Part shown: in pieces, positions 1 through 64,000 of the stretch
Layout: each line of letters starts with the position of its first letter
Numbering within the stretch: position 1 is the stretch's first letter
NCBI RefSeq assembly: GCF_002214365.1
Contig: NZ_CP014854.1
Coordinates: forward strand, 1,488,001-1,552,000
Length of the DNA: 64,000 nucleotides
Direction of reading: 5' to 3'
From: Thermococcus celer Vu 13 = JCM 8558
GTDB taxonomy: Archaea; Methanobacteriota_B; Thermococci; Thermococcales; Thermococcaceae
Position numbers and translations under genes: made by a program
Notes under the pieces: generated by a model
Told to the model about the DNA's origin: nothing
The model's database searches: none
Seen by the model: the letters and a program-made list of their open reading frames with translations, nothing else

Positions 1-177
1 TATACCAAGTTCCCTCGCCCTCTCGACGGACTTTGGGTTCCAGTCTATTGCCAGAACGTCGTAGCCGAGCTCCTTCAGCCTCAGAGCCACGCTGAACTGA
101 AAACCTATCCCAATCTCGACGACCTTTCCCCCCGGTACCTTCTCCGCCAAGAACTCGGCGAAGTCCTCGATCGGCAT
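1..177 (-). CDS. UPF0146 family protein, 5' part only
   Basis: Read on the minus strand, the first 59 residues begin MPIEDFAEFLAEK and contain a glycine-rich VVEIGIGFQ strand-loop followed by an acidic turn (AIDWNP). That is the nucleotide-binding start of a small Rossmann fold resembling SAM-dependent methyltransferases. The archaeal UPF0146 family has this opening; its biochemical role is not established. The rest of the gene lies outside the window. The ATG at 177 follows a TATA-like TTTTTAAAC (plus 198-206) at a distance fitting a leaderless or short-leader mRNA. It is the neighbour downstream of the maltodextrin operon, but its own promoter suggests separate transcription. Confidence 0.8.
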   Translation of the reverse strand, partial: MPIEDFAEFLAEKVPGGKVVEIGIGFQFSVALRLKELGYDVLAIDWNPKSVERARELGI

Positions 178-209
178 GGTGAAAAATGGAGAGAAGAGTT
201 TAAAAATGT

Positions 210-1328
210 TCAGAAGACCGCTTTCCCGGTTCCTTTTTCGAAGATGTGGATTTTTCTCATGTCAAAGACGACGTCAATCTCCTGGCCTTCCTCAACCTTG
301 GACTCGGACCTAAAGGAACCGAGGAAGGTCACGTCGCCGACGCTCAGGTGCACTATCTTCTCGTTACCCAGGTTCTCGATGATCTCCACCATGGCCGTAA
401 CCATGTTCTCCCCTGGCACCTTAACCTGAGCGAACATGGCATCGTAGAGGTCCTCGGGCCTTATTCCAAAGATGACCTCCTTCCCAATCAGGTTCCTCTC
501 CTCCAAAACCTCAACCTGATCCGGAAGGAGTTTTAACCTGAACTCACCAAAGTCCGCATAACCATCCTCGGTTACCGTAGCGTCCATGAAGTTCATGGGC
601 GGTGAGCCGATGAACCCTGCCACGAACGTGTTCGCTGGTTTGTCGTAAACCTCCTCGGGTGTCCCGACCTGCTGGAGGACTCCGGCGTTTATGACTGCAA
701 TCCTGTCACCCATGGTCATTGCTTCAACTTGATCGTGGGTGACGTAGATGGTGGTGACGCCCAATTGTTTCTGGAGCCTCTTGAGTTCGGCGCGCATTTT
801 AACCCTGAGTTTCGCGTCCAAATTGCTCAAAGGCTCATCCATGAGGAAGACGTGCGGTTTCCTGACGATTGCTCTTCCCAACGCGACCCTCTGCCTCTGA
901 CCACCGCTCAATTCGCGGGGTTTCCTCTTGAGGAGTTCCGTTAGTCCGAGCATTTCGGCTACTTCTTTAACGCGCTCGTCGATTTCTTCCTTCGGGACTT
1001 TTCTGAGTTTTAGCGGGAAGGCGATGTTGTCGTAAACCGTCATGTGGGGGTAGAGAGCGTAGCTCTGGAAGACCATGGCGATGTCCCTGTCCTTTGGTGG
1101 GACGAAGATCCCTTTTTCCGGGTCTGCCACTAATTTGTCCCCGATGTAGATTTGGCCTTTTGTGGGTTCTTCTAAGCCTGAGATCATTCTTAAAGTGGTT
1201 GTTTTTCCGCATCCGCTTGGGCCGAGGAGTATCATGAACTCTCCGTCCTTCACGTGGAGGTTCATGTCCTTCACTGCAGTGAAGTCCCCGAACTGCTTCC
1301 ACACGTTAACAAGCCTCACCTCAGCCAT
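210..1328 (-). CDS. malK: Maltodextrin ABC transporter ATP-binding protein (MalK type)
   Basis: This is a 372-residue ATPase that powers sugar import through the MalF/MalG-type permeases. It shows Walker A (GPSGCGKTTT), the LSGGQRQRVALGRA signature, Walker B with the D-loop (LMDEPLSNLDAKL) and the switch histidine (YVTHDQ). A C-terminal TOBE/OB extension of about 130 residues is typical of CUT1 carbohydrate ATPases. The ATG at 1328 is chosen over an upstream in-frame start because GAGAGGTGGGAAC precedes it. It is the last gene of the operon, 30 bases after the amylopullulanase. The sugar specificity is inferred from the operon; the ATPase sequence alone would not separate maltodextrin from maltose/trehalose. 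Confidence 0.95.
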   Translation of the reverse strand: MAEVRLVNVWKQFGDFTAVKDMNLHVKDGEFMILLGPSGCGKTTTLRMISGLEEPTKGQIYIGDKLVADPEKGIFVPPKDRDIAMVFQSYALYPHMTVYDNIAFPLKLRKVPKEEIDERVKEVAEMLGLTELLKRKPRELSGGQRQRVALGRAIVRKPHVFLMDEPLSNLDAKLRVKMRAELKRLQKQLGVTTIYVTHDQVEAMTMGDRIAVINAGVLQQVGTPEEVYDKPANTFVAGFIGSPPMNFMDATVTEDGYADFGEFRLKLLPDQVEVLEERNLIGKEVIFGIRPEDLYDAMFAQVKVPGENMVTAMVEIIENLGNEKIVHLSVGDVTFLGSFRSESKVEEGQEIDVVFDMRKIHIFEKGTGKAVF

Positions 1329-1358
1329 GTTCCCACCTCTCAAAAGGAAAGATAAAGG

Positions 1359-4300
1359 TCAGCGCCTCCTCCTGAGGAGGAGCGGTATTGCGGCGAGGGC
1401 CACTATGATTCCTGGCCCGCAGATTCCGCCGCCTTTAGAGGTGTTCGTCGTGCTCTGGGTGTTGCTTGATGTGATGCTCGGGCTGCTGGTGGTTGTCTGG
1501 GTGGGGCTCGGTGAGCTGGTCGTCGTGGTCGTCTTGCTTGAGGTGGTGCTCTTCGTCGTACTTGAAGTGGTCGAAGTCGTGCTCGTCTCCGTCGGCGTCG
1601 GTTGCTCGCCGCCGGCTCCCTTGATGAGGGGTATCATGAGAACCGTCGCGAGCTTCTTCTTGTCAAGGTCGTAGCTCTTCAGCTGTTCCTCCTGCGTGGG
1701 CTTGAAGTCCGATGGAACGAGCTCGTCGACCACCCTCGGTGCCAGGTTGTCAATGATGGCGTTTGGATCCCCTCCGCCGAGTTTCCACTGTTCGGCTTCA
1801 ACGGCCACCGGCCTCCACTTGTCCGGACCGTAACCGTCCTGGGAGCCGACGAGGATGGAGGCGTAGAGCCCGTAGTCCGAGACGCTCAGGTACTTCTTGG
1901 GGACTTTGACTATTATCGCGTTCTTGACTGGGTCGGCGGATATCTGCAGTTCACCCTGGATGGCCGTTCCGTTGGGCAGGACTATTAGATTACCGTAGTC
2001 CCAGCCCGCTATCCTCAACGCCAGATCCCATGGATGCTCCGGGTCGAGGTTGACGTTTGAGCCCGGTCCGTCGGGGAACATCTTGATGGCGCTGGTGTTT
2101 CCTCCTTTCTCAAAGTCGAAGTACGCTTCAATTATCTGGAGGCTGAAGCCGTTGGGCCCGTTCCACGGGTTTCCTCCGAGGTCCTTGAAGTAGAACTCCA
2201 GCGTCCAGTCATCGCTTCCCTCGGTCATCTTGAACTTGAGGAGGTCGAAGACCCCTGGCTTGAAGACCTGGTCGGTCGGGTAGGTGTAGGTTCCAGGACC
2301 GTGATCGTCGCCCTCGGGGTCCTTCACGACTATACCCTGCTTGAGCATCGGGAGGGCCTTCACCGTGGCGAGCTTTACGTTGTTGGCGTCGTAGCCCTTC
2401 AGCTGTTCCTCCTGGGTCGGCTTAAACCCGGATGGAACGAGTTCATCAACGACGCGCGGGGCAACGTTGTTTATGACCGCCTGCGGGTCGGCGCCACCGA
2501 GTTTCCACTGTTCGGCCTCAACGGCCACCGGCCTCCACTTGTCCGGACCGTAACCGTCCTGAGAACCGACGAGAACGTCTCCCCAGAGGCCGTAGTCCTC
2601 GTTTATCTGGATGTACTTCTTCGGAACCTTAACTATTATCGCGTTCTTGACTGGGTCGGCGGATATCTGCAGTTCACCCTGGATGGCCGTTCCGTTCGGC
2701 AGGACTATGAGATTACCGTAATCCCAGCCGGCTATCCTGAAGGCGACGTCCCACGGGTGCTCCGGATCGAGGTTGACGTTTGAACCCGGCCCATCCTCGA
2801 ACATTTTGATGGCCGAGCTGTTGCCGCCGTCCTTGAAATCGAGGTAAACCTCGATTATCTGGAGGCTGAAGCCGTTGGGCCCGTTCCACGGGTTACCTCC
2901 GAGGTCCTTGAAGTAGAACTCCATGACGTAGCTGTCCGTCTGCTCGAGCATCCTGAAGCGGAGCAGGTCGAAGACCCCTGGCTTGAAGACCTGGTCGGTC
3001 GGGTAGGTGTAGGTTCCAGGACCGTGATCGTCACCCTCCGGATCTGTCATGTCCACGATGGGAACGCCCTTGACCTCTGTCGGAAGCTTGAGTTCAACCG
3101 GACTGCTTATCACCTCGAGCTCCCCGTCCTTAACGGTCGAGACCGCGAAGTAGAAGTCGTCGGGGCTCTCTACGTAGTCGAAGGGCACGGTGACCTCCGT
3201 ACCCTCATCGGTCTTCTTGACGGTTGCCTCACCAATCTTCTCGCTCTCCTCGTAGCCCTTGGCCGCGTAGATCTCGGCCTTGCCGTCTCTGTAAACGACG
3301 TGCTTGGTTATCATAAGTCCGACGCTGTCCTTTGAGAACGGGAACAGGGAGTAGCGCAGTTCGCTCGGCCTGCTCTGGAGGAGGGTGAAGGTGTTTCCAA
3401 CGCGCTTGTTCGTCTCCCAGAGGCTCACCTCGAACTCGCTCAGGTTGCCGTTGACGACGAAGTGAACCCCCTCACCGTCGAAGTAGACCTTAACGTCCCT
3501 GGCCATGGGGGACTGGCTCGAGAAGTTCTTGATTTCGCCCTCCTTGAGTCCAACGAGTCCCCTTGAGGTGTAGGGCTGGCCGTCCGGGAAGTAGTTTCCG
3601 AAGAGGTAGCTCGGGGGCTCGACCCCGGCCAGTTTGTACATCTCGTAGAGGTAGGTTTTAAGATACCTGTCAAAGGTGTAGTCCTGGCCGCTGTCCTGGT
3701 CGCTTCCGTACCACCAGAACCAGTCGCTCGCCTCCGCCCTCATCAGGTACTCGTAGGCTTTGTCCCAGTTCTCCTTGCTCATCTTCCCTTTGTTCTCCAT
3801 CAGGGCCTTCCTCGCGAGGTAGAGCCAGTACCAGCCGTAGTTCTCCTGCGGCTCGCCTATCCACGTTGAGAGGGTCCCGTCGATCCAGCTCGACTCGGGC
3901 CACTGCATTTCCTCATCCACACCCGCCATGTCGTAGAGCTCGCCGAGGCTCTGGGCCTTTAGAAGGGCGTTAACCTTGTCGTCTGTGAGGTCGAGGCGCT
4001 TCATGGTCTTGGGGGTGAGCCTGTTGGCCTTGTCTCCGTAGAGCTTGATGTACTCGCTCGGGGTTACCGTTCTTATAAGCCCCTGCTTCTGAAGTTCCGT
4101 GAGCTTCTTGTAGAGCTCGGTGAGGAAGAGCTTGCCGTCGTAGGGGTAGTGCTCCCACGGGTTCTCGCCGTCGAGGGTGACGACGTAGACGAGGGAGCCG
4201 TCGTAGTTCTGCTTCTGGAGCTTGAGGAGTTCGTTGGTGAAGTCCTCGACTGCCTGGTACTGGTTCATTCCACCGTAGTTGAAGCCGACGCGATCGCTGA

Positions 4301-5432
4301 GGGCGTGGTCGCGCGGGAAGAGGTATATCTTCTTTCCGTTGAACTCGGCCACCCAGGGCCTGTAGTAGTTTTCGACCGTCCCCTGGATTCCGAGCTTTTC
4401 AAGGACCATCTGATCCGTCATGACCCACTGCCAGCCGTTGTCCGATAAGATCTCAAGGGTCTTGTCGTTGAGGGCGCTCTCCGCCGCCCAGCCTCCCTTC
4501 GGCACGGCGGTTCCGTTTCCGAGGTACTCCCTGTAGAGCTCGTCCGCCTTCTTGACGTGGCTGTCGAAGTCGTTCTCCCATCCGAAGTCGTTGAGTATCG
4601 GGCCTATGGGGTGGGCGTAGGGAACGACGGTGACCTCGACGTTGCCGTTCCCGAGGAGGTAGTTTATCTTCTCGTGCTCCTCAAAGGTGTGGTTGAGGAG
4701 CCACATCTGGGCGTCGAGAACGGTCTTGACGTCGTCCCTCTTGTAGCCACCCTCGTCGACCTTGTCGTAGAGGGCCTTGAGCTCCGGGTGGGTCATTATG
4801 TAGTCGTAGTCTATCCAGGCGAGGTTGAAGAGCACCGCAAGGTCTATGTAGTCCTGCTCGGTGAACTCGTTCGTAACCGCGACCTTCTGCTCCTCGAGCG
4901 GCAGGCTGGCGTACTTGGCCTTGGCCTGGAGCATCTTATCCTTCAGCTCGGTGTAGCGTTTCCAGAAGTCCCTTATCGGGTTGCCGTTGGGGTCGGTGAT
5001 CGGCTCCCCGTTCCAGGGGATGGTGCTGTCGAAGAACCCCCCGGGGGCCTGGAGCATGAACCACTTCTCGTCGACCGTAAGCGGTTCGCCGTTGGCTATC
5101 TTCTCCGTCACTATCTGGTAGGTGTCCTTCTTCCCGTGCATGTAGTCGGCTATCTGGGCTATGAGAGAGCCCGAGAGGTCAATCGTGGCGTGAACGTCTG
5201 GGTATTCGCTGAGGTAGTGGGCCATCTTCCAGTAGTCGTTTGCCGCGTGTAACCTGACCCACGGCCTCGTGTAGACGTCCTGAATCGGGTCGTAGTAGTA
5301 GGGCTGGTGCTGGTGCCAGACTATTATCACGTTCAGCGGCTTGGGTTCGGCCGCTCCAACGGTTTTGACATTCGCTCCAATCAAACTTCCAAGGACCAGT
5401 GTTGCAAGCAGTAGGGCAACCACCCGTCTCAT
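1359..5432 (-). CDS. apu: Secreted GH57 amylopullulanase with duplicated C-terminal modules
   Basis: This 1357-residue exoenzyme cuts alpha-1,4 and alpha-1,6 bonds of starch and pullulan outside the cell, supplying maltodextrins for the transporter of the same operon. A signal peptide (residues 1-27) precedes a GH57 domain. The nucleophile is Glu318 in the GGWAAES motif and the acid/base is Asp421 in VTLDGENPW; these equal 291 and 394 of the mature chain, as in described Thermococcus enzymes. Two near-identical modules of about 240 residues follow (starting about residues 800 and 1040), resembling glucodextranase C-terminal modules. Then come a Ser/Thr linker and a CGPGI-hydrophobic-RRRR tail, the archaeal CGP-CTERM sorting signal. 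It starts 10 bases after malG behind GAGGTGAT. Confidence 0.96.
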   Translation of the reverse strand: MRRVVALLLATLVLGSLIGANVKTVGAAEPKPLNVIIVWHQHQPYYYDPIQDVYTRPWVRLHAANDYWKMAHYLSEYPDVHATIDLSGSLIAQIADYMHGKKDTYQIVTEKIANGEPLTVDEKWFMLQAPGGFFDSTIPWNGEPITDPNGNPIRDFWKRYTELKDKMLQAKAKYASLPLEEQKVAVTNEFTEQDYIDLAVLFNLAWIDYDYIMTHPELKALYDKVDEGGYKRDDVKTVLDAQMWLLNHTFEEHEKINYLLGNGNVEVTVVPYAHPIGPILNDFGWENDFDSHVKKADELYREYLGNGTAVPKGGWAAESALNDKTLEILSDNGWQWVMTDQMVLEKLGIQGTVENYYRPWVAEFNGKKIYLFPRDHALSDRVGFNYGGMNQYQAVEDFTNELLKLQKQNYDGSLVYVVTLDGENPWEHYPYDGKLFLTELYKKLTELQKQGLIRTVTPSEYIKLYGDKANRLTPKTMKRLDLTDDKVNALLKAQSLGELYDMAGVDEEMQWPESSWIDGTLSTWIGEPQENYGWYWLYLARKALMENKGKMSKENWDKAYEYLMRAEASDWFWWYGSDQDSGQDYTFDRYLKTYLYEMYKLAGVEPPSYLFGNYFPDGQPYTSRGLVGLKEGEIKNFSSQSPMARDVKVYFDGEGVHFVVNGNLSEFEVSLWETNKRVGNTFTLLQSRPSELRYSLFPFSKDSVGLMITKHVVYRDGKAEIYAAKGYEESEKIGEATVKKTDEGTEVTVPFDYVESPDDFYFAVSTVKDGELEVISSPVELKLPTEVKGVPIVDMTDPEGDDHGPGTYTYPTDQVFKPGVFDLLRFRMLEQTDSYVMEFYFKDLGGNPWNGPNGFSLQIIEVYLDFKDGGNSSAIKMFEDGPGSNVNLDPEHPWDVAFRIAGWDYGNLIVLPNGTAIQGELQISADPVKNAIIVKVPKKYIQINEDYGLWGDVLVGSQDGYGPDKWRPVAVEAEQWKLGGADPQAVINNVAPRVVDELVPSGFKPTQEEQLKGYDANNVKLATVKALPMLKQGIVVKDPEGDDHGPGTYTYPTDQVFKPGVFDLLKFKMTEGSDDWTLEFYFKDLGGNPWNGPNGFSLQIIEAYFDFEKGGNTSAIKMFPDGPGSNVNLDPEHPWDLALRIAGWDYGNLIVLPNGTAIQGELQISADPVKNAIIVKVPKKYLSVSDYGLYASILVGSQDGYGPDKWRPVAVEAEQWKLGGGDPNAIIDNLAPRVVDELVPSDFKPTQEEQLKSYDLDKKKLATVLMIPLIKGAGGEQPTPTETSTTSTTSSTTKSTTSSKTTTTTSSPSPTQTTTSSPSITSSNTQSTTNTSKGGGICGPGIIVALAAIPLLLRRRR

Positions 5433-5441
5433 AATATCACC

Positions 5442-6692
5442 TCATTCCTTCAGGCCTCCGATGGTGAGGCCGCTTCTTATGTAGTTCTGGGCGAGCATGA
5501 ACGCCACAAACACCGGCAGGGCGAAGAGCAAAGCCGCCGCTCCGAAGTAGCTCCAGTCAATACCCCTGCCGATGCCGCCCATGAGGGTGTATATCCAGAC
5601 GGATAAGGGCTGGTTCTTCTCCGTCAGGAGAAGGCTCGCCAGTATGAACTCCGTCCACCCGCCTATGAAGGCGAATATCGCCACCGTGGCTATTCCCGGA
5701 AGTGCCATGGGGAGGAGCACGTACCTGATTATCTGGAGGTAACTGGCGCCGTCAACGAGCGCCGCCTCGTCGAAGTCAGGGCTGATGGAGTCGATGTACC
5801 CCTTGAGGAGCCATGTGTTGAAGGGGACGCTGCCCGCGGCGTAGATGAAGGACAGCACCGGCAGCTTATCGTAGAGGCCGAGCTTCACGAGCATACCGTA
5901 GAGTGCTATCAACCCGGCTATCCCCAGACCACCCGCAACCTGCGTGAACATCAGGTAGAAGTACAGCACGTGCTCCCTGCCGAAGAACTTCATGCGTGAG
6001 AAGGCGTACGCCGCTGGAACCACGAAGAACAGCGCGAGGAGCACCGTCAACGTGGCCAGTATGAGGCTGTTCTTGAGGTAGCCGAAGAAAACCGAGTTGA
6101 CGAATTTTCCCACGCGGGTAAAGGTGACCTCTCCTGAGTTCCTGATGAGGATGTAGTTCCTGCCGGTGGGCCCCTCGGTTAGGTTTCCCCTGGCCGGGTC
6201 GCTTAACTCAAGGTTCCTGACGATTCCGAAGCCTATGCTTCCGTCCTCGTTGATCCTCGTGAGCACAAACAGGCCCCTAACTTTTCCGCTGAACTTTTGG
6301 TTCACGGTCGTGCCCGAGCCGACCTCGAACACCGCCTTTGACACTGGTACCTCGAACTTCAGCCCCGTGAAGGGCCCGTACTTAACCTTGCCGATAAGTT
6401 TACCGTTTGTAACGTAGAGCTTCCCGTTCTGAATTTGAGCTGTGCCCTCAATGGTCCCCGTGAAGTTCTCGCTTATCTCGCTACCCCTGAAGCCGAAGAG
6501 GACTTCCCTGTACGAGTCGAGGCTGGCGTTGTGGGGTATCAGCTCGAGCTTCGTCGTCGCGAGCGTGGAGCCGGGCGTCACTGAGACGATGAAGATGTAG
6601 TAGACGGGGAAGAGTATTATGAACATTACAAAGATGGCCAGTGCCGTGAGCACGAGGCTCCTCAGAGCCTCCCTCTTCCTTACGCCCATCAT
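5442..6692 (-). CDS. malG: Maltodextrin ABC transporter permease (MalG type) with extracytoplasmic insertion
   Basis: This 416-residue inner permease subunit has the ABC import EAA motif (EAALVDGASYLQIIRYVLLP, near residue 310) that contacts the ATPase. It is much longer than a usual MalG of about 280 residues. Between the first membrane helix (about 13-37) and the second (about 208-230) lies an extra hydrophilic block of about 125 residues (about 70-195) with beta-strand-like repeats, expected outside the membrane. The start overlaps the stop of malF in ATGATG; either of two adjacent Met codons could be used, after GGAGGG. The permease role is secure; the function of the insertion is unknown. 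Confidence 0.94.
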   Translation of the reverse strand: MMGVRKREALRSLVLTALAIFVMFIILFPVYYIFIVSVTPGSTLATTKLELIPHNASLDSYREVLFGFRGSEISENFTGTIEGTAQIQNGKLYVTNGKLIGKVKYGPFTGLKFEVPVSKAVFEVGSGTTVNQKFSGKVRGLFVLTRINEDGSIGFGIVRNLELSDPARGNLTEGPTGRNYILIRNSGEVTFTRVGKFVNSVFFGYLKNSLILATLTVLLALFFVVPAAYAFSRMKFFGREHVLYFYLMFTQVAGGLGIAGLIALYGMLVKLGLYDKLPVLSFIYAAGSVPFNTWLLKGYIDSISPDFDEAALVDGASYLQIIRYVLLPMALPGIATVAIFAFIGGWTEFILASLLLTEKNQPLSVWIYTLMGGIGRGIDWSYFGAAALLFALPVFVAFMLAQNYIRSGLTIGGLKE

Positions 6693-7588
6693 CCCTTGGC
6701 ACCCTCCTGGAGTCTGGTTATCTTAACGTTGACGTACATGTACACGGCCAGAACGAGGGTCGCTATTATCATGACCGCCGCTGCCCTGCCGTAGTGCGGC
6801 GTGGCCCCGAAGGCTTTTCTGAATCCGTAGAGCAGTATGAACTTGTCCTCGAAGAGGCCCGCGTTGTAGATGTAGGGCACCATGAAGTACTGGAAGCTGG
6901 CCGCGCTTGTCAGTATCGTGGCAAAGGCTATCGGTTTTCCGACTATCGGAAGAACCACGTGCCTTATCCTCTGCCAGTAGTTGGCGCCGTCTATTATCGC
7001 CGCCTCGACCAGCGTATCGGGAACCGACTGGAGCGCGGCGGTTATGACGGTTATCATGAAGGGGTAGGCGAGCCAGACCTCGATTATGTTGAGCGCTACG
7101 AAGGCCCAGGTGGGGTCGTTAATCCAGTTGGGAAGCGTGTGGACCCCCAGGGATTTGAGCACATGGTTCACGGGTCCAAAAATCGGGTCGAACATGAACC
7201 TCCACACCGTGACGGAGAAGAGCAACGGCAGGGCCCAGGGGATTATCAGGAGAGAGCGATAAATCATCTTGCCCTTCACGTATCTGCTGTTGTAGAGCAG
7301 GCTGAGGAAGATTCCGGCCAGAACCTTGAGGGTAACGCTCGTCACCACGAACACCCACGTCCAGAGGAACGCGCTTCGGAACTTGGAGTCGCTGAGTATC
7401 CATCTGAAGTTCTCCAGCCCCACGAAGGTCAGCTTGGGTGCCTGCGGTGCCTGAACCGGGAAGTTCCCGAGCTGGGCGTTGGTGAAGGCCAGGTAGATTG
7501 AGTACACTATCGGCCACAGGTTGAAGAAGAGGAACGCTGCCATGCCCGGGAGGATTAGGAACAGGGCGATTGTTGTGGTCTTCTTCAT
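6689..7588 (-). CDS. malF: Maltodextrin ABC transporter permease (MalF type)
   Basis: This 299-residue polytopic protein has a first helix at the N-terminus, several further hydrophobic segments, and the EAA loop (EAAIIDGANYWQRIRHVVLP) that docks onto the ATPase. It pairs with the following MalG-type subunit to form the membrane channel. An upstream in-frame Met exists at 7618, but the ATG at 7588 is preceded by GGAGGGATCGGA and begins the expected MKKTTT N-terminus, so it is preferred. It lies 46 bases downstream of the binding-protein gene and overlaps malG. Confidence 0.95.
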   Translation of the reverse strand: MKKTTTIALFLILPGMAAFLFFNLWPIVYSIYLAFTNAQLGNFPVQAPQAPKLTFVGLENFRWILSDSKFRSAFLWTWVFVVTSVTLKVLAGIFLSLLYNSRYVKGKMIYRSLLIIPWALPLLFSVTVWRFMFDPIFGPVNHVLKSLGVHTLPNWINDPTWAFVALNIIEVWLAYPFMITVITAALQSVPDTLVEAAIIDGANYWQRIRHVVLPIVGKPIAFATILTSAASFQYFMVPYIYNAGLFEDKFILLYGFRKAFGATPHYGRAAAVMIIATLVLAVYMYVNVKITRLQEGAKG

Positions 7589-7634
7589 TCCGATCCCTCC
7601 GTGCTGTGCTGGTATCAAAAATAGAGGAAAAAGG

Positions 7635-11070
<3,436 letters not shown>

Positions 11071-11083
11071 TCCCCTCACCCAG

Positions 11084-11103
11084 TATCACCATCGATGAAT
11101 AAA
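11084..11103 (-). promoter_or_regulatory. Possible TrmBL1 site and promoter of the GH13 gene
   Basis: On the minus strand TTTATT is followed by ATTCAT-N5-GTGATA. The right half matches the TrmBL1 motif perfectly and the left half at three of six bases. It sits just downstream of the probable TATA box, as in the neighbouring maltodextrin operon, about 14 bases before the GH13 ATG. It may be a weak operator; the imperfect half-site leaves doubt. Confidence 0.45.
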
Positions 11104-11140
11104 CCCTTGCGAGTGAAGTTAAAAGTTTGGAGGTCCCGGT

Positions 11141-12163
11141 ATGAAAGAAGATGAGATAATCGAGAAGCTCCAGAAGCTTGGATTAACGAAGTACGAGAGC
11201 CTGGCTTACATAACCCTCCTTAAGCTCGGCCCCAGCAAGGCCACCGAGGTGACCAAGGAGAGCGGAATCCCTCACACAAGGGTTTACGACGTTCTGAGCT
11301 CCCTCCACAGGAAGGGGTTCGTGGATGTCATGCAGGGCTCCCCGAGGCTGTACAAACCGGTCAACCCCGAGGTGGTTCTCGAGAAGATAAAGGAGGACTT
11401 CATAGAGGACATCGAGAACCTCAAGGTCGCTTTCCTCGACCTCTACCGCGAGGTCCACGGGGAAGATTTACCTGAGATCTGGACGATTCAGGGCTTCGAC
11501 AACACCGTTGAGCGCGCGGAGTACGTCATAAGAACGGCCAAGCACGAGGTTCTCATAAACACACCCTTTGAGTTCCTCGGGCTCATCAAGAACGAAATCC
11601 GCTCCCGGAAGGACATAATCTTCGTCATAATAAGCAACTTCGAGGAGGTACCGAACTGGTTAAAGGGGGACAACGTGATCCTCGCCAGGACGGGAGGTGC
11701 CCCGTGGCTGATGGCCAGCTGGATAATCGGTGACCTCAACTACGCCCTCTTCTTCGGTGCCCTCCCCAAGGATAAGAGGCGCGAGAAGTTCTACTCCTTC
11801 TGGGCCAAGAGCCCGAAGATAATCCAGAACTACATGCACTGGTTCTACACCATCTACTTCGACAACAGCGAACTCATCAAGCCGCTGAACTACGGATCCC
11901 TGCCGAAGCCCCTCTCGCTCGTGAACATCAGGACGCTGATAACGGTTCTGAAGTTCACCGAACTCCCCCGGAAGGCGGAGATAGCCGGCAGGCTCGTGGA
12001 CACCAAGGAGCCGGTAACCCTCGACGGGGAGATAGTCTCCTACGAGTACACTCCGCTGACGGCCAACGTAACCGTCCGGGCCGGCGGAAGGGAGTGGAAG
12101 GTGGGCGGCATCGGAAGCTATTTCGAGGACGTGGAGGGGGAGAAGTTCATCCTCCTCGGGTGA
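11141..12163 (+). CDS. trmBL1: TrmB-family sugar-responsive transcription regulator (TrmBL1/Tgr)
   Basis: This 340-residue regulator has an N-terminal winged helix (residues about 4-70: LGLTKYESLAYITLL, then recognition helix SGIPHTRVYDVL), a middle effector domain of the TrmB type and a C-terminal beta-rich part. In Thermococcus and Pyrococcus this family member represses sugar uptake and glycolytic genes and activates gluconeogenic ones through the TATCAC-N5-GTGATA motif, with maltose or maltotriose as ligand. GGAGGTCCCGGT precedes the ATG, and TTAAAAG at about 11120 may be the TATA box. Its position next to the operon it should control, and the operator at 9020, support the assignment. Confidence 0.92.
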   Translation: MKEDEIIEKLQKLGLTKYESLAYITLLKLGPSKATEVTKESGIPHTRVYDVLSSLHRKGFVDVMQGSPRLYKPVNPEVVLEKIKEDFIEDIENLKVAFLDLYREVHGEDLPEIWTIQGFDNTVERAEYVIRTAKHEVLINTPFEFLGLIKNEIRSRKDIIFVIISNFEEVPNWLKGDNVILARTGGAPWLMASWIIGDLNYALFFGALPKDKRREKFYSFWAKSPKIIQNYMHWFYTIYFDNSELIKPLNYGSLPKPLSLVNIRTLITVLKFTELPRKAEIAGRLVDTKEPVTLDGEIVSYEYTPLTANVTVRAGGREWKVGGIGSYFEDVEGEKFILLG

Positions 12164-12232
12164 CCCTTTCTTTTCTCAACGATTAACCAATTTGAGGGTT
12201 TGTGTTAATGCCAAAGACGTGGAGGGATGGGG

Positions 12233-13585
12233 ATGAAGGTTCTTATAGTTGGCTTTGAGTACCTCCCGGTCAAGGTGGGCGGCCTCGCCGAGGCGATTAC
12301 GAGCATAGCGGAGGGGCTGAAAAAACTCGGAAACGACGTCGTCGTCTTCACGCCGGACCACGGGCGGGAACTCGGTGAGGTCGTGGACTCCTTCAGGGTT
12401 TCGGCCTTCGGTGAGTCAGTTCCCGTAACCGTCAGGAAGCGCGAGGAGAACGGCGTTACCGTTTACTCCCTTGGAGGGGGGCTCCTCAGCGAGCCGGACG
12501 TCTACGGTCCGGGCTGGGACGGCCTGCTCAGGAAGACCGTTCTCTTCGGTAAGGCCAGCGTCGGGCTCATGAACGGGCTCATCGGGGAGTTTAAACCAGA
12601 CGTCGTCCACGCCCACGACTGGCACACCGTCTTCGCCCTCGGACTCCTGAAGAAGTACTTCGGGATGAGGAGCGTTTTCACGGTCCACCGGCTCAACAAG
12701 GCGAGGATCCCGGCGGGCTACTTCCAGGAGGCGAACCTCGGCGAGCTGGCCCCCTACCCCGAGATAGACCCGGAGCACACGGCAGGCTACGTGGCCGACG
12801 CCGTAACGACCGTGAGCAGGAGCTATCTGTGGGAGGAGTGGGATTTCTTCGGGAACTTCGACGGCAAGGTCACGCACGTCTTCAACGGCATAGACTGCTC
12901 CTTCTGGAACGAGGAGCTCATGGAGACGAAGGACCTCCCAAGGGAAGAAAGGAGGAGGCTCGTCCTGAAGCGTTTCGGCCTGAGCGATGGAAAGGCCTTT
13001 ATGTTCATAGGGCGCTTCGACAGGGCCCAGAAAGGCGTTGACACGCTCCTGCGGGCAATTGAAATCCTCTCCTCCGATCCTGCCTTCAAGGGCATGAGGT
13101 TCATCGTAATCGGCAAGGGCGATCCCGAGCTGGAGCGCTGGGCCAGGGCCGTGGAAAACCGCTTCCCCGAGAACGTCAGGGTAATAACCGAACTACTGAG
13201 CAGGGAGACCGTAAGGGAGCTCTACGGGTCGGTTGATTTCGTGGTTATCCCCTCCTACTTCGAGCCCTTCGGCCTGGTCCAGCTGGAGGCCATGTGCCTC
13301 GGCGCGGTACCCATAGGGAGCTCGGTCGGCGGGATAAAGGACACCATAGTGGACCTGAACTCGAACCCGGAGGGGGCGACGGGCCTGCTCGTTCCGCCGC
13401 GGGACGCCTTCGCGCTGGCCGAGGCTATGATCCGCGCGATGGAACTGGACGATGGTACCCTGGAGAGGCTCAGGAGGAACGGGAAGAAACGGGGAAGGGA
13501 GGACTTCACCTGGGAGAACGCCTGCAGGAGGTACGTGAGGGTTTACGAGGGGACCGTTGATAAGGCCGTCCCCTTCCTGCGCTAA
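12233..13585 (+). CDS. glgA: Glycogen synthase, GT5 family
   Basis: This 450-residue glucosyltransferase elongates alpha-1,4-glucan from a nucleotide sugar and closely resembles the crystallised Pyrococcus glycogen synthases. The N-terminal KVGGLAEA loop binds the donor. HAHDWHT and the PSYFEPFGL signature (catalytic Glu region) with GRFDRAQKG lie in the C-terminal Rossmann domain. The ATG at 12233 is chosen because GGAGGG sits six bases before it; the in-frame ATG at 12227 lies too close to that site. It is 69 bases after trmBL1 without an obvious TATA box, so co-transcription with the regulator is plausible. Its stop overlaps that of the convergent pop5. Confidence 0.93.
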
Positions 13586-13950
13586 CGCCAGCCGTACTCC
13601 GTCAGAAATTTCTTTTTCAGCCTTTTCATCGTTCCGGAAACTCCGAGGGTCCTGAAGATGGCCCTCGAACCGTTTATATCAGTTACGAGGGTTAGGGCGA
13701 GGCGGAACTCCTCAACGTGTTTCCTGTCGACCCTGACGATTCCGGTCCCGCTCTTCTCGTCAAACTTTATGAACCAGGGTTTTGCCCTCGCCGAGCCGAG
13801 GACGCCGAGGGTGGAGAGGCTCGCCTCCCAGATGGCCCTCTTCACCTCGTCCTTCCTGAAGGGCCTCTCCCCTATGACCTGGAAGGCGATGTAGCGGTGC
13901 TTGTCCCTCAAAGTGGGGGGCGGGTACTTGGGCTTCTCCCTCATGGGCAT
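13582..13950 (-). CDS. rnp2: Ribonuclease P protein component 2 (Pop5)
   Basis: This 122-residue basic protein has the [15 protein letters not shown] beginning of archaeal Pop5 and the expected length. Pop5 binds the catalytic domain of RNase P RNA, with Rpp30, in tRNA 5' maturation. No ribosome site precedes the start. A CTTAAAAAGG box at about 13970-13980 lies roughly 25 bases upstream, so the transcript is probably leaderless, beginning at the ATG at 13950 or at the second ATG at 13944, which gives the more usual N-terminus [10 protein letters not shown]. It is convergent with glgA (four-base overlap) and divergent from the radical SAM gene. Confidence 0.93.
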
Positions 13951-14014
13951 CGCACAACTTTGCCCGCCAACCTTTTTAAGCCCTCCCGTTCGGTTATGGT
14001 TGCGAGGTGAGTCG

Positions 14015-15100
14015 ATGGTACGGGAGACGCCCTACTTTTCGTACGCCGTTGGAGAGCTCCCGCGGGGCTGTCAACTCTGCGTTAGGGGCGAGAAGCTCGT
14101 CCTCTTCACGACGGGGGCCTGCCCGAGGGACTGCTTTTACTGCCCCCTGAGCGAGAAAAGAAAGGGAGACGTCGTTTACGCCAATGAGAGGCCCGTGAAG
14201 ACGGTCGATGAAGCCATAGAGGAAGCTAAGATCCAGGAAGCTAAGGGCGCGGGCGTTACCGGCGGCGACCCGCTTGCGAGACTGGATAGAACCGCTGAAT
14301 ACATCCGCGCTCTCAAGGAGGCCTTCGGCGAGGGATTTCACGTTCATCTCTACACAACCGGGGCCCTCGCGACAAAAAAGGCCCTCGAGAGGCTCTACGA
14401 TGCGGGTCTGGACGAGATAAGGTTCCATCCCGATCTCTTCAACCCGAACTCAAGGCTCTTCGAGGTCGAGATCAGGAACATACGCAACGCCTTCGACTTC
14501 GACTGGGACGTCGGTGGAGAGATTCCCTCGATTCCGGGCCAGTTCGAGAGGATGAAATGGTACGCGGAGTTCCTCGATAAGCTTGGCGCTAAGTTCCTGA
14601 ACGTGAACGAACTCGAGTTCAGCGAGACGAACCTGAGGGCCCTCATCGATCGGGGATACAAACCGATAAGCAACGAGAGCGCGGCGATAACGGGTTCTCT
14701 CGAGCTCGGCCTCAAACTCCTCGAGTGGGGCGGGGAGAACACCTCCCTGAGCTACCACCTATGCACCGCGAAGCTGAAGGACGCGGTCCAGCTCAGGAAC
14801 AGGCTCAGGAGGATGGCTAAGAACGTGGCCAGGCCCTACATGGAGGTGACGGAGGAGGGAACCCTTCGCTTCGGTATAGCCGAGTACGACGACCTCGATG
14901 AGCTCTACACGCTCCTCGTTGAGGGGGCTGAGGTTCCGGAGGAGTGGCTCTACGTGAACCGCGAGAGGGGCAGGGTGGAGATGCCTGAGGGGGTTGCGGT
15001 GGAGCTCGCCGACGCCATCGAGGGGGACGTGAGGTTCTTCATCGTCGAGGAGTACCCGACCTTCGACCGGCTCGAGGTGGAGAGGGTTCCGCTGCCGTGA
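14015..15100 (+). CDS. Radical SAM protein related to pyruvate formate-lyase activase (COG2108 type)
   Basis: This 361-residue protein carries the radical SAM cluster motif [11 protein letters not shown] near residue 37, an upstream CQLC pair, [14 protein letters not shown] as the SAM-binding GGEP equivalent, and a TIM-barrel-like body ending in an acidic C-terminal domain. The family is found in archaea, and its substrate is not established. The open frame reaches back to 13901, but that part overlaps the Pop5 promoter. The ATG at 14015 follows GAGGTGA and starts [13 protein letters not shown], the natural N-terminus. No partner gene reveals its role. Confidence 0.9.
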
Positions 15101-15422
15101 TTTTTGGAAGGACAGGAAGCTGGCCGCTCTCGTTTTCCGGAGCGTCTTGGTGGGTGGAGTACGCGCCGTACGCGGGGATGGCTCATCTACCTCGTTCTGC
15201 TCTTCGCCTTCGGGGACTGCCTCAGCGGCGGCGAGGGGCTTTCCCGGGCGCTCCAGCTGGAGACGGCCCTTCCTGCTGGTTACGAGTTTTATGCTTTACG
15301 GCACGAAAAGGGGAGTCCTTTCAGATGAGTCCTACGGGGTTGTTGGATGGGCCTGGCTTGCTGTGATATTCCTGACCGTGATACGTGGGTTCAGTCGAGA
15401 CGGACGGAGGGTCGATCAGTAA
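15101..15422 (+). pseudogene. Probable decayed small membrane protein
   Basis: No single frame is convincing here, but pieces in two frames look coding. In one, a hydrophobic segment LIYLVLLFAFGDCL lies near 15190-15230. In the other, LYGTKRGVLSDESYGVVGW followed by LAVIFLTVI runs to a stop at 15420-15422. Together they resemble a short two- or three-helix membrane protein broken by at least one frameshift; the KRGV.DE segment recalls DUF2178-like proteins. No good ribosome site or start is seen. It could also be plain intergenic sequence between the radical SAM gene and the convergent ATPase. Family assignment is a guess. Confidence 0.35.
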
Positions 15423-15440
15423 GCCGCGATCATCCTGACG

Positions 15441-16493
15441 CTAACGCCCGAGGATCATCGATACGATGGGATCGACGAGGCTATATCTACCGTGCTCTTC
15501 CTCAACCCAGCCCATCTTCTTGAGGTTCTTCAAAAGCTCGTGGAGCCTCGGTTCCGGGGTTCTGTGTCCCTTGACGGCCAGGTAATCCCTTATGAGGCTC
15601 CATCTGTTGTAACCCAGAGCTATGGCCTGGAGGATCATCCCGTACCTCGGACTCCTGCGCTCCAGTTCCTTTAACTCCCCGGATATCATACCCCTGGCCA
15701 CTTCAAGGGTTTTCGCCACGGCTTTTTCAAGGTTCCGTTCCCTGATGTACTCGATTCCGAATATCACGAGCCATCCGGGTATGCCGTCGAGGGTTTCGAC
15801 GGCCTTCTCTATCTCATCCTCAGGAACCTCGATTCCAACTTCCTCAAATCCTTTTTTCAGGAATCCAACGGAGGTGTCCCTATCGAAGGGCTTTACGTAG
15901 ACCTCTCCCGCCATCCTTCCGTACAGCGGGCTCTCGTAGTTGCCGACGTCCAGAAAATCGTGGAGCAGTCCCACCTCCGAGCCCGTTAGAACGATCCTCA
16001 GGCTGGGGAGGTCGTCGTAGGCGTGGGCGAAGAGGGCGAGCAACTCCCTTCCACCCCTTGAACCGTAGAACCTCAGGTACTGGGCCTCGTCAAAGGCCAG
16101 GATGAATCCTCCAGTTTCACTTCCGGCCTCGTTTAGTTCCCTGAAGACTTCACGCAGTGAAACTTCCCTCGGCTCGAGCTTTAGGAACTTCAGGTCGATG
16201 TTTATTTTGAACTTTGAGAGAACCCTGGAAAGATAGAGTCCTTTGGATTGTAGTTCCCGGATCAAATCCTCCCTGGTTATATGGCCCCTCTCACCGTAGA
16301 GCTCCCGGCAGTCCACCACGATTCCTGGCTTACCATTGAGGTATGCCCTCAAAATCGAACTCTTTCCCACGCGCCTTATCCCCAGAAGCAGGGTTATCGG
16401 ATAGGTCTTAACGCTCTCCTCAAGCTCCCTGAACTCCCCCTCCCGATCAAAGATATCCTCCCTTCTGCTCTTCGGCCTCAGATCGAACAGCAC
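15441..16493 (-). CDS. Archaeal AAA-family ATPase (PF01637 type)
   Basis: This 350-residue ATPase belongs to a lineage-expanded archaeal family often found near mobile DNA. It shows Walker A (LGIRRVGKSSIL, about 38-49), Walker B (FILAFDEAQYLR, about 133-144), sensor TGSEVG and a C-terminal winged-helix-like region ending near residue 350. Family function is poorly known. The start is a GTG at 16493. A TATA box at about 16523-16534 and a perfect palindrome at 16502-16518 lie immediately upstream, suggesting tight repression. The IS607-type remnant begins just beyond its promoter. Confidence 0.88.
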   Translation of the reverse strand: MLFDLRPKSRREDIFDREGEFRELEESVKTYPITLLLGIRRVGKSSILRAYLNGKPGIVVDCRELYGERGHITREDLIRELQSKGLYLSRVLSKFKINIDLKFLKLEPREVSLREVFRELNEAGSETGGFILAFDEAQYLRFYGSRGGRELLALFAHAYDDLPSLRIVLTGSEVGLLHDFLDVGNYESPLYGRMAGEVYVKPFDRDTSVGFLKKGFEEVGIEVPEDEIEKAVETLDGIPGWLVIFGIEYIRERNLEKAVAKTLEVARGMISGELKELERRSPRYGMILQAIALGYNRWSLIRDYLAVKGHRTPEPRLHELLKNLKKMGWVEEEHGRYSLVDPIVSMILGR

Positions 16494-16501
16494 TTACGCC
16501 A

Positions 16502-16534
16502 CCGTAAGTAACTTACGGGGGCATAAGTTATAAG
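16502..16534 (-). promoter_or_regulatory. Promoter and palindromic operator of the AAA ATPase gene
   Basis: CCGTAAGT-A-ACTTACGG (16502-16518) is a perfect 8+1+8 inverted repeat between a TATA-like CTTATAACTTAT (minus strand, 16534-16523) and the GTG start. Related half-sites (CTTACG at about 16493-16498, CATAAG at 16522-16527) flank it, so the CGTAAG unit occurs about four times within 40 bases. A repressor bound here would cover the transcription start. Confidence 0.65.
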
Positions 16535-16644
16535 TGTTTCGGGAGAAACATTCATTACCCGCTGAAGTTAATCTTCATGGTGAAGACGCGGGGGCAGAAA
16601 ACTTTACAAGTTTCATTGTGTATCGTTGTGTGTAGGTGTGTGCC

Positions 16645-16756
16645 ATGGAGAGAATGCTCACTCCAAGACAAGTCGCTGAAGTTCTTGGTGTTAGTTTCAT
16701 AACAATCAAGATGGATTTATTCTGGTAAAATAAAGACAGTTATTGAAAGAGGTTGA
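16645..16756 (+). pseudogene. tnpA: tnpA remnant, IS607-type serine recombinase (N-terminal HTH only)
   Basis: From ATG 16645 the frame reads MERMLTPRQVAEVLGVSFIT then IK, a MerR-like helix-turn-helix typical of IS607 TnpA, then stops at 16728. Moving the frame after base 16711 gives WIYSGKIKTVIERG and a stop at 16754-16756, the normal continuation (W-x-x-x-G-x-I). A single base remains where an Arg codon would be expected, so two bases appear lost. The whole catalytic recombinase domain (about 130 residues) is missing between this HTH and tnpB. Confidence 0.75.
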
Positions 16757-16762
16757 AGCTGA

Positions 16763-18052
16763 ATGAGGGTTACGAAGACCGTTGTTTTGAAGTCTGAAAG
16801 GCTTCCGAAAAAGGTTTCCAAAATATTCGTCGAGCTTGAGGGAATGTATCGAGAAATGCTCCTTCAGACTGTCCTGTTTGCAGTTCAGAATGAAACAACC
16901 TCTTTTGTAAAGCTGAAGGCTGAAAAATACAGATTTTTGAGAGAGTTTTATCCACAACTTCCCTCTCACTATGCATACACGGTCTGCCAAGATTCAGCCT
17001 TGAGGGCAAAAAGCTTTCTGAAGAGGAAGAGGAAAGGCCTCGCCGAGAAGGTGTATCCAGAAGTCAGGAATGTTTCAATATGGCTTGATGACCACCTGTG
17101 GCGTGCTGGACTAACTGTCATAAAGATAACCACGCACAAGGGCTGGATTGAGGTTGGTCTTGAGGCGCACAAGCATTATTGGAAGACAGTGAATTCGGGC
17201 TGGAAACTGGCCTCTCAAGCGAGAATAAAGCCTGACAAAAAAGAGAGGAGGCTGATTATTTACCTAACCTTTTTCAAGGATGTTGAGCAGTATAAGGCAA
17301 AATCGTGGATTTCTGTTGATGTGAATGAGGACAACGTTACCGCACTCGTTGATTTCACGCCAGTGATTTTTGAGACTGGACAGAAGAAAATCACTCTCGG
17401 GTATTATTACAGGAGGAAAAGGGTTCAGAAGAAGTGGGATAAAAAGCTTGGCTCAAGAAATGAAAAGAAGAGGAAGATTTTGAGAAAGCTTCGTGAGAAG
17501 GATAAAAAGAGGGACGTTCGCCTCAAGCTTGCGAAAATAATTGTCAAAGAGGCAAAAAAGAGAAATGCTGGAATAATCTTGGAGAAGCTTCCGAAGAACG
17601 TTCCAAGGAGGATGTTGGAGAGGGTTGGTGATAAACAGCTTCGGCACAGGATTTATCAGTCAGCATTCTTGGGGGTACAGAAGGCTATTGAGGAGAAGGC
17701 AAGAGAGTATGGTGTTCCTGTGATAAGAGTGAATCCGAAGAACACTTCAAGAATTTGTCCTGTTCACAATGCTGTTGTGGAGTACGAGGATGGTCGGTTT
17801 GGGGTTTGCTCTGCTGGTGGTGAGGTTTGGCATCGTGATGTTCTTGCTGTCTGGAATTTGTATTTGAGGGCCCTTCAGGGTGATGGGAGCTCTGCTCTAA
17901 GCTCTGGGGGGTTTTTCGTGGATGGGAGGCTCGTGCCGTTAGCCTCGACCGCCACCAGTGAAGCCATCTGGATTGAGAAATCCAGATGGTTGAGGTGGAA
18001 CTCCTTACCGCCGACGCAAAGTGATACACTCTCACACAAAATGAAGCGGTAG
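16763..18052 (+). CDS. tnpB: TnpB RNA-guided endonuclease homologue
   Basis: This 429-residue TnpB retains all three RuvC catalytic positions: Asp186 (ISVDVNED), Glu274 (IILEKLPKN) and Asp359 (WHRDVLAVWN). The insert between RuvC II and III carries CPVH (332-335) and Cys349, a reduced form of the usual four-Cys zinc ribbon. Characterised TnpB proteins are nucleases guided by an omega RNA made from the 3' end of the gene. A perfect 11-base hairpin at 17964-17989, inside the last 30 codons, fits such an RNA. The tail after Asp359 is about 70 residues, mostly low-conservation, as expected if it doubles as RNA. It starts at ATG 16763, seven bases after the tnpA remnant. Confidence 0.9.
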   Translation: MRVTKTVVLKSERLPKKVSKIFVELEGMYREMLLQTVLFAVQNETTSFVKLKAEKYRFLREFYPQLPSHYAYTVCQDSALRAKSFLKRKRKGLAEKVYPEVRNVSIWLDDHLWRAGLTVIKITTHKGWIEVGLEAHKHYWKTVNSGWKLASQARIKPDKKERRLIIYLTFFKDVEQYKAKSWISVDVNEDNVTALVDFTPVIFETGQKKITLGYYYRRKRVQKKWDKKLGSRNEKKRKILRKLREKDKKRDVRLKLAKIIVKEAKKRNAGIILEKLPKNVPRRMLERVGDKQLRHRIYQSAFLGVQKAIEEKAREYGVPVIRVNPKNTSRICPVHNAVVEYEDGRFGVCSAGGEVWHRDVLAVWNLYLRALQGDGSSALSSGGFFVDGRLVPLASTATSEAIWIEKSRWLRWNSLPPTQSDTLSHKMKR

Positions 18053-18060
18053 GGAGAAAC
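17952..18060 (+). ncRNA. Candidate omega RNA (reRNA) scaffold at the tnpB 3' end
   Basis: The arms CCATCTGGATT and AATCCAGATGG (17964-17974 and 17979-17989) form a perfect 11-pair stem with a GAGA tetraloop. An outer CCACC/GGTGG pairing (17952-17956 with 17994-17998) encloses it. GTGA/TCAC is a further short pairing downstream. Strong nested structure at this place is what TnpB guide RNAs show. The guide would lie past the right end, about 18060 onward. Extent is approximate and expression is not shown. Confidence 0.5.
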
Positions 18061-18083
18061 GGGTAAGACTTCAAAATGGAAGA

Positions 18084-18305
18084 TCAGTGCAGGATGATAT
18101 CCGCCTTGTTGAGTTCTATCTCGATCCCGTACTCTTTGGAGACCTCGTTAACCACGGAGTCGACGATGTCCAGGATCCTGTTGCGCAGGTCGTCATCCGA
18201 AACCCTCATGTACATCGGCGCCCTCAGCCTCTCGAAGCTGGCCCTCAGGTTAACCTTTACCGTCGAGCCGTCCAGTTTGTAGCTCAGCCGGGAAGCCTCG
18301 TTCAA
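18084..18305 (-). CDS. Small conserved-looking hypothetical protein
   Basis: This 73-residue acidic/amphipathic protein has Thermococcus-like codon use (G/C third positions) throughout, unlike the transposon beside it. No family is recognised. The likely start is a TTG at 18305, since no ATG gives a longer frame; the first internal ATG would remove about 30 residues. CATATAAG on the minus strand (about 18320-18330) may be its TATA box and overlaps the promoter of the divergent KaiC-like gene. It contains alternating strand and helix segments (DDLRNRILDIVDSVVNEV is a clear helix) and could be a small DNA- or protein-binding fold. Confidence 0.72.
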   Translation of the reverse strand: MNEASRLSYKLDGSTVKVNLRASFERLRAPMYMRVSDDDLRNRILDIVDSVVNEVSKEYGIEIELNKADIILH

Positions 18306-18362
18306 GAACGCTCGAAAAGTTCTTATATGGGAAGGGTAAAGTGACAGTATAGGGGTTACACC

Positions 18363-19067
18363 ATGAACGGCAAAAGGATCTCAACGGGCATCAGGGGACT
18401 CGACCTTATGCTTAGGGGTGGGTTGATACCGGGGAGAACGTACCTCGTGAAGGGTGCCCCCGGAACCGGCAAGACGACCCTCGCGGTGCACTTCGCCATG
18501 GCGGGGGTGGCCAACGGCGAGGACGTCCTCTACGTGACCCTCGAGGAACCAGCCGATAACATTAGAGCTGACATGACCAAGATGGGTTTTAACCTCAACG
18601 ACAGCAGGTTCACCTTGATAGACGCCACCCCAACGTCGGAGCGCTACGTCCTCGTCGAGGACTTCTTCGAATCGTTCGCGGGTAGTATGGAGAAGATGAC
18701 CCAGGCGATAAAGGAGAAGCTCAGGGAGAGGCGTTACACCCGCATCGTCCTTGATCCGATAACCATGCTCAAGTTCACCTCACCAGAGGAGATAGAGTAC
18801 CGGAGGGCCTTTCTCAGTTTCGTGAAGAGCATGGGCAAAATGGGGGCAACGGTTCTGATGACCTCGGAGTTCCAGAGAACGGACATCGAGGAGTACCTCG
18901 TCAGCGGTGTCATAGAGCTGAAGATGTTCGACATCCAGGGGACGCTCTACCGCGGGCTGAAGATCCTGAAGTTCAGGGGGAGTGGTTTCGACCACAGCAT
19001 GAGGCCCTACAAGATAACGAGCAGGGGAATGGTGGTTTACCACGACCGCGTCATCTCGCTACCCTGA
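18363..19067 (+). CDS. Single-domain KaiC/RadA-like ATPase
   Basis: This 234-residue RecA-superfamily protein has one KaiC domain: ISTGIRGLDLMLRGG entry, Walker A KGAPGTGKTTLA (about 36-47), YVTLEEP, and Walker B-like RIVLDPITML (about 125-134). Archaea encode many such proteins; most are uncharacterised and some act in signalling or DNA metabolism. It is not evidence for a circadian clock. TTATATGG at about 18322 is the likely TATA box. Its 3' end overlaps the convergent Lhr helicase by nine bases. Confidence 0.88.
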   Translation: MNGKRISTGIRGLDLMLRGGLIPGRTYLVKGAPGTGKTTLAVHFAMAGVANGEDVLYVTLEEPADNIRADMTKMGFNLNDSRFTLIDATPTSERYVLVEDFFESFAGSMEKMTQAIKEKLRERRYTRIVLDPITMLKFTSPEEIEYRRAFLSFVKSMGKMGATVLMTSEFQRTDIEEYLVSGVIELKMFDIQGTLYRGLKILKFRGSGFDHSMRPYKITSRGMVVYHDRVISLP

Positions 19068-21659
19068 CGCTTCTATCATCGCCATTATCTTCCTGTGAAG
19101 CCGTTTTATCATCTCCCGCCTGTCCTCCATCAGAACGACGTCGCTCGAGCCTATCGCCTCGAGGTTGAAGGCGAATGGACTCGGGAGTTCGTTGTGTTCC
19201 ACGATGACCTTTAGCCTGCCCTCCCTCACCCAGCTCAGGAAGAGCTCCGCGTTCTCAACGTCCATCTTGTCCTCCATTATCTCCCTGTAAACCTCCTTCA
19301 GGAGTGGGAAGTCGGGGTAGTTCTCTCTGAGAACCTTCAGCAGGGCAACGGCCATCACCTGCTGTCTGCCGAGCCTCTTCTTCCTTCCTACGTACCTCCT
19401 GAGGATGAGCAGTCCGCGGTTGGCGACGTGCCTGAAGCGCCTCTTGAGGAGTTCCGTGTTTTCGAGGGCGTTCTTCAGAACCCCCCTGAGGTCTTCCACC
19501 CGGAAAAGCTCGAGGATCTCCTCCTCGCTCAGCCTCACCTCCGGCGGAAGGAGGAGCGCAAAGCCGTTGTCGTTTATCGCTATGCCTACGTTGGTCCCCT
19601 TCCTCTTGCTCACAAGGTAGGCGAAGGCCCTGCTCAGGGCGTCGTTGGCCCTCCTCCCAATGAGGGTGTGGAAGAAGTAACGGTTGCGCTTCTCGCCGGG
19701 AACCTCCTCAACGAGGACGGTCTCATCATCGGGGACAGTCGAATACCGCGACTGCTCGCGGAAGTAAGCTAAGATGGCCCTCGAGGCCCTCTCGTCTATC
19801 CCGTACTTCCTCATCAGGAACCCCTTTGCGCGGCGGTTATCCAAAAGCCCCGCCACCTCCCTCCTGAAGCGCTGGATGTCGAGAGCTAAGTCAAAGCTCA
19901 GGGGCAGCATCTCCGAGAACCAGGCCGGAATCGTCGGCCTCGCCCCCTCGCGCGGGATCACGTATATCTTGTTCCCTCTGCTCTTGACGAACTCGTAGGT
20001 TCTCCCGGCCAAAACGAAGATATCCCCGGGCATCAGCCTCTCGGCGAACTCCTCCTCGACCGTTCCAATCATCTGCTTGTCCATCGTGTAAACCCTGATC
20101 TTCGCTTCGTCTGGAATCGTGCCCGCGTTCATGTAGTAGATGACCCTCGTCATCCTGCCGCGCCTTCCGAATTTACCGTCCTCGAGCCATACCTTGGCGT
20201 AAACCTTCCTCTCCTCGAGGCCGGCGTACTCCCCGGCCAGATAGCGGAGGACGCTCATGAAGTCCTCGAATGGAAGGTCGCGGTAAGGATAGGCGCGCCT
20301 CACGAGTTTATACGCTTCCTCAACGTCCCAGACCCGGTTGAGCGCCATCCCGAGGAGGTGCTGGACGAGAACGTCGAGGGGGTTCTTCGGGATCCTTATC
20401 CTGTCGAGCCTCCGGTTCCTCGCGTTGTGGGCCAGAACGGTGACCTCGACGAGGTCGTCGCGGTCGAGGGCGAGGATTATCCCTTTACTCACGTCGTGGA
20501 GCCTGTGGCCGGCCCTCCCTATCCTCTGCAACGCCCTGTTGACGCTCTTCGGGGAACCGATAAGAATAACCAAATCTATTGTACCAATATCAATTCCTAA
20601 CTCTAAACTCGTTGAACTGACAACCGCCCTGAGCTCCCCTCTCTTCAGCTTCTCCTCGACGTCCAGACGAACTTCCCGCGAGAGGCTCGAGTGGTGGGCC
20701 TCTATCAACCCATCAAACTCGGGGTAGCGTTTCTTCAGATTATAGGCGACCCTCTCGGCGCCGCTCCTCGTGTTCGTAAAGATGAGCGTCGTCCTGTGCC
20801 CCCTTATGTGCTCCGCCAGGCGTTTGTAGAGGGCGTTGCTCAGGGTCCCTGCGTCCGTGTAGATCAAATCCTCGACGACGCTTTCCACCTTTATCTCCGT
20901 CTCCTTGGCGAAGCTGACGTCAACGATTAAGCCCGGCCTCGGCTTCCCATCGTCGTCGAAGCCGAAGACGAACTTCGCCACTTCCTCGAGCGGGTGGATG
21001 GTCGCGCTCAGCCCTATCCTCACGAAGTCCTTATCGGCTAAAGCCGCGAGCCTCTCGACGCTCAGGGAAAGGTGAGTTCCCCGCTTGTTCTCGGCCAGCG
21101 CGTGAACCTCGTCGATGATGAGGTACCTGACCGTTTTGAGCCTCTCGCGGAACTTCGGGGCGTTCAGGGCTATGGCGAGGCTCTCCGGGGTCGTAATCAG
21201 TATGTGCGGTGGCTTCTTCAACATCCTGCTCTTCTGGTAGCTCGACGTGTCGCTCGTCCTTATCCCGACGCGGATCTCCGGGAGCTCGTAGCCGAGTTCC
21301 TTGGCCACCTCCTTTATCTCGCTCAACGGCCCCTCGAGGTTCCTCTTTATGTCGTTGTTGAGGGCCCTAAGCGGGGAGACGTAGAGCACGTAGATTTTAT
21401 CCTCGAGCTTTCCGGCCTTTCCAAGGAGTATAAGCTCGTTTATGGCCGCGAGAAAAGCGGAGAGCGTTTTTCCGGAGCCTGTTGGCGAAGATATGAGGAC
21501 GTTCTCGCCTTTGTGGATCTCAACCACTGCGTAGCGCTGGGGAGGGGTGAAGGTTCGAAACTTCCGCCTAAACCACTCCCTCACCGGCTCTTCGAGTATC
21601 GCGAGTATCTCCTCATCGGTGTACTCCCTGTCGGCGTACCTTATCCTTTCCTCACTCAT
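19059..21659 (-). CDS. Lhr-family superfamily 2 helicase
   Basis: This 866-residue ATP-dependent nucleic-acid helicase has Walker A SSPTGSGKTLSAF, the DEVH box (LIIDEVHALAENKRG), motif III GLSAT, TNTRSGAERV, and motif VI ALQRIGRAGHR. A long C-terminal region has the winged-helix and Lhr-core organisation. Archaeal Lhr proteins unwind DNA/RNA hybrids and are linked to repair or RNA processing. The length matches archaeal Lhr rather than the longer bacterial enzymes; I cannot assign the Lhr1 or Lhr2 subgroup with certainty. It is a single gene with its own start at 21659, divergent from the small protein at 21750. Confidence 0.93.
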   Translation of the reverse strand: MSEERIRYADREYTDEEILAILEEPVREWFRRKFRTFTPPQRYAVVEIHKGENVLISSPTGSGKTLSAFLAAINELILLGKAGKLEDKIYVLYVSPLRALNNDIKRNLEGPLSEIKEVAKELGYELPEIRVGIRTSDTSSYQKSRMLKKPPHILITTPESLAIALNAPKFRERLKTVRYLIIDEVHALAENKRGTHLSLSVERLAALADKDFVRIGLSATIHPLEEVAKFVFGFDDDGKPRPGLIVDVSFAKETEIKVESVVEDLIYTDAGTLSNALYKRLAEHIRGHRTTLIFTNTRSGAERVAYNLKKRYPEFDGLIEAHHSSLSREVRLDVEEKLKRGELRAVVSSTSLELGIDIGTIDLVILIGSPKSVNRALQRIGRAGHRLHDVSKGIILALDRDDLVEVTVLAHNARNRRLDRIRIPKNPLDVLVQHLLGMALNRVWDVEEAYKLVRRAYPYRDLPFEDFMSVLRYLAGEYAGLEERKVYAKVWLEDGKFGRRGRMTRVIYYMNAGTIPDEAKIRVYTMDKQMIGTVEEEFAERLMPGDIFVLAGRTYEFVKSRGNKIYVIPREGARPTIPAWFSEMLPLSFDLALDIQRFRREVAGLLDNRRAKGFLMRKYGIDERASRAILAYFREQSRYSTVPDDETVLVEEVPGEKRNRYFFHTLIGRRANDALSRAFAYLVSKRKGTNVGIAINDNGFALLLPPEVRLSEEEILELFRVEDLRGVLKNALENTELLKRRFRHVANRGLLILRRYVGRKKRLGRQQVMAVALLKVLRENYPDFPLLKEVYREIMEDKMDVENAELFLSWVREGRLKVIVEHNELPSPFAFNLEAIGSSDVVLMEDRREMIKRLHRKIMAMIEASG

Positions 21660-21749
21660 CGACCGACCCTTTGATCTTGGATTTTTAAACTATTCGGTTA
21701 CCCTAACAAACTTTTTAAGTCCCCGGGGAGAACTGAAATCGGTGGGAAA

Positions 21750-22070
21750 ATGGGGTCCCTGGGGAGGGTCATCGAGGAGTTCAACAGGCTTCACGGGAGC
21801 GAGGCCCGGGCGAGGATACTGAAGGCGGATATGGATGAGGTTATCGTCGAGTTCTCGGGTTCGTTCTGTGCCACCTGCGGCCTCTACGACTACTTCGACG
21901 ACGTAAAATGGGAGGCCATGGAGTTCGGCCTGAAGATGGAGCCCGTGGAGGTTCTGGAGGCCGAGGAAGACGATTTCGAGCACGGCCGCTACGTGGTGAG
22001 GTATAGACTGGGAAAGAGCCCGCAAGGAGGGGAGGCCTCCGAAGATAGAATGAAGTATGGCGAATATTAG
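21750..22070 (+). CDS. Small hypothetical protein with a CxxC pair
   Basis: This 106-residue acidic protein has no recognised family. It carries a CATCGLYDYF motif near residue 39, which could bind metal or form a redox pair, and a helix-strand pattern reminiscent of small alpha/beta proteins. Codon use is that of the host. The ATG follows GGTGGGAAA, a good ribosome site, and TTTTTAAGT at about 21711 could be the TATA box. The neighbours (helicase, glycosyltransferase) do not indicate a role. Confidence 0.85.
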   Translation: MGSLGRVIEEFNRLHGSEARARILKADMDEVIVEFSGSFCATCGLYDYFDDVKWEAMEFGLKMEPVEVLEAEEDDFEHGRYVVRYRLGKSPQGGEASEDRMKYGEY

Positions 22071-22167
22071 ATTTTGTGATTTTGTTGAGTGATTTCACGT
22101 TCCTGTTTGGTTCTTTTGACGGTGAACTTGCCGACACGATTAAAAATCTTCCCTCCGAGTGGGTTCC

Positions 22168-23217
22168 ATGAACCCGCTCCTCCTTGGACTTTCCGTCGTC
22201 CTCCTCTGGGACGGGTACTTCTTCCTTAACTACATAATTAGCCTTTTCAGGAATTACCCAATTAGAGAATGGACACCCGCGGTCTCGGTGATAATCCCCG
22301 CGTACAACGAGGGGAAGCGGGTTATTGCGGCCGTAGAATCCGCCCTCGGGCAAGATTACCCCAGCCTCGAGGTCATAGTAGTCGACGACGGAAGCGATGA
22401 CGACACGTTTGAGATGGCCTCCTCTGTGAAGGACCCCCGTCTGAAGGTTTACAGGAAAGAGCACGGGGGGAAGGCGAGGGCCCTGAACTTCGGCCTCTCG
22501 AAGTCCTCCGGCGAGATCGTGGTCACAACGGACGCCGACAGCTACCTCGAGCCCACCGCCATCAAAGAACTCGTGAGGCGCTTTCACTCCGATGAAGTCG
22601 CCGGGGTTGGGGGGCAGGTCCGGGTCCCGGGGAGTTCCTTCCTCGAGAGGGCCCAGGACGCCGAGCACCTGAGAATAGCCATGTTCCGCCGCGCCAAAGA
22701 GCTCGAGGATTTAAGCCTCGCTCCAGGTCCCATCGCGGCATTCCGCAGGGAAGCCCTCGATGGAATCGGCGGCTTCGTCGATGACCCCGTCGAGGACTAC
22801 GCCACCACGAAGGCCGTTAAATCCCTCGGAAGGGTCGTCTACGCCCCGCGCGCAAGGGTCTGGACCGAGATGCCGAAGAGCTTAAGCGTTCTCTGGCGCC
22901 AGAGGAAGCGCTGGTTCCTCGGCGACCTGAAAAACCTTGGCGGGGGTTTTACGAAGGATCTAACCTTCCTTCTTCTGAGTGACCTGGTGGCGTTCCTCGA
23001 CGTTGCCGTTCCTCCCCTTCTGCTCTTCGCTGGTAAGTTTGAGCTCTTCACCCTCTGGTGGTTATTCGAGGTCTTCACTATGCTCCTCCCGACCCTGATG
23101 GAGGGCGGGAGTCCAATAAACGCGCTCCTCTTTCCGCTCATCCTGTGGTTCTGGGCGGTCTTCTACCTCGCCCTCCACATCTACGGCTATTTCTCGGCCC
23201 TCCTTCGTAGGGTGTGA
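22168..23217 (+). CDS. Membrane GT2 glycosyltransferase
   Basis: This 349-residue protein has an N-terminal membrane helix (about 5-28), then a GT-A domain: SVIIPAYNEG, VDDGSDDD, TTDADS (metal-binding DxD), VEDYAT and QRKRWFLGDL. C-terminal hydrophobic helices complete a processive or lipid-sugar transferase layout, as in cellulose- or hyaluronan-synthase-like GT2 enzymes. Donor and acceptor cannot be deduced. ATTAAAAATC at about 22140 lies one TATA distance from the ATG at 22168, suggesting a leaderless mRNA; an in-frame GTG nine bases upstream is less likely. Confidence 0.9.
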   Translation: MNPLLLGLSVVLLWDGYFFLNYIISLFRNYPIREWTPAVSVIIPAYNEGKRVIAAVESALGQDYPSLEVIVVDDGSDDDTFEMASSVKDPRLKVYRKEHGGKARALNFGLSKSSGEIVVTTDADSYLEPTAIKELVRRFHSDEVAGVGGQVRVPGSSFLERAQDAEHLRIAMFRRAKELEDLSLAPGPIAAFRREALDGIGGFVDDPVEDYATTKAVKSLGRVVYAPRARVWTEMPKSLSVLWRQRKRWFLGDLKNLGGGFTKDLTFLLLSDLVAFLDVAVPPLLLFAGKFELFTLWWLFEVFTMLLPTLMEGGSPINALLFPLILWFWAVFYLALHIYGYFSALLRRV

Positions 23218-23263
23218 GCGGGAACGAAACCCTTTTAAATGCTCAACCCTGTGCTACATAGAC

Positions 23264-23289
23264 TATATAGACTATTTGTCAACAAATAG
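23264..23289 (+). promoter_or_regulatory. Phosphate permease promoter with palindromic operator
   Basis: TATATAG (about 23264-23270) is followed at once by CTATTTGT-CA-ACAAATAG (23272-23289), a perfect 8+2+8 inverted repeat, then the start region at 23296-23308. A protein bound there would block initiation. The position suggests phosphate- or PhoU-type control, but the binding factor is unknown. Confidence 0.6.
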
Positions 23290-23307
23290 AATATAGTGAG
23301 GACGGTG

Positions 23308-24231
23308 ATGGCGATGATGGCAGTGATAACGGCGCTCTTCATGGCGTGGGCCATAGGGGCGAACGACAGCGCGAAGGCGGTTGGAACGGCGGTCGGGTCG
23401 GGCGTCATCGGCTTCAAACGGGGCGTCCTCCTCATCGGGGTGTTCACGACGCTGGGGGTTCTTCTCGGTGGAGCCGGTGTCTCCGGAACCGTCGCGAGAC
23501 TGGCCGGGAACATGACGACGGCTCAGGTCGGACTCGTGCTGTTCAGCGCCGCCTCGGCGGTAACCCTCGCGAGCCTCTGGGGACGGCCCATCTCAACGAC
23601 CCAGTCTGTAATAGGGGGCCTCGTCGGGGCGGCCCTGGCCCTCGGACTGCCGGTTGACTGGTGGACCGTCGGGAAGATAGTGTCCGCGTGGGTTCTCTCG
23701 CCCCTCGTCTCCGCCCTCTTCGCCATCGCCGTCTACAGGATCTACAAGCCCGTGCTGAGGAGGATAAAGTGCCTCCGCAACCTCGAGCTGACCCAGAAGT
23801 GGCTCGTCTTTACAGCCTCCGCCTTCTCGGCCTTCAATCTCGGCGCCAACGAGCTCTCGAACGTTGCTGGACTTATGGAGGGCGCTGGAATCGACGGCCC
23901 CTTCAAGCTCATCCTCGCGCTCACCCTCGCCTTCGGGGCCCTGACCTTCAGCTACGAGGTAATGATGACCGTCGGGAGAGATATTTCGCCCCTCGGCCCA
24001 ACTTCCGCGTTCTCAAGCCAGTTCGGCGCCTCCCTTGCCGTCAGCGCGGCCAACCTGATAGGTCTCCCCGTAAGCTCGGGCCAGGCCATAGTCGGCTCCA
24101 TAAGCGGTCTCGGGCTCTACAAGGGCGAGCACGTGAACCTCAGGCTCCTCGCTGGAATCGTGAAGGGCTGGGTAATCGCACCCCTTTTTGCGGGGGCCAT
24201 ATCCTACTTCCTCGTCACGGCCCTGGCGTGA
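23308..24231 (+). CDS. pit: Inorganic phosphate transporter, PiT family
   Basis: This 307-residue membrane protein has two inverted halves, each with the PiT signature: GANDSAKAVGTAVGSG near the N-terminus and LGANELSNVAG near residue 190. It should import phosphate by cation symport. Hydrophobic segments cover most of the chain. Several starts are possible (23296 GTG, 23308 ATG, 23314/23317 ATG); 23308 is chosen because GAGGACGGTG precedes it. Unlike many PiT genes there is no adjacent phoU-like gene in the window. A perfect palindrome downstream of its TATA box suggests repression. Confidence 0.93.
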   Translation: MAMMAVITALFMAWAIGANDSAKAVGTAVGSGVIGFKRGVLLIGVFTTLGVLLGGAGVSGTVARLAGNMTTAQVGLVLFSAASAVTLASLWGRPISTTQSVIGGLVGAALALGLPVDWWTVGKIVSAWVLSPLVSALFAIAVYRIYKPVLRRIKCLRNLELTQKWLVFTASAFSAFNLGANELSNVAGLMEGAGIDGPFKLILALTLAFGALTFSYEVMMTVGRDISPLGPTSAFSSQFGASLAVSAANLIGLPVSSGQAIVGSISGLGLYKGEHVNLRLLAGIVKGWVIAPLFAGAISYFLVTALA

Positions 24232-24290
24232 GGTCATCGCGTTACCGCAGGCTTTTAAACCCCCCGCCGAAGGCTTGGTGGTGTTGAGAA

Positions 24291-26033
24291 ATGGTGGATT
24301 TCAGGTTCGAGGTCAGGGCGCGGGACGCGGCCGGAAGGATAGGGAAGCTGACCGTCAACGGCAAGACGATAGAGACCCCGGCGATAATGCCCGTCATCAA
24401 CCCGAAGCAGCTGATAGTAACGCCCAGAGAGCTGAAGGAGATGGGCTTTGGAATCGTCATCACCAACTCCTACATCATATACAGGACGCCCGAACTGAGA
24501 GAAAAGGCCCTCGAGCTCGGCATCCACGGGCTCCTCGACTACGACGGCATCGTCGAGGTCGATTCCGGCTCCTTCCAGCTCATGCGCTACGGTGGGGTTG
24601 ACGTCACCAACAGGGAGATAATCGAGTTCCAGGAGAAGATAGGGGTTGATATCGGAACTTTTCTTGATATCCCGACGCCACCGGACGCGCCGAGGGAGAG
24701 GGCCGAGGAGGACCTGAGGATAACCCTCGAGAGGGCACGGGAGGCGGAGGAAGTTAAGAGCATAGCGATGAACGCGGCCGTTCAGGGTTCTGTCTATCCG
24801 GACCTGAGGACCAGGGCCGCAAGGGAGCTCAGCAAGATGAACTTCGAGATACACCCAATCGGGGCGGTCGTTCCGCTCATGGAGAGCTACCGCTACCGCG
24901 ATCTGGTGGACGTTGTGATAGCCTCGAAGCTCGGTCTGAGGCCGGACAGGCCGGTTCACCTCTTCGGCGCGGGGCATCCGATGATATTCGCCCTGGCGGT
25001 GGCGATGGGCGTTGACCTCTTCGATTCCGCCAGCTACGCCCTCTACGCCAAGGACGACCGCTATCTGACCCCTGAGGGAACGAAGAGGCTCGAGGAGCTG
25101 GAGTACTTCCCGTGCTCCTGCCCTGTCTGCTCGCGCTACACGCCGCGGGAGCTCCGCGAGATGCCGAAGGATGAGCGGACGAGACTCTTGGCGTTGCACA
25201 ACCTCTGGGTGATAAGGGAGGAGCTCAACCGCGTGAAGCAGGCTATAAGGGAGGGAACCCTCTGGGAGCTCGTCGACGAGCGGGCGAGGAGCCATCCGAA
25301 GACCTTCTCAGCCTATAAGAGACTTCTGGAGTACAGGGACTACCTCGAGAGGAACGAGCCCGTGACCAAGGCGAGCGCCTTCCTCAAGGTGAGCGAGGAG
25401 GCGATGGAGTGGCCGACCGTTTACCGTGCCAGGAGGAGGGCCCGGAGGGTCGCGGAGAAGTTCCCCGAGAAGGTAACCCACCCCATCTTCGGCGAGATTC
25501 CCAAACATCTCTCGCTCAGCTACCCCTTCGCCCAGAGCGAGGGCGAGGAGGACTTCAGGATAGAGAAACCGCGGAAGGACGAGGCGAGGGACTACATCAT
25601 GGCGATAGCGGAGTACCAGTTCGGTGAGGGGGCCGGCGAGGCGTTTGGAGACGTCTTCGTGGAGCTCTCGAGGAAGACGGGCATGCCGAGGCAGATAAAG
25701 GCTAAGGGCAAGCATCTCGCAACTTTCCGTGCCGAGGATGGCCTGTTAACGCTGGGAATTGAGGGGGCGAGGAGGCTTCATAAGATCCTGCCCTTCCCGA
25801 GGATGAGGGTGGTGGTTGACGGGGACGCGGAGCCCTTCGCGAGGAGGGGCAAGAACGTCTTCGCGAAGTTCGTGGTGGACGCGGACGAGAACATCAGACC
25901 CTACGACGAGGTTCTCATCGTCAACGAGCGGGACGAGCTCCTCGCGACCGGCCAGAGCCTCTTAAACGGCGAGGAGCTGAAGGTCTTCCGGAACGGCCTG
26001 GCGGTGAAGGTTCGCAGGGGGGTTGGAGGGTAA
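24291..26033 (+). CDS. tgtA: Archaeosine tRNA-guanine transglycosylase (ArcTGT)
   Basis: This 580-residue enzyme exchanges guanine-15 of tRNA for preQ0, the first tRNA step of archaeosine synthesis. The catalytic domain shows VDSGSFQLMRYG (catalytic Asp), MNAAVQGSVYPD and the zinc site CSCPVCSRYT with a later His. C-terminal domains follow, and the last 75 residues are a PUA domain (FAKFVVDADENIRPYDEV). Length and order match archaeal ArcTGT. The MptA gene at 54864 acts on GTP in another pathway and is not its partner. The ATG lies behind GGTGGTGTTGAGAA. Confidence 0.96.
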   Translation: MVDFRFEVRARDAAGRIGKLTVNGKTIETPAIMPVINPKQLIVTPRELKEMGFGIVITNSYIIYRTPELREKALELGIHGLLDYDGIVEVDSGSFQLMRYGGVDVTNREIIEFQEKIGVDIGTFLDIPTPPDAPRERAEEDLRITLERAREAEEVKSIAMNAAVQGSVYPDLRTRAARELSKMNFEIHPIGAVVPLMESYRYRDLVDVVIASKLGLRPDRPVHLFGAGHPMIFALAVAMGVDLFDSASYALYAKDDRYLTPEGTKRLEELEYFPCSCPVCSRYTPRELREMPKDERTRLLALHNLWVIREELNRVKQAIREGTLWELVDERARSHPKTFSAYKRLLEYRDYLERNEPVTKASAFLKVSEEAMEWPTVYRARRRARRVAEKFPEKVTHPIFGEIPKHLSLSYPFAQSEGEEDFRIEKPRKDEARDYIMAIAEYQFGEGAGEAFGDVFVELSRKTGMPRQIKAKGKHLATFRAEDGLLTLGIEGARRLHKILPFPRMRVVVDGDAEPFARRGKNVFAKFVVDADENIRPYDEVLIVNERDELLATGQSLLNGEELKVFRNGLAVKVRRGVGG

Positions 26034-26069
26034 GATTTATAACGTGCCCCCCTTTTCTTATTCCGGGCG

Positions 26070-26146
26070 GGCCCGTGGTCTAGACTGGTCATGACGCCAC
26101 CCTTACGAGGTGGAGGTCCGGGGTTCGAAGCCCCGCGGGCCCACCA
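26070..26146 (+). tRNA. tRNA-Val (anticodon TAC)
   Basis: The acceptor arm pairs GGGCCCG with CGGGCCC, followed by discriminator A and an encoded CCA. The anticodon stem CCACC/GGTGG encloses CTTACGA, anticodon TAC. The T arm is CCGGGGTTCGAAGCCCCG. A TTTATAA box at about 26037-26043 gives the expected start. An open frame begins in the anticodon arm and runs 61 codons past the gene. Confidence 0.96.
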
Positions 26147-26489
26147 TAACGAAAGACAAGGGGGCTCCGCCTCCACACCCCCGGAACAGGTTCCTGCTCC
26201 GCAAAGCGCTGGCGGAAATAGGCGTGGCTCCTTTTGGGGTGGTTTTGATGTGTTTGCATTGTAAAGAAGCTTTTGAGTTTGGAATTCGCCGTTAACGTGT
26301 TACTGGTGGCGGGTTTGCTTTTGGATAGCGCTCCTTTGGAGCGCGGGAGAATCCTAAACCCCCTTAGACTTGGCCCATATCCTGATAATTCAAGTTTAGG
26401 TACCCTTTAACAGTACAAACACGCCTTAAATCGTCCCTTGAAAAAAGAACCACGACCTTTCCGCCAACGCTTTCTTAAGAAAGGGTTGA
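26147..26489. other. Intergenic region between two tRNA genes, with possible integrase fossil
   Basis: A frame opening with GTG at 26110 inside tRNA-Val continues through the T arm and ends at TAA 26293-26295. Overlap of a tRNA 3' half with an integrase N-terminus is the mark of SSV-type integration, so it may be an int(N) leftover; similarity is not proven. A perfect hairpin GCGCTCC-TTT-GGAGCGC lies at 26328-26344. The remaining sequence to 26489 is AT-richer and shows nothing I recognise. Confidence 0.4.
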
Positions 26490-26566
26490 TGGAGCCGGGA
26501 GCGGGATTTGAACCCGCGACCTGCGGATTACGAGTCCGCCGCCCTGCCGAGCTAGGCTACCCCGGC
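26490..26566 (-). tRNA. tRNA-Thr (anticodon CGT)
   Basis: On the minus strand GCCGGGG pairs with TCCCGGC (one G-U), followed by discriminator T and encoded CCA. The anticodon stem GCGGA/TCCGC encloses CTCGTAA, anticodon CGT. The T arm is GCGGGTTCAAATCCCGC. No intron is seen. Confidence 0.95.
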
Positions 26567-26605
26567 ACCCGATGTTAGAGTCCATGTGAGGTTTATAAGT
26601 TTTTC

Positions 26606-27421
26606 TCAGGGGGAGGAGAAGAGGGCGCTTATAACCGCCAGCCACCTGCCGGGGTTTATAGCAAGCAGAAGTACCAAAACGGCGAGGATGACGTTTGCAA
26701 TGGTTACCTTCCGGATATAAGCGATCTCCCAGCTGTAGAGCGTCTCCGGAATTCTGGTGGTTCTGTCCGCTGTCACCTTGGAGAGAATGGTACCGAGGAC
26801 CATGCCCGCCAGAACGTCGTAGATCCAGTGATGGCCGAGTAGGACGGTGGCGAAGGGTATGATGCTGTTTGTCAGTATCAGGAGCTTCCCACCGAGCTTT
26901 TTCCGGTACTTCCACACAGTTAGGATGTTTATGGTGACTATGGTGTTGTGTAGGGAGGGGAGGACGAATTCCTGACGTGTTAGGAGCGTGTTCGATGAAC
27001 TGTACCCCGGCAGGTTGTAGACCACGTGCGGGGCGTAGATGTGGGCAACGAGGTACACGGCCCCCGCGATTGCGTAGGCCCCCAGATATCGGATGAACAG
27101 CTCATCGGACGCCCTCAGGTCCCTTTTGTAGATAAGGAGGTACGCGACCATCAGACATATTGAACCAGAAAAGCCGATGTAGTACACGAGTGTGAGTAGG
27201 GAATACAGCGGGGGGATGCTCTTCGTGAACCCCACGAGTCCAGTAACCAGATCCCGCGAAGTCAAAGGAAGTTTCAGGAACTCTTTTGTGACATCGATGC
27301 TCCAGCGGCCGATGATTCCGTAAAGGACGCCGAAGGCCATCCATCCAAAGTAGCTCAGGAAAAAGGCGTTGAGCCGTATGAGCACCTCTGGATCATGAAG
27401 GCGACGCTGAACCCAGTCCAT
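26606..27421 (-). CDS. Membrane phosphatase, PAP2 superfamily
   Basis: This 271-residue protein has about six hydrophobic segments and the PAP2 catalytic motifs LPSLHN (about 153-158) and GHHWIYDVLAG (about 196-206). The expected first motif is weak, as in the inositol-phosphorylceramide-synthase-like branch (PAP2_3). It probably removes phosphate from a lipid or polyprenyl phosphate at the outer membrane face. The substrate is unknown. It reads from an ATG at 27421 with nearby host-like codon use and sits alone between tRNA-Thr and the divergent HAD gene. Confidence 0.88.
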   Translation of the reverse strand: MDWVQRRLHDPEVLIRLNAFFLSYFGWMAFGVLYGIIGRWSIDVTKEFLKLPLTSRDLVTGLVGFTKSIPPLYSLLTLVYYIGFSGSICLMVAYLLIYKRDLRASDELFIRYLGAYAIAGAVYLVAHIYAPHVVYNLPGYSSSNTLLTRQEFVLPSLHNTIVTINILTVWKYRKKLGGKLLILTNSIIPFATVLLGHHWIYDVLAGMVLGTILSKVTADRTTRIPETLYSWEIAYIRKVTIANVILAVLVLLLAINPGRWLAVISALFSSP

Positions 27422-27527
27422 GCCTTATACCCCCACGTAGTCAGAGGTTTAATAATCTCCTGAATACATCCCCTGCTTGAGCTTCAACCCTTAAAAACCT
27501 TACACCCAATTACCGCCGGTGGTAGCC

Positions 27528-27974
27528 ATGGAGATACCGAACTACGGAGAAATTCAATTTGGGGCGGTCCTCTTCGACCTCAACGGGACGCTCGGGGAGA
27601 GCGGAAGGGTCACCGAGGAAGTTAAACATCTGCTGGAGCGACTGGCGGGGAAGTACACGGTCGTTGTCCTGAGCTCGGATACCTTCGGGACGCTGGAGGA
27701 GGAGTTCAAAGGCTTGCCGGTCAGGATAGAGAGGGTATCCAGCGGTGCCGAGAAGGCCCGGATAGCCGAAGGGTACAAACCCTACGTCGCGGTGGGAAAC
27801 GGCAACAACGACGTGGCGATGCTCGAGGGAGCGGAGTTGGCTTTCTGCGTGGTTGGACCCGAGGGGGCGGCCGTCGATGCGCTCCTGGCGAGCGATATCG
27901 TCGTTAAGGACGTCAAGGACGCACTGACGATGCTCCTCGACGAGAGAAAGCTCGTAGCAACCCTCAGAGGGTGA
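27528..27974 (+). CDS. Soluble HAD-superfamily protein (P-type ATPase P/N-domain-like, COG4087)
   Basis: This 148-residue stand-alone HAD protein has motif I FDLNGTLGES (nucleophile Asp), motif II VVLSSDT, and motif IV VGNGNNDVAML with paired Asp/Asn. It lacks membrane helices and a nucleotide-binding insertion, so it resembles the phosphorylation domain of P-type ATPases cut free. Small-molecule phosphatase activity is likely; the substrate is unknown. The first ATG of the frame (27528) follows CGGTGGTAGCC. It ends eight bases before the YigZ gene, so the two are probably co-transcribed. Confidence 0.88.
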   Translation: MEIPNYGEIQFGAVLFDLNGTLGESGRVTEEVKHLLERLAGKYTVVVLSSDTFGTLEEEFKGLPVRIERVSSGAEKARIAEGYKPYVAVGNGNNDVAMLEGAELAFCVVGPEGAAVDALLASDIVVKDVKDALTMLLDERKLVATLRG

Positions 27975-27981
27975 GGCCCGA

Positions 27982-28599
27982 GTGAGAACGCTGAGGGGAG
28001 TGGGGAGCTACCGGCTCGTTATCAAGAAATCGGTCTTCATAGGCTACGCCTCGCCGGCGGGAACGGAGGAAGAGGCGAAAGTGTTCATCGCAAAGATCAA
28101 AACCCACCACGCCGACGCAACGCACAACGTCTCGGCCTACCTCATCAACGACGGCAGGAACTTCGCGGTTCACTACGATGACGACGGCGAGCCGAAGGGT
28201 TCCGCCGGAAAGCCCGTGCTCAGGGTCATTCAGAACAAGGGGCTAACCAACGTTGTCGTCGTGGTCACGCGCTACTTCGGCGGTGTAAAGCTCGGCTACG
28301 GCGGCCTGGTCAAGGCCTACGGCGACGCCGCCAGCGGGGCCATCGAGGACGCGGGAATCGTTGAGGTTTACGAGACGGAGCGCTTCAAGGTTACCTTTCC
28401 CTACAACCTCTTCCATCCCGTCAGGGAGACGGCTCAGAACTCCGGGGCGAAAATAGTGGGGGAGGAGTACGGCGAGCTCGTGACCTTCACCGTGGAGGTG
28501 CGGAAAGAAGAAGCGGAGGCTTTTATGGCCCTCCTGAAGGAGAAAACGAAGGGTAAAGTCCGCATACAACCCCTCACAGGCGATCTCGAGTCCGAATAA
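27982..28599 (+). CDS. YigZ/IMPACT family protein (UPF0029)
   Basis: This 205-residue two-domain protein has the N-terminal IMPACT fold (HADATHNVSAYLI, DDDGEPKGSAGKP, VTRYFGGVKLGYGGLVKAYG) and a C-terminal EF-G-like domain of about 70 residues (DUF1949 type). Family members are implicated in translation or stress control, but the archaeal role is undefined. The start is a GTG at 27982, since no ATG precedes the conserved domain. It follows the HAD gene by seven bases. Confidence 0.92.
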   Translation: MRTLRGVGSYRLVIKKSVFIGYASPAGTEEEAKVFIAKIKTHHADATHNVSAYLINDGRNFAVHYDDDGEPKGSAGKPVLRVIQNKGLTNVVVVVTRYFGGVKLGYGGLVKAYGDAASGAIEDAGIVEVYETERFKVTFPYNLFHPVRETAQNSGAKIVGEEYGELVTFTVEVRKEEAEAFMALLKEKTKGKVRIQPLTGDLESE

Positions 28600-28705
28600 C
28601 ATCGATTCGGTTCAGAGCGACCAACGTCTTAAGTAGGGCGTTTGAGGGAAAGGACAACCCGCAACCCTTTAAAACCCTCTCCCTCAGCATAGCCCGGTGG
28701 TGAGG

Positions 28706-30481
28706 ATGAGGATAGCGGTCATCGATTACGACAGGTGCAATCCCGACAAGTGCGGTAACTTCCTGTGCGAGCGCGTCTGCCCCGTCAACAGGATGGGGGG
28801 CGAGGCCATAATCATAGACGAGGAGAACTACCGGCCGGTCATCCAGGAGGCGAGCTGCACCGGCTGTGGAATCTGCGTTCACAAGTGCCCCTTCAACGCG
28901 ATAACGATAGTCAACCTCCCGGAGGAGCTCGAGGAGGGCTGTGTCCACCGCTACGGGGTTAACTCCTTCGTTCTCTACCGCCTTCCGGTCGTCAAGGACG
29001 GGATGGTCGTTGGAATCCTCGGGCCCAACGGAACCGGTAAGACCACCGCGGTCAGGATACTCTCCGGCCAGATACTGCCCAACCTCTGCGGGGACAACGA
29101 CTCCTGGGAGAACGTGATAAGGGCCTTCCGCGGCAACGAGCTTCAGAACTACTTCGAGAGGTTAAAGGGGGGCGAGATACGGCCGGTCGTCAAGCCCCAG
29201 TACGTCGACCTCATCCCAAAGGCCGTCAGGGGTAAGGTGCGGGAGCTGTTGAAGAAGGCGGACGAGAACGATCGCTTCGAGGAGGTCGTTGAGGAGCTCG
29301 AGCTCGGAAACGTCCTCGACAGGGACATAAAACAGCTGTCCGGCGGCGAGCTCCAGAGGGTCGCAATAGCGGCCGCGATGCTCAGGGACGCGCACTTCTA
29401 CTTCTTCGATGAACCGTCAAGCTACCTCGACATAAGACAGCGCCTCAGGATAGCGAGGATAATCCGGAAGCTTGCCGACTCCGGGAAGGCCGTCCTGACG
29501 GTCGAGCACGACCTGGCGATCCTCGACTACATGAGCGACGTGATCCACGTCGTCTACGGCAAGCCCGGCGCCTACGGTATCTTCTCCCAACCAAAGAGCA
29601 CGCGCAACGGCATAAACGAGTTCCTGCGCGGCTACCTCCGCGACGAGAACGTCCGCTTCCGGCCCTACGAGGTGAGCTTCACCAAGAGGAGCGAGAGGAA
29701 GAGCGGGGAGGGGACGGTGCTCGTCCAGTACCCGAGGCTCGTCAAGGACTACGGCTCCTTCAGGCTCGAGGCGGAGGGGGGAGAGCTCTACGTCGGCGAG
29801 GTGGTTGGGATAGTCGGCCCCAACGGAATCGGTAAGACGACCTTCGTGAAGATGCTCGCAGGAGTTGAGAAGCCAACGGAGGGAGAGGTCGACTGGACGC
29901 TAACGGTGAGCTACAAGCCGCAGTACATCAAGGTGGACTACGAGGGGACGGTCTTCGAGTTGTTGAGCAGGATAGACTCATCGAAGCTCCTCAGCAACTT
30001 CTACAAGACGGAGCTCCTGAACCCGCTCGGAATCCCGGAGCTCTACGACAGGCGGGTGAACGATCTTAGCGGTGGAGAGCTCCAGAGGGTCGCGATAACC
30101 GCCTGTCTGCTCCGCGACGCCGACCTCTACCTCCTCGACGAACCATCGGCCCACCTCGACGTCGAGCAGAGGCTGGCCGTCTCGAAGGCTATAAGGTCGC
30201 TGATGGCGAAGAACGAGAAGACCGCCTTGATAGTCGAGCACGACGTCATGATGGTGGATTACCTGAGCGACAGGCTGATAGTCTTCGAGGGCGAGCCCGG
30301 GAGGAGCGGAAGGGCCCTGCCGCCGATGGGCATGCGCGAGGGCATGAACCGCTTCCTGGCGTCGGTCGGAATAACCTTCAGGCGCGACCCCGATACCGGA
30401 AGGCCGAGGGCCAACAAGGCCGGCTCCGTTAAGGACAGGGAGCAGAAGGAGAGGGGCGAGTACTACTACGTCCAGGCCTGA
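28706..30481 (+). CDS. rli1: ABCE1/Rli1 ribosome recycling ATPase
   Basis: This 591-residue protein splits ribosomes after termination together with aRF1/aPelota. Two [4Fe-4S] clusters sit at the N-terminus (CNPDKCGNFLCERVCP and CTGCGICVHKCP). Two ABC domains follow: NBD1 with GPNGTGKTT, LSGGELQRVAIAAA and FFDEPSSYLD; NBD2 with GPNGIGKTT, LSGGELQRVAITAC and LLDEPSAHLD. A hinge and a helix-loop-helix insert fit the family, as does the length. The ATG at 28706 follows GGTGAGG; two upstream GTG codons are in frame but too close to it. CTTTAAAACC at about 28670 is the TATA box. Confidence 0.97.
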   Translation: MRIAVIDYDRCNPDKCGNFLCERVCPVNRMGGEAIIIDEENYRPVIQEASCTGCGICVHKCPFNAITIVNLPEELEEGCVHRYGVNSFVLYRLPVVKDGMVVGILGPNGTGKTTAVRILSGQILPNLCGDNDSWENVIRAFRGNELQNYFERLKGGEIRPVVKPQYVDLIPKAVRGKVRELLKKADENDRFEEVVEELELGNVLDRDIKQLSGGELQRVAIAAAMLRDAHFYFFDEPSSYLDIRQRLRIARIIRKLADSGKAVLTVEHDLAILDYMSDVIHVVYGKPGAYGIFSQPKSTRNGINEFLRGYLRDENVRFRPYEVSFTKRSERKSGEGTVLVQYPRLVKDYGSFRLEAEGGELYVGEVVGIVGPNGIGKTTFVKMLAGVEKPTEGEVDWTLTVSYKPQYIKVDYEGTVFELLSRIDSSKLLSNFYKTELLNPLGIPELYDRRVNDLSGGELQRVAITACLLRDADLYLLDEPSAHLDVEQRLAVSKAIRSLMAKNEKTALIVEHDVMMVDYLSDRLIVFEGEPGRSGRALPPMGMREGMNRFLASVGITFRRDPDTGRPRANKAGSVKDREQKERGEYYYVQA

Positions 30482-30789
30482 GTGCCGGCCTTCCTATTGT
30501 CCTTTATTCCCTCTCGCCCAATCGTTTCAATTCTCGAGGGATGATCCAGAGATATCCGAGATTAAGCCTTTGCTAAACGCTATCTCATCTTAAATAGCTC
30601 AGTTTACCGCGTCCGCTTCTTAAATCAGCCCTTAAACGTATATAAACGATGAACAACGTTGCTTAACGGTGGAGATTGAAAAAAGGCCGGAAAAAAGACC
30701 TGATTGAACAAAAATGAATCTAAGAAGACGATTTCGTGAAAAAAGCTTAAATAGGGCTTTTTTCATAGGGAACATCGAGGTGAAGCGGT
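30482..30789. other. AT-rich intergenic region with promoter
   Basis: No gene is visible in either strand. The right part holds the promoter of the next gene: AAAAAAGC (30739-30746) and GCTTTTTT (30756-30763) are inverted arms around TTAAATAGG, which contains the TATA box. The ribosome site GAGGTGA is at 30777. A second TATA-like GTATATAAACG at about 30637-30647 has no gene at the expected distance and might start a short RNA. Confidence 0.55.
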
Positions 30790-31989
30790 ATGATGTGGAA
30801 GAAAATGGTTGCCCTGCTCTTTGGTCTGATGCTCGTGGCGACCGTCCCATCCTTCGGGAGGGTGGCCGCGGACAGTACCAGCACCCAGGGCGCCTCGGTA
30901 ACCGTGATCCTGGTGAGCGACAACGAGGCCGACGGTGCACTGGCCCGGTACCTGGCCAACGTTACGGGGGCCGTGGTGGTCACCACAAAGTGGGGCGTCT
31001 ACGACCCGAACGTCACCGCCGAGGTCATGAGCTACGCTCCTGACATGGTGATAATAATCGGCGGCCCCGATGCCGTCGTTGAGCAGTACGTCGATGACCT
31101 CAGCGAGCTCAAGATAACCGTTGAACGCTGGGGCGGCAAGAACAGGTACGAGACGAACGTGAAGGTCGTGGGGAACGCGAGGGCCAAGCTCGGGCTCACC
31201 TTCAACGGAAGCGCGATAATCGTTCCGGGGAACGACACCCTGGCGCTGGAGCAATCCCTCAAGCTTGCCGTTAAGAGCAGGGGCGTGCTACTCTTCGTAA
31301 ACCGCACCAGCAACGTCAGCAGGGTCATGCTGAACCTCAACATCAAGGCCAAGAAAATAACACTCGTTGCAACACCGGTCATGAACAAAACAATAATGCA
31401 CATCAAGAAGGGACTGGGTTCGAAGGACTGCAACTGCACGGAGATCGAGGTCAACGTGACCGCGGAGACGGCACTCAAGGCCATCAACGCGAGTGAGGAG
31501 AGGATAGAAACCGCCAAGGAGATGCTTCAGAACGTAACGCTGGTGCCTCAGATGGAAAAGCTGGCCGAGAAAATGCTCAAGCTGGCGGATAGGGAGCTCG
31601 CGAGGGCCAAGGAAGCGTACAACGATGGCAAATACGGAATGGCGTACGGGCAGGCGATAGCGGCGAAGGCCCACGCGGAGTTCGTCATAAGGATAGCCTC
31701 GGAGCAGTGGAGCACCCGGGTCAGGGCAAATCAGACCGTGATGGCCAGGGTCTTCCTCTGGAGGGTGGAGAGGCAGATTCAGGCTATGGAAAAGGCCGGC
31801 ATCAACGTTACAGAGCTGAAAGCGCTGGTGGACCAGCTTAAGACCGCGGTGGCGAACGGGGACTACGATGCCATAGACTCAATAATACAGCAGATAAGGG
31901 AGAAGATCTTCGAGCTCTACGCCCGCGGCAAGGGCAAGTTCAGGGAGAAGATGGTGTTCCCGGCCCACAGGGGCCATGGGAAGCCATAA
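30790..31989 (+). CDS. Secreted protein with cell-wall-binding-repeat-2-like domain
   Basis: This 399-residue protein begins with a signal peptide (about 1-27). Residues about 36-200 hold alternating strands and helices with LVSDNEADGALARYLAN, IIIGGPDAVV and VERWGGKNRYETN, characteristic of cell wall binding repeat 2 (PF04122). The second half is helical and charged, possibly coiled. Several N-x-S/T sequons fit a glycosylated surface protein. No membrane anchor or sorting tail is seen at the C-terminus. The archaeal role is unknown; surface-layer attachment or a peptidase-like inhibitor role are possible. It sits alone behind a strong, symmetrical promoter. Confidence 0.82.
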   Translation: MMWKKMVALLFGLMLVATVPSFGRVAADSTSTQGASVTVILVSDNEADGALARYLANVTGAVVVTTKWGVYDPNVTAEVMSYAPDMVIIIGGPDAVVEQYVDDLSELKITVERWGGKNRYETNVKVVGNARAKLGLTFNGSAIIVPGNDTLALEQSLKLAVKSRGVLLFVNRTSNVSRVMLNLNIKAKKITLVATPVMNKTIMHIKKGLGSKDCNCTEIEVNVTAETALKAINASEERIETAKEMLQNVTLVPQMEKLAEKMLKLADRELARAKEAYNDGKYGMAYGQAIAAKAHAEFVIRIASEQWSTRVRANQTVMARVFLWRVERQIQAMEKAGINVTELKALVDQLKTAVANGDYDAIDSIIQQIREKIFELYARGKGKFREKMVFPAHRGHGKP

Positions 31990-32257
31990 TTTCCTTTTTC
32001 CTATTCTCCACTTTTCCAGGTTCTTCACGCCCCGGATTCCTCCGGCATTTTCTTTCGGCCCCCTTGGGTTGGAGGAGCAGTCAGGCCATTCCAAAGCCCG
32101 CGCTCGAAAGCTTTTTATTTTCCCCCTCGACTGATGTAGGAGCGTACTAAACGGTGGAAGGTCGTAGATGAGGGAATCGCTGAAAGCCTCAAACCTGAAC
32201 TTTCCGCTCGTGCTCCCCGGTCAAAGGGGTCAGAAAAAAAGCCTGGAGGGGTCTAAA
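31990..32257. other. Intergenic region before the AIR synthase-like gene
   Basis: Pyrimidine-rich runs follow the secreted-protein gene (31990-32020) and may terminate it. CTTTTTATTTTCC at about 32110-32122 is TATA-like. An in-frame ATG at 32168 could extend the next gene, but its 30 extra residues lack conservation-like features and it has a weak ribosome site. Nothing else is recognised. Confidence 0.45.
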
Positions 32258-33250
32258 ATGCTGCCCCCCGGTAAAATCCCGCCTGAAAAGCTTAAGAAAT
32301 TCGTCTTCAACCACCTCGGGGCCAGAGGAGAGAGGGTTATAATAAGCTCAGGTCCCGGCGTAGACGCCGCCGCGATAGACTTCGGTTCCTCCGTCCTCGT
32401 GGCATCGACTGACCCGATAACCGGGGCCGGGGAGGGGATAGGCTTCTACGCGGTTCACGTCAACGCCAACGACGTCGCAACTTTTGGGGCCAGGCCGAAG
32501 TGGTTTCTGGTGAGTTTACTCCTCCCAGAGGGCGCCGACGAGGGTCTCCTCGAGGAGATAATGCGCGAGATCCACGGGAGCGCCGAAAGACTCGGGGTCG
32601 CGATAGTCGGCGGCCACACGGAGGTAACGCCCGGTCTGAAAAAGCCGATAGTCGTCGGAACCATGCTCGGTGAAGTGGAGAAGGGGAAGCTCGTGACCTC
32701 CAACGGGGCTAAAGCCGGCGATTCCATCATCCTGACGAAGTGGGCCGGCCTCGAGGGGACGTCGATAATAGCGAGCGAGCGGGGGGAAGAGCTGGAGAAG
32801 GCCTTCGGATGGGCCTTTGTGGAGAGGGCCGCCTCCTTCATCGGGATGATAAGCGTGGTGGAGGACGCGCTTACCGCCAACGAGATAGGCGTCCACGCCA
32901 TGCACGACCCTACCGAGGGAGGAGTCGCCAACGGGCTCCACGAGATGGCCGATGCCGCGGGATTGGGCTTCCGCGTTTACGGGGAGAGGATCCCCATCAG
33001 GGAGGAGACGATAAAGATATGCGAGTTCTACAACCTGAACCCCCTCGCGCTGATAAGCTCGGGGGCGCTCCTGATGGCCACCCCGCAGGAGAAAGCCGGC
33101 GAGGTGGTTAAAGCACTGGAGAAAAAGGGCATAAACGCATCGGTCATAGGGGAGTTCGTGAAAGAGCCAGGAGTCAGGGTAATCGTTGAGAACGGAGAGG
33201 AGAGACCCCTCGAGAGGCCCGAGAGCGACGAGCTCTGGAAGGTCGTCTAA
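32258..33250 (+). CDS. AIR synthase-related protein (HypE/ThiL/PurM superfamily)
   Basis: This 330-residue PurM-like ATP-binding protein has the glycine-rich SSGPGVDAAAID, VASTDPITGA, VNANDVATFGA and GGHTEVTPG motifs, then HDPTEGG, as in HypE and selenophosphate synthetase relatives. A free HypE would carry a C-terminal PRIC; this ends in DELWKVV, so carbamoyl transfer is not supported. The reaction is unknown. The open frame begins at 32168, but the ATG at 32258 follows GGAGGGGTCTAAA and starts the conserved region. It overlaps the convergent nuclease gene by four bases. Confidence 0.88.
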   Translation: MLPPGKIPPEKLKKFVFNHLGARGERVIISSGPGVDAAAIDFGSSVLVASTDPITGAGEGIGFYAVHVNANDVATFGARPKWFLVSLLLPEGADEGLLEEIMREIHGSAERLGVAIVGGHTEVTPGLKKPIVVGTMLGEVEKGKLVTSNGAKAGDSIILTKWAGLEGTSIIASERGEELEKAFGWAFVERAASFIGMISVVEDALTANEIGVHAMHDPTEGGVANGLHEMADAAGLGFRVYGERIPIREETIKICEFYNLNPLALISSGALLMATPQEKAGEVVKALEKKGINASVIGEFVKEPGVRVIVENGEERPLERPESDELWKVV

Positions 33251-34119
33251 AGCTCCACGGCTATCCTCAACCCTTCCTCTTCCCCGAGCTTCCGGAGCAC
33301 CTCGAGGGCCTTCTCTGGAGGTAATGGGACGACCCTCAGGTGCTCGTAGGCCTTTCTTATCTCCTCCCGCCGACGGCCCGAGGACGTTTTCTCCATGTAA
33401 AGGAGAACAGCGAGTAGAACCCCTTTGATGCTCTTCTCAGGGAGTGGAAGGAGCTTCCAGCCGTTATCGTACACGTAGGCCGCCCTCGGGGTCTCATCGC
33501 CGCGTAGCTTCCCCACGGGAACCGTCGTGGAGCTCCCACCGGAGGTCAGGTAATCGATGAGAACCCTCTCGGGATAGCCCTCCCCCTTCAGCCCCTCGAA
33601 GCTCAGCTCCAGCGCCCTGAGAAGGGAGGAGAGCCTTTCAACGTCCCGTATCCTTGACTTCGAGAGCAGGGAGAGCCTGAGAACGCTCCGTTCGATGGGC
33701 TCCTCTTCAATGTTGACCGTTATCAGAACCCTGTCCCTCAGGCCGGAGCCCTCCTCGAAGGCTTTAACGGCTATCCAGGCGGTTCCGTTGGTGAGGATGC
33801 CGTAGCGAACCCCAGAGTTGAAGCAGTACCGCGCCAGCTGGCGCAGGGGATCGTCCCTCTTCAGGACGTTGACGCCCAGGTTCTTCGCCTCGACGTAGGC
33901 GAATACTTTACCGTCGAGCATGAGCGCGTAGTCGGCCCGTCCGTCCTCGGTTCTCGCCTCGGGCCGAACCTCCTCGGGGTTGTTCCAGTCCCAGCCGAGC
34001 GCCTGGAACACCTCGCCGATCAGGTGCTGTTTCACGGCCTCCTCGTTCCTGACGTAGAGGTCCCTGTGGGCCCTTACCTTCCTAAGGACGTTGATTATCG
34101 CTTCCCGGAGTTCTTCCAT
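33247..34119 (-). CDS. Stand-alone restriction-type nuclease (HSDR_N / type IV-like)
   Basis: This 290-residue protein has an N-terminal helical segment and a PD-(D/E)xK core: GRADYALMLDGKVFAYVEAKN, where Asp, Glu and Lys form the active site (about 58-78), then QLARYCFNSGVRYGILTNG, as in type I HsdR N-terminal and predicted type IV restriction endonucleases. There is no helicase, methylase or specificity subunit nearby. It begins two bases after the stop of the DUF364 gene, so both are one transcript. Target and role are unknown; single-protein defence or a repair role are both possible. Confidence 0.87.
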   Translation of the reverse strand: MEELREAIINVLRKVRAHRDLYVRNEEAVKQHLIGEVFQALGWDWNNPEEVRPEARTEDGRADYALMLDGKVFAYVEAKNLGVNVLKRDDPLRQLARYCFNSGVRYGILTNGTAWIAVKAFEEGSGLRDRVLITVNIEEEPIERSVLRLSLLSKSRIRDVERLSSLLRALELSFEGLKGEGYPERVLIDYLTSGGSSTTVPVGKLRGDETPRAAYVYDNGWKLLPLPEKSIKGVLLAVLLYMEKTSSGRRREEIRKAYEHLRVVPLPPEKALEVLRKLGEEEGLRIAVEL

Positions 34120-34121
34120 GG

Positions 34122-34871
34122 CTAAACCTCCAGCACGTACTTTTTGCTTCCGGCCTCGAAACCCTTGAACGAGCCGAGCTTGAGCCTCACGAGGGCCGAG
34201 TCAACGTCCACGACGCTCATCGACGCGAGGTGGGTAACCCCCGTGCCCCTCAGGAAGTCCGGCATGAGCTGGGCGGTCGGCCCCGTGAGGACGAGGAGCC
34301 TCGCCTTCTTTGCCCTGTCCACTATCATATCGAGGGTTCCGTTGATTATAGCTGAGCCGCTGGCCACGACGGCGTCCACCCCTGGGAGGAGGGGGTACTC
34401 GAGGGCGTCGCTGAGGGTCTCCCTATCCCAGAGCTTCGGGTTCCGCTCGAAGACCAGAACCTCGAGGTCCATCCCGCGGAGGGCGGAGACGACCGGCGGC
34501 ATGTTCCCGATGACCGCGACCCTTTCGATATCGCTCCCGATCAGTTCAACGACGTCCGTATCGGGCGCGTCCGATACGTCCATCACGTACTGGGAGAGGG
34601 CGTTTATCGCGGCCACCCCGAGGGTTCTCTCGATGACGTTGAGGCTGTCCGCCCGCTCGATGAAGCCCTCAAGGGACGGCTCCCGGATGGACGTCCTGTA
34701 CCTCCCGACCTCCTCGGGGAGGGTCATGGCGACGCCAAGGGATCTGCCACGTTCGCCCTCGATCAGGACGTAGGTGTAGGGAAGCGCGAAGGAGAAGTCG
34801 ATCAACCCGAATTCCTCGTCCATCGAATCCATCAGCTCAAGTGCCCTTCGCTTGATGTCGCCCAGTAACAT
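34122..34871 (-). CDS. DUF364-type Rossmann protein (putative metal-chelate domain)
   Basis: This 249-residue protein has an N-terminal four-strand region, then a Rossmann half (VAVIGNMPPVVSAL, VFERNP, DAVVASGSAIINGTLD, VLTGPTAQLMPDFL), matching DUF364/COG2014, which is related to PLP-fold-like heavy-metal chelation domains. The reaction is not known. It forms a two-gene unit with the downstream nuclease and is divergent from the glutamine amidotransferase. The start ATG 34871 has a weak upstream ribosome site (GACATC on the opposite strand gives none), so a leaderless transcript is possible. Confidence 0.82.
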   Translation of the reverse strand: MLLGDIKRRALELMDSMDEEFGLIDFSFALPYTYVLIEGERGRSLGVAMTLPEEVGRYRTSIREPSLEGFIERADSLNVIERTLGVAAINALSQYVMDVSDAPDTDVVELIGSDIERVAVIGNMPPVVSALRGMDLEVLVFERNPKLWDRETLSDALEYPLLPGVDAVVASGSAIINGTLDMIVDRAKKARLLVLTGPTAQLMPDFLRGTGVTHLASMSVVDVDSALVRLKLGSFKGFEAGSKKYVLEV

Positions 34872-34939
34872 GTGAGTCCCTTAACACCGAAACCTAAAAG
34901 CTTTTGGGAACGTCGGGGAAGGTTCTCGAGGTGAGGAAG

Positions 34940-35731
34940 ATGTGCCGGATACTCTTTGCCACGGGCGAGGGCGAGGAAATCGCCCCGCTCTTCGATGCGA
35001 TAGTTAAATCCTCGGAGAACGACCCCTACAAGGAGAAACGCGGGAGGGGGAGACAACACCGCGACGGCTGGGGTTACACCCTCATCAGGAGCGGGGGCGT
35101 CAGACACTACCGCTCGATGAAGCCGATCTTCGAGGACGACCGTGCCCTTGAGCTTCTCAGGGGAGAACTCGACGGCTTCGTGACCCTGATGGTGCACGCG
35201 AGGGCCGCGTCCCAGGGGGTTAAAAGTCTCTTCAACGTCCAGCCCTTCGCCTTCTCCTCGAGGCACGGCTTCACCTTCTGGCTCCTCCACAACGGCGACC
35301 TCGACAAGTCCCGCGTGATGGAACTGGCGGAGCTCAACGGGGAGGAGCTTGAGAATGTCTCGGACACCTACACCTTCGGGGTCTACCTGTGCAGGAGGCT
35401 TCAGGATCCGGGACTTGAAACCCTGCTCCCCCATTACAGGGCCATGAAGGAAACGGCGAGGTCGCTCTTCAACACGGTGACGCTCTTTCACCTTCCGGAC
35501 GGGGATGTCAGGGCCTTCATCACGGCGAGCATGACGGAGGATTACACCGGAAACCCGCTGAACTACGACTACGGTAAACTCCTCGTTCTGAAGAATGAGA
35601 AACTCTTCGCGGTGGCCTCATCGACGGCCGAGCTCTATTACCCCACGGGGTATGAGGTGGCGCCGAACGATACGGCCTTCTACGTGCGCATCGGAACGGG
35701 TTCGTTCGAGGTCAAAAGGGTGCACCTGTGA
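34940..35731 (+). CDS. Class II glutamine amidotransferase (Ntn hydrolase)
   Basis: This 263-residue protein starts Met-Cys-Arg, so Cys2 becomes the N-terminal nucleophile after Met removal. HRDGWGY, HARAAS and WLLHNGDLDKS are the usual YafJ/GAT-II motifs for glutamine binding. No synthase domain is fused, so the ammonia acceptor is unknown. The frame begins at 34904, but the ATG at 34940, behind GAGGTGAGG, is the only one that exposes the Cys. A short gap then leads to the CBS gene with its own TATA (TTTATATA, about 35735). Confidence 0.92.
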   Translation: MCRILFATGEGEEIAPLFDAIVKSSENDPYKEKRGRGRQHRDGWGYTLIRSGGVRHYRSMKPIFEDDRALELLRGELDGFVTLMVHARAASQGVKSLFNVQPFAFSSRHGFTFWLLHNGDLDKSRVMELAELNGEELENVSDTYTFGVYLCRRLQDPGLETLLPHYRAMKETARSLFNTVTLFHLPDGDVRAFITASMTEDYTGNPLNYDYGKLLVLKNEKLFAVASSTAELYYPTGYEVAPNDTAFYVRIGTGSFEVKRVHL

Positions 35732-35776
35732 AGGTTTATATACAACATCGACCATATCCTATGGTTGGGTGATTGG

Positions 35777-36184
35777 ATGGACACGAGCGCCCCGATTAAG
35801 GTTTACATGACGAGAAAACTCATAGGGGTGGAACCGGACGACACCATAAAGCGGGCCTGCGAGCTGATGGTTCAGTTCGACATAGGCTCCCTCGTCGTCG
35901 TTGAAGGGGGTGACGTGGTCGGTTTCTTCACGAAGAGCGACGTAATACGGCGTGTCGTGATCCCCGGGCGGCCTAACACAACCCCCGTCAGGGAGATAAT
36001 GACGAGGGACCTGATAACCGTTGACGCCAACACCCCCCTCGGCGATGTTCTCGACCTGATGGCCAAGAAGGGCATCAAACACATGCTCGTGAGCGAGGGC
36101 AGCAGGATAGTCGGCATATTCAGCCTGAGGGACCTACTCACCGCGAGCAGGAGAAGGCTTGAAACGGCCATAGCGGCGGAGTGA
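35777..36184 (+). CDS. Two-CBS-domain protein
   Basis: This 135-residue protein is made of two CBS motifs: VYMTRKLIGVEPDDTIKRA to GDVVGFFTKSDVI, and IMTRDLITVDANTPLGDVL to GSRIVGIFSLRDLL. Such pairs bind adenosine nucleotides or SAM and regulate partner proteins. The ATG at 35777 follows GGTGATTGG, and TTTATATA about 40 bases upstream is the promoter. It overlaps the next frame, so the metallophosphoesterase is probably co-transcribed and may be a partner. No catalytic domain is present. Confidence 0.9.
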   Translation: MDTSAPIKVYMTRKLIGVEPDDTIKRACELMVQFDIGSLVVVEGGDVVGFFTKSDVIRRVVIPGRPNTTPVREIMTRDLITVDANTPLGDVLDLMAKKGIKHMLVSEGSRIVGIFSLRDLLTASRRRLETAIAAE

Positions 36185-36189
36185 TGGCC

Positions 36190-37725
36190 ATGATACGGAT
36201 AGCGCATATAAGCGACACCCACATAACGAGTGAAAGCGCCTACAAGGGATACGCCTACGACCTCATAGCCAACGAGATAAACAACGGGGACTTCGACTTC
36301 GTCATCCATACCGGCGACGTGACCAACCAGGGGCTCCGCGAGGAATACGAGAGGGCCACCTACGAGCTCAAAAAGATCCAGAAGCCTCTTGTCGTCATCC
36401 CCGGCAACCACGACGTCAGGAACGTCGGCTATGCACTTTTTGAGGAGTTCATCGGGCCCCTGAACGGCGTCTTTGAGTTCGATGACGGGGTCGTGATATG
36501 GGTTGACTCAACCATACCCGATTTAAGCGACGGCAGGGTCGGCAGTCAGAAGTTCAAATGGCTGAGGGAGAGGTTGAAGGAGTACTCCGACAGGAGGTTC
36601 AAGATAGTCGCCGCCCACCACCACCTCGTGCCGCTCCCCGACACCGGGCGGGAGAGGAACGTTCTCTTCAACGCCGGCGACGTTCTCGACCTGCTCCTCA
36701 GGTACGACGTGAACCTCTACACCTGCGGACACAAGCACGTGCCCAACGTCTACAGGGTGGAGGACCTGGTGGTGGACAACGCCGGCTGCACCTCCTGCAG
36801 GAAGACGCGCAAGGGAGACGTCAACAGCTACAACATCGTGACCCTCCACGACGATGGACGGGTCGAGGTGAGGATAAGGCGCGTTACGGGGGAGGAGAGG
36901 GCCAAGGAGCACCGCCCCGTAAGGCCAAAGCTCTTCATCCCGAAGGGTAAAAGGCTCCTCAGGATAGTCCAGGTGAGCGAGAGCAACGTCTCGGAGAGGG
37001 CCTACTTCAGGAGGAAGGTGCTGGAGAACGCCATCAGGACGATAAACGAGAGGCTGAAGCCGGATGTGGTGGTCCACTGCGGCGACGTCGTCGACATGGG
37101 AATAGAGCGCTACTACGAGAGGGCCTACGAGTTCTACGAGAGGATAAAGGCGGAGAAGCTGGTGGTGCCGGGTCACAACGACATAACCTACCTCGGCTAC
37201 GACCTGTTCTCGGAGTACTTCGGTCAGCCAGGGATAAAGGAGATCAACGGCGTTACCTTCATCCCCGTTCTCAGCGCCCAGTACGAGACGCCCATAGGAG
37301 TGGTGGGGAGGATGGGCCAGAAAAAGCTCGGTGAGCTCCTCGAGGAGTACCGCGATAGCTTCACCGTCGTCGTGATGCACCACAACATAGTTCCCATACC
37401 AAGGAGCAGGGAGGTCGGTTTCCTCGAGGACGCTGGGGACGTTCTTCGTGTTATCACAATCGGAGAGGCGAACCTCGTACTCACTGGGCACGGCGGTAAC
37501 GCCTTCGGGATAAAGGTCGAGAAAACACCGATAGTAAACGCAGGTTCGATAAGCTGGGAACTCCACAGGAACCCCTACGGGAACAGCTTCAACCTCATAG
37601 ACATCTACCCGGACATGATGGTGGCCTTCGAGGTCCAGGCCACTTGGGGCTCGGGTCGGCTCGTGGGGATATGGAAGATAAAAAGCCCCTTTAAGTCCCC
37701 ATCCCCTCCCCGACCTTCTCCATGA
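36190..37725 (+). CDS. Double metallophosphoesterase with degenerate second domain
   Basis: This 511-residue protein holds two calcineurin-like domains. The first (about 1-230) is complete: SDTH, GDVTN, GNHD, HHH and GHKH. The second (about 255-480) keeps the order but is altered: VSESN replaces the DxH metal pair, GDVVD remains, GNHD becomes GHND, HHN is kept and GHxH becomes GHGG. Loss of the first metal ligands suggests a non-catalytic, perhaps regulatory or binding, half. ATG 36190 follows GGAGTGATGGCC; two earlier starts are in frame. It is linked to the CBS gene and ends inside the convergent 2-phosphoglycerate kinase gene (35-base overlap). The substrate is unknown. Confidence 0.88.
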
Positions 37726-38581
37726 GGCGCCCCATTATATCTTCCATTATCCTGTTGACGGTCTTTTCGAGCTCGACGTTGTTTATTACGGGAACGTTGT
37801 GCTCCTTCGCCCTGCTAACGATGAACTCCTGTATCTCCATTATGGCGTCGAGGTGCTTCAGGTAGTAGTCCGCCGACCTCTTGCTGTAGCGTGCCCTCTC
37901 GTAGAAGCGGGCCTCGAGGTCCTTTTTGTTCCCCACGGTTATCACGTACATGAAGGTGTTCTCCTTGAGCTCGATGTAACCCGGAACCAGGTGTATGCCC
38001 TCGAGTATGGAGTTAAAGCCCTCCTTGTAGACCCTTTCGAGGACAGCGGAGACCCCGACCGAGACGTGTTCCACCTGCTTCCTGAACCCCTGTACGAGGA
38101 GCGACTCCTCGGGCCGGCTGTGGGAGATAGTCTTCCACGCCAGAAACGACGACGTGTGGAGATCCGGCAGCAGCTCCGGCGCGATTATCTTCCTCATGAC
38201 CTCCCTTATCGTGTCCGTGCCGATGACGCTCCTCGTGCCGAGGCGGAAGGCCAGCTCCGTGGCTATCGTCGATTTACCCACGCCCGTAGTCCCTCCGAGC
38301 AGTATCGTTATTGGGATCTTGAGCCTCCGGAACCTGCGCCAGAAGAGGTAGCGTTTCGCCGCTTCCCCGAGACCGTGCTCGCGGAGTTTTCCGTACGTCA
38401 ACTCCCTTATGTCGTCCGTCGTTACAAGCTTGTGCCCCCTTTCGCTGAGCTCCCTCTGAACCTCGCTCGCTATGGTGTAAGCCACCCCCACGTCAACGCC
38501 GGCGAGGGTTATGGAACGCGTCAGGATGCCCCTCGAAAAGGGCAGACGGGTCTTTCTCTCAGGGTCCGTGACGATTATCAT
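37691..38581 (-). CDS. pgk2: 2-Phosphoglycerate kinase
   Basis: This 296-residue enzyme phosphorylates 2-phosphoglycerate to 2,3-diphosphoglycerate, the first step to cyclic 2,3-diphosphoglycerate. Residues 1-85 are an ATP-cone-like domain ([16 protein letters not shown]), then a P-loop kinase with [12 protein letters not shown] (about 96-107), [12 protein letters not shown] and a lid region ([12 protein letters not shown]). The ATG overlaps the stop of the cDPG synthetase gene by ATGA, giving tight translational coupling. The pathway is well known from hyperthermophilic methanogens; in Thermococcales the genes are seen, but accumulation of the product is not established to my knowledge. Confidence 0.93.
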
Positions 38582-39885
38582 TTCCGTCCCTCCAGAATGG
38601 AACGTCCCAGCTCCAGTACCGCCCTCTTCAGGTCCTTTCCGTCCACGTTAACGGGTTCGTTGTCGAGGTATACCACTTCGATCCCGTTTTTGAGGGCCCA
38701 CCTCGTGACGACGTCAACCGCCGCCGCCTTGAGCTCGACCGCGACGGCGTCTATCCCCCTGAAGGAACGCAGATCCTCCAAAAGCGGGTCCCTCCTCGAG
38801 AGGTTGCCGGACGAGTGGAGCACCTCGGCCCCCAGCTTCTCAAGCCACCCCCTCGCTCTGGGAAGGGCATCGTGGGAGGTCATGACGAGGCCGATCCTCT
38901 TTCCCGAGACGTCTCCGAGGGGTCTCGGACGGAAGGCGGTCAGGTGAACGTCAGCGTCGGGGTTTATCGACTCCACAGTCTCCTTCAACGTCTTTAGTCG
39001 GCCCCCCTCAACCGTATCCGCCATCGTGACCACGACCGTATCGGCGAGGCTTATCCTGAAGGGGCCGAAGTAGCCCTTTATGAAGTCCAGCCTCTGGTTT
39101 GCACCGATTACCAGGATGTAGCCGTCGGCGCGGTAAGCTGGAAACGTGGCCCCGCTCCCCTCAAGGATGACGAGGTCGTTGGGGAGGCTTTCGGCTATTC
39201 TCACCCCCTCGTCCATGGCGTCGAAGAAAGAAAAGCCGGCCATACCTCCCCCACACCGGCGACAGCCCACGGTGGTGACCCTCGCCGTTAGCGCGTCCTC
39301 GAAGTGGTCCGATGCGGCGTGTCTCCCCTGGTCGGCGAGCCTCAGAAGGAATTCGGGCGTTATCTCTAACTTATCCCCCTCGATGACCTCGGGCCTTTCC
39401 GGACCGCCGCGTCCCATCGTAACTATCACGGGGTTGGCGATGCCCTTAAGCGTCCTCGCTATGAAGCCGCTCACCGCGGTCTTTCCAACGCGCTTCCCCG
39501 TCCCCATGACGGCGAGGCTGGGTTTCCTCAGGGTTTTGAGTGGTTTTGGCGTGAAGAGGAAGTCGGCCCCCCTGTAGGGGACACCGTGTAGCATGCAGAG
39601 GGAGGCGATGGCGAAGCGGTCCTCGTAGTTGAGCACCGGCTCATCGCTCAGATCAACCACCTCGGTCACTTTGTTCTCTCCGAGTGCTTTCCTGAGGGAG
39701 GAAATGTAATCGCGCCCGTGGTACACCTTAACACCGAGCTTTTCCTCCACCTCACGGACGTTCCCTATCTTCTCGCTCCCACCGAGGAAAACTGCACAGC
39801 AGACGTCACCCAGCTTTTTCACCGCCCACGCCGTGACGTCCGGATAGTGTTCACCGTCTATTAGGACGAGCCGTCCCCTCCCCAT
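38578..39885 (-). CDS. cpgS: Cyclic 2,3-diphosphoglycerate synthetase
   Basis: This 435-residue enzyme closes 2,3-diphosphoglycerate into the cyclic diphosphate using ATP. It shows [15 protein letters not shown] at the N-terminus, a P-loop [14 protein letters not shown] (about 127-140), and [13 protein letters not shown] and [14 protein letters not shown] of the family. A CRRC pair lies near residue 206. Its size and coupling to 2-phosphoglycerate kinase support the role. cDPG and its potassium salt protect proteins at high temperature in Methanothermus and Methanopyrus. It reads from ATG 39885 without an obvious operon partner upstream. Confidence 0.92.
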
Positions 39886-39995
39886 ACCACCACCGTTGGT
39901 CTTTACCCTTCATCAGATTTAACCTTTTGCAGGGTCCACACTAAGGGAGGAGCGTAGGAAGGGTTATAAACCTCTGAGGTGTAGGATAAACCGCA

Positions 39996-40010
39996 ACCGC
40001 CGGAGGCGGT
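39996..40010 (+). other. Short hairpin in the leader of the histone-fold gene
   Basis: ACCGCC-GGA-GGCGGT forms a perfect six-pair stem. It lies between a TTATAAA box (about 39964-39970) and the ribosome site GGAGGTG (40019-40025), so it should be in the 5' leader and may tune translation of the small abundant protein that follows. Confidence 0.5.
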
Positions 40011-40032
40011 GCAGATAAGGAGGTGTGTGGAA

Positions 40033-40212
40033 ATGGTCGAGATGATAGTTAAGTCCAAGGTTAAGGAGGCCGTTAAGGCCATAGACCCCGAGATGAGGGT
40101 TAACCCGGAGTTCTACGAGGCCCTCGAGGCCGAGGTCAAGGCCCTCATCGAGAAGGCCGTCAAGAGGGCCAAGGACGAGGGCAAAAAGACCCTCTATCCG
40201 AGGCACGTCTGA
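40033..40212 (+). CDS. Small histone-fold protein (DUF1931 type)
   Basis: This 59-residue basic protein is predicted all-helical: MIVKSKVKEAVKAI, FYEALEAEVKALIEKAVKRAKDEGKKTLYP. It resembles DUF1931 histone-like proteins (one histone fold) rather than the canonical 67-residue HTkA/HTkB histones. DNA binding is plausible but not shown. The ATG at 40033 follows a strong GGAGGTG; the frame opens earlier at a GTG that lies within the leader hairpin region. A clear TATA box and hairpin leader suggest high, adjustable expression. T-rich runs after the stop may terminate it. Confidence 0.85.
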   Translation: MVEMIVKSKVKEAVKAIDPEMRVNPEFYEALEAEVKALIEKAVKRAKDEGKKTLYPRHV

Positions 40213-40286
40213 TTCCTCCCTTCTTTTTCCTTGTGTTTACGTCGATGCCCTTTTATCCTCTTCCTCCTAACTGTTCCGGTGATGTT

Positions 40287-41165
40287 ATGGCACTGCGGAA
40301 GTTGGGTGACTCGGCTTACCTCTACCCCGGAAGCCCCTCAACCCTCGTGAAGGTTTTTGAAGGGAACGCGGTCATCGTTGATCCAGGCCACGGAAAGGGA
40401 AGACACAAGGATCTGAAACGTGAGACGAAGAAGCTCGGTGTTAAGATAGCGGCCCAGCTCGCGACCCACGGACACGCCGACCACGTGGCGGTGGCATCCC
40501 GCTTAGATGCACCGCTCTTCATCCACCGCTTTGAGTTCTCCATAGCGGAGAGTCCGCTCAACAGGGAGATCCTCACCTTCGGTTCAAAGGCTCCCGAGGG
40601 GTTTTTGGCGTTCCAGTTTCCGGGGGAGGTCAGGGCCCACGCCGTCTTCGAGTGGGGAGACGAGCTCTTCGGCCTTAAGGCCGTCAGCCTGAACGGCCAC
40701 TCGCCGGGAATGACGGGCTTTCTGGACGGGGAAAACGGCCTGATTTACGCGGGCGATTCCTTCTTCGGGGAGCGGGTTGTGGAGAGCGTTGGGTTGCCCT
40801 ACCTCGTTGACCCTGAATTGTTCAAAGACTCAATTAAAGAATTACAGAATTATGCTGAAAAGGGTCTCCTGCTCATCCCCTCCCACGGGAGGGCCGTGAG
40901 GGGTGAAGAGGCCATCGAACTGCTTGACTTCAACATCAAGCGGGTTGAGGAGGTGGGGGAACTCATACCCGAACTCCTCAAAAGACCGATGGGCATCGAC
41001 GAGCTAACCTTCCGGATTACGGTGCACTACGGGGTGGAACCCACACCAAGGAGGCTCGCGCTGAACCTCGTTCCAATGAGGGCGTTTATAGCGGAACTCT
41101 ACAACGAGGGACGGATTGAGGCCCTCGTGGAGAACGGACTGAAGTGGAAGGCCAGGAGGGACTGA
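40287..41165 (+). CDS. MBL-fold metallohydrolase
   Basis: This 292-residue metallo-beta-lactamase-fold protein has the THGHADHV metal motif (about 70-77), a later NGHSPG, YAGDSFF (bridging Asp) and PSHGR. A C-terminal helical extension (about 225-290) contains RMGIDEL, similar to lactamase_B-associated winged helices (RBBP9-like LACTB2 arrangement). The substrate is unknown; the family includes thioesterases and nucleases. The frame starts at 40233, but ATG 40287 behind GGTGATGTT is the likely start. It is convergent with the Cas4-like gene. Confidence 0.88.
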   Translation: MALRKLGDSAYLYPGSPSTLVKVFEGNAVIVDPGHGKGRHKDLKRETKKLGVKIAAQLATHGHADHVAVASRLDAPLFIHRFEFSIAESPLNREILTFGSKAPEGFLAFQFPGEVRAHAVFEWGDELFGLKAVSLNGHSPGMTGFLDGENGLIYAGDSFFGERVVESVGLPYLVDPELFKDSIKELQNYAEKGLLLIPSHGRAVRGEEAIELLDFNIKRVEEVGELIPELLKRPMGIDELTFRITVHYGVEPTPRRLALNLVPMRAFIAELYNEGRIEALVENGLKWKARRD

Positions 41166-41173
41166 AAAGCAAC

Positions 41174-41809
41174 TCACTCCCCGTCCGGATAGCACAGATA
41201 ACGGTAGGGACAGAACCGACAGGCGTAGTCGTTCCACCCCTTCGGGGGTCTTCCCTTCTCGTAAGCGCGCTTGACGGAGTAGAACTGCTTCAGCGTCTCC
41301 CGAAAGAGCTTATCATCGTAGGGGATCTCAAAGGCCCGGAAGTTAGGCCCCTCCAAGATGGGAAAGCGCGAGAAGTCTATCTTCTCTATCACCCTCATGG
41401 GCTCGTCGTGGAGCTTGATGTAGTAGAGGTAGCCGTACTCGGCCTCGGCCCAACGGAGGTATACGTTGAGCTGGGCCATGTGGTAGTCGTAGGGGCTCTT
41501 CGGGAGGCTCGTCTTGCCCTTTATCTCGATGGGGAAGTTCCTTATGGCATCGACCCTGCCGTGTATCTCAAAGCCGAGTCTCCTGGAGCGGAGGACCATG
41601 TGCTTCTCGAGCTCGAACCCGAACCTCTTCCTCAGGATCTCACCGAGGACGTTGTGGGTGTTCACCCCCTGGTTCAGCCTCACCTTAACGAACTCGGGCC
41701 ACTTCGGGGGATAACCCTTCAGGCGGAAGTATATTCTCCTCGGACATGTTAAAGCCTCGCTGGCGTAGAACTCTATGAGTCCGTCGTTCTCACCCTTATT
41801 TCCGGTCAT
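41174..41809 (-). CDS. Solitary Cas4-like exonuclease (Dna2/Cas4 family)
   Basis: This 211-residue nuclease has the Cas4 cluster cysteines: one in ALTCPRRIYF near residue 22 and three in CRFCPYRYLC at the C-terminus, plus the PD-(D/E)xK core HGRVDAIRNFPIEIKGK (about 84-100). Solo Cas4 homologues occur in archaea and their viruses and may act in DNA repair or adaptation interference. No CRISPR array or cas gene is in the window. GGAGGGATCGAGG precedes ATG 41809. No TATA box is apparent between it and the upstream C/D box sRNA, so it may share that transcript. Confidence 0.88.
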   Translation of the reverse strand: MTGNKGENDGLIEFYASEALTCPRRIYFRLKGYPPKWPEFVKVRLNQGVNTHNVLGEILRKRFGFELEKHMVLRSRRLGFEIHGRVDAIRNFPIEIKGKTSLPKSPYDYHMAQLNVYLRWAEAEYGYLYYIKLHDEPMRVIEKIDFSRFPILEGPNFRAFEIPYDDKLFRETLKQFYSVKRAYEKGRPPKGWNDYACRFCPYRYLCYPDGE

Positions 41810-41831
41810 CCTCGATCCCTCCGGGGACGGG

Positions 41832-41848
41832 GCGGGTCATCGGCCCGC
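41832..41848 (-). other. Hairpin between sRNA and Cas4-like gene
   Basis: GCGGG-N7-CCCGC can fold between the sRNA D box and the Cas4-like start, nested with GGGGCGG/CCGCCCC. It may end or process the sRNA, or structure the leader of the nuclease gene. The function is inferred only from position. Confidence 0.4.
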
Positions 41849-41863
41849 GAACCTCACCGCCCC

Positions 41864-41920
41864 TGCGTCAGCTAATACCGACGTCATCACCCATCAGACT
41901 GGGCAAGGGTCGTCATCCGC
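41864..41920 (-). ncRNA. C/D box guide sRNA
   Basis: On the minus strand the order is C box ATGACGA (41916-41910, one change from RTGATGA), a 12-base guide, D' CTGA (41897-41894), a 3-base spacer, C' GTGATGA (41890-41884), a 12-base guide, and D CTGA (41871-41868). GCG and CGC outside the boxes form the terminal stem. Twelve-base guides between boxes are exactly the archaeal K-turn geometry. TTTAAATG at about 41950-41944 is a TATA box 25 bases before the 5' end. The D guide would match CUAAUACCGACG and the D' guide ACUGGGCAAGGG, with 2'-O-methylation at the fifth base from each D box. Targets were not identified. Confidence 0.82.
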
Positions 41921-41981
41921 CTGAGAGTTAAGGCTAACCCAACATTTAAAGCTTTGGGAAAATTCAGGAAGGGGAGCAAAA

Positions 41982-42323
41982 TCAGAACGCGGTGCCCTTT
42001 CTCCTTCTGAGAGAGTAGCTCAGGCCGTAGGCCGGCCAGAGGCTCGGCGGCCCCCCGTAGTGGTGCAGGTTGCGGAGTATCTTCTCCGCGGTCTTTCTGT
42101 TGTCCGCCCTGACCCTGAGGACGCCATCCTCAAGTTCCACGGTTCCGTTGGGAAGCCTGAGGATCAGCTTCGAGCCGTTCACCTCGGGGCGGGCCTTCAT
42201 CAAAAGTCGCCAGTAGCCCTCGTACGCCTCGCGGCTCAGTTTCTGCTCGAGAAGGGCGGGCTTTTCACGTGGTTTAAACAGGCGGGAAAACCAACTACTC
42301 GAGGACTCATCGTCCATACTCAT
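41982..42323 (-). CDS. Hypothetical protein
   Basis: This 113-residue basic protein has a serine-rich acidic start (DDESSSSWFSRLFKPREK), a helical middle (REAYEGYWRLLMKA) and alternating short strands (SKLILRLPNGTVELEDGVLRVRAD) ending in a Lys/Arg-rich tail. No family is recognised. GGAGGTCG precedes three closely spaced Met codons (42326, 42323, 42317); the middle one has the best spacing. It is divergent from taw2 and next to the sRNA promoter. Nucleic-acid binding is possible from its charge, but this is only a guess. Confidence 0.78.
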   Translation of the reverse strand: MSMDDESSSSWFSRLFKPREKPALLEQKLSREAYEGYWRLLMKARPEVNGSKLILRLPNGTVELEDGVLRVRADNRKTAEKILRNLHHYGGPPSLWPAYGLSYSLRRRKGTAF

Positions 42324-42443
42324 CATCGACCTCCGGACGATTTCTCGGTTTAAATTCGCCTTCCATGTTTTTAAGGCTTTCTCATCGTTTTTTGACGAAA
42401 AGACGGAGAAGGCTTTTTAAGGTACCCAACCAGAGTAGGGCCG

Positions 42444-43283
42444 ATGACGAGGACACAGCTGATAAAGCCCCGCATAAGGGAGTTACTCTCCCGCGAGCTC
42501 CCCCCCGAGCTGGTTCGCATGATCCCCAAGCACTGGGTCAGGATAGGCGACGTGCTGATCCTGCCGCTGAGGCCTGAGCTGGAGCCCTACAGGCATCGCA
42601 TCGCGGAGGTTTACGCTCGGGTCCTCGGCGTTAAAACCGTTCTGAAAAAGGGCAAGATAGGTGGTGAGTTCCGGGAGACCAACTACGAGGTGCTGTACGG
42701 AAAGGACACGGTGACTGTGCACGTCGAGAACGGGGTAAGGTACAAGCTCGACGTCGCAAGGGTGATGTTCTCTCCGGCAAACGTCAAGGAGAGGGTCAGG
42801 ATGGCGGGGGTGGCCAGGCCCGGGGAGCTGGTCGTTGACATGTTCGCCGGGGTGGGTCACCTCAGCCTCCCGATGGCCGTCCACGGAAAGGCAAGGGTGA
42901 TAGCAATAGAGAAGAGCCCCTACACCTTCCGCTTCCTCGTTGAGAACATCGAGCTGAACCGCGTCCAGGACAGGATGACGGCCTACAACATCGACAACCG
43001 GGACTTCCCGGGGGAGGATGTAGCCGACAGGGTTCTGATGGGGTACGTCGTGAGAACCCACGAGTTCATACCCAAGGCCCTCAGCATAGCGAAGGACGGG
43101 GCGATAATCCATTACCACAACACCGTCCCCGAGAGGCTCATGCCTGAGGAGCCCTTCGAGACATTCAGGAGAACCGCGGAGGAGCACGGATACCGGGTTG
43201 AAAAGCTCAACGAGCTCGTGATAAAGCGCTACGCCCCCGGCGTCTGGCACGTCGTCGATGACATCCGGGTGTTCAAAAGATAG
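42444..43283 (+). CDS. taw2: tRNA wybutosine enzyme Taw2 (aminocarboxypropyl transferase)
   Basis: This 279-residue class I SAM-fold enzyme transfers the 3-amino-3-carboxypropyl group of SAM to 4-demethylwyosine at position 37 of tRNA-Phe. It is very like Pyrococcus Taw2. The motifs are KPRIRELLSRELPPELV at the N-terminus, the RIGDVLILPLRPEL OB-like region, VVDMFAGVGHLSLP (SAM motif I), AIEKSPYTFRFL and the NxPY-position sequence MGYVVRTHEF. The start at ATG 42444 is 20 bases after TTTTTAAGG, so a leaderless or very short-leader mRNA is likely. Confidence 0.94.
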   Translation: MTRTQLIKPRIRELLSRELPPELVRMIPKHWVRIGDVLILPLRPELEPYRHRIAEVYARVLGVKTVLKKGKIGGEFRETNYEVLYGKDTVTVHVENGVRYKLDVARVMFSPANVKERVRMAGVARPGELVVDMFAGVGHLSLPMAVHGKARVIAIEKSPYTFRFLVENIELNRVQDRMTAYNIDNRDFPGEDVADRVLMGYVVRTHEFIPKALSIAKDGAIIHYHNTVPERLMPEEPFETFRRTAEEHGYRVEKLNELVIKRYAPGVWHVVDDIRVFKR

Positions 43284-43413
43284 TGAGGGCTACTTCTCCC
43301 TCAAGTCCGATCAAGTTTAACAGATAAGCTTAATCACCCGGTCATGATGAAACACTTCTCCTTGCGAAGACCTTATATCCTTCTGGCCGAAAATCTTTCG
43401 AGGTGATTCTGGT

Positions 43414-45282
43414 ATGGGCATGAAAGGCTGGTGGGGAAGGATTCTCAGGGTCGACCTGACCAACAACAAAGTCCGGGTGCAGGAGTACCCGCCCGAGGTA
43501 GCCAGGAAGTTCATCGGCGGCAGGGGTCTGGCCGCCTGGATCCTCTGGAACGAGGCGAAGGGCGTCGATCCGCTCGGACCGGACAACAAGCTCGTCTTCG
43601 CTTCTGGCCCCTTCAACGGTCTCCCGACCCCGAGCGGCGGGAAGATGGTCATCGCCGCCAAGAGTCCGCTCACGGGCGGTTACGGTGACGGTAACCTCGG
43701 CACCATGGCCACCGTTCACCTGAGGAAGGCCGGCTACGACGCGATAGTCGTCGAGGGCAAGGCCAAGAAGCCCGTTTACCTTTACATAGAGGACGACGAA
43801 GTTTCAATCTTAAGCGCCGAGGGGCTCTGGGGCAAGGATACCTTCGAGACGGAGAGGGAGCTCAAGAAGATACACGGCAAAAACGTGGGTGTTCTCAGCA
43901 TAGGCCCGGCCGGTGAGCACCTCGTCCGCTACGCCGTCGTCATCTCCCAGGAGGGAAGAGCAGCGGGAAGGCCCGGTATGGGTGCCGTGATGGGAAGCAA
44001 GAAGCTCAAGGCCGTCGTCATAAGGGGCACCAAGGAGATACCCGTTGCCGACAAGGAGAACCTCAAGAAGCTCTCAACCGAAGCCTACAACGAGATACTC
44101 AACAGGCCCAGCTATCCCTTCTGGAAAAGACAGGGAACGATGGCCGCCGTCGAGTGGACCAACGAGAACTCGGCACTTCCCACCATGAACTTCAGCGACG
44201 GAAGCTTCGAGTTCGCCCGCTCGATAGACGGTTACACCATGGAGGGGATGAAGGTCAAGCAGCGCGGATGCCCCTACTGTAACATGCCCTGCGGAAACGT
44301 AGTCCTCGATGCAGAGGGGAGGGAGAGCGAGCTCGACTACGAGAACGTGGCACTCCTTGGGGCCAACCTCGGCATAGGGAAGCTCAACGAGGTCTCCGTC
44401 CTCAACAGGATAGCGGACGAGATGGGTATGGACACGATATCCCTCGGTGGCTCACTGGCGTTCATCATGGAGGCCAAGGAGAAGGGCCTCATAAAGGAGG
44501 ACGCTCCGGAATTCGGTGACTTCAAGAAAGCCAGAGAGCTCGCCCTGGACATCGCCTACCGCAGGGGAGAGCTCGGCAACTTCGGTGCCGAGGGCGTCAT
44601 GAGGATGTCCCAGAAGCTTGGAGACGACAGTTTCGCCATGCACGTGAAGGGCCTTGAGGTAAGCGGTTACAACTGCTTCATCTACCCTGCAATGGCCCTC
44701 GCCTTCGCCACCAGCTCGATAGGCGCCCACCACAAGGAGGCTTGGGTTATCGCCTGGGAGATAGGAACCGCCCCGATAGAGGGGGAGCAGGCCAAGAAGG
44801 TCGAGTACAAGATAACCTACGGCCCGGAGAAGGCGGCGAAGGTCATAGAGCTCCAGCGCCTCAGGGGCGGCCTCTTCGAGATGCTCAGCGCGTGCAGGCT
44901 CCCGTGGGTTGAAGTTGGCCTTAGCCTCGACTACTACCCGAAGCTCATCGAGGCCATAACCGGCGTGAGGTACAGCTGGGACGACCTCTACACCGCCGCT
45001 GACAGGGTCTACGCCCTCATAAGGGCCTACTGGGTCAGGGAGTTCGGCGAGAAGTGGGGCAGGCACATGGACTACCCGCCGAAGAGGTGGTTCATCGAGG
45101 GACTCAAGAGCGGACCGTACAAGGGCCAGCACCTCGACATGGACAAGTACGAAGGATTGCTCAGCGAGTACTACAGGCTCAGGGGATGGGACGAGCGCGG
45201 AATTCCGAAGAGGGAGACGCTTAAGAAGCTCGGCCTCGAGGACGTCATCCCCGAGCTGGAGAAGGTCACGAAGCTCGAGTGA
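43414..45282 (+). CDS. for: Formaldehyde:ferredoxin oxidoreductase (tungstopterin enzyme)
   Basis: This 622-residue tungsten enzyme oxidises short aldehydes to acids and reduces ferredoxin. It is much closer to Pyrococcus FOR than to [39 protein letters not shown] and GLEVSGYNC. The [4Fe-4S] ligands are CPYCNMPC (about 285-292) plus a later Cys in [16 protein letters not shown] and [17 protein letters not shown] bind the cofactor. ATG 43414 has GAGGTGAT seven bases away; the Met two residues later matches the mature Pyrococcus N-terminus. CTTATATCC (about 43371) is the TATA box. MoaD lies 77 bases downstream, fitting tungstopterin supply. Confidence 0.95.
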
Positions 45283-45358
45283 TTCTTTCCCCTCTTCCTT
45301 CTTGGCTTTTTCCGGCAACTTTTTTAGCGAGGAAGCGAACTTTTAATCGGTGGTGGGT

Positions 45359-45589
45359 ATGGTCAGGATAAAGCTGATGGGCACGTTTGCCCACCTTGCG
45401 AGGGCGAGGGAGCTCCATGTCAAGATCGAGGGCAAAAAGACCGTGGACGAGCTCCTCCGCGAGGTTATCCCGCGTTACGACGAGTTCACCGAGAAGATAA
45501 TCCTGGTAAACGGGGGACCCGCGAGGGGCGACGCCGAGGTCGAGGACGGCGACGAGATAAAGGTTATGCCCGTCCTGAGCGGGGGATGA
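45359..45589 (+). CDS. moaD: MoaD/ThiS-type sulfur carrier
   Basis: This 76-residue beta-grasp protein ends in the Gly-Gly tail needed for thiocarboxylation (VMPVLSGG). GTFAHLARARELHV and GGPARGDAEVEDGDEI fit MoaD (molybdopterin synthase small subunit). It probably donates sulfur to the tungstopterin of the adjacent aldehyde oxidoreductase; archaeal MoaD-like proteins also act as SAMP modifiers. The ATG at 45359 follows GGTGGTGGGT; GTG codons at 45350 and 45353 are in frame but overlap that site. CTTTTAATC at about 45340 may be the TATA box. Confidence 0.9.
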   Translation: MVRIKLMGTFAHLARARELHVKIEGKKTVDELLREVIPRYDEFTEKIILVNGGPARGDAEVEDGDEIKVMPVLSGG

Positions 45590-45637
45590 AACGAGCATCG
45601 TTAACCCTTTAACCCCCCTCTGCTGTTCTGCCCTCTT

Positions 45638-45653
45638 TGTTAACACGTTAACA
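45638..45653. other. Palindrome in intergenic sequence
   Basis: TGTTAAC-AC-GTTAACA is a perfect 7+2+7 inverted repeat between moaD and tRNA-Ser. No start codon lies at a useful distance on the plus strand. It may be a hairpin downstream of moaD or a binding site without visible target. Confidence 0.35.
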
Positions 45654-45751
45654 TAACCCTTCGAAGGTTTCTAATCCAAGGCGAAGACAGTAAGGGCAGG
45701 CTTAACCACTTAGGATCACAGAAAAGACCTTTACACATCAGAAAGGTTGTA

Positions 45752-45838
45752 TGGCGCCGGGGCAGGGATTTGAACCCTGGCGGGCTAACGCCCACGGACT
45801 CTCCAGGCCCGCGCCTTCCCAGGCTAGGCTACCCCGGC
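45752..45838 (-). tRNA. tRNA-Ser (anticodon GGA)
   Basis: The acceptor arm pairs GCCGGGG with CCCCGGC, followed by discriminator G and encoded CCA. The anticodon stem CGGGC/GTCCG encloses CTGGAGA, anticodon GGA. A long variable arm (GGGC-GTTA-GCCC) marks a class II tRNA. The T arm is CAGGGTTCAAATCCCTG. It lies just downstream of rpsJ on the same strand. Confidence 0.95.
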
Positions 45839-45853
45839 GCAAAAATGTGAGAG

Positions 45854-46162
45854 TCACGAGATGAGCTCGATCTCGATGGTGACGTCTTCGGGAACGCGAA
45901 TGCGCATGATCTGGCGCATGGCCCTTTCGTCGGCCTCGATGTCGACGAGCCTCTTGTGGACGCGGAGTTCGAACTTGTCGAAGGTTGCCGTTCCCTCGCC
46001 GTCGGGGCTCTTCCTGGTGGTTATCCTTATCCTCTTGGTGGGGAGCGGTATGGGCCCGCTCATCCTGACGCCGGTTCTCTCCGCTATCTGCCTGATCTGG
46101 TCGGTGACCTCGTTGAGGGCCTTAATGTCCGTGCTCGCAAGCTTAATCCTTGCCTTCTGCAT
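45854..46162 (-). CDS. rpsJ: 30S ribosomal protein uS10 (S10p)
   Basis: This 102-residue protein has the S10 family sequence: [32 protein letters not shown] and [18 protein letters not shown]. It is part of the small subunit head. It lies 50 bases downstream of EF-1alpha, an arrangement common in archaea, and 16 bases before tRNA-Ser, so EF-1alpha, uS10 and perhaps the tRNA are one transcript. ATG 46162 follows GGAGGGACTGAA. Confidence 0.97.
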
Positions 46163-46212
46163 TTCAGTCCCTCCTAAGAGTCAGGGAAGTAAAGGAAAGG
46201 TCAGAGAAGGCC

Positions 46213-47499
46213 TCACTCGGCCTTCTGGATGGAGATAACCATACCGGCGGCGACGGTCTGGCCCATGTCGCGGATGGCGAACCTGCCCATCTGCGGTATC
46301 TCCTTGACCGGCTCGATGACCATCGGCTTGGTGGGCCTGAGGACGACGATGGCGGAGTCACCGGTCTTGATGAACTGCGGGTTCTCCTCGACGATGTTGC
46401 CGGTCCTCGGGTCGAGCTTGGCGAGGAGCTGCTCGAACCTGACGGCAACCTGGAGGGTGTGCGCGTGGAGAACCGGGGTGTAGCCGACGGTGATGGCGGT
46501 CGGGTGGTTGAGGACGATGATCTGGGCCTTGAAGGTGTCCTTCGGCCTGACGACGGTCGGCGGGTTGTTGGTGTGTCCGGCGACGTCACCGCGCTTTATG
46601 TCGTTCTTACCAACGCCACGGACGTTGAAACCGATGTTGTCACCCGGAAGGGCCTCCTGCATGGGCTCGTGGTGCATCTCGATGCTCTTGACCTCACCCT
46701 GGATCGGCTTGTGGAAGATGGTGCTGGCCGGCTCGAAGATGACGACGTCACCGACGCGGAGGACACCGGTCTCAACGCGGCCGACCGGGACGGTACCGAC
46801 ACCCTTGATGGAGTAGACGTCCTGGATCGGGATGCGAAGCGGCTTGTCGGTCGGCTTCGGCGGCTCGGGCATCTGGTCGAGGGCCTCGATGAGGGTCGGG
46901 CCGTTGTACCATGGCATCTTGTCGCTCTTCTTGACGACGTTGTCACCCTCCCAGGCGCTTATCGGGATGATCGGGAAGTTCTTGTAGCCGAGCATCATGA
47001 GGAGCTTCTTGACCTGCTCGGCGACGGCCTTGAACTTCTTCTCGTCGTAGTTGACCATGTCCATCTTGTTGACGGCGACGAGGATGTTGTTTATACCGAG
47101 GGTCCTGGCGAGGAAGGCGTGCTCCTTGGTCTGCGGCATGACACCGTCGGTGACGGCGACGACGAGAACCGCCGCGTCGGCCTGGCTGGCACCGGTGATC
47201 ATGTTCTTAACGAAGTCCCTGTGGCCCGGAGCGTCGATGATGGTGATGTACCTGTGCGGGGTCTCGAACTTGGTGTGGGCGACGTCGATGGTGATACCCC
47301 TCTCCCTCTCCTCCTTGAGTCTGTCCATGACCCAGGCGAACTTGAAGGACTTGCCCTTCTCACCCATCTCCTCGAACTTCTTGATGATGTTCTCCGGTAT
47401 GTTGGCGGTGTCGAAGAGCAGCCTTCCGATGGTGGTGCTCTTTCCGTGGTCGACGTGGCCTATAAAGACGATATTAATGTGTGGCTTCTCCTTAGCCAT
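46213..47499 (-). CDS. tuf: Translation elongation factor EF-1alpha
   Basis: This 428-residue GTPase carries aminoacyl-tRNA to the ribosome. G motifs are GHVDHGKS (G1), DAPGH (G3) and NKMD (G4); domains II and III follow at full length. An upstream in-frame ATG (47505) lies in the ribosome site, so [11 protein letters not shown] at 47499 behind GGAGGTGT is preferred. The strong box ATTTAAAAAG (plus 47548-47557) is its promoter. No intein is present. Confidence 0.97.
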
Positions 47500-47505
47500 T
47501 TCCAT

Positions 47506-47958
47506 ACACCTCCTATTTTGGCCTAATCTCGTTGACCGGGATGGCTTTTTAAATCTTTCGAACCTCGGCCCCCTCGGACGGGAAACCCGCCTTTTCTCGG
47601 GGAGGCCTCATGAGTTCCGTCCATAGGTTGAGGACGGGGTTTAAAAAGTTAACTAATCGGTTTTGAGGAAAATCCCCAACTCTCAACGGAGATTCTCAAA
47701 AATCCCGCAGGTCCCAGGCGGGCAGGCCCTCTTCCCTCAGCTCGGATTTGCCGTCAACGTGGCGGGCGAGGATCTGTATAAATCCGAGGCCCCCCGATGT
47801 TATTCCACAGAAGTTTTCGGTTTACCCTCGATTGATAAACTGCCCGTGAGCATCACACTTTAGAGTAAGTTTCGATGGCACGACAAGAACACCTGGCCAA
47901 TTTTCAAGTTCAGAAAAGCAGGAAACGTAAAGAAGAGAGGGGATTTGGGAAGACGCCC
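47506..47958. other. Long gap between EF-2 and EF-1alpha
   Basis: This 450-base gap is wide for this gene-dense window. The right end (47548-47557) holds the EF-1alpha TATA box. On the minus strand, 47821 to 47696 is an open frame of 41 codons with host-like codon use (FCGITSGGLGFIQILARHVD, then KSELREEGLPAWDLRDF and a stop) but no start codon, and a stop two codons before it. It looks like the 3' scrap of a lost gene. No RNA gene is recognised. Confidence 0.5.
47696..47821 (-). pseudogene. Possible 3' fragment of a lost gene
   Basis: The 41-codon frame has G/C-rich third positions and a protein-like sequence, but lacks any ATG, GTG or TTG start and is closed upstream by TAA. The family is not recognised. 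Chance cannot be excluded at this length. Confidence 0.3.
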
Positions 47959-50157
47959 TCACTGCTGCGGGCAGACGTCCTGCTCCTTCGGCGGGTTCGG
48001 GTTGAGACCCTTCCTCTGGCGTATCTCCCTTATAACCTGCTGGGCGAGCTCTCCCGGAACCCTCTTGAAGCCCGCGTGCTCGGTGCTCCAGAGGGCCCTT
48101 CCGCTCGTGGCACCGCGGATGGCGCCGGCGAACCCGAACATCTCGGCGACCGGGGCCTCGGCGATGATTATCATGACCTCGCCCTCCTGGCGCATGTCTA
48201 TGAGCTGGCCGCGCCTCTGGTTTATCTCCCTGCTCACCGCACCCATGTACTCGTAGGGCACGTTGATGATGACCTTCTGGTAGGGCTCGTAGAGCACCGG
48301 GTTGGCCTTCATCATGGCGCACTGGATGGCACCCCTGATGGCGGGGTATATCTGGGCCGGACCGCGGTGAACGTTGTCCTCGTGGATCTTGGCGTCGTGC
48401 AGGCGGACCATGACCTTCATTACAGGTTCTCTCGCCAGCGGCCCCTCGTCCATGGCCTGGTGGAATCCGTCAACGAGCAGGTCCATGACCTCGTTGAGGT
48501 ACTGGATACCCTTGGTGTTGTCGAGGAACATGTTTCCGTTGTAGATGTCCACGATACCTTTTGCAACTTCGTAGTCCATGCCGAGCTCCGCGAGCTTCTT
48601 GGCGACCTCCTTCGGGTTCTTGGGCCTGCCCTCCGGGATGAACCCCTCGCGGATGGCCTCGTATATCTCGTCCGGAAGGGGCTCGACGGTGATGTAGAAC
48701 CTGTTGTGCTTGTTCGGGGACTTTCCTTCGACTATCGGGCTCATCTTGCTCACGCTTTCGCGGTAAACGACGATGGGCGGGGAGACATCGACGTCGAGCT
48801 TCCAGTCCTCCTTGAGCTTGACGAGCTTGACCTCGAGGTGGAGCTCACCCATACCGCTGAGGAGGTGCTGGCCGGTCTCCTCGTCTATCTTGACGTGGAG
48901 CGTCGGGTCCTCCTTGGCGAGCTGGCGCAGGGCCTCGATGAGCTTCGGAAGGTCCTTGACGTTCTTGGCCTCGATGGCCACGGTAACGACGGGCTCGCTG
49001 GCGTAGTGGAGGGCCTCGAAGGGCTCGATCTGCTCCTGGGCGACGGTCTCACCGGCCATTGCGTCCCTCAGACCGGTCACGGCGACGATGTTACCGGCCG
49101 GGACTGCCTCCATGTTGACCCTCTCCGGCCCCATGTAGATACCGACCTGCTGGATCCTGGCCTTCCTCTTGGCGTTGATGAGGTAAACCTCCTGACCGGT
49201 CTTAACCGTACCGCTCCAGACACGGCCGGTTGAGACCTCACCGGCGTGCTTGTCGAGGATGATCTTGGTGACGACCATGACCATCTTGCCCTTCGGGTCG
49301 CATCTGAGCATGGCCTGCCCGACGTCGCTCTCGACTTCGCCCCTCCAGAGGTGCGGGATCCTGTACTTCTGAGCCTCAAGCGGGTTCGGCAGGTGCTTGA
49401 CGACCATATCGAGGACGACGACGTGGAGCGGGGCCTTCTTCCTGAGGGTCTTCAGATCACCGCTGTTGGTGAGCTCGACGATGTCCTTGAAGGAAACTCC
49501 CGTCTTCTTCATGAAAGGAACGCTGAGGGCCCAGTTGTAGTAAGCGCTACCGAAGGCGACGCTTCCGTCCTCGACCTTGACCATCCACTGGCTCCTGAAC
49601 TCGGGCGGGGCGTACTTCTTGATGAGCCTGTTGACGTCGGTGATTATCTTGGCGAACCTCTGGAGGATGTCGTTCGGGCCGAGCTTGAGCTCCTTGATGA
49701 GCCTGTCGACCTTGTTGATGAAGAGGACGGGCTTGACGTACTCCCTGAGGGCCTGTCTGAGGACGGTCTCGGTCTGCGGCATGACGCCCTCGACGGCGTC
49801 GACGACGATGATGGCACCGTCGATGGCCCTCATGGCCCTCGTAACGTCACCGCCGAAATCGACGTGACCCGGAGTGTCGATGAGGTTGATGAGGTAGTCG
49901 TTGCCCTCGTAGTTGTGAACCATCGAAACGTTCGCCGCGTTGATGGTGATTCCCCTCGCCTGCTCCTGCTCGTCGAAGTCGAGGACGAGCTGTTTTCCGG
50001 CCAATTCCTCACTTATCATCCCGGCGCCGGCGAGCAGGTTATCGCTCAGCGTCGTCTTACCGTGGTCAATGTGAGCGGCGATACCCATGTTCCTGATCCT
50101 CTCGGGCTGGGTCATGAGCTCCTTAATCTTGGCAACCATCTCTTCCCTTCTTCCCAT
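47959..50157 (-). CDS. fusA: Translation elongation factor EF-2
   Basis: This 732-residue translocase has [12 protein letters not shown] (G1), RGITI (G2), DTPGH (G3) and NKVD (G4), then domains II-V. The diphthamide loop is [12 protein letters not shown] near residue 600, whose His is the modified residue. Length equals the archaeal norm and no intein is present. GGTGGTGTGA precedes ATG 50157, and TTTATAAC (plus about 50214-50221) is its TATA box. Confidence 0.97.
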
Positions 50158-50236
50158 TCACACCACCTTTTAGCTTGATGAGCTTGTTCACCCCTCACTC
50201 AAAAAGCCCGGTTATAAATCTTTCCCAGAGGGCCGC

Positions 50237-51346
50237 TTAACCCACGAGTTTTGCGAACGGCTCACCTGAAGAATGGAGGAATTCCTCGACGAATTTCTCA
50301 ACCCTTGCCCTCACGTCCTCCCTCGCGTAGACGCCCCAGCGCCAGTAGGTGTCTTTCAGTTCGACGAGGGAACGGACCAGCGGCGAGACGTCACTCAGCC
50401 TCTTAAGCTCCCCAGCGGAGAGGACGAAGGCGTTCTTCTCCTCGAACCTGGGCTTCGACGGGTAATCCACAAGGGCGAGGTGCCCGAATTCCATCTCAAG
50501 TTCACGCTTCAGCTCCCCGATCCTTTCCTCACCGGGGTCAATGCCGGAGTGGAGAACGCGCTTGTAGAGCCTCCTGTCATCGAGGGCCTTGATGAGCTCC
50601 CTAACATCGGGATTCCCGCTCGATCTGAGCCTCGCCATTAGGTCAACCTCGTCCATCGTTCTTATCTCCTCAAGGGGGATTCCCTCGAGCCTTACGGCCT
50701 CGGTCAGCATCGCGCCCGCTATCCTCGAAACGTGGTGCTGGTAGACCGTCTGGTGCATCATGCTCCTCGCGAGCAGGAGGTTCTGCGCCGCCATTATCCC
50801 CTTCTCCCCCACCACGAGCCTCTCCCCGTCGTAGTGGAGGTACCTGACGAGCCTGTCGAGGTCTGCTATCCCGTAGGCGACCCCCGTGTAGTACGCATCC
50901 CTGACGAGGTAGTCCATCCTGTCCGCGTCTATGTCCCCGCTCACGAGCGGATGCTTCAGAAGCCCGAGGAACTCCTCGAGGGAGTAGCGCTCCCTTACGA
51001 CGTCGCCGATTTCGCCGTGTCGCAGGGCCCACCTCGTGTTCTCCTCGTGCCTCTGGTAGAGCGCTTCGAGCGTGTGGCTGAAGGGGTAGTGGCCGAGGTC
51101 GTGGAGCAACGCCGCGTAGCTCACCCCGTCCTCGATCCCCGGGTTATGGCTCGATACCATCCTCGCCAGGTGAAACGTTCCAAGTGAGTGCTCGAAGCGG
51201 GTGTGCCGGGCCGAGGGATACGCCAGGAACACCAGTCCGAGCTGGGTGATCCGCCTGAGCCTCTGGAACTCCGGCGTGTCGACGAGCCTGACGGCGAAGT
51301 CGTCCAGCTCGATGTGGCCGTGTATGGGGTCGTGGATGAGCTTCAT
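50237..51346 (-). CDS. HD-domain phosphohydrolase (dNTPase / SAMHD1-like)
   Basis: This 369-residue protein has the HD metal site spread over ARHTRFEHSLG (His), LLHDLGHYPFSH (HD) and DIDADRMDYLVRD (Asp), in the order of SAMHD1 and bacterial dGTPases. It probably removes triphosphate from deoxynucleotides, with roles in pool control or phage defence. The C-terminal 150 residues are helical. It reads from ATG 51346 with TTTATATAAA (plus about 51375) upstream as its TATA box, so it is separate from the neighbouring ABC genes. Confidence 0.9.
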   Translation of the reverse strand: MKLIHDPIHGHIELDDFAVRLVDTPEFQRLRRITQLGLVFLAYPSARHTRFEHSLGTFHLARMVSSHNPGIEDGVSYAALLHDLGHYPFSHTLEALYQRHEENTRWALRHGEIGDVVRERYSLEEFLGLLKHPLVSGDIDADRMDYLVRDAYYTGVAYGIADLDRLVRYLHYDGERLVVGEKGIMAAQNLLLARSMMHQTVYQHHVSRIAGAMLTEAVRLEGIPLEEIRTMDEVDLMARLRSSGNPDVRELIKALDDRRLYKRVLHSGIDPGEERIGELKRELEMEFGHLALVDYPSKPRFEEKNAFVLSAGELKRLSDVSPLVRSLVELKDTYWRWGVYAREDVRARVEKFVEEFLHSSGEPFAKLVG

Positions 51347-51396
51347 GGTCCCACCGGAGGTATAAAGAGAAAAGTTTATATAAAAGTGGTGCGAAT

Positions 51397-52170
51397 CTAT
51401 TCCGTGGCGGAGGTTCCCGCTTCAGGTGGTTTATCTCCGCCTGGAGTCTGCCAACCCTCCTGCCCGGGGGATGAGGGGGCTTTCCTGCCCCCTCTCCTTA
51501 CCCTGGGCTTGAAGAGCTTCTCGACGTCTTCCTGCACCTCCTCTGCCTTCCCGCTCAGGACGACCTTTCCGTTGCCGATGACGACCACCCAGTCCACGAT
51601 GGGCATCAGCGGCTCCCAGATGTGGCTTATGATGACGAAGTTCGTCTTCCCCATCCCGTCGATCACCTCTATGACCCTCCCCATGCTCTCGAAGTCTATG
51701 TTGGCCAGGGGCTCGTCGAGGAATATCAGCTCCGGCTTTCCGATGAACGCCTGGGTCAGCGAGAGCCTCTTCAGCATCCCCGAGGAGTAACCCGTTATCC
51801 TCTCGTCAAGGAAGGAACGAACGTCGAAGAGCTCCGCCACCCTTTCAACCTCCTCCCCGCCAAAGCCCTTGCTCTCGGCGAAGAGGGTGAGCCACTCCCT
51901 TCCGGTCGTGAACTGCGGGAAAGCAGGGGGGTCGTAAGCAACCCCGAAGCGCTTCTTAACCCTCCAGTTGTTCCAGGGGTTCTCTCCGAACACCCTGATC
52001 TCCCCGGCGCTCGGTCTGTACACTCCCGTGGCGAGCTTTAGAAACGTGCTCTTCCCGCCACCGTTGGGACCGAGGACGAGCGTTATCCCCTCCGGGATCT
52101 CGACCGATACTCCGTCGAGGGCGTGGATGTTCCCGAAGGTCTTCTTCAGGTTTTTCGCCTCGATTATCAC
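51397..52170 (-). CDS. ABC-2 type transporter ATPase with odd C-terminal tail
   Basis: This 257-residue ATPase has Walker A LGPNGGGKSTFL, signature YSSGMLKRLSL, Walker B LIFLDEPLANID and switch ISHIWEP, in the NatA/CcmA-like export group. The start is the GTG at 52170, overlapping the stop of the preceding gene (GTGA) with GGAGGTGG upstream; an ATG at 52185 lies in that ribosome site. The last 27 residues (SSPGQEGWQTPGGDKPPEAG) are low-complexity and coincide with a copy of the 25-base repeat that elsewhere forms a ribosome site, suggesting a tail acquired by recombination. It works with the permease at 52625. Confidence 0.9.
   Translation of the reverse strand: MIIEAKNLKKTFGNIHALDGVSVEIPEGITLVLGPNGGGKSTFLKLATGVYRPSAGEIRVFGENPWNNWRVKKRFGVAYDPPAFPQFTTGREWLTLFAESKGFGGEEVERVAELFDVRSFLDERITGYSSGMLKRLSLTQAFIGKPELIFLDEPLANIDFESMGRVIEVIDGMGKTNFVIISHIWEPLMPIVDWVVVIGNGKVVLSGKAEEVQEDVEKLFKPRVRRGGRKAPSSPGQEGWQTPGGDKPPEAGTSATE
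51447..51471. repeat. 25-base direct repeat, copy 1
   Basis: This is identical to 54569-54593. Here it lies inside the 3' end of the ATPase gene, where it encodes part of an atypical Pro/Gly tail. The two copies are 3122 bases apart and bracket the ABC cluster. Confidence 0.9.
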
Positions 52171-52628
52171 TTGCCCCACCTCCATACGACCAGGGCAAGG
52201 AGGAGCGCGCAGGCTGAACCGCTCGCGTAGAGGGAATCCTGAACCGCCTTGGTGGGGTAGTTCTTGATGAAGCGGAAGGCGCAGGTGACCTTTCCCGTTC
52301 CGTTGTTGAATACGATGTAATCCCCCTCCCTCGGCAGGACGAACTGGTACTTCAAATGGCCGCTAACGGTGTGCCCGTCGATTTTATCCCCGGTTATGGT
52401 TTCGTGAACCTCAACGAGACCGTTTCCGGTGCACGAGGCCTCGACGAGGGAGCTCGTCGGGGTGTGGGCGTCGAGCAGCATCATTCCCGTGGCGTTCCCG
52501 TTCCTCTCCACAGGCTGGAGGAAAACAGGCCCCACCGAGCCGGCGTGGTCCTCGTAGTTGGAGTTGATCCAGATGGAGCCGATGGTGAGGAGTAGCATCG
52601 CCGAGAGCAACGCCGCCCAGAACCTCAT
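52167..52628 (-). CDS. Membrane-anchored hypothetical protein of the ABC cluster
   Basis: This 153-residue protein has an N-terminal membrane helix (about 4-22), an exported domain of about 95 residues with several N-x-S/T sites and two Cys (SCTGNG and TCAF) that could pair, and a C-terminal helix (ALLLALVVWRW). No family is recognised. ATG 52628 is coupled to the permease stop (ATGA) with GGAGGGACGTGG upstream, and its own stop overlaps the ATPase start. This strict coupling implies it is a third subunit or accessory of the transporter. Confidence 0.85.
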   Translation of the reverse strand: MRFWAALLSAMLLLTIGSIWINSNYEDHAGSVGPVFLQPVERNGNATGMMLLDAHTPTSSLVEASCTGNGLVEVHETITGDKIDGHTVSGHLKYQFVLPREGDYIVFNNGTGKVTCAFRFIKNYPTKAVQDSLYASGSACALLLALVVWRWGK

Positions 52629-53398
52629 ACCACGTCCCTCCTCCTTATGATGATCCACGAAGCCGCGAGGAGAAGTAGCGGGACGAGCAGACCCCAGCCC
52701 ATGTATTGGGTCGTGAAGGGGGTAAAGCCCGTGGTCCCGCTTTTCCCTATTGCGTTTACGAAGAGGTCCGGTGGAACGTTACGGAGGTCCGTAACGCGGG
52801 GCGCGTATATCACCGCGAAGCCCATCATGAAAGCCAGAAATGCGTTGGGGGACGAGAGCGAGACCAGCGTGGCCACTCCTATCAGGTAAAGCACCAGGAA
52901 CGCCACCAGGACCAGCGCGTTGCCCATGAACTCCGAGGTTATATCGGGTAGGTAACCCGCTATGCTCGCGTAGCTGGTCAGCGCAACGTAGGCGAAGGGC
53001 AGGAGGACCATGGTGAACCCGTAGATTACGAGTGAGAGCAGTTTCACCCCGAAGATCTCGGTGTTGGAGTAGGGGAGGGAGTAGATCGAGCGGGCGACGC
53101 CGTTGTCCCTGTCGTACCTGAAGGTTAAGGCCCCAAGGAGCAGGATTAGGAAGCCCACCAGCATCCATGCATCGTCGAGGGAGAGCATTAGCTTTATGGA
53201 GTTAGAAACGTGCACTGCTTTAGAAGGTCCGTAGAGTGCCGAGTTATCCAGGAGTCCAAAGAACATGCTCACGTTCGAGGTTACGGCCATCAGGGACTGC
53301 TTCATGGCCAGCCCCGCCAGGAGTATCCCGAAGAGCAGTAGGACGGCCTTCACGACGTCGTTCATTTCCCAGCGAAAGAGGGTGTAGAGACGTCCCAT
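52625..53398 (-). CDS. ABC-2 type permease
   Basis: This 257-residue membrane protein has about six helices (for example AVLLLFGILLAGLAM, MLVGFLILLLGALTF, LVLVAFLVLYLIGVA, LLVPLLLLAASWII). After the second helix RYDRDNGVARSIYSLPYSNTEIFGVK is the coupling region seen in GldF/NosY-like permeases. The long open frame starts at 53557, but ATG 53398, behind GGAGGTGATGTT, begins MGRLYTLFRWEM, a typical N-terminus. The cargo is unknown; an exported surface component is possible given its neighbour. Confidence 0.88.
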   Translation of the reverse strand: MGRLYTLFRWEMNDVVKAVLLLFGILLAGLAMKQSLMAVTSNVSMFFGLLDNSALYGPSKAVHVSNSIKLMLSLDDAWMLVGFLILLLGALTFRYDRDNGVARSIYSLPYSNTEIFGVKLLSLVIYGFTMVLLPFAYVALTSYASIAGYLPDITSEFMGNALVLVAFLVLYLIGVATLVSLSSPNAFLAFMMGFAVIYAPRVTDLRNVPPDLFVNAIGKSGTTGFTPFTTQYMGWGLLVPLLLLAASWIIIRRRDVV

Positions 53399-53402
53399 AA
53401 CA

Positions 53403-54482
53403 TCACCTCCATTTCTTGGTCGATTTTCCAGTTTTCCATCCGATGACTCCGGCCAACAGCAGGATGCTGGAGTAGAAGGCCCATTTGAGGCCCGTTTGTG
53501 GTTTGGGGTAGTTAACGGTTTCTTCCTGTCTCTTGACTCCGGTGGTGAAGTTGGCAAGAACGAGGCCGGTTAAGTAGGACTTATCCCCTTTAGCCACAAC
53601 CTGATACTCATGGTACTCATCTATAAAACTCGCACTAAGGAACCCCAACGCCCAAAAATCAGGGGCTGTTAGAGGCGGCGAAATGAGGAGACCGTTCGAA
53701 GCATCAAACCTGAACATCATGATTCCATACCCACCCACAAGGAAGCGGGCTTTTTTCACGCCCTTCAAACGCTGGGTCCCATTGTAAGAGATCTCGGTTG
53801 TAGTTACGAGTTTGGTCGGGGGTTTGATGGTGATGTTCTTACCCTTGAAAACCTGCTCATTATCAATTTGAACATCGTCTATTCTGGACTTAAATGGGTA
53901 GACTGAGAAGAGCGAACCGTTCACGAGTGGTTTCTCTGGGTCATCCCAGAGCATCGTGTGACCGTAAACGACACCATCCTTGACAACCATGCTGTCGTTA
54001 ACCCGAATCCTGTATTTCCCCGTTATCCTAAGCTGCCTAAGGTGAAATACGTACCACTTCCAATCATTGAAGCCAACTAAATGATCCTTGGCCGTTTCAT
54101 TGGAGGTAACGTCTGACTCGTTCCAGAATACGAGGGGAGAGTAACCCGGCGGCAAAACCGTGGTGATGTTAACGTTCTTCAAGAGAAACTCTACAGTAAC
54201 GTTAACGAACTCCCCATCACCCGTGAGGTTGAACCTCACCACCACCGGCCCGTAAACCTCACCATAGTAAAGCATTCCAGAGTAATTGTAAGTGAAGTAA
54301 CCTGTCTTTGTCCATTCTGGTCTGTGGCCCAGCGAAACGCGGTACTCAACGTATGGAGCGTAATAATCAGCCCTGTAAGTGATTGTAGCGTTTTTAGCCC
54401 AGTAGGGAATGGCAAAAGCATACTGGGCAACGCTAAGTACCAAAAACGAAAGCACCAACACTGAGAGGATCCCTCTCCTCAT
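53403..54482 (-). CDS. Exported membrane-anchored protein, function unknown
   Basis: This 359-residue protein has a signal peptide (about 1-24), a large exported domain rich in beta strands, aromatic residues and N-glycosylation sequons, and a C-terminal membrane helix (FYSSILLLAGVIGW) with a basic tail. No family is recognised. Base composition is visibly more AT-rich than the flanking genes, which suggests transfer or fast evolution. ATG 54482 overlaps the stop of the tiny ORF upstream. It lies directly before the permease (four bases between stop and ATG) and may be substrate, sensor or accessory of the transporter. Confidence 0.85.
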   Translation of the reverse strand: MRRGILSVLVLSFLVLSVAQYAFAIPYWAKNATITYRADYYAPYVEYRVSLGHRPEWTKTGYFTYNYSGMLYYGEVYGPVVVRFNLTGDGEFVNVTVEFLLKNVNITTVLPPGYSPLVFWNESDVTSNETAKDHLVGFNDWKWYVFHLRQLRITGKYRIRVNDSMVVKDGVVYGHTMLWDDPEKPLVNGSLFSVYPFKSRIDDVQIDNEQVFKGKNITIKPPTKLVTTTEISYNGTQRLKGVKKARFLVGGYGIMMFRFDASNGLLISPPLTAPDFWALGFLSASFIDEYHEYQVVAKGDKSYLTGLVLANFTTGVKRQEETVNYPKPQTGLKWAFYSSILLLAGVIGWKTGKSTKKWR

Positions 54483-54568
54483 GGGCACCACCGTTTTGGA
54501 TGCTTGGACGACGCGAACCCTGCTACAACCACCAGCAGACCGAACAACAGAGCCACCAGTTTCTTCAT
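54479..54568 (-). CDS. Tiny leader-peptide-like ORF of 29 residues
   Basis: The frame MKKLVALLFGLLVVVAGFAS plus nine residues is a signal peptide with almost no mature part. GGAGGGTT stands seven bases before the ATG, and its TGA overlaps the next ATG (ATGA). It is either a short membrane peptide, a translation-coupling leader, or the front end of a gene truncated when the following one was joined. TTTAAATAC (plus about 54647-54655) is the likely promoter of the whole cluster. Confidence 0.6.
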   Translation of the reverse strand: MKKLVALLFGLLVVVAGFASSKHPKRWCP

Positions 54569-54593
54569 TCTGCCAACCCTCCTGCCCGGGGGA
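54569..54593. repeat. 25-base direct repeat, copy 2
   Basis: This is identical to 51447-51471. Here it contains the ribosome site GGAGGGTT immediately before the 29-residue ORF on the minus strand, so this copy is probably the original, functional one. Confidence 0.9.
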
Positions 54594-54863
54594 CGTTGAT
54601 ACGCTCCGCCGGGCAATTTGAATTACGCTCTGATAGTATTTAAACCTTGCTTCGGAGTTTAATTATAAATTCCAAAAAAAAATCTGGAATAGCCACTTAA
54701 AACGTTGCAGTATATCCCACATCGCGGAGATTTATGTCAAAGTTATTAACGTGAATAACCGTGTTATACACGGGTGCATCAAAGCACAATTAAAAGGTTA
54801 CTGGGCCCTCACAAAAATTCAAGGTACAGGGAGGAGGCACAAAGGGGAAATACAGAATCCCGG
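54594..54863. other. AT-rich intergenic region upstream of the ABC cluster
   Basis: TTTAAATAC on the minus strand (about 54655-54647) is the probable cluster promoter. A perfect palindrome CCGTGT-TAT-ACACGG lies at 54759-54773, next to a looser TTATT-N6-AATAA (54743-54758). No gene is seen, and the composition is clearly lower in GC than the surroundings. Confidence 0.5.
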
Positions 54864-55667
54864 CTAACTCCACGTCTCGGCTATGACGTCGTGCTTGTGT
54901 ATGCTCTCGTTGCTGATTACCCTAACGTGGATCCTCCCGTTGAAGCGCTCCTTCGCCTTGGCAAGTATCTCGCGGGCGACGTCCTCCACGAACTTCGGGT
55001 TGGCGAACATCCCCTGAACGACGGCGTTCTCGTCGACCGTCTTGAGCAGGGTGTAGGTCGGGTGGCTGAAGGAACCCTCAACGACGTCTATCATATCCTC
55101 GAGTGCTATCTCCTCGTCGAAGGCCGTCCTGACCTCGAGCTCGCCGACGGCGCGCTGTATGTGGGTCTTCCCGTCGTTGTTGGCCATCGCGTGGGGGCAG
55201 ACGGTGTTGCCAGTTACCTTGACGTGGAGCACTTTCTCGAAGGAGCCGTCCCCGTTCTTTATCACGCCGACCTCGACGTCGTAGGGTTCGTAGCTGACCT
55301 TTCCGCTCGCCGGGGTCTCCCTCGGGACGATGAGGTGCGTCCTTATCCAGACCTCCGCGTGCCTGTGGGGGTGCTTCCCCTCCAGCCTGCGAATTACGGC
55401 CCTCCCAAGCTCCTCGAGGGAGCGGTGGGCCCCCATGACCTCCTCCTCGACGGCCTCGCTCATCGCCTCGGTTATGCTCTCGACGAGCCGGCTCATGTGG
55501 ATGCCCTTCTTCTCGGCCGGGACGTCTATGGTCACCTCGAACAGCGGGAGGAAGGTGTAAACTCTTCCCTTCCAGTTTATCCTCGCCACGGTTCGCAGGT
55601 TGGTTATCCCGACGCGGTGAAGGGGCTCCATTATCTCGGGTTTCTCCTCCTGTGTCTCAACCGACAT
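54864..55667 (-). CDS. mptA: GTP cyclohydrolase MptA (FolE2 type)
   Basis: This 267-residue enzyme converts GTP to 7,8-dihydroneopterin 2',3'-cyclic phosphate, the first step of archaeal pterin (methanopterin-type) synthesis. [16 protein letters not shown] carries the metal-binding Cys and His, and [13 protein letters not shown] and [12 protein letters not shown] are family motifs. ATG 55667 (MSVETQ) follows GGTGATGGTC. It starts 12 bases after the McrC-like gene's stop, so it might share that transcript, though the functions appear unrelated. Confidence 0.94.
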
Positions 55668-55678
55668 GACCATCACCT

Positions 55679-57136
55679 TTAGTCTCTCTGCTGGGACATC
55701 TGCTCGAGGCTTTTTAAACCTGCGCCGTGACGTGAATTACCCGCTTCCCTCTTTTCACACAGCGCCAGAAGGGTCTCCCTCAGGTTTCTGGCAATCGAAT
55801 CCCTCAAAACGACGCCGTTCCGGGTTATGAACACGTCCGTGCCCACCCTGGAGAGCTCGTAGCCAAAGAGAGCGAAGGGCGTTCCGTCGAAGAAGCTAAG
55901 AAGCTCCCCGCTGGGTTCGAACATGTCCGGAATCCAGTGATTGTACGCTCCCTTCAGCCGGGGATAGACGATTGCGGCACTCCCTCCGGCGAGGCGAGAA
56001 TACGAGTATATCTGGTAGAGGTCCTCGCTGCTGCGAACGAGCTTCCTCCACCAGTTTCCCCCCATCTTTACGATTAAACCACGGTACTTAACCTCGATCG
56101 CGCACTTCCCGGAGTCCGTCACAACCAGTATATCCGGAAGCGGGGAGCCAAGAGTAAAAACGGCGCCCAGTTTCGCCTCCACCCTCCCGTGATCCTTAAC
56201 GATGTGCGGGAGGGTGTAGTTCCTGTAGACCACTCCCTTCCCGTTCAGGGCTCGCTTAATCGTGTGATACGCAAGGTCCTCAAACAGGTGGGCCATGTCT
56301 ATGAAAACGCCCTGTTGTCCCGAGTTCGTTCCGGTCTTTCTGCTGAAGCCGGTTAGGATTATCGTCGCGAGGGTGTAAACCGGTTTGAACCGTTCGTTCA
56401 GGGAGTTGAAGGACACCCTTTCAGGATCTTTTTGGTCAAGCGTCCCCACCCCCCTGAAGTACTCAATCAATGAGCCGGCCGCCCTTCCAATACCCCGCCA
56501 CTCGGAGTTCTCCGCAACAACTTCAAGAGCCGCTTTTAACACCCTGTTCAACGGATTGTCTACCCCAAGAGCGGAGTGTCTGACCGGAACGTCCACTCCC
56601 ACGGGTGCGGTCCTGATCAAACGTGAGAGAAGCACCCTCCCCCGGATGGTCTTCGAGCTCTCCTCAAGCTCACTGTACTCCTGATACATCCCGTGGAACA
56701 CCCTCCTCTTCAGCTGGAAGACGTAGAGGTAGAAGAACAGCTCGTGGATGAGCTCGCCCTCGTCCCCGTAGGCGGAGATGGCGAGTTCTATGTCACGCGG
56801 GCTCATACCGAGGTTACCGCTCATGTTGAGGAGGCTGAGGAAGAACTTCATGGACCGCCTCTGGTCAGGGTCGTACCTGTAGGGTTTCGGGAGGATCTGT
56901 ATCATGAAGGGCTCATCCCCCAGATGGTAGGCGAAGCCCACGCTCCCGTGGGTCTTGATGTAGTACTCCCCCCGGCTAACGTCGTATTTTAAACTCAGGA
57001 CCTCATGTTCACGGCCGTAAACCCTGTTGATGGACTCGAAGAACCTGTGGAGCTCGGAGGGGTGCAATTTCAGGCCCTCAGCCTGAAGGCTCCGGAGGTA
57101 TCTCCTCTGGAACTCGTGAAGGGTCACAACCTTCAT
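55679..57136 (-). CDS. mcrC: McrC-like nuclease subunit
   Basis: This 485-residue protein is partner of the McrB-like ATPase. The N-terminal half is helical and strand-rich with the conserved IRGRVLLSR segment (about 164-172). The C-terminal half is a PD-(D/E)xK nuclease: [13 protein letters not shown] (Glu286), [19 protein letters not shown] (Asp335, Glu348, Lys350) and YQIYSYSRL. McrBC enzymes cut DNA carrying modified bases after GTP-driven translocation by McrB. Its ATG overlaps the McrB stop by four bases. All visible catalytic residues are intact. Confidence 0.9.
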
Positions 57137-59247
57137 TCCGACCCCACCAGTCTGCGGAGGGCATCCATGAACTCGTCGATGTCCATCTGGATTATCCTGC
57201 CCCTCTCGTCTATGAACTCGAATCCGGGATAGAGGGACCTTAGGTGTTCCCAGTTTCCGTAGAAGTACTCCTGGAAGAGGGGTAACACCTTGTGATAGAA
57301 CACCATGTACAGCGCCCTCCTCGGGTCATCGGCGGAGGCTACATCGAGGAAGTACCCGTGTCCCACGGTGTAGTCCTTACCCTTTTCCTGCTCGATGATG
57401 GAGTTCAGCCTCATGAGAAGATGCTCGAGGTCCACCCCGTCCACGCTCACGTCCCTCAACCTCCCCGGGTCGGGGGTCAGTTCCACGAACGCGAACCTCC
57501 TCCTGAGTGCTATGTCGAGCATCGCTATGCTTCTGTCCGCCGAGTTCATTGTCGCAACTATGTATAGGTTGGGAGGCAGTGCGAAGAGCTCCCCGGAGTA
57601 CGGCAGGGTTACTATAACCTCGTTTGGAGCGTCCAGCCTTTTATCCGGGTCGAGAAGGGTTATCAGCTCTCCAAATATTCTGCTCACGTTGCCCCTGTTT
57701 ATCTCGTCGATCACCAAGTAGAAATCCCTTCTGGGCTTTATGCCTGTTCTCTTCCCGCTCTTTCGTTCCTTCAGGAACCTCTGAACCGTTGCCTTCATAT
57801 CACTGTACCCAACCTTGCCCCCACCCTTCCTGAGTTCATCAGGCAGGGAATCGTAGATCGCCCTCACCGTTAGTCGCTTGAACACACCGTCAGATACACG
57901 GTACACAACGTTCCCTTCCTTTTCAAAGGGTCTGAAGCCCTCCACGAAGTCCTCGTAGCTGTAGGACTGGTGGAACGTGACAAACTCCCCGTTTCTGGCT
58001 GTTTTAAGTGCCATGTATGTTTTGCCCGTGCCGGGCGGCCCGTAAATGATAACCTGTTTGAAATTCCTCAGCAGGGGCTCCAGAAACGCTCCTTCCGCTT
58101 TTTCACCACCTTCGCCTCCCTCCAGTTCGCCCCCCTGCCCTCCTGTTTTGGCTTCCTCGAACGTGTACAGGTAATCAACGTCCCCGCGAAGGAAGTAGTA
58201 AAAACCCCCGCCCGAGCTTTTGCCTCCGCTTCTGCCGAAGTAGAGGACCCTTCCATCCAGGGAGATCCCGGCGAACTTCGGGTCAAGGACCCCCGGAACG
58301 TACCTCCCAAGAACCGCACCCCCCTCGAAATCGCCCGGCTTTATCTTTTTAGACGACTTGACAACCTCAAAGGGCACAAAACCAGCCCTCACGTTTTCAC
58401 GGTAAACGCCCGTTATCAAAAAGAGCCCCCGGGACGTGAAGGACAGGAACACCAGCTCCCCGGGGAGCGATACCGGGTTTTCTCCCGTGGGGGTCATGAC
58501 GTAAATCTCCTTTCCTCCCTTGACCCCGAGGGCGGCTATGAACGAGTCGCCTTCCAGCCAGATGTCCCCCACGGGTCTCCCGCCACCTGAAACAACGTTG
58601 GATTTTGATAGTACTTCAATGCTGTCCCAGAACTCCCTGGCGGAGTAGTAGGGGAACATCGGGAAGGGGATCCTGCCCAGTTTCAGCCTGGGTCTTTGAT
58701 TTTCCCTGAAGGTGTAGAGCATGTAGATGGAGTCCCCCGTGTCCCTTACCGAGTGGATGTAGGCAAAGCCCCTGGGCGGCGTCGGTATCTTAACGACCTC
58801 AACGTCCGCGGGGGCGATGTAATCGACCTTGTAATCACAGAACACCAGGAGTCTGTCCATTGAAGTTAGAGTCACGTAGAGCGGTAGCTTGGTAAAAGCC
58901 ACCGAGAGGGCCTCGGATTCCGGGTCCTCGGACTGGATCGGGTAGAGTTTGACCTCCCCGGTTCCACACTTTGTAAAAACCGCGAGCTTTTCACTCCCGG
59001 GCAGGATCACGACCTCGTCCGCGCAGGACACCGCGATCCCTTCACCCCAGCCTTTGACGACTTCCCCCGCCGTTTCAAAAACGTGTATGAACCTTGAGTC
59101 GTCGTCCAGCCGAACCATGACCGCCAGGTACCTGCCGCTGGGAAAGAGCCTAAGCTCTTCGATCACGAAACCAAAGTCCCCGTACTCCGTGTCCAGAAAT
59201 CTTTTTATCAGATACATCGCGTTCTTCATTGGCATAGGATGGCTCAT
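57133..59247 (-). CDS. mcrB: McrB-like AAA+ GTPase with N-terminal putative beta-propeller
   Basis: In this 704-residue protein the C-terminal part is a McrB AAA+ motor: Walker A GPPGTGKT (about 403-410), FHQSYSYEDFVEGFRP, Walker B YLVIDEINRG and the McrB signature MNSADRS (about 567-573). The first 370 residues contain no known modified-DNA reader. They show about seven strand-rich repeats (for example SGRYLAVMVR, SEKLAVFTKCG, MDRLLVFCDYK, DSIYMLYTF, DSFIAALGVKG, RGLFLITGVY, DGRVLYFGRS), as in a WD40-like propeller. A Gly/Glu linker joins the halves. ATG 59247 behind GGTGATTGTA is preferred to 59301, and TTTAATAAA at about 59275 gives a separate promoter. Confidence 0.85.
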   Translation of the reverse strand: MSHPMPMKNAMYLIKRFLDTEYGDFGFVIEELRLFPSGRYLAVMVRLDDDSRFIHVFETAGEVVKGWGEGIAVSCADEVVILPGSEKLAVFTKCGTGEVKLYPIQSEDPESEALSVAFTKLPLYVTLTSMDRLLVFCDYKVDYIAPADVEVVKIPTPPRGFAYIHSVRDTGDSIYMLYTFRENQRPRLKLGRIPFPMFPYYSAREFWDSIEVLSKSNVVSGGGRPVGDIWLEGDSFIAALGVKGGKEIYVMTPTGENPVSLPGELVFLSFTSRGLFLITGVYRENVRAGFVPFEVVKSSKKIKPGDFEGGAVLGRYVPGVLDPKFAGISLDGRVLYFGRSGGKSSGGGFYYFLRGDVDYLYTFEEAKTGGQGGELEGGEGGEKAEGAFLEPLLRNFKQVIIYGPPGTGKTYMALKTARNGEFVTFHQSYSYEDFVEGFRPFEKEGNVVYRVSDGVFKRLTVRAIYDSLPDELRKGGGKVGYSDMKATVQRFLKERKSGKRTGIKPRRDFYLVIDEINRGNVSRIFGELITLLDPDKRLDAPNEVIVTLPYSGELFALPPNLYIVATMNSADRSIAMLDIALRRRFAFVELTPDPGRLRDVSVDGVDLEHLLMRLNSIIEQEKGKDYTVGHGYFLDVASADDPRRALYMVFYHKVLPLFQEYFYGNWEHLRSLYPGFEFIDERGRIIQMDIDEFMDALRRLVGSE

Positions 59248-59297
59248 TACAATCACCAATTGGAATATGGGGCGAGATTTATTAAATCTTTCCCCGC

Positions 59298-60068
59298 TCA
59301 TCTCAGGATTTCCATCAGCCTCTCGTAGCTCCTCCTTGCCGCCGACACGTCGGCCTCGTCCAGCCTGCCCGCGTATTTGGCCCTCTCGAAGATCCTCGTG
59401 AGAACATCGAGGTCTTCCAAGTCCTGAAAGATTTCCCTCAGCCTTTCCTCATGCTCCCAGTGCGTCCAGCTCTTCTGGTAGGGGTAACCCTTACGGACGA
59501 GGCCCGCAACGACGTTCTTGTACATCTTTATCACCCTCTCCGCGGGGGTACCCTCTATGGAGTCGTACGTCATCTCCGGCTCGAACTTGACTTCAAACGT
59601 CGTGACTTGACGTTTCCGTCTCTTGGCCGTGAGAATTAACAGAATGAAAACGGCGAAGGGCAGCAGGTAGAACACCCCGGGAAGCTCCTTCAGCGTGACC
59701 ACAAAGTCGCCGGAGGTGACGTTGTACCAGATTCCGGAAAGTGTTTCCCCCACTTTACCGGTGTTCACCAAGTGTTCCGGCTTTTTTTCAAAAATCAACC
59801 TGATGGCAACGAAAATCGCCAGCAGCGTTATCGCGCCGGCCAGAACGTTCCCCCTCTTGGTTCTCCGAATCCCCCTCTCGATGTTGCCCTCAATGAGGGC
59901 CCTCAGCACGTAACCCGCGGCCGCGAACAGGAACAGGTTCGCGAAGAAAAAGACCCACTCGAAGTTAAAGACCGTGGTGCCCCCGTGGATGGCCGTGTTT
60001 CCGAGAAGGGTGGAGACGAGAAGAAAGGAGGCGAAGAGGATGACGTAAAGGGTTCTCAGCCTCTCCAT
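59298..60068 (-). CDS. DUF4129-type membrane protein next to McrBC
   Basis: This 256-residue protein has four membrane segments (about 7-25, 35-55, 76-95, 130-147) and a cytosolic C-terminal domain of about 95 residues with ERVIKMYKNVVAGLVRKGY, then LDVLTRIFERAKYAGRLDEADV, the pattern of DUF4129. DUF4129 proteins usually accompany MoxR ATPases, DUF58 and transglutaminases; here the partner is an McrB-type ATPase, which is unusual. It overlaps the DUF1699 gene (13 bases), and its stop overlaps an alternative McrB start. The role is unknown; a membrane sensor or effector is possible. Confidence 0.82.
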   Translation of the reverse strand: MERLRTLYVILFASFLLVSTLLGNTAIHGGTTVFNFEWVFFFANLFLFAAAGYVLRALIEGNIERGIRRTKRGNVLAGAITLLAIFVAIRLIFEKKPEHLVNTGKVGETLSGIWYNVTSGDFVVTLKELPGVFYLLPFAVFILLILTAKRRKRQVTTFEVKFEPEMTYDSIEGTPAERVIKMYKNVVAGLVRKGYPYQKSWTHWEHEERLREIFQDLEDLDVLTRIFERAKYAGRLDEADVSAARRSYERLMEILR

Positions 60069-60466
60069 CGCATAACACCGGCCTGCTCCAGGATGTAATA
60101 GACAGTCCTCAGGGGGATACCGGTCCTGGCGCTTATCTCCTTGGCGGAAAAGCCCTTGAGGAGGAGGGCCTGAATCTCCTGAACGGTTCTCTCGTCGTAC
60201 TTCCTCGGTCTCCCTCTGGGGTATCCCTCGGGGACGAGCTCTATGCCCATCTGGGCGAGTGCGTTGATGACCTTCCTCGAGACCTTCGGGTAGAGGCTCG
60301 GCGGACAGGAGATCTTCCTGACGTTGGGCGCGCGCTCGAGGATCGTCACGAGTATCTCCTTCGTGGGGCGGCGGTTCACGTAGACCTCGGTAACCTCCTC
60401 GTTCAGCGCGCCCTTGAGCTTCCGCAGAAGTTCCGCGTTGTTCCTGGCCTTGACCTCCACCCGCAT
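60056..60466 (-). CDS. DUF1699 protein with C-terminal helix-turn-helix
   Basis: This 136-residue protein has a DUF1699-like domain at residues 1-90 (PNVRKISCPPSLYPKVSRKVINAL matches that family's core). GRPRKYDERTVQEIQALLLK then GFSAKEISARTGIPLRTVYYIL is a resolvase/Hin-type HTH with an AT-hook-like GRPRK. A DNA-binding regulator is likely. The stop overlaps the DUF4129 gene, so the two are translationally linked. GGTGAGGTT precedes ATG 60466, and the DUF530-like gene ends four bases upstream. Confidence 0.85.
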   Translation of the reverse strand: MRVEVKARNNAELLRKLKGALNEEVTEVYVNRRPTKEILVTILERAPNVRKISCPPSLYPKVSRKVINALAQMGIELVPEGYPRGRPRKYDERTVQEIQALLLKGFSAKEISARTGIPLRTVYYILEQAGVMRWRG

Positions 60467-60470
60467 AACC

Positions 60471-61718
60471 TCACCCCTGAAGGAGGGCCAGGAATTGCTT
60501 CGCCCTGTCGCTCTTCGGCATGAACTTCTCGAACTTCTTCGTATCCGCGAAGAGGGTTTTGTGCAGGCCGGAGATCACGAACTTCCGTATGGCCTCCTCG
60601 AGCTCGTCCTCGGGAACGCCGAGTAGCCGGGCCACCTTCTCCTCGCTGTACTCGCTCATTCCGTAGAGGAGAACTGCACCCAGGAGGTAATTGGGGACGT
60701 TGGTTATGTCCTTCCTCCTGCCAATAAGGGCGTTCTCCATCTCGCACTTCCTTATGATGAGCATGCTCCCGTGGCCCGTCCTGAAGTTGGGCTCATCCCT
60801 GAAGGGCAGGTCAAATATCGAGTAGTGGCAGTCTATGCAGAGCCTTATGTTGGGGTAGAGGCCGAGGCTTTCCCTCTCGCTCTCCGAGGTCAGGAAGTAG
60901 TAGCGGAAGAGGTCGAGGGCGAGCTTCTCCACACCGTTTTTGGGGTCGAGAACGGAATAAGCCAGGGCAAGGTTGTTAACGGTGTAGTGGTTGTTTATGA
61001 GAACGCCACGCGTCTTGACGAAGCTGAGGACGCGCCAGCGGAGTCTCCTGCCGTAGCGTTTCCTCAGCTCGACCTCTATGTCCGCGTCCGCCGGAAGATC
61101 GATGCGAGCCTTCTTCAGCCTGTTGTTCTCCCAGTATTCAACCTCGATGCGCAGACCCCGTGTCCTAACCGTCCCCTTCTCGCGGAGCTTGCCCTTTATG
61201 AACTTGAACGACTCCCTGACGTCCACGCTCTCCCTGGCCAGGAGCCTCAGGACATCGCCCGAGTAGGCCAGATGAGGCAGAATCTCCACCCTGCCCAGCC
61301 GGACGTTCCTCGGAACCGCTTCAACATCCCCCACGTTCTCCCTCGTGAGTTCCTTGGGACTTATCGGCCTCCTCCCGATGAAAAAGGTGTAGTTGGCCTC
61401 TATCAAAGCGAGGGCCATCTTGTGGGCAGTGATGGCCGCGCGGAGCCTCTCAAGGGCCAGAACCCTGTTGCGTTTCTTCTTGTAGATCCACTGGAGGTGG
61501 GGGTCGCGATCGCGCTTGCCCATACCACCTGTGGAAGGTGTGACCTCCCCGACCCGCCTTGAAAGTTCCTCCTCAAGCCCTTGAAGGAGGGATAGGTTTT
61601 CTCCAAGGCGATAAGAAATGGAGGAAACGTCGAAGGTCTCAAATAACCCGTCCATGTCTATCCCAATGTCGTCCAGTACCTTGTTGACCTGCGCGACGAG
61701 TTCCTCCGTCGTCGTCAT
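60471..61718 (-). CDS. Conserved archaeal protein, probably DUF530
   Basis: This 415-residue protein has N-terminal coiled-coil-like helices (about 10-110 with [15 protein letters not shown]), a central beta region ([23 protein letters not shown]), a [10 protein letters not shown] motif near residue 313 that may bind metal, and a C-terminal winged-helix-like stretch ([23 protein letters not shown]). It resembles DUF530, an archaeal family of unknown function. It overlaps the Top6A stop by four bases, so it is in the topoisomerase VI transcript and may serve DNA topology or replication. Confidence 0.83.
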
Positions 61719-62875
61719 GGCAGGAGATCACCGTTGTTTATCTTTTCGGGCAGGTACTCCTTCGCCACGAACTCGAGGCTCTTGTTGGCAAGGGCCTGCT
61801 GCTCTATCCTGACCCCCATCTTGAGGGCCATCTTGAACTGTCTCTGCCACTCCTTGTTCTGGAACCACGGGTACTCCATCTCCTCAAGGATGCGCTTGTA
61901 GTCGCCGGTCGGTCCACCCTTCTTGTTCGGTGGGATTCCCTTGAGCTTTTCGGTGACGTTCTCGAGGCCGTAGTGTTTTATGTCGTCCATCGTCATCCCC
62001 ACGAACTTCGACTCCGGAGTCGCCAGCTTGTCGCTGAGGTAGGCGAGGTTTATGGAGCCCTGCTTTATGGTGGAGTAGATGTACCAACCGTACGGATCCC
62101 CATCGGTGAAGACGATTATTGGCAACCCTTCCTCGTAGCGGAGCCTGTGTATGAGCCTCCTGACGCCGCGCGATGCCTGTCCCTGGGTGGCTATGATGAG
62201 GGCGTTCTCCTTCTTCGGGAACTTCTCCTCTATCAGCCTGTCGGCCATGGCGGCGGTCTCGACGACCAGCGCGTAGTCAACGTTGACCTCAACGAACTGG
62301 AGGTGCTCGACCGTTCCCGGAACCGCCCAGCCACCCATACCGAGCCTGCTGGTGTTGAACTCGTCCTCGCCGTCCCGGATCACTATATCCCCGTAGATGT
62401 AGCCGCGCCTGTCCGCGGTGAGGTGCATCTCCTCTCGCAGAACCCCGAGCATCCTCTCGAGGTCCTCTATTATCGGATCGCTCTCCCTCTGGTCCTCGAA
62501 GGTGTTCTCCTTCGTTCCGGGGATGGTGTGCTTGTTGGCGTAGTAGGCTTCACGGAGGCTCGCGTGCTTGTTCTCGCTCACCAGCCTCTTAACGTAGGCC
62601 ATCAGAAGGAGGGTCTGCATGAACTTCCTCGTGTGGGCCACGTTGAGGAAGTAGCGCCTCGAGAGCTTGTCGCCCATCCTGATGACGCGATTACGCTCAT
62701 CGAAGTAGACGTTGTTGAGCCCTCGCATTGGGATGTCAAAGTAGGGGTTCTTGCCGCTCTTTATATCCTCGAGGATCCTCCTCCCGTGTTCCTCGAGTTT
62801 GGTGAGTACCCTGGTTGGATCGTACGAGAACTTCTCCCTCGGCTTTTCCCGCTTTACTGCCCTGGATTTAGGCAT
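61715..62875 (-). CDS. top6A: DNA topoisomerase VI subunit A
   Basis: This 386-residue Spo11-type catalytic subunit makes the transient double-strand break. The active tyrosine is in [11 protein letters not shown] (about residue 105), and the Toprim domain has [11 protein letters not shown] (Glu) and [10 protein letters not shown] (DxD). Length is typical. It overlaps the Top6B stop by eight bases, and the enzyme works as an A2B2 heterotetramer. ATG 62875 lies within the end of top6B, so translation is coupled. Confidence 0.96.
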
Positions 62876-64000
62876 TCTCGCTCACCCCCACCATCTTAGC
62901 TTCCCTCGCCTTGAAATGGCCCTCTATGTATCTCAAGAAGTAACCTTTAACGGTTTCCTCATCCTCGCCGGTTAGGATGCTCAAAGCCTTGGCTATCTCC
63001 GGGACGTACTTCTCGAAGGTCTTCCTCCTCTTGGCCTGGTGGAGCTTTCTGTGCTTGCCGCTGAGGTAGCTCTGCAGCCTCCTCGCCGCGTCCATTATGG
63101 CCAGCCTTATCTCGTTCTGGATCTCCTCGACGCTGGCTATGCTCTGTTTTCCGGTGCCGGTGTAGGGCACGTGAACGCTGATGACGTTTATCATGAGCAC
63201 CAGCGGTGCACGGTCGAGGTCGTCCACCTTGTAGCGCTTCCAGTCTATCGACCTCGCGGCCAGCGTGGTCACACAGGAACCCGCATCGAAGAGGAGCGGA
63301 ACGCGGTTCGCGTACCTCAGGAGCTCGAAACCGCCCGGAATATCGCCGCCGTAGGCGAGGCCGACCTCGACCTGGAAGGGTATCCCGCCCGAGTAGACCT
63401 TCGGCGGTCTTGTCACTGCCGTCACGAACTCCGGCTTGAGGATTCCACTCAGGCCCTTCTCGATGTTCTCCTCGCCGATGGGCCTTAGACCGTGGGTTGG
63501 CGGGGCCAGGAACTTCATGTATTTAAAGGCCTCCACTATCTCCTCCGCCTCGTGCCAGGTGAGTTTCTCGGGCGGCTTCTCCATGAGTTTCGCAACGGCT
63601 TTGACGACCTTCGTGTAGCCCCTGAAGGAGCGGAGAACCTCCTTAACCTCCCCCTTCATGAGCCTCTCGTAGAGCTGCTCCTGGACGTTCTTGTCCTTCT
63701 CGGTCTTTATGAGTCTCAGCGCCGCCACGTACTCGATAAGCTCATCAACCTTCCTGTCGCTTATGCGCGAGAACTCGCCAACGAGGAAGCGCCTCACAGT
63801 GTTCCTCCGGGTCTTCCTGGCCATCCTGTAAACGTCGTCTGTGAGAACGCCGCGCGGATGCGGTTTCATCTCGACCGGTGGCTTCGGGACCTCCTCGCTC
63901 GACCTCGGAAAGACTATGAGCTTCCCGTCCGGCTCTATCAGCTCGATGTGGGCGTGGGGGTTGGCTATTGCCGTAAGCTTCAGGTACCAGTAAACGCCCT
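62868..64000 (-). CDS. top6B: DNA topoisomerase VI subunit B, C-terminal part
   Basis: The visible 377 residues are the transducer and C-terminal region of the GHKL-type ATPase subunit ([58 protein letters not shown]). The frame is open to the window edge, so the N-terminal ATPase domain lies beyond 64000. The internal Met at 63869 is not the start. The QSI..VEEI region and [11 protein letters not shown] tail are characteristic. It is first in the run Top6B-Top6A-DUF530. Confidence 0.95.

What the first reader, a model, noticed from the sequence alone, without database searches (positions are those of the whole stretch)
41864..41920. Unlisted C/D box sRNA with perfect 12-base guide geometry
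C, D', C' and D boxes, two 12-base guides, a terminal GCG/CGC stem and a TATA box at the right distance all appear on the minus strand. Guides predict methylation in CUAAUACCGACG and ACUGGGCAAGGG. I could not place either target in rRNA or tRNA from memory.
Basis: partly seen in the sequence, partly recalled or inferred. Interest (0 to 1): 0.62.

Follow-up and report, generated by a model that had tools for sequence, protein, structure and literature searches.

The report
Guide RNA for ribosome decoding site
This is a real, ordinary archaeal guide RNA, found in nearly all Thermococcus and related genomes examined, whose two guides both match one spot of the small ribosomal RNA (the decoding-centre helix), where it most likely directs two methyl groups; a second conserved RNA hairpin, possibly protein-binding, sits beside it in front of a Cas4-like gene.

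Summary
At 41865-41920 on the minus strand lies a 56-nt double-guide C/D box sRNA: boxes C, D', C' and D, two 12-nt guides, a GCG/CGC end stem and a TATA-like box. Rfam RF00095 (snoPyro_CD) matches at 46.5 bits (cut-off 45); none of 40 shuffled windows gives the architecture. 86 of 94 Thermococcaceae genomes hold the exact guide-box pattern; G008 has a variant and G010 a cut copy. Random guide pairs do this in 1 of 10,000 trials, shuffled guides in 0 of 10,000, though each match alone is unremarkable. Most likely it guides fibrillarin to methylate both riboses: a new member of a known kind. Two additions: a Cas4-family gene lies just downstream in 15 of 17 loci examined, and a covarying hairpin with k-turn geometry follows the sRNA in 55 of 57 same-genus orthologs. 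No expression or methylation data; a 3.2 A P. abyssi 30S model lists no 2'-O-methyl in helix 18.

The parts
41865..41920 (-). C/D box sRNA, 56 nt, double guide
   Evidence: Rfam RF00095 46.5 bits, cut-off 45; only architecture hit in the window, 0 in 40 shuffles; exact guide-box pattern in 86 of 94 genomes
41945..41950 (-). TATA-like TTTAAA, about 30 nt upstream of the sRNA 5' end
   Evidence: sequence; a TATA-like box, loosely defined, starts 28-34 nt upstream of GGATGA in 85 of 87 orthologs (no shuffled control for this count)
41918..41920 (-). 5' arm of the terminal stem, GCG
   Evidence: 3-bp Watson-Crick stem at this place in 81 of 87 orthologs
41910..41916 (-). C box ATGACGA (one mismatch from RTGATGA)
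   Evidence: last three bases CGA 60, TGG 19, AGA 6, TGA 1, TGT 1 of 87
41898..41909 (-). D' guide CCCTTGCCCAGT; pairs with 16S 443-453, predicted site G447 (E. coli G505)
   Evidence: 10 Watson-Crick + 1 G-U, twelfth base unpaired; target present in all 30 of the 16S loci read, out of 62 genomes with a 16S match
41894..41897 (-). D' box CTGA
41884..41890 (-). C' box GTGATGA
41872..41883 (-). D guide CGTCGGTATTAG; pairs with 16S 473-483, predicted site U476 (E. coli U534)
   Evidence: 10 Watson-Crick + 1 G-U, base next to the D box unpaired; the G-U would become G-C with the guide of G045
41868..41871 (-). D box CTGA
   Evidence: CTGA in 85 of 87 orthologs, CGGA in 2
41865..41867 (-). 3' arm of the terminal stem, CGC
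41829..41863 (-). Conserved hairpin with k-turn geometry between sRNA and the Cas4-family gene (GGGGCGG-N-GA-GG...CC-NAU-GA-N-CCGCCCC)
   Evidence: inner GA/GG/CC/NAU/GA part in 55 of 57 same-genus orthologs; in 31 distinct sequences 98.2% of cells paired and 3 pairs changed on both sides, slid registers far lower; placed by model R1
41174..41809 (-). Downstream Cas4-family nuclease gene, 55 nt after the sRNA on the same strand
   Evidence: TIGR00372 95.3 bits, cut-off 65; Pfam PDDEXK_1 26.2 bits, cut-off 22; a homologue directly downstream in 15 of 17 loci examined

Best explanation
A standard archaeal double-guide C/D box sRNA. Transcription probably starts at its 5' end from the TATA-like box. 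L7Ae, Nop5 and fibrillarin assemble on the C/D and C'/D' motifs. The D' guide pairs with 16S 443-453 and the D guide with 16S 473-483, and fibrillarin 2'-O-methylates the nucleotide opposite the fifth base upstream of each box: G447 (E. coli G505) and U476 (E. coli U534). Both sites lie in helix 18 (the 530-loop, decoding-centre helix), so one particle can hold both sides of that helix while 16S folds. Shown here: architecture, conservation, complementarity, closeness of the targets. Inferred: transcription, RNP assembly, methylation, folding aid.
For: Rfam snoPyro_CD 46.5 bits. One hit in the window, 0 in 40 shuffles. Exact pattern in 86 of 94 genomes of the order, reversed control 0. In 87 tabulated orthologs the guide cores hold (CCTTGCCCAG 87, GTCGGTATTA 86; the tabulating pattern itself requires most of these letters) while the D'-C' linker has at least 25 variants. 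Both best matches over 16S and 23S are in 16S and 29 nt apart. Two guides both at 10.5 or more within 100 nt of one rRNA: 1 of 10,000 window pairs, 0 of 10,000 shuffled pairs. Guide variants move towards the target: G045 has GCCGGTATT in place of GTCGGTATT (G-C for G-U), and 6 orthologs have GCCTTGCCCAGC, complementary to the 16S site at 12 of 12 positions. 44 tRNA loci give no comparable match. In a study of seven other archaea helices 3, 18 and 27 have the highest density of predicted 16S sites, and helix 18 has 23 predictions at 13 positions in five of the seven (PMC4644070, parts read).
Against: Each guide alone is not significant: 44 and 16 of 500 shuffles, and 44 and 45 of 1000 random window 12-mers, reach its score. 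16S is invariant at the targets in the 30 loci read, so no target-side covariation can be seen; G045's own 16S was not found. A P. abyssi 30S cryo-EM model at 3.2 A lists 44 modifications, none a 2'-O-methyl in helix 18 (PMC7005279, part of section read), though only three 2'-O-methyls are listed at all. In the genome taken as T. kodakarensis the ortholog (about 58,291-58,357) is not in the published table of circular RNAs (PMC9014305); the supplementary list of its 61 C/D sRNAs could not be read. Two group g2 genomes have CGGA in place of the D box. Six of 94 genomes show no ortholog, one of them (G049) 96% complete. No RNA data for this genome.
Confidence: 0.86

Rival explanations
1. The element is mainly a cis-acting k-turn leader of the Cas4-family gene that binds L7Ae and controls that gene; the guide-like parts are incidental.
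For: It ends 55 nt upstream of the gene on the same strand, with a TATA-like box before it and only a GC-rich stretch between; same order in 15 of 17 loci examined. A second k-turn-like hairpin follows it. Jaeger et al. counted 11 potential snoRNAs within 5'-UTRs and raised the cis-element reading for some (PMC4247193, section read). L7Ae regulates mRNAs through leader k-turns (PMC5539422, abstract and one section read).
Against: Both guides match one rRNA helix and hold while linkers vary. G001 and G002 keep the sRNA with no homologue of the gene in the roughly 1.2-1.5 kb fetched on either side. In G045 it sits a few nt after a tRNA-Thr gene (sequence).
Confidence: 0.06
2. Both at once (not exclusive of the best explanation): a dual-use leader in which one transcript gives the guide sRNA and the Cas4 mRNA, so that L7Ae or sRNP assembly and processing set Cas4 output.
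For: Promoter-like box, sRNA, hairpin and gene in a row; the covarying k-turn-like hairpin was found once per genome, beside this sRNA, in 12 of 13 same-genus genomes searched; its AUG is out of frame with the gene in 11 of 32 genomes, so it is not kept as a start codon everywhere.
Against: In 21 of 32 genomes that AUG is in frame and open, so a translational role there is not excluded. The gene's Shine-Dalgarno sequence lies after the hairpin, not inside it, unlike the l7ae leader, whose SD is in the C-helix and whose k-turn is unstructured without L7Ae (PMC6298567, passages); this stem is predicted stable, -16.7 kcal/mol, but no more than its shuffles (z -0.69, 43 of 200 as good). The hairpin was seen in one genus only. 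In one search only up to 150 first-look candidates per genome were scored, so further copies are not excluded.
Confidence: 0.15
3. The sRNA is real but the named targets are wrong: it methylates an mRNA or another RNA, or is an orphan.
For: Each guide match alone is reached by 3-9% of shuffles; mRNAs were not searched; no helix 18 2'-O-methyl was modelled in P. abyssi.
Against: The joint match within 100 nt has chance about 1 in 10,000 or less; guide variants improve the 16S pairing.
Confidence: 0.08
4. Chance resemblance; no RNA gene here.
For: None found beyond the short length of the motifs and the narrow margin over the Rfam cut-off.
Confidence: 0.01

Closest known systems
Rfam RF00095 snoPyro_CD (Pyrococcus C/D box sRNAs)
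   Same: Box order, length, terminal stem; 46.5 bits over the cut-off of 45 across the whole model
   Different: A generic family; the D guide differs from the model consensus, and no individual sR family that matched reached its cut-off
Crenarchaeal helix-18 double guides Tte sR114, Pca sR28, Sac sR115 (and Iho sR21) of Dennis et al. 2015 (PMC4644070)
   Same: One sRNA whose two guides target two close sites in 16S helix 18, E. coli A535 and G515
   Different: Here the sites are E. coli U534 and G505, and the guide order is reversed: here the D guide takes the 3' site, there the D' guide does. In Iho sR21 the second site is doubtful. Common descent or convergence not tested. The same paper lists an Iho sR206 guide to G482, which by its numbering offset would lie at about E. 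coli 505-506 (my inference)
T. kodakarensis C/D sRNAs (54 verified in PMC4247193; 61 putative in PMC9014305)
   Same: Ortholog in the genome taken as T. kodakarensis (G023) about 58,291-58,357, minus; may be one of those listed
   Different: Supplementary lists could not be read; not in the table of circular RNAs
l7ae-leader k-turn (PMC5539422, PMC6298567), for the neighbouring hairpin only
   Same: k-turn geometry ahead of an mRNA's coding part
   Different: Different gene, GC-rich stem, SD outside the hairpin; L7Ae binding untested

Membership tests
Archaeal C/D box sRNA | C (RUGAUGA) and D (CUGA) boxes near the ends, internal C' and D' boxes | tested here: met
   Present; C box one mismatch
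Archaeal C/D box sRNA | Two guides of about 12 nt between boxes | tested here: met
   12 and 12 nt, linker 3 nt
Archaeal C/D box sRNA | Short terminal stem closing the k-turn | tested here: met
   GCG/CGC; perfect Watson-Crick at this place in 81 of 87 orthologs
Archaeal C/D box sRNA | Guide complementarity to rRNA or tRNA including the fifth base upstream of D/D' | tested here: met
   16S G447 and U476; joint chance 1 and 0 of 10,000; each guide alone not significant
Archaeal C/D box sRNA | Match to the family covariance model | tested here: met
   RF00095, 46.5 against 45 bits
Archaeal C/D box sRNA | Expressed small RNA bound by L7Ae, Nop5, fibrillarin | not testable with these tools
   No RNA data
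Archaeal C/D box sRNA | 2'-O-methyl at the predicted nucleotides | tested here: inconclusive
   Not listed in a P. abyssi 30S model at 3.2 A (PMC7005279); few 2'-O-methyls modelled at all
k-turn (hairpin 41829-41863) | Tandem G.A pairs, 3-nt bulge, flanking helices | tested here: met
   By sequence only: GA opposite GA and bulge NAU in 55 of 57 same-genus orthologs; outer helix covaries; the two inner pairs never vary and so say nothing
k-turn (hairpin 41829-41863) | Binds L7Ae or folds to a kink | not testable with these tools
   None

The most novel reading that the evidence does not exclude
The sRNA, the k-turn-like hairpin behind it and the Cas4-family gene form one transcript in which L7Ae, bound first to the guide RNA and then to the hairpin, ties output of an apparently stand-alone Cas4 nuclease to the supply of ribosome-modifying RNPs.
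Probability: 0.12. Interest if true: 0.65.

Novelty: new member of a known kind. Interest (0 to 1): 0.3.

Why it matters
It names two testable ribose-methylation sites in the decoding-centre helix of Thermococcus 16S rRNA, next to sites that crenarchaeal double guides are predicted to target, so it bears on whether paired guiding of helix 18 arose more than once. The conserved k-turn-like hairpin between the guide RNA and a Cas4-family gene is a compact case, in a genus with genetic tools, for asking whether L7Ae links guide-RNA biology to an mRNA.

Tried and rejected
First target search and its E. coli mapping and controls were run on the wrong strand of the rRNAs, because genome-search loci are not turned to the match. 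They suggested two 23S sites; these are void. The nonsense E. coli alignment showed the mistake and the search was redone on sense rRNA. The 23S stretches fetched on that false lead (and part of 27) support nothing here, except that the position of one stretch helps to identify G023.

tRNA targets: 44 tRNA loci scanned, best 7.5 and 6.5 of 12 (14 of them with about 50-nt flanks). mRNA targets not searched. Wider spread: a slightly looser guide-box pattern, exact matches only, is absent from the 21 genomes of the phylum outside Thermococcaceae. Of the secondary BLAST hits I read a few: L135, L136, L201, L204 and L206 are a different C/D sRNA with other guides, L200 (G085) is another C/D sRNA again, and L205 (G049) matches only the promoter part. 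A literature search by guide sequence found only two papers, both on horse cells by title. Listings for archaeal 30S structures with modifications (20 of 23 shown) and for 530-loop guides (20 of 54 shown) had no title or abstract start that names this sRNA; most of those papers were not opened. Passages of the S. solfataricus structure paper gave no helix 18 site in the main text (PMC11698992). The 2026 P. abyssi structure paper keeps its modification table in a supplement (PMC13324472, passages). The T. kodakarensis cryo-EM paper is not held. RiboMeth-seq of P. furiosus is mentioned but its sites are not given (PMC7758197, passages). Folding of the hairpin alone is not better than shuffles; its support is comparative.

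Rows dropped: of 90 extracted sRNA loci, 87 were tabulated; left out were G010 (cut at a contig end) and two loci of the other sRNA. The tabulation pattern itself requires GGATGA, the D' and C' boxes and most guide-core letters, so conservation of those parts is partly by selection; one search is the plain count. Synteny was examined in 17 loci of the 88 orthologs, the AUG frame in 32 loci long enough, the 16S targets in 30 loci.

Full report
WHAT IS THERE. The minus strand from 41920 to 41865 reads as a complete double-guide C/D box sRNA of 56 nt: end stem GCG, C box ATGACGA, D' guide CCCTTGCCCAGT, D' box CTGA, linker TGG, C' box GTGATGA, D guide CGTCGGTATTAG, D box CTGA, end stem CGC. A TATA-like TTTAAA stands about 30 nt upstream. 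Rfam's snoPyro_CD family matches end to end at 46.5 bits against a cut-off of 45. A scan for this architecture finds this one hit in the window and none in 40 shuffled windows.

CONSERVATION. The guide-box pattern is found exactly in 86 of 94 genomes of the order, including 72 of 74 high-quality ones, and never as the reversed control. Of the other eight, G008 has a variant with one more base before the D' box and G010 a copy cut by a contig end; in G048, G049, G052, G064, G083 and G085 none was found, and only G049 of these is over 90% complete. A slightly looser pattern has no exact match in the 21 genomes of the phylum outside the family. In 87 tabulated orthologs the linker varies freely while guides hold, in part because the tabulating pattern asks for them. 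A 3-bp Watson-Crick end stem is kept in 81 of 87, and a loosely defined TATA-like box starts 28-34 nt upstream of GGATGA in 85 of 87, without a shuffled control. Two orthologs have CGGA for the D box.

TARGETS. Against the genome's own 16S and 23S rRNA, the best match of the D' guide is 16S 443-453 (10 Watson-Crick pairs and one G-U) and that of the D guide is 16S 473-483 (10 and one G-U). The fifth-base rule (recalled, standard for C/D guides) gives G447 and U476, aligned with E. coli G505 and U534. That E. coli 505 and 534 both belong to helix 18 is recalled; PMC4644070 places E. coli G515, G530 and A535 in that helix. Each match alone is unremarkable: 44 and 16 of 500 shuffles do as well. 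Together they are not: pairs of 12-mers from the window meet the same score within 100 nt of one rRNA in 1 of 10,000 trials, shuffled guides in 0 of 10,000. Guide variants point the same way: G045 has GCCGG for GTCGG, which would make the G-U a G-C pair (its own 16S was not found), and six orthologs carry GCCTTGCCCAGC, complementary to the 16S site at all 12 positions. All 30 16S loci read, of 62 genomes with a match, keep both targets. No tRNA locus matches comparably.

HOW IT MOST LIKELY WORKS. As other archaeal double guides: L7Ae, Nop5 and fibrillarin assemble on the two box pairs, both guides pair with helix 18, and two ribose 2'-hydroxyls are methylated. In seven archaea, none of them Thermococcus or Pyrococcus, helices 3, 18 and 27 have the densest predicted 16S methylation, with 23 predictions at 13 positions in helix 18 of five of them and none in the other two (PMC4644070, parts read). 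Crenarchaeal sRNAs couple E. coli A535 and G515 in the same way. The Thermococcus sites are 1 and 10 nt away with the guides in the other order. Whether this is common origin or convergence I did not test. None of the chemistry is shown here. A P. abyssi 30S structure at 3.2 A models 44 modifications; the 2'-O-methyls listed (Am373, Cm1376, ac4Cm250) are not in helix 18 (PMC7005279, part of section read). That counts against the prediction, but weakly, as few 2'-O-methyls of any kind were modelled.

SURROUNDINGS. The sRNA ends 55 nt before a Cas4-family gene on the same strand (TIGR00372 95.3 bits). Of 17 loci examined, 15 keep this order; G001 and G002 have no homologue of the gene in the stretch fetched. 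In G045 the sRNA follows a tRNA-Thr gene by a few bases. So the sRNA is separable from the gene and from its usual promoter. In the window's genus a hairpin follows the sRNA at once: a GC-rich stem, then GA opposite GA, a 3-nt NAU bulge and a GG/CC inner helix. The inner part occurs in 55 of 57 same-genus orthologs; G017 and G045 lack it. Over 31 distinct sequences 98.2% of pair cells are standard pairs, three pairs change on both sides, and shifted registers fall to 35-63%. A model of it finds one copy, beside this sRNA, in 12 of 13 same-genus genomes and none in 8 others; several of these sequences built the model, and at most 150 first-look candidates per genome were scored, so further copies are not excluded. 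The AUG in its bulge is out of frame with the Cas4 gene in 11 of 32 genomes, this one included, and in frame in 21; the gene's own SD and start lie beyond the hairpin. This is k-turn geometry by sequence; L7Ae binding is untested, and the fold energy is no better than shuffles.

IDENTITY NOTES. I take G023 to be T. kodakarensis because its 16S and 23S stretches (2023259 and 2025929) fall inside the rRNA coordinates printed in PMC9014305; contig length agrees from memory. The ortholog at about 58,291-58,357 is not in that paper's table of circular RNAs. T. kodakarensis has 61 putative C/D sRNAs (same paper, section read) and P. abyssi 59 C/D genes (PMC3124441, passages); the orthologs may be among them, but the lists could not be opened.

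VERDICT. It is a new, well-supported member of a known kind. The neighbouring hairpin ahead of the Cas4-family gene is the less expected part and deserves the bench test.

Noticed in passing
   Followed up: partly
window 41174-41809, minus strand: Cas4-family nuclease gene (TIGR00372) directly downstream of the sRNA; the three neighbours tested (114-aa protein without a family, Taw2, metallo-beta-lactamase) are not cas genes.
   Followed up: partly
L272 about 1206-1340 (G045): The sRNA lies a few bases downstream of a tRNA-Thr(TGT) gene, as if co-transcribed with it.
   Followed up: no
L271 and L029 (G001, G002), just after the sRNA: Where the Cas4-family gene is missing, an 11-bp GC-rich hairpin follows the sRNA (GGGGAGGTGC...GCACCTCCCC in G002, GGGGAGGCGC...GCGCCTCCCC in G001), perhaps a terminator or processing signal.
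   Followed up: no
L135, L136, L201, L204, L206: Another C/D sRNA of relatives with a similar 5' half (D' guide CCCTTCCCCTCC in four of the five) and a different D guide, seen as secondary BLAST hits.
   Followed up: no
16S helix 18 of P. abyssi against this genome: The two acetylcytidines reported in P. abyssi h18 (479 and 511) appear, from their spacing of 32, to equal C455 and C487 here, just outside the two guide duplexes; the CCG inside the D-guide duplex is not listed as acetylated (numbering inferred).
   Followed up: no
window 47522-47618, minus strand: SscA RNA, Rfam RF00063, 85.5 bits.
   Followed up: no

What the first reader, a model, noticed from the sequence alone, without database searches (positions are those of the whole stretch)
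57133..59247. McrB-type motor with a putative seven-bladed propeller as its front end
The AAA+ motor and McrC partner look intact, but the first 370 residues carry no known modified-base reader. They show about seven spaced strand-rich repeats ending in a Gly/Glu linker. A propeller in this position would suggest recognition of a protein, nucleotide or unusual DNA rather than methylcytosine, that is, a different trigger for McrBC cleavage. What is seen: repeats and motor motifs. Inferred: fold and role.
Basis: partly seen in the sequence, partly recalled or inferred. Interest (0 to 1): 0.8.

Follow-up and report, generated by a model that had tools for sequence, protein, structure and literature searches.

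The report
McrB restriction motor with propeller sensor
A Thermococcus DNA-cutting defence machine (McrBC) carries, in place of the usual modified-DNA reader, a front end predicted to be a seven-bladed protein propeller; published deletions of the same gene pair in T. kodakarensis raise uptake of replicating plasmids whether or not the DNA is methylated, which suggests that it senses something other than methylated bases.

Summary
The ORF is on the minus strand (59247-57133, 704 aa), followed by McrC (57136-55679, 4-bp overlap). Two AlphaFold2 models, led by sequences 47% identical, both give an N-terminal helix and seven four-stranded blades (pLDDT 81 and 84, pTM 0.82 and 0.84). Listed Foldseek hits are essentially all beta-propellers; no DUF3578, EVE, YTH or B3 domain appears. 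The domain occurs in 21 of 94 Thermococcales genomes, only in this genus, always fused to the McrB motor, at one chromosomal site (HTH-DUF530-Top6A-Top6B | MptA) that is empty or DUF4129-only in relatives, and is exchanged horizontally there. One member is T. kodakarensis TK0794-TK0795 (genome length, protein mass, gene order agree). Published work found TK0795 on isolated chromosomes, and found that deleting the pair gave the greatest transformation by autonomous plasmids, with similar strain trends for dam/dcm-modified and unmodified DNA. New observation: all 22 McrC partners of this clade and its sister lack the GTPase-activating arginine of TgMcrC (Arg263), which all 16 other Thermococcales McrCs aligned here keep. 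Verdict: a real, new variant of Type IV McrBC whose trigger is probably not a modified base. Ligand and trigger are inferred, not shown.

The parts
58156..59247 (-). N-terminal domain of McrB, residues 1-364: helix 8-22, then seven four-stranded blades (about 28-363), predicted beta-propeller
   Evidence: AlphaFold2; Foldseek; no Pfam domain in any of 21 homologues
58090..58155 (-). Gly/Glu-rich linker between propeller and motor (about residues 365-386), variable in length among homologues
   Evidence: translation; alignment
57133..58089 (-). McrB AAA+ GTPase motor: GPPGTGKT, DEINRGN, MNSADR
   Evidence: PF07728 E=2.8e-13; phmmer to T. gammatolerans McrB 6ut3 E=8e-68 and to E. coli McrB
55679..57136 (-). 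McrC nuclease subunit, overlapping the McrB stop by 4 bp; PD..(E)xK kept, GTPase-activating Arg263 equivalent replaced by Ser
   Evidence: PF10117 E=4e-45; similarity to TgMcrC 6ut5_G; alignments
59248..59300 (-). Likely promoter and ribosome-binding region of the McrBC pair (TTTAATAAA; GGTGATT)
   Evidence: sequence read; inference
59298..60068 (-). DUF4129 membrane protein gene: neighbour, not part of the system (also at the same site without McrBC, or on the other side of it)
   Evidence: PF13559
60056..60466 (-). Conserved HTH gene, one edge of the fixed insertion site
54864..55676 (-). GTP cyclohydrolase MptA-like gene, other edge of the fixed insertion site
   Evidence: gene name from general knowledge of the sequence

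Best explanation
This is a Type IV-like McrBC restriction system in which the DNA-reading domain has been replaced by a seven-bladed beta-propeller. The likely mechanism has four steps. (1) McrB hexamerises through its AAA+ GTPase ring and recruits McrC; inferred from homology to TgMcrBC and EcMcrBC. (2) The propellers, on flexible linkers, capture a target through a conserved loop face; inferred. (3) The target is a feature of foreign replicating DNA, most likely a protein or nucleoprotein such as a plasmid or virus replication complex, rather than a methylated base; inferred from the fold and the published deletion phenotype. (4) Target engagement then permits GTP-driven translocation and McrC cleavage. 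Because these McrC proteins lack the basic residue that stimulates GTP hydrolysis in TgMcrBC, control of hydrolysis probably lies elsewhere, perhaps in the propeller; inferred.
For: Predicted fold: seven four-stranded blades in both models; listed hits essentially all propellers. No known reader domain. Motor and nuclease motifs conserved. The fusion is conserved over 21 genomes with 43-72% identity in the front end. Identity with TK0794-TK0795: the contig of G023 is 2,088,737 bases, the size of T. kodakarensis NC_006624.1 (PMC5792436); predicted mass 79.68 kDa against 79.7 kDa listed for TK0795 (PMC7325993); top6B (TK0799) lies four genes away. Function: deleting TK0794-TK0795 gave the greatest transformation efficiency with autonomous plasmids, with similar strain trends for dam+dcm+ and dam-dcm- DNA, and little effect on integrative plasmids (PMC13385129). 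Loss of the Arg263 equivalent in 22 of 22 members of the clade and its sister, against 0 of 16 other Thermococcales McrCs.
Against: Models rest on four sequences; TM-scores to solved propellers are only 0.2-0.5, so exact geometry and blade count are uncertain. Sequence-level repeats are weak. The published phenotype was interpreted by its authors as methylcytosine restriction; unmodified DNA still transformed about 100-fold better in all strains, and lysates lacking both McrBCs still degrade modified DNA (PMC13385129), so other activities are at work. A propeller can bind DNA, so a modified-base or damaged-DNA reader is not excluded. The domain is acidic, but so is the DNA-reading domain of TgMcrB, so charge does not discriminate.
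Confidence: 0.6

Rival explanations
1. The propeller is a DNA-binding reader of modified, damaged or unusual DNA (as the WD40 propeller DDB2 binds UV lesions), so the system remains a classical modification-dependent Type IV enzyme with a new reader fold.
For: The McrB-family front ends with solved function all bind DNA (DUF3578, YTH, B3; PMC7680126). TK0795 is found on isolated chromosomes (PMC7325993). Invariant charged residues lie near the blade loops.
Against: The deletion phenotype shows similar strain trends for dam-dcm- plasmid DNA and little effect on integrative plasmids (PMC13385129). The domain is acidic in all 21, though this does not discriminate.
Confidence: 0.25
2. The gene pair has become a chromosome-maintenance function (for example clearing stalled or abnormal DNA near topoisomerase VI activity) rather than defence, as the McrB-family protein PcdA has been co-opted in Staphylococcus.
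For: Fixed site next to Top6A/Top6B; TK0795 on isolated chromosomes; growth defect of deletion strains (PMC13385129).
Against: Absent from about two thirds of the genus with clean empty sites. McrB is more alike than housekeeping genes between some species and much less between others (G072/G026: 88% against 81%; G031/G037: 62% against 94%), as expected of an exchanged defence locus. Plasmid restriction phenotype.
Confidence: 0.1
3. The propeller is only an oligomerisation or partner-docking platform, and target recognition is by McrC or an unlinked protein.
For: Propellers are common scaffolds (general knowledge).
Against: The front end diverges faster than the motor (43-72% against about 58-84% identity), like a specificity domain; no conserved extra gene accompanies the pair apart from fixed housekeeping neighbours.
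Confidence: 0.1

Closest known systems
T. kodakarensis McrBC1 (TK0794-TK0795)
   Same: Orthologue by site, domain layout, size and sequence
   Different: About 45% identical in the front end; described in print only as a putative 5-methylcytosine system, with no mention of a propeller
T. gammatolerans McrBC (TgMcrB/TgMcrC, PDB 6ut3-6ut8)
   Same: AAA+ motor with NxxD motif and McrC with PD-(D/E)xK nuclease
   Different: Front end is a YTH-fold 6mA reader of about 190 aa; McrC keeps Arg263, which this clade lacks
E. coli McrBC
   Same: Motor and nuclease architecture
   Different: DUF3578 methylcytosine reader; McrC Lys157 supplies the activating basic residue
T. kodakarensis McrBC2 (TK1009-TK1010) and a relative (L201)
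   Same: Sister motor clade, front end of about 390 aa with no known domain, McrC also lacks the activating Arg
   Different: Front end only weakly comparable in sequence (hhalign P=0.03, first two blades in register); different chromosomal site; fold not modelled here
CoCoNuT systems
   Same: McrB-family GTPase with replaced front end
   Different: NxD rather than NxxD motif and coiled-coil/CSD front ends; the main text of the census paper mentions no propeller or WD40 (PMC11090510)

Membership tests
McrBC (Type IV restriction) | McrB-type AAA+ GTPase with Walker A/B and MNxxDR motif | tested here: met
McrBC (Type IV restriction) | Adjacent McrC with PD-(D/E)xK nuclease | tested here: met
McrBC (Type IV restriction) | Basic GTPase-activating residue in McrC (Arg263 Tg, Lys157 Ec) | tested here: not met
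   Ser, Pro or His in 22 of 22 members of the clade and its sister; also lost in 11 of 76 bacterial McrCs, so not unique
McrBC (Type IV restriction) | N-terminal reader of modified DNA of a known kind (DUF3578, YTH, EVE) | tested here: not met
   no Pfam match in 21 members; predicted fold is a propeller
McrBC (Type IV restriction) | Cleavage dependent on DNA modification | not testable with these tools
   published deletion phenotype of the orthologue suggests at least partial independence (PMC13385129)
Seven-bladed beta-propeller | Seven four-stranded antiparallel blades | tested here: met
   by prediction only; listed Foldseek hits are propellers, E down to 4e-7
Seven-bladed beta-propeller | Sequence repeat in each blade (WD40, Kelch, PD40 and similar) | tested here: inconclusive
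   no Pfam repeat above cut-off; blade-against-blade similarity significant for 2 of 21 pairs
CoCoNuT | NxD GTPase motif | tested here: not met
   motif is NxxD, MNSADR

The most novel reading that the evidence does not exclude
A McrBC machine that has exchanged its modified-base reader for a propeller that senses a protein or nucleoprotein sign of replicating foreign DNA, with control of GTP hydrolysis moved away from the McrC arginine: in effect an anti-plasmid or anti-virus sensor-nuclease rather than a modification-dependent enzyme.
Probability: 0.45. Interest if true: 0.82.

Novelty: new variant of a known kind. Interest (0 to 1): 0.66.

Why it matters
McrBC is taken as the model of modification-dependent restriction. 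A member whose reader is a propeller would show that the motor-nuclease can be wired to another kind of trigger, and could explain why T. kodakarensis McrBC deletions help uptake of unmethylated plasmids. The organism is genetically tractable and the deletion strains exist, so the question is directly testable. It also warns that 'methylcytosine restriction' annotations of archaeal McrBC may be wrong.

Tried and rejected
Known reader domains (DUF3578, YTH, EVE, B3): no Pfam or PDB sequence match and no such fold in the listed hits. Homologues of the domain in viral contigs or elsewhere in the phylum, and full-length plasmid-borne homologues: none convincing. Propeller front ends in 52 other McrB N-termini: no Pfam propeller, though such domains can escape Pfam. 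DUF4129 as a third component: rejected, since it occurs without McrBC and on either side. Acidic charge as evidence against DNA binding: dropped, because the TgMcrB reader is acidic too. MNS in place of MNT as a marker of arginine loss: only partly holds in bacteria. Papers naming a propeller or WD40 in McrB: none found.

Full report
Observation. The reported stretch holds a 704-aa ORF on the minus strand (59247-57133). Its C-terminal half is an McrB GTPase (PF07728, E=2.8e-13; best PDB relative T. gammatolerans McrB, E=8e-68) with GPPGTGKT, DEINRGN and MNSADR. McrC follows with a 4-bp overlap (PF10117, E=4e-45). Residues 1-365 of the window protein match no Pfam family, none of 21 homologues has a match above chance, and the profile finds no PDB sequence beyond chance.

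Fold. A second model, led by a homologue 47% identical, gave 84.1 and 0.84. Both show a helix followed by the same order of strands, which group into seven blades of four (one strand of blade 3 is only partly formed). Foldseek returned 363 and 180 PDB matches at E of 0.001 or better; those listed are essentially all beta-propellers (WD40 proteins, clathrin terminal domain, prolyl oligopeptidase propeller, AztD), and the named viral hits are mostly WD40, RCC1 or Kelch proteins. TM-scores are modest (about 0.2-0.5), so I rely on the fold class and not on exact geometry. Internal sequence repeats are weak. Loops of one face (b-c and d-a) are somewhat more conserved than those of the other (permutation p=0.016).

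Distribution and site. The domain occurs in 21 of 94 Thermococcales genomes, all in one genus, always fused to the motor. Wherever the contig allows a check, the pair lies between the HTH-DUF530-Top6A-Top6B genes and MptA. In 34 genus members without it, the site is either nearly empty (13 genomes, 51-211 bp) or holds only a DUF4129 gene (21 genomes, about 800-920 bp). McrB similarity conflicts with that of the housekeeping genes, so the pair is exchanged and lost at a fixed site. DUF4129 is a neighbour, not a component.

Link to experiment. Genome G023 has a contig of 2,088,737 bases, the size of T. kodakarensis NC_006624.1 (PMC5792436). Its propeller McrB has a computed mass of 79.68 kDa; TK0795 is listed as a GTPase subunit of 79.7 kDa, with TK0799 as top6B (PMC7325993), matching the gene order in L123. 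G023 has exactly two McrC genes, 193 kb apart, as expected of TK0794 and TK1010. The deletion sizes inferred from the published amplicons (about 3.5 and 3.9 kb) fit the two pairs. TK0795 was detected on isolated chromosomes. Deleting TK0794-TK0795 gave the greatest transformation efficiency with autonomous plasmids; strain trends were similar for modified and unmodified plasmid DNA; integrative plasmids were little affected; growth was reduced (PMC13385129). The authors interpret this as methylcytosine restriction. I read it as evidence that the trigger is not, or not only, methylation. I could not see their figures, so effect sizes per strain are unknown to me.

McrC. In TgMcrC, Arg263 activates GTP hydrolysis by McrB, and its alanine mutant loses stimulation (PMC7680126). 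That residue is Arg in all 16 other Thermococcales McrCs aligned here, and Ser, Pro or His in all 22 partners of the propeller clade and its sister clade. It is also missing in 11 of 76 bacterial McrCs, so it is a clade trait and not a unique one.

Sister clade. The second T. kodakarensis McrB (L200, TK1009 by gene order) and L201 branch next to this clade in the motor tree. They have a front end of about 390 aa without known domains, comparable to blades 1-2 only weakly (P=0.03). It may be a propeller too; this is not shown.

Shown: motifs, predicted fold (by computation), distribution, fixed site with exchange, identity with TK0794-TK0795, loss of the McrC arginine. Inferred: hexamer assembly, ligand, trigger, altered control of hydrolysis.

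Noticed in passing
window 55679-57136; loci L110-L129, L200, L201: All McrC partners of propeller-clade McrB lack the GTPase-activating arginine that other Thermococcales McrCs keep.
   Followed up: partly
L200:2249-4735, L201:2507-4969: Second McrB of T. kodakarensis and a relative: about 390-aa front end without known domain, motor sister to the propeller clade; possibly a second propeller family.
   Followed up: partly
window 59298-60068 and equivalents: DUF4129 gene comes and goes at the same HTH|MptA site independently of McrBC, on either side of it.
   Followed up: partly
window 60056-60466: Small HTH protein (weak similarity to DUF1699) found in 90 of 94 Thermococcales genomes and beside DUF530 and topoisomerase VI genes in the genus loci examined; function unknown.
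   Followed up: no
G109:C31:3798-4037: Weak profile match (E=0.0025) of the propeller domain in another family of the same class; not examined.
   Followed up: no
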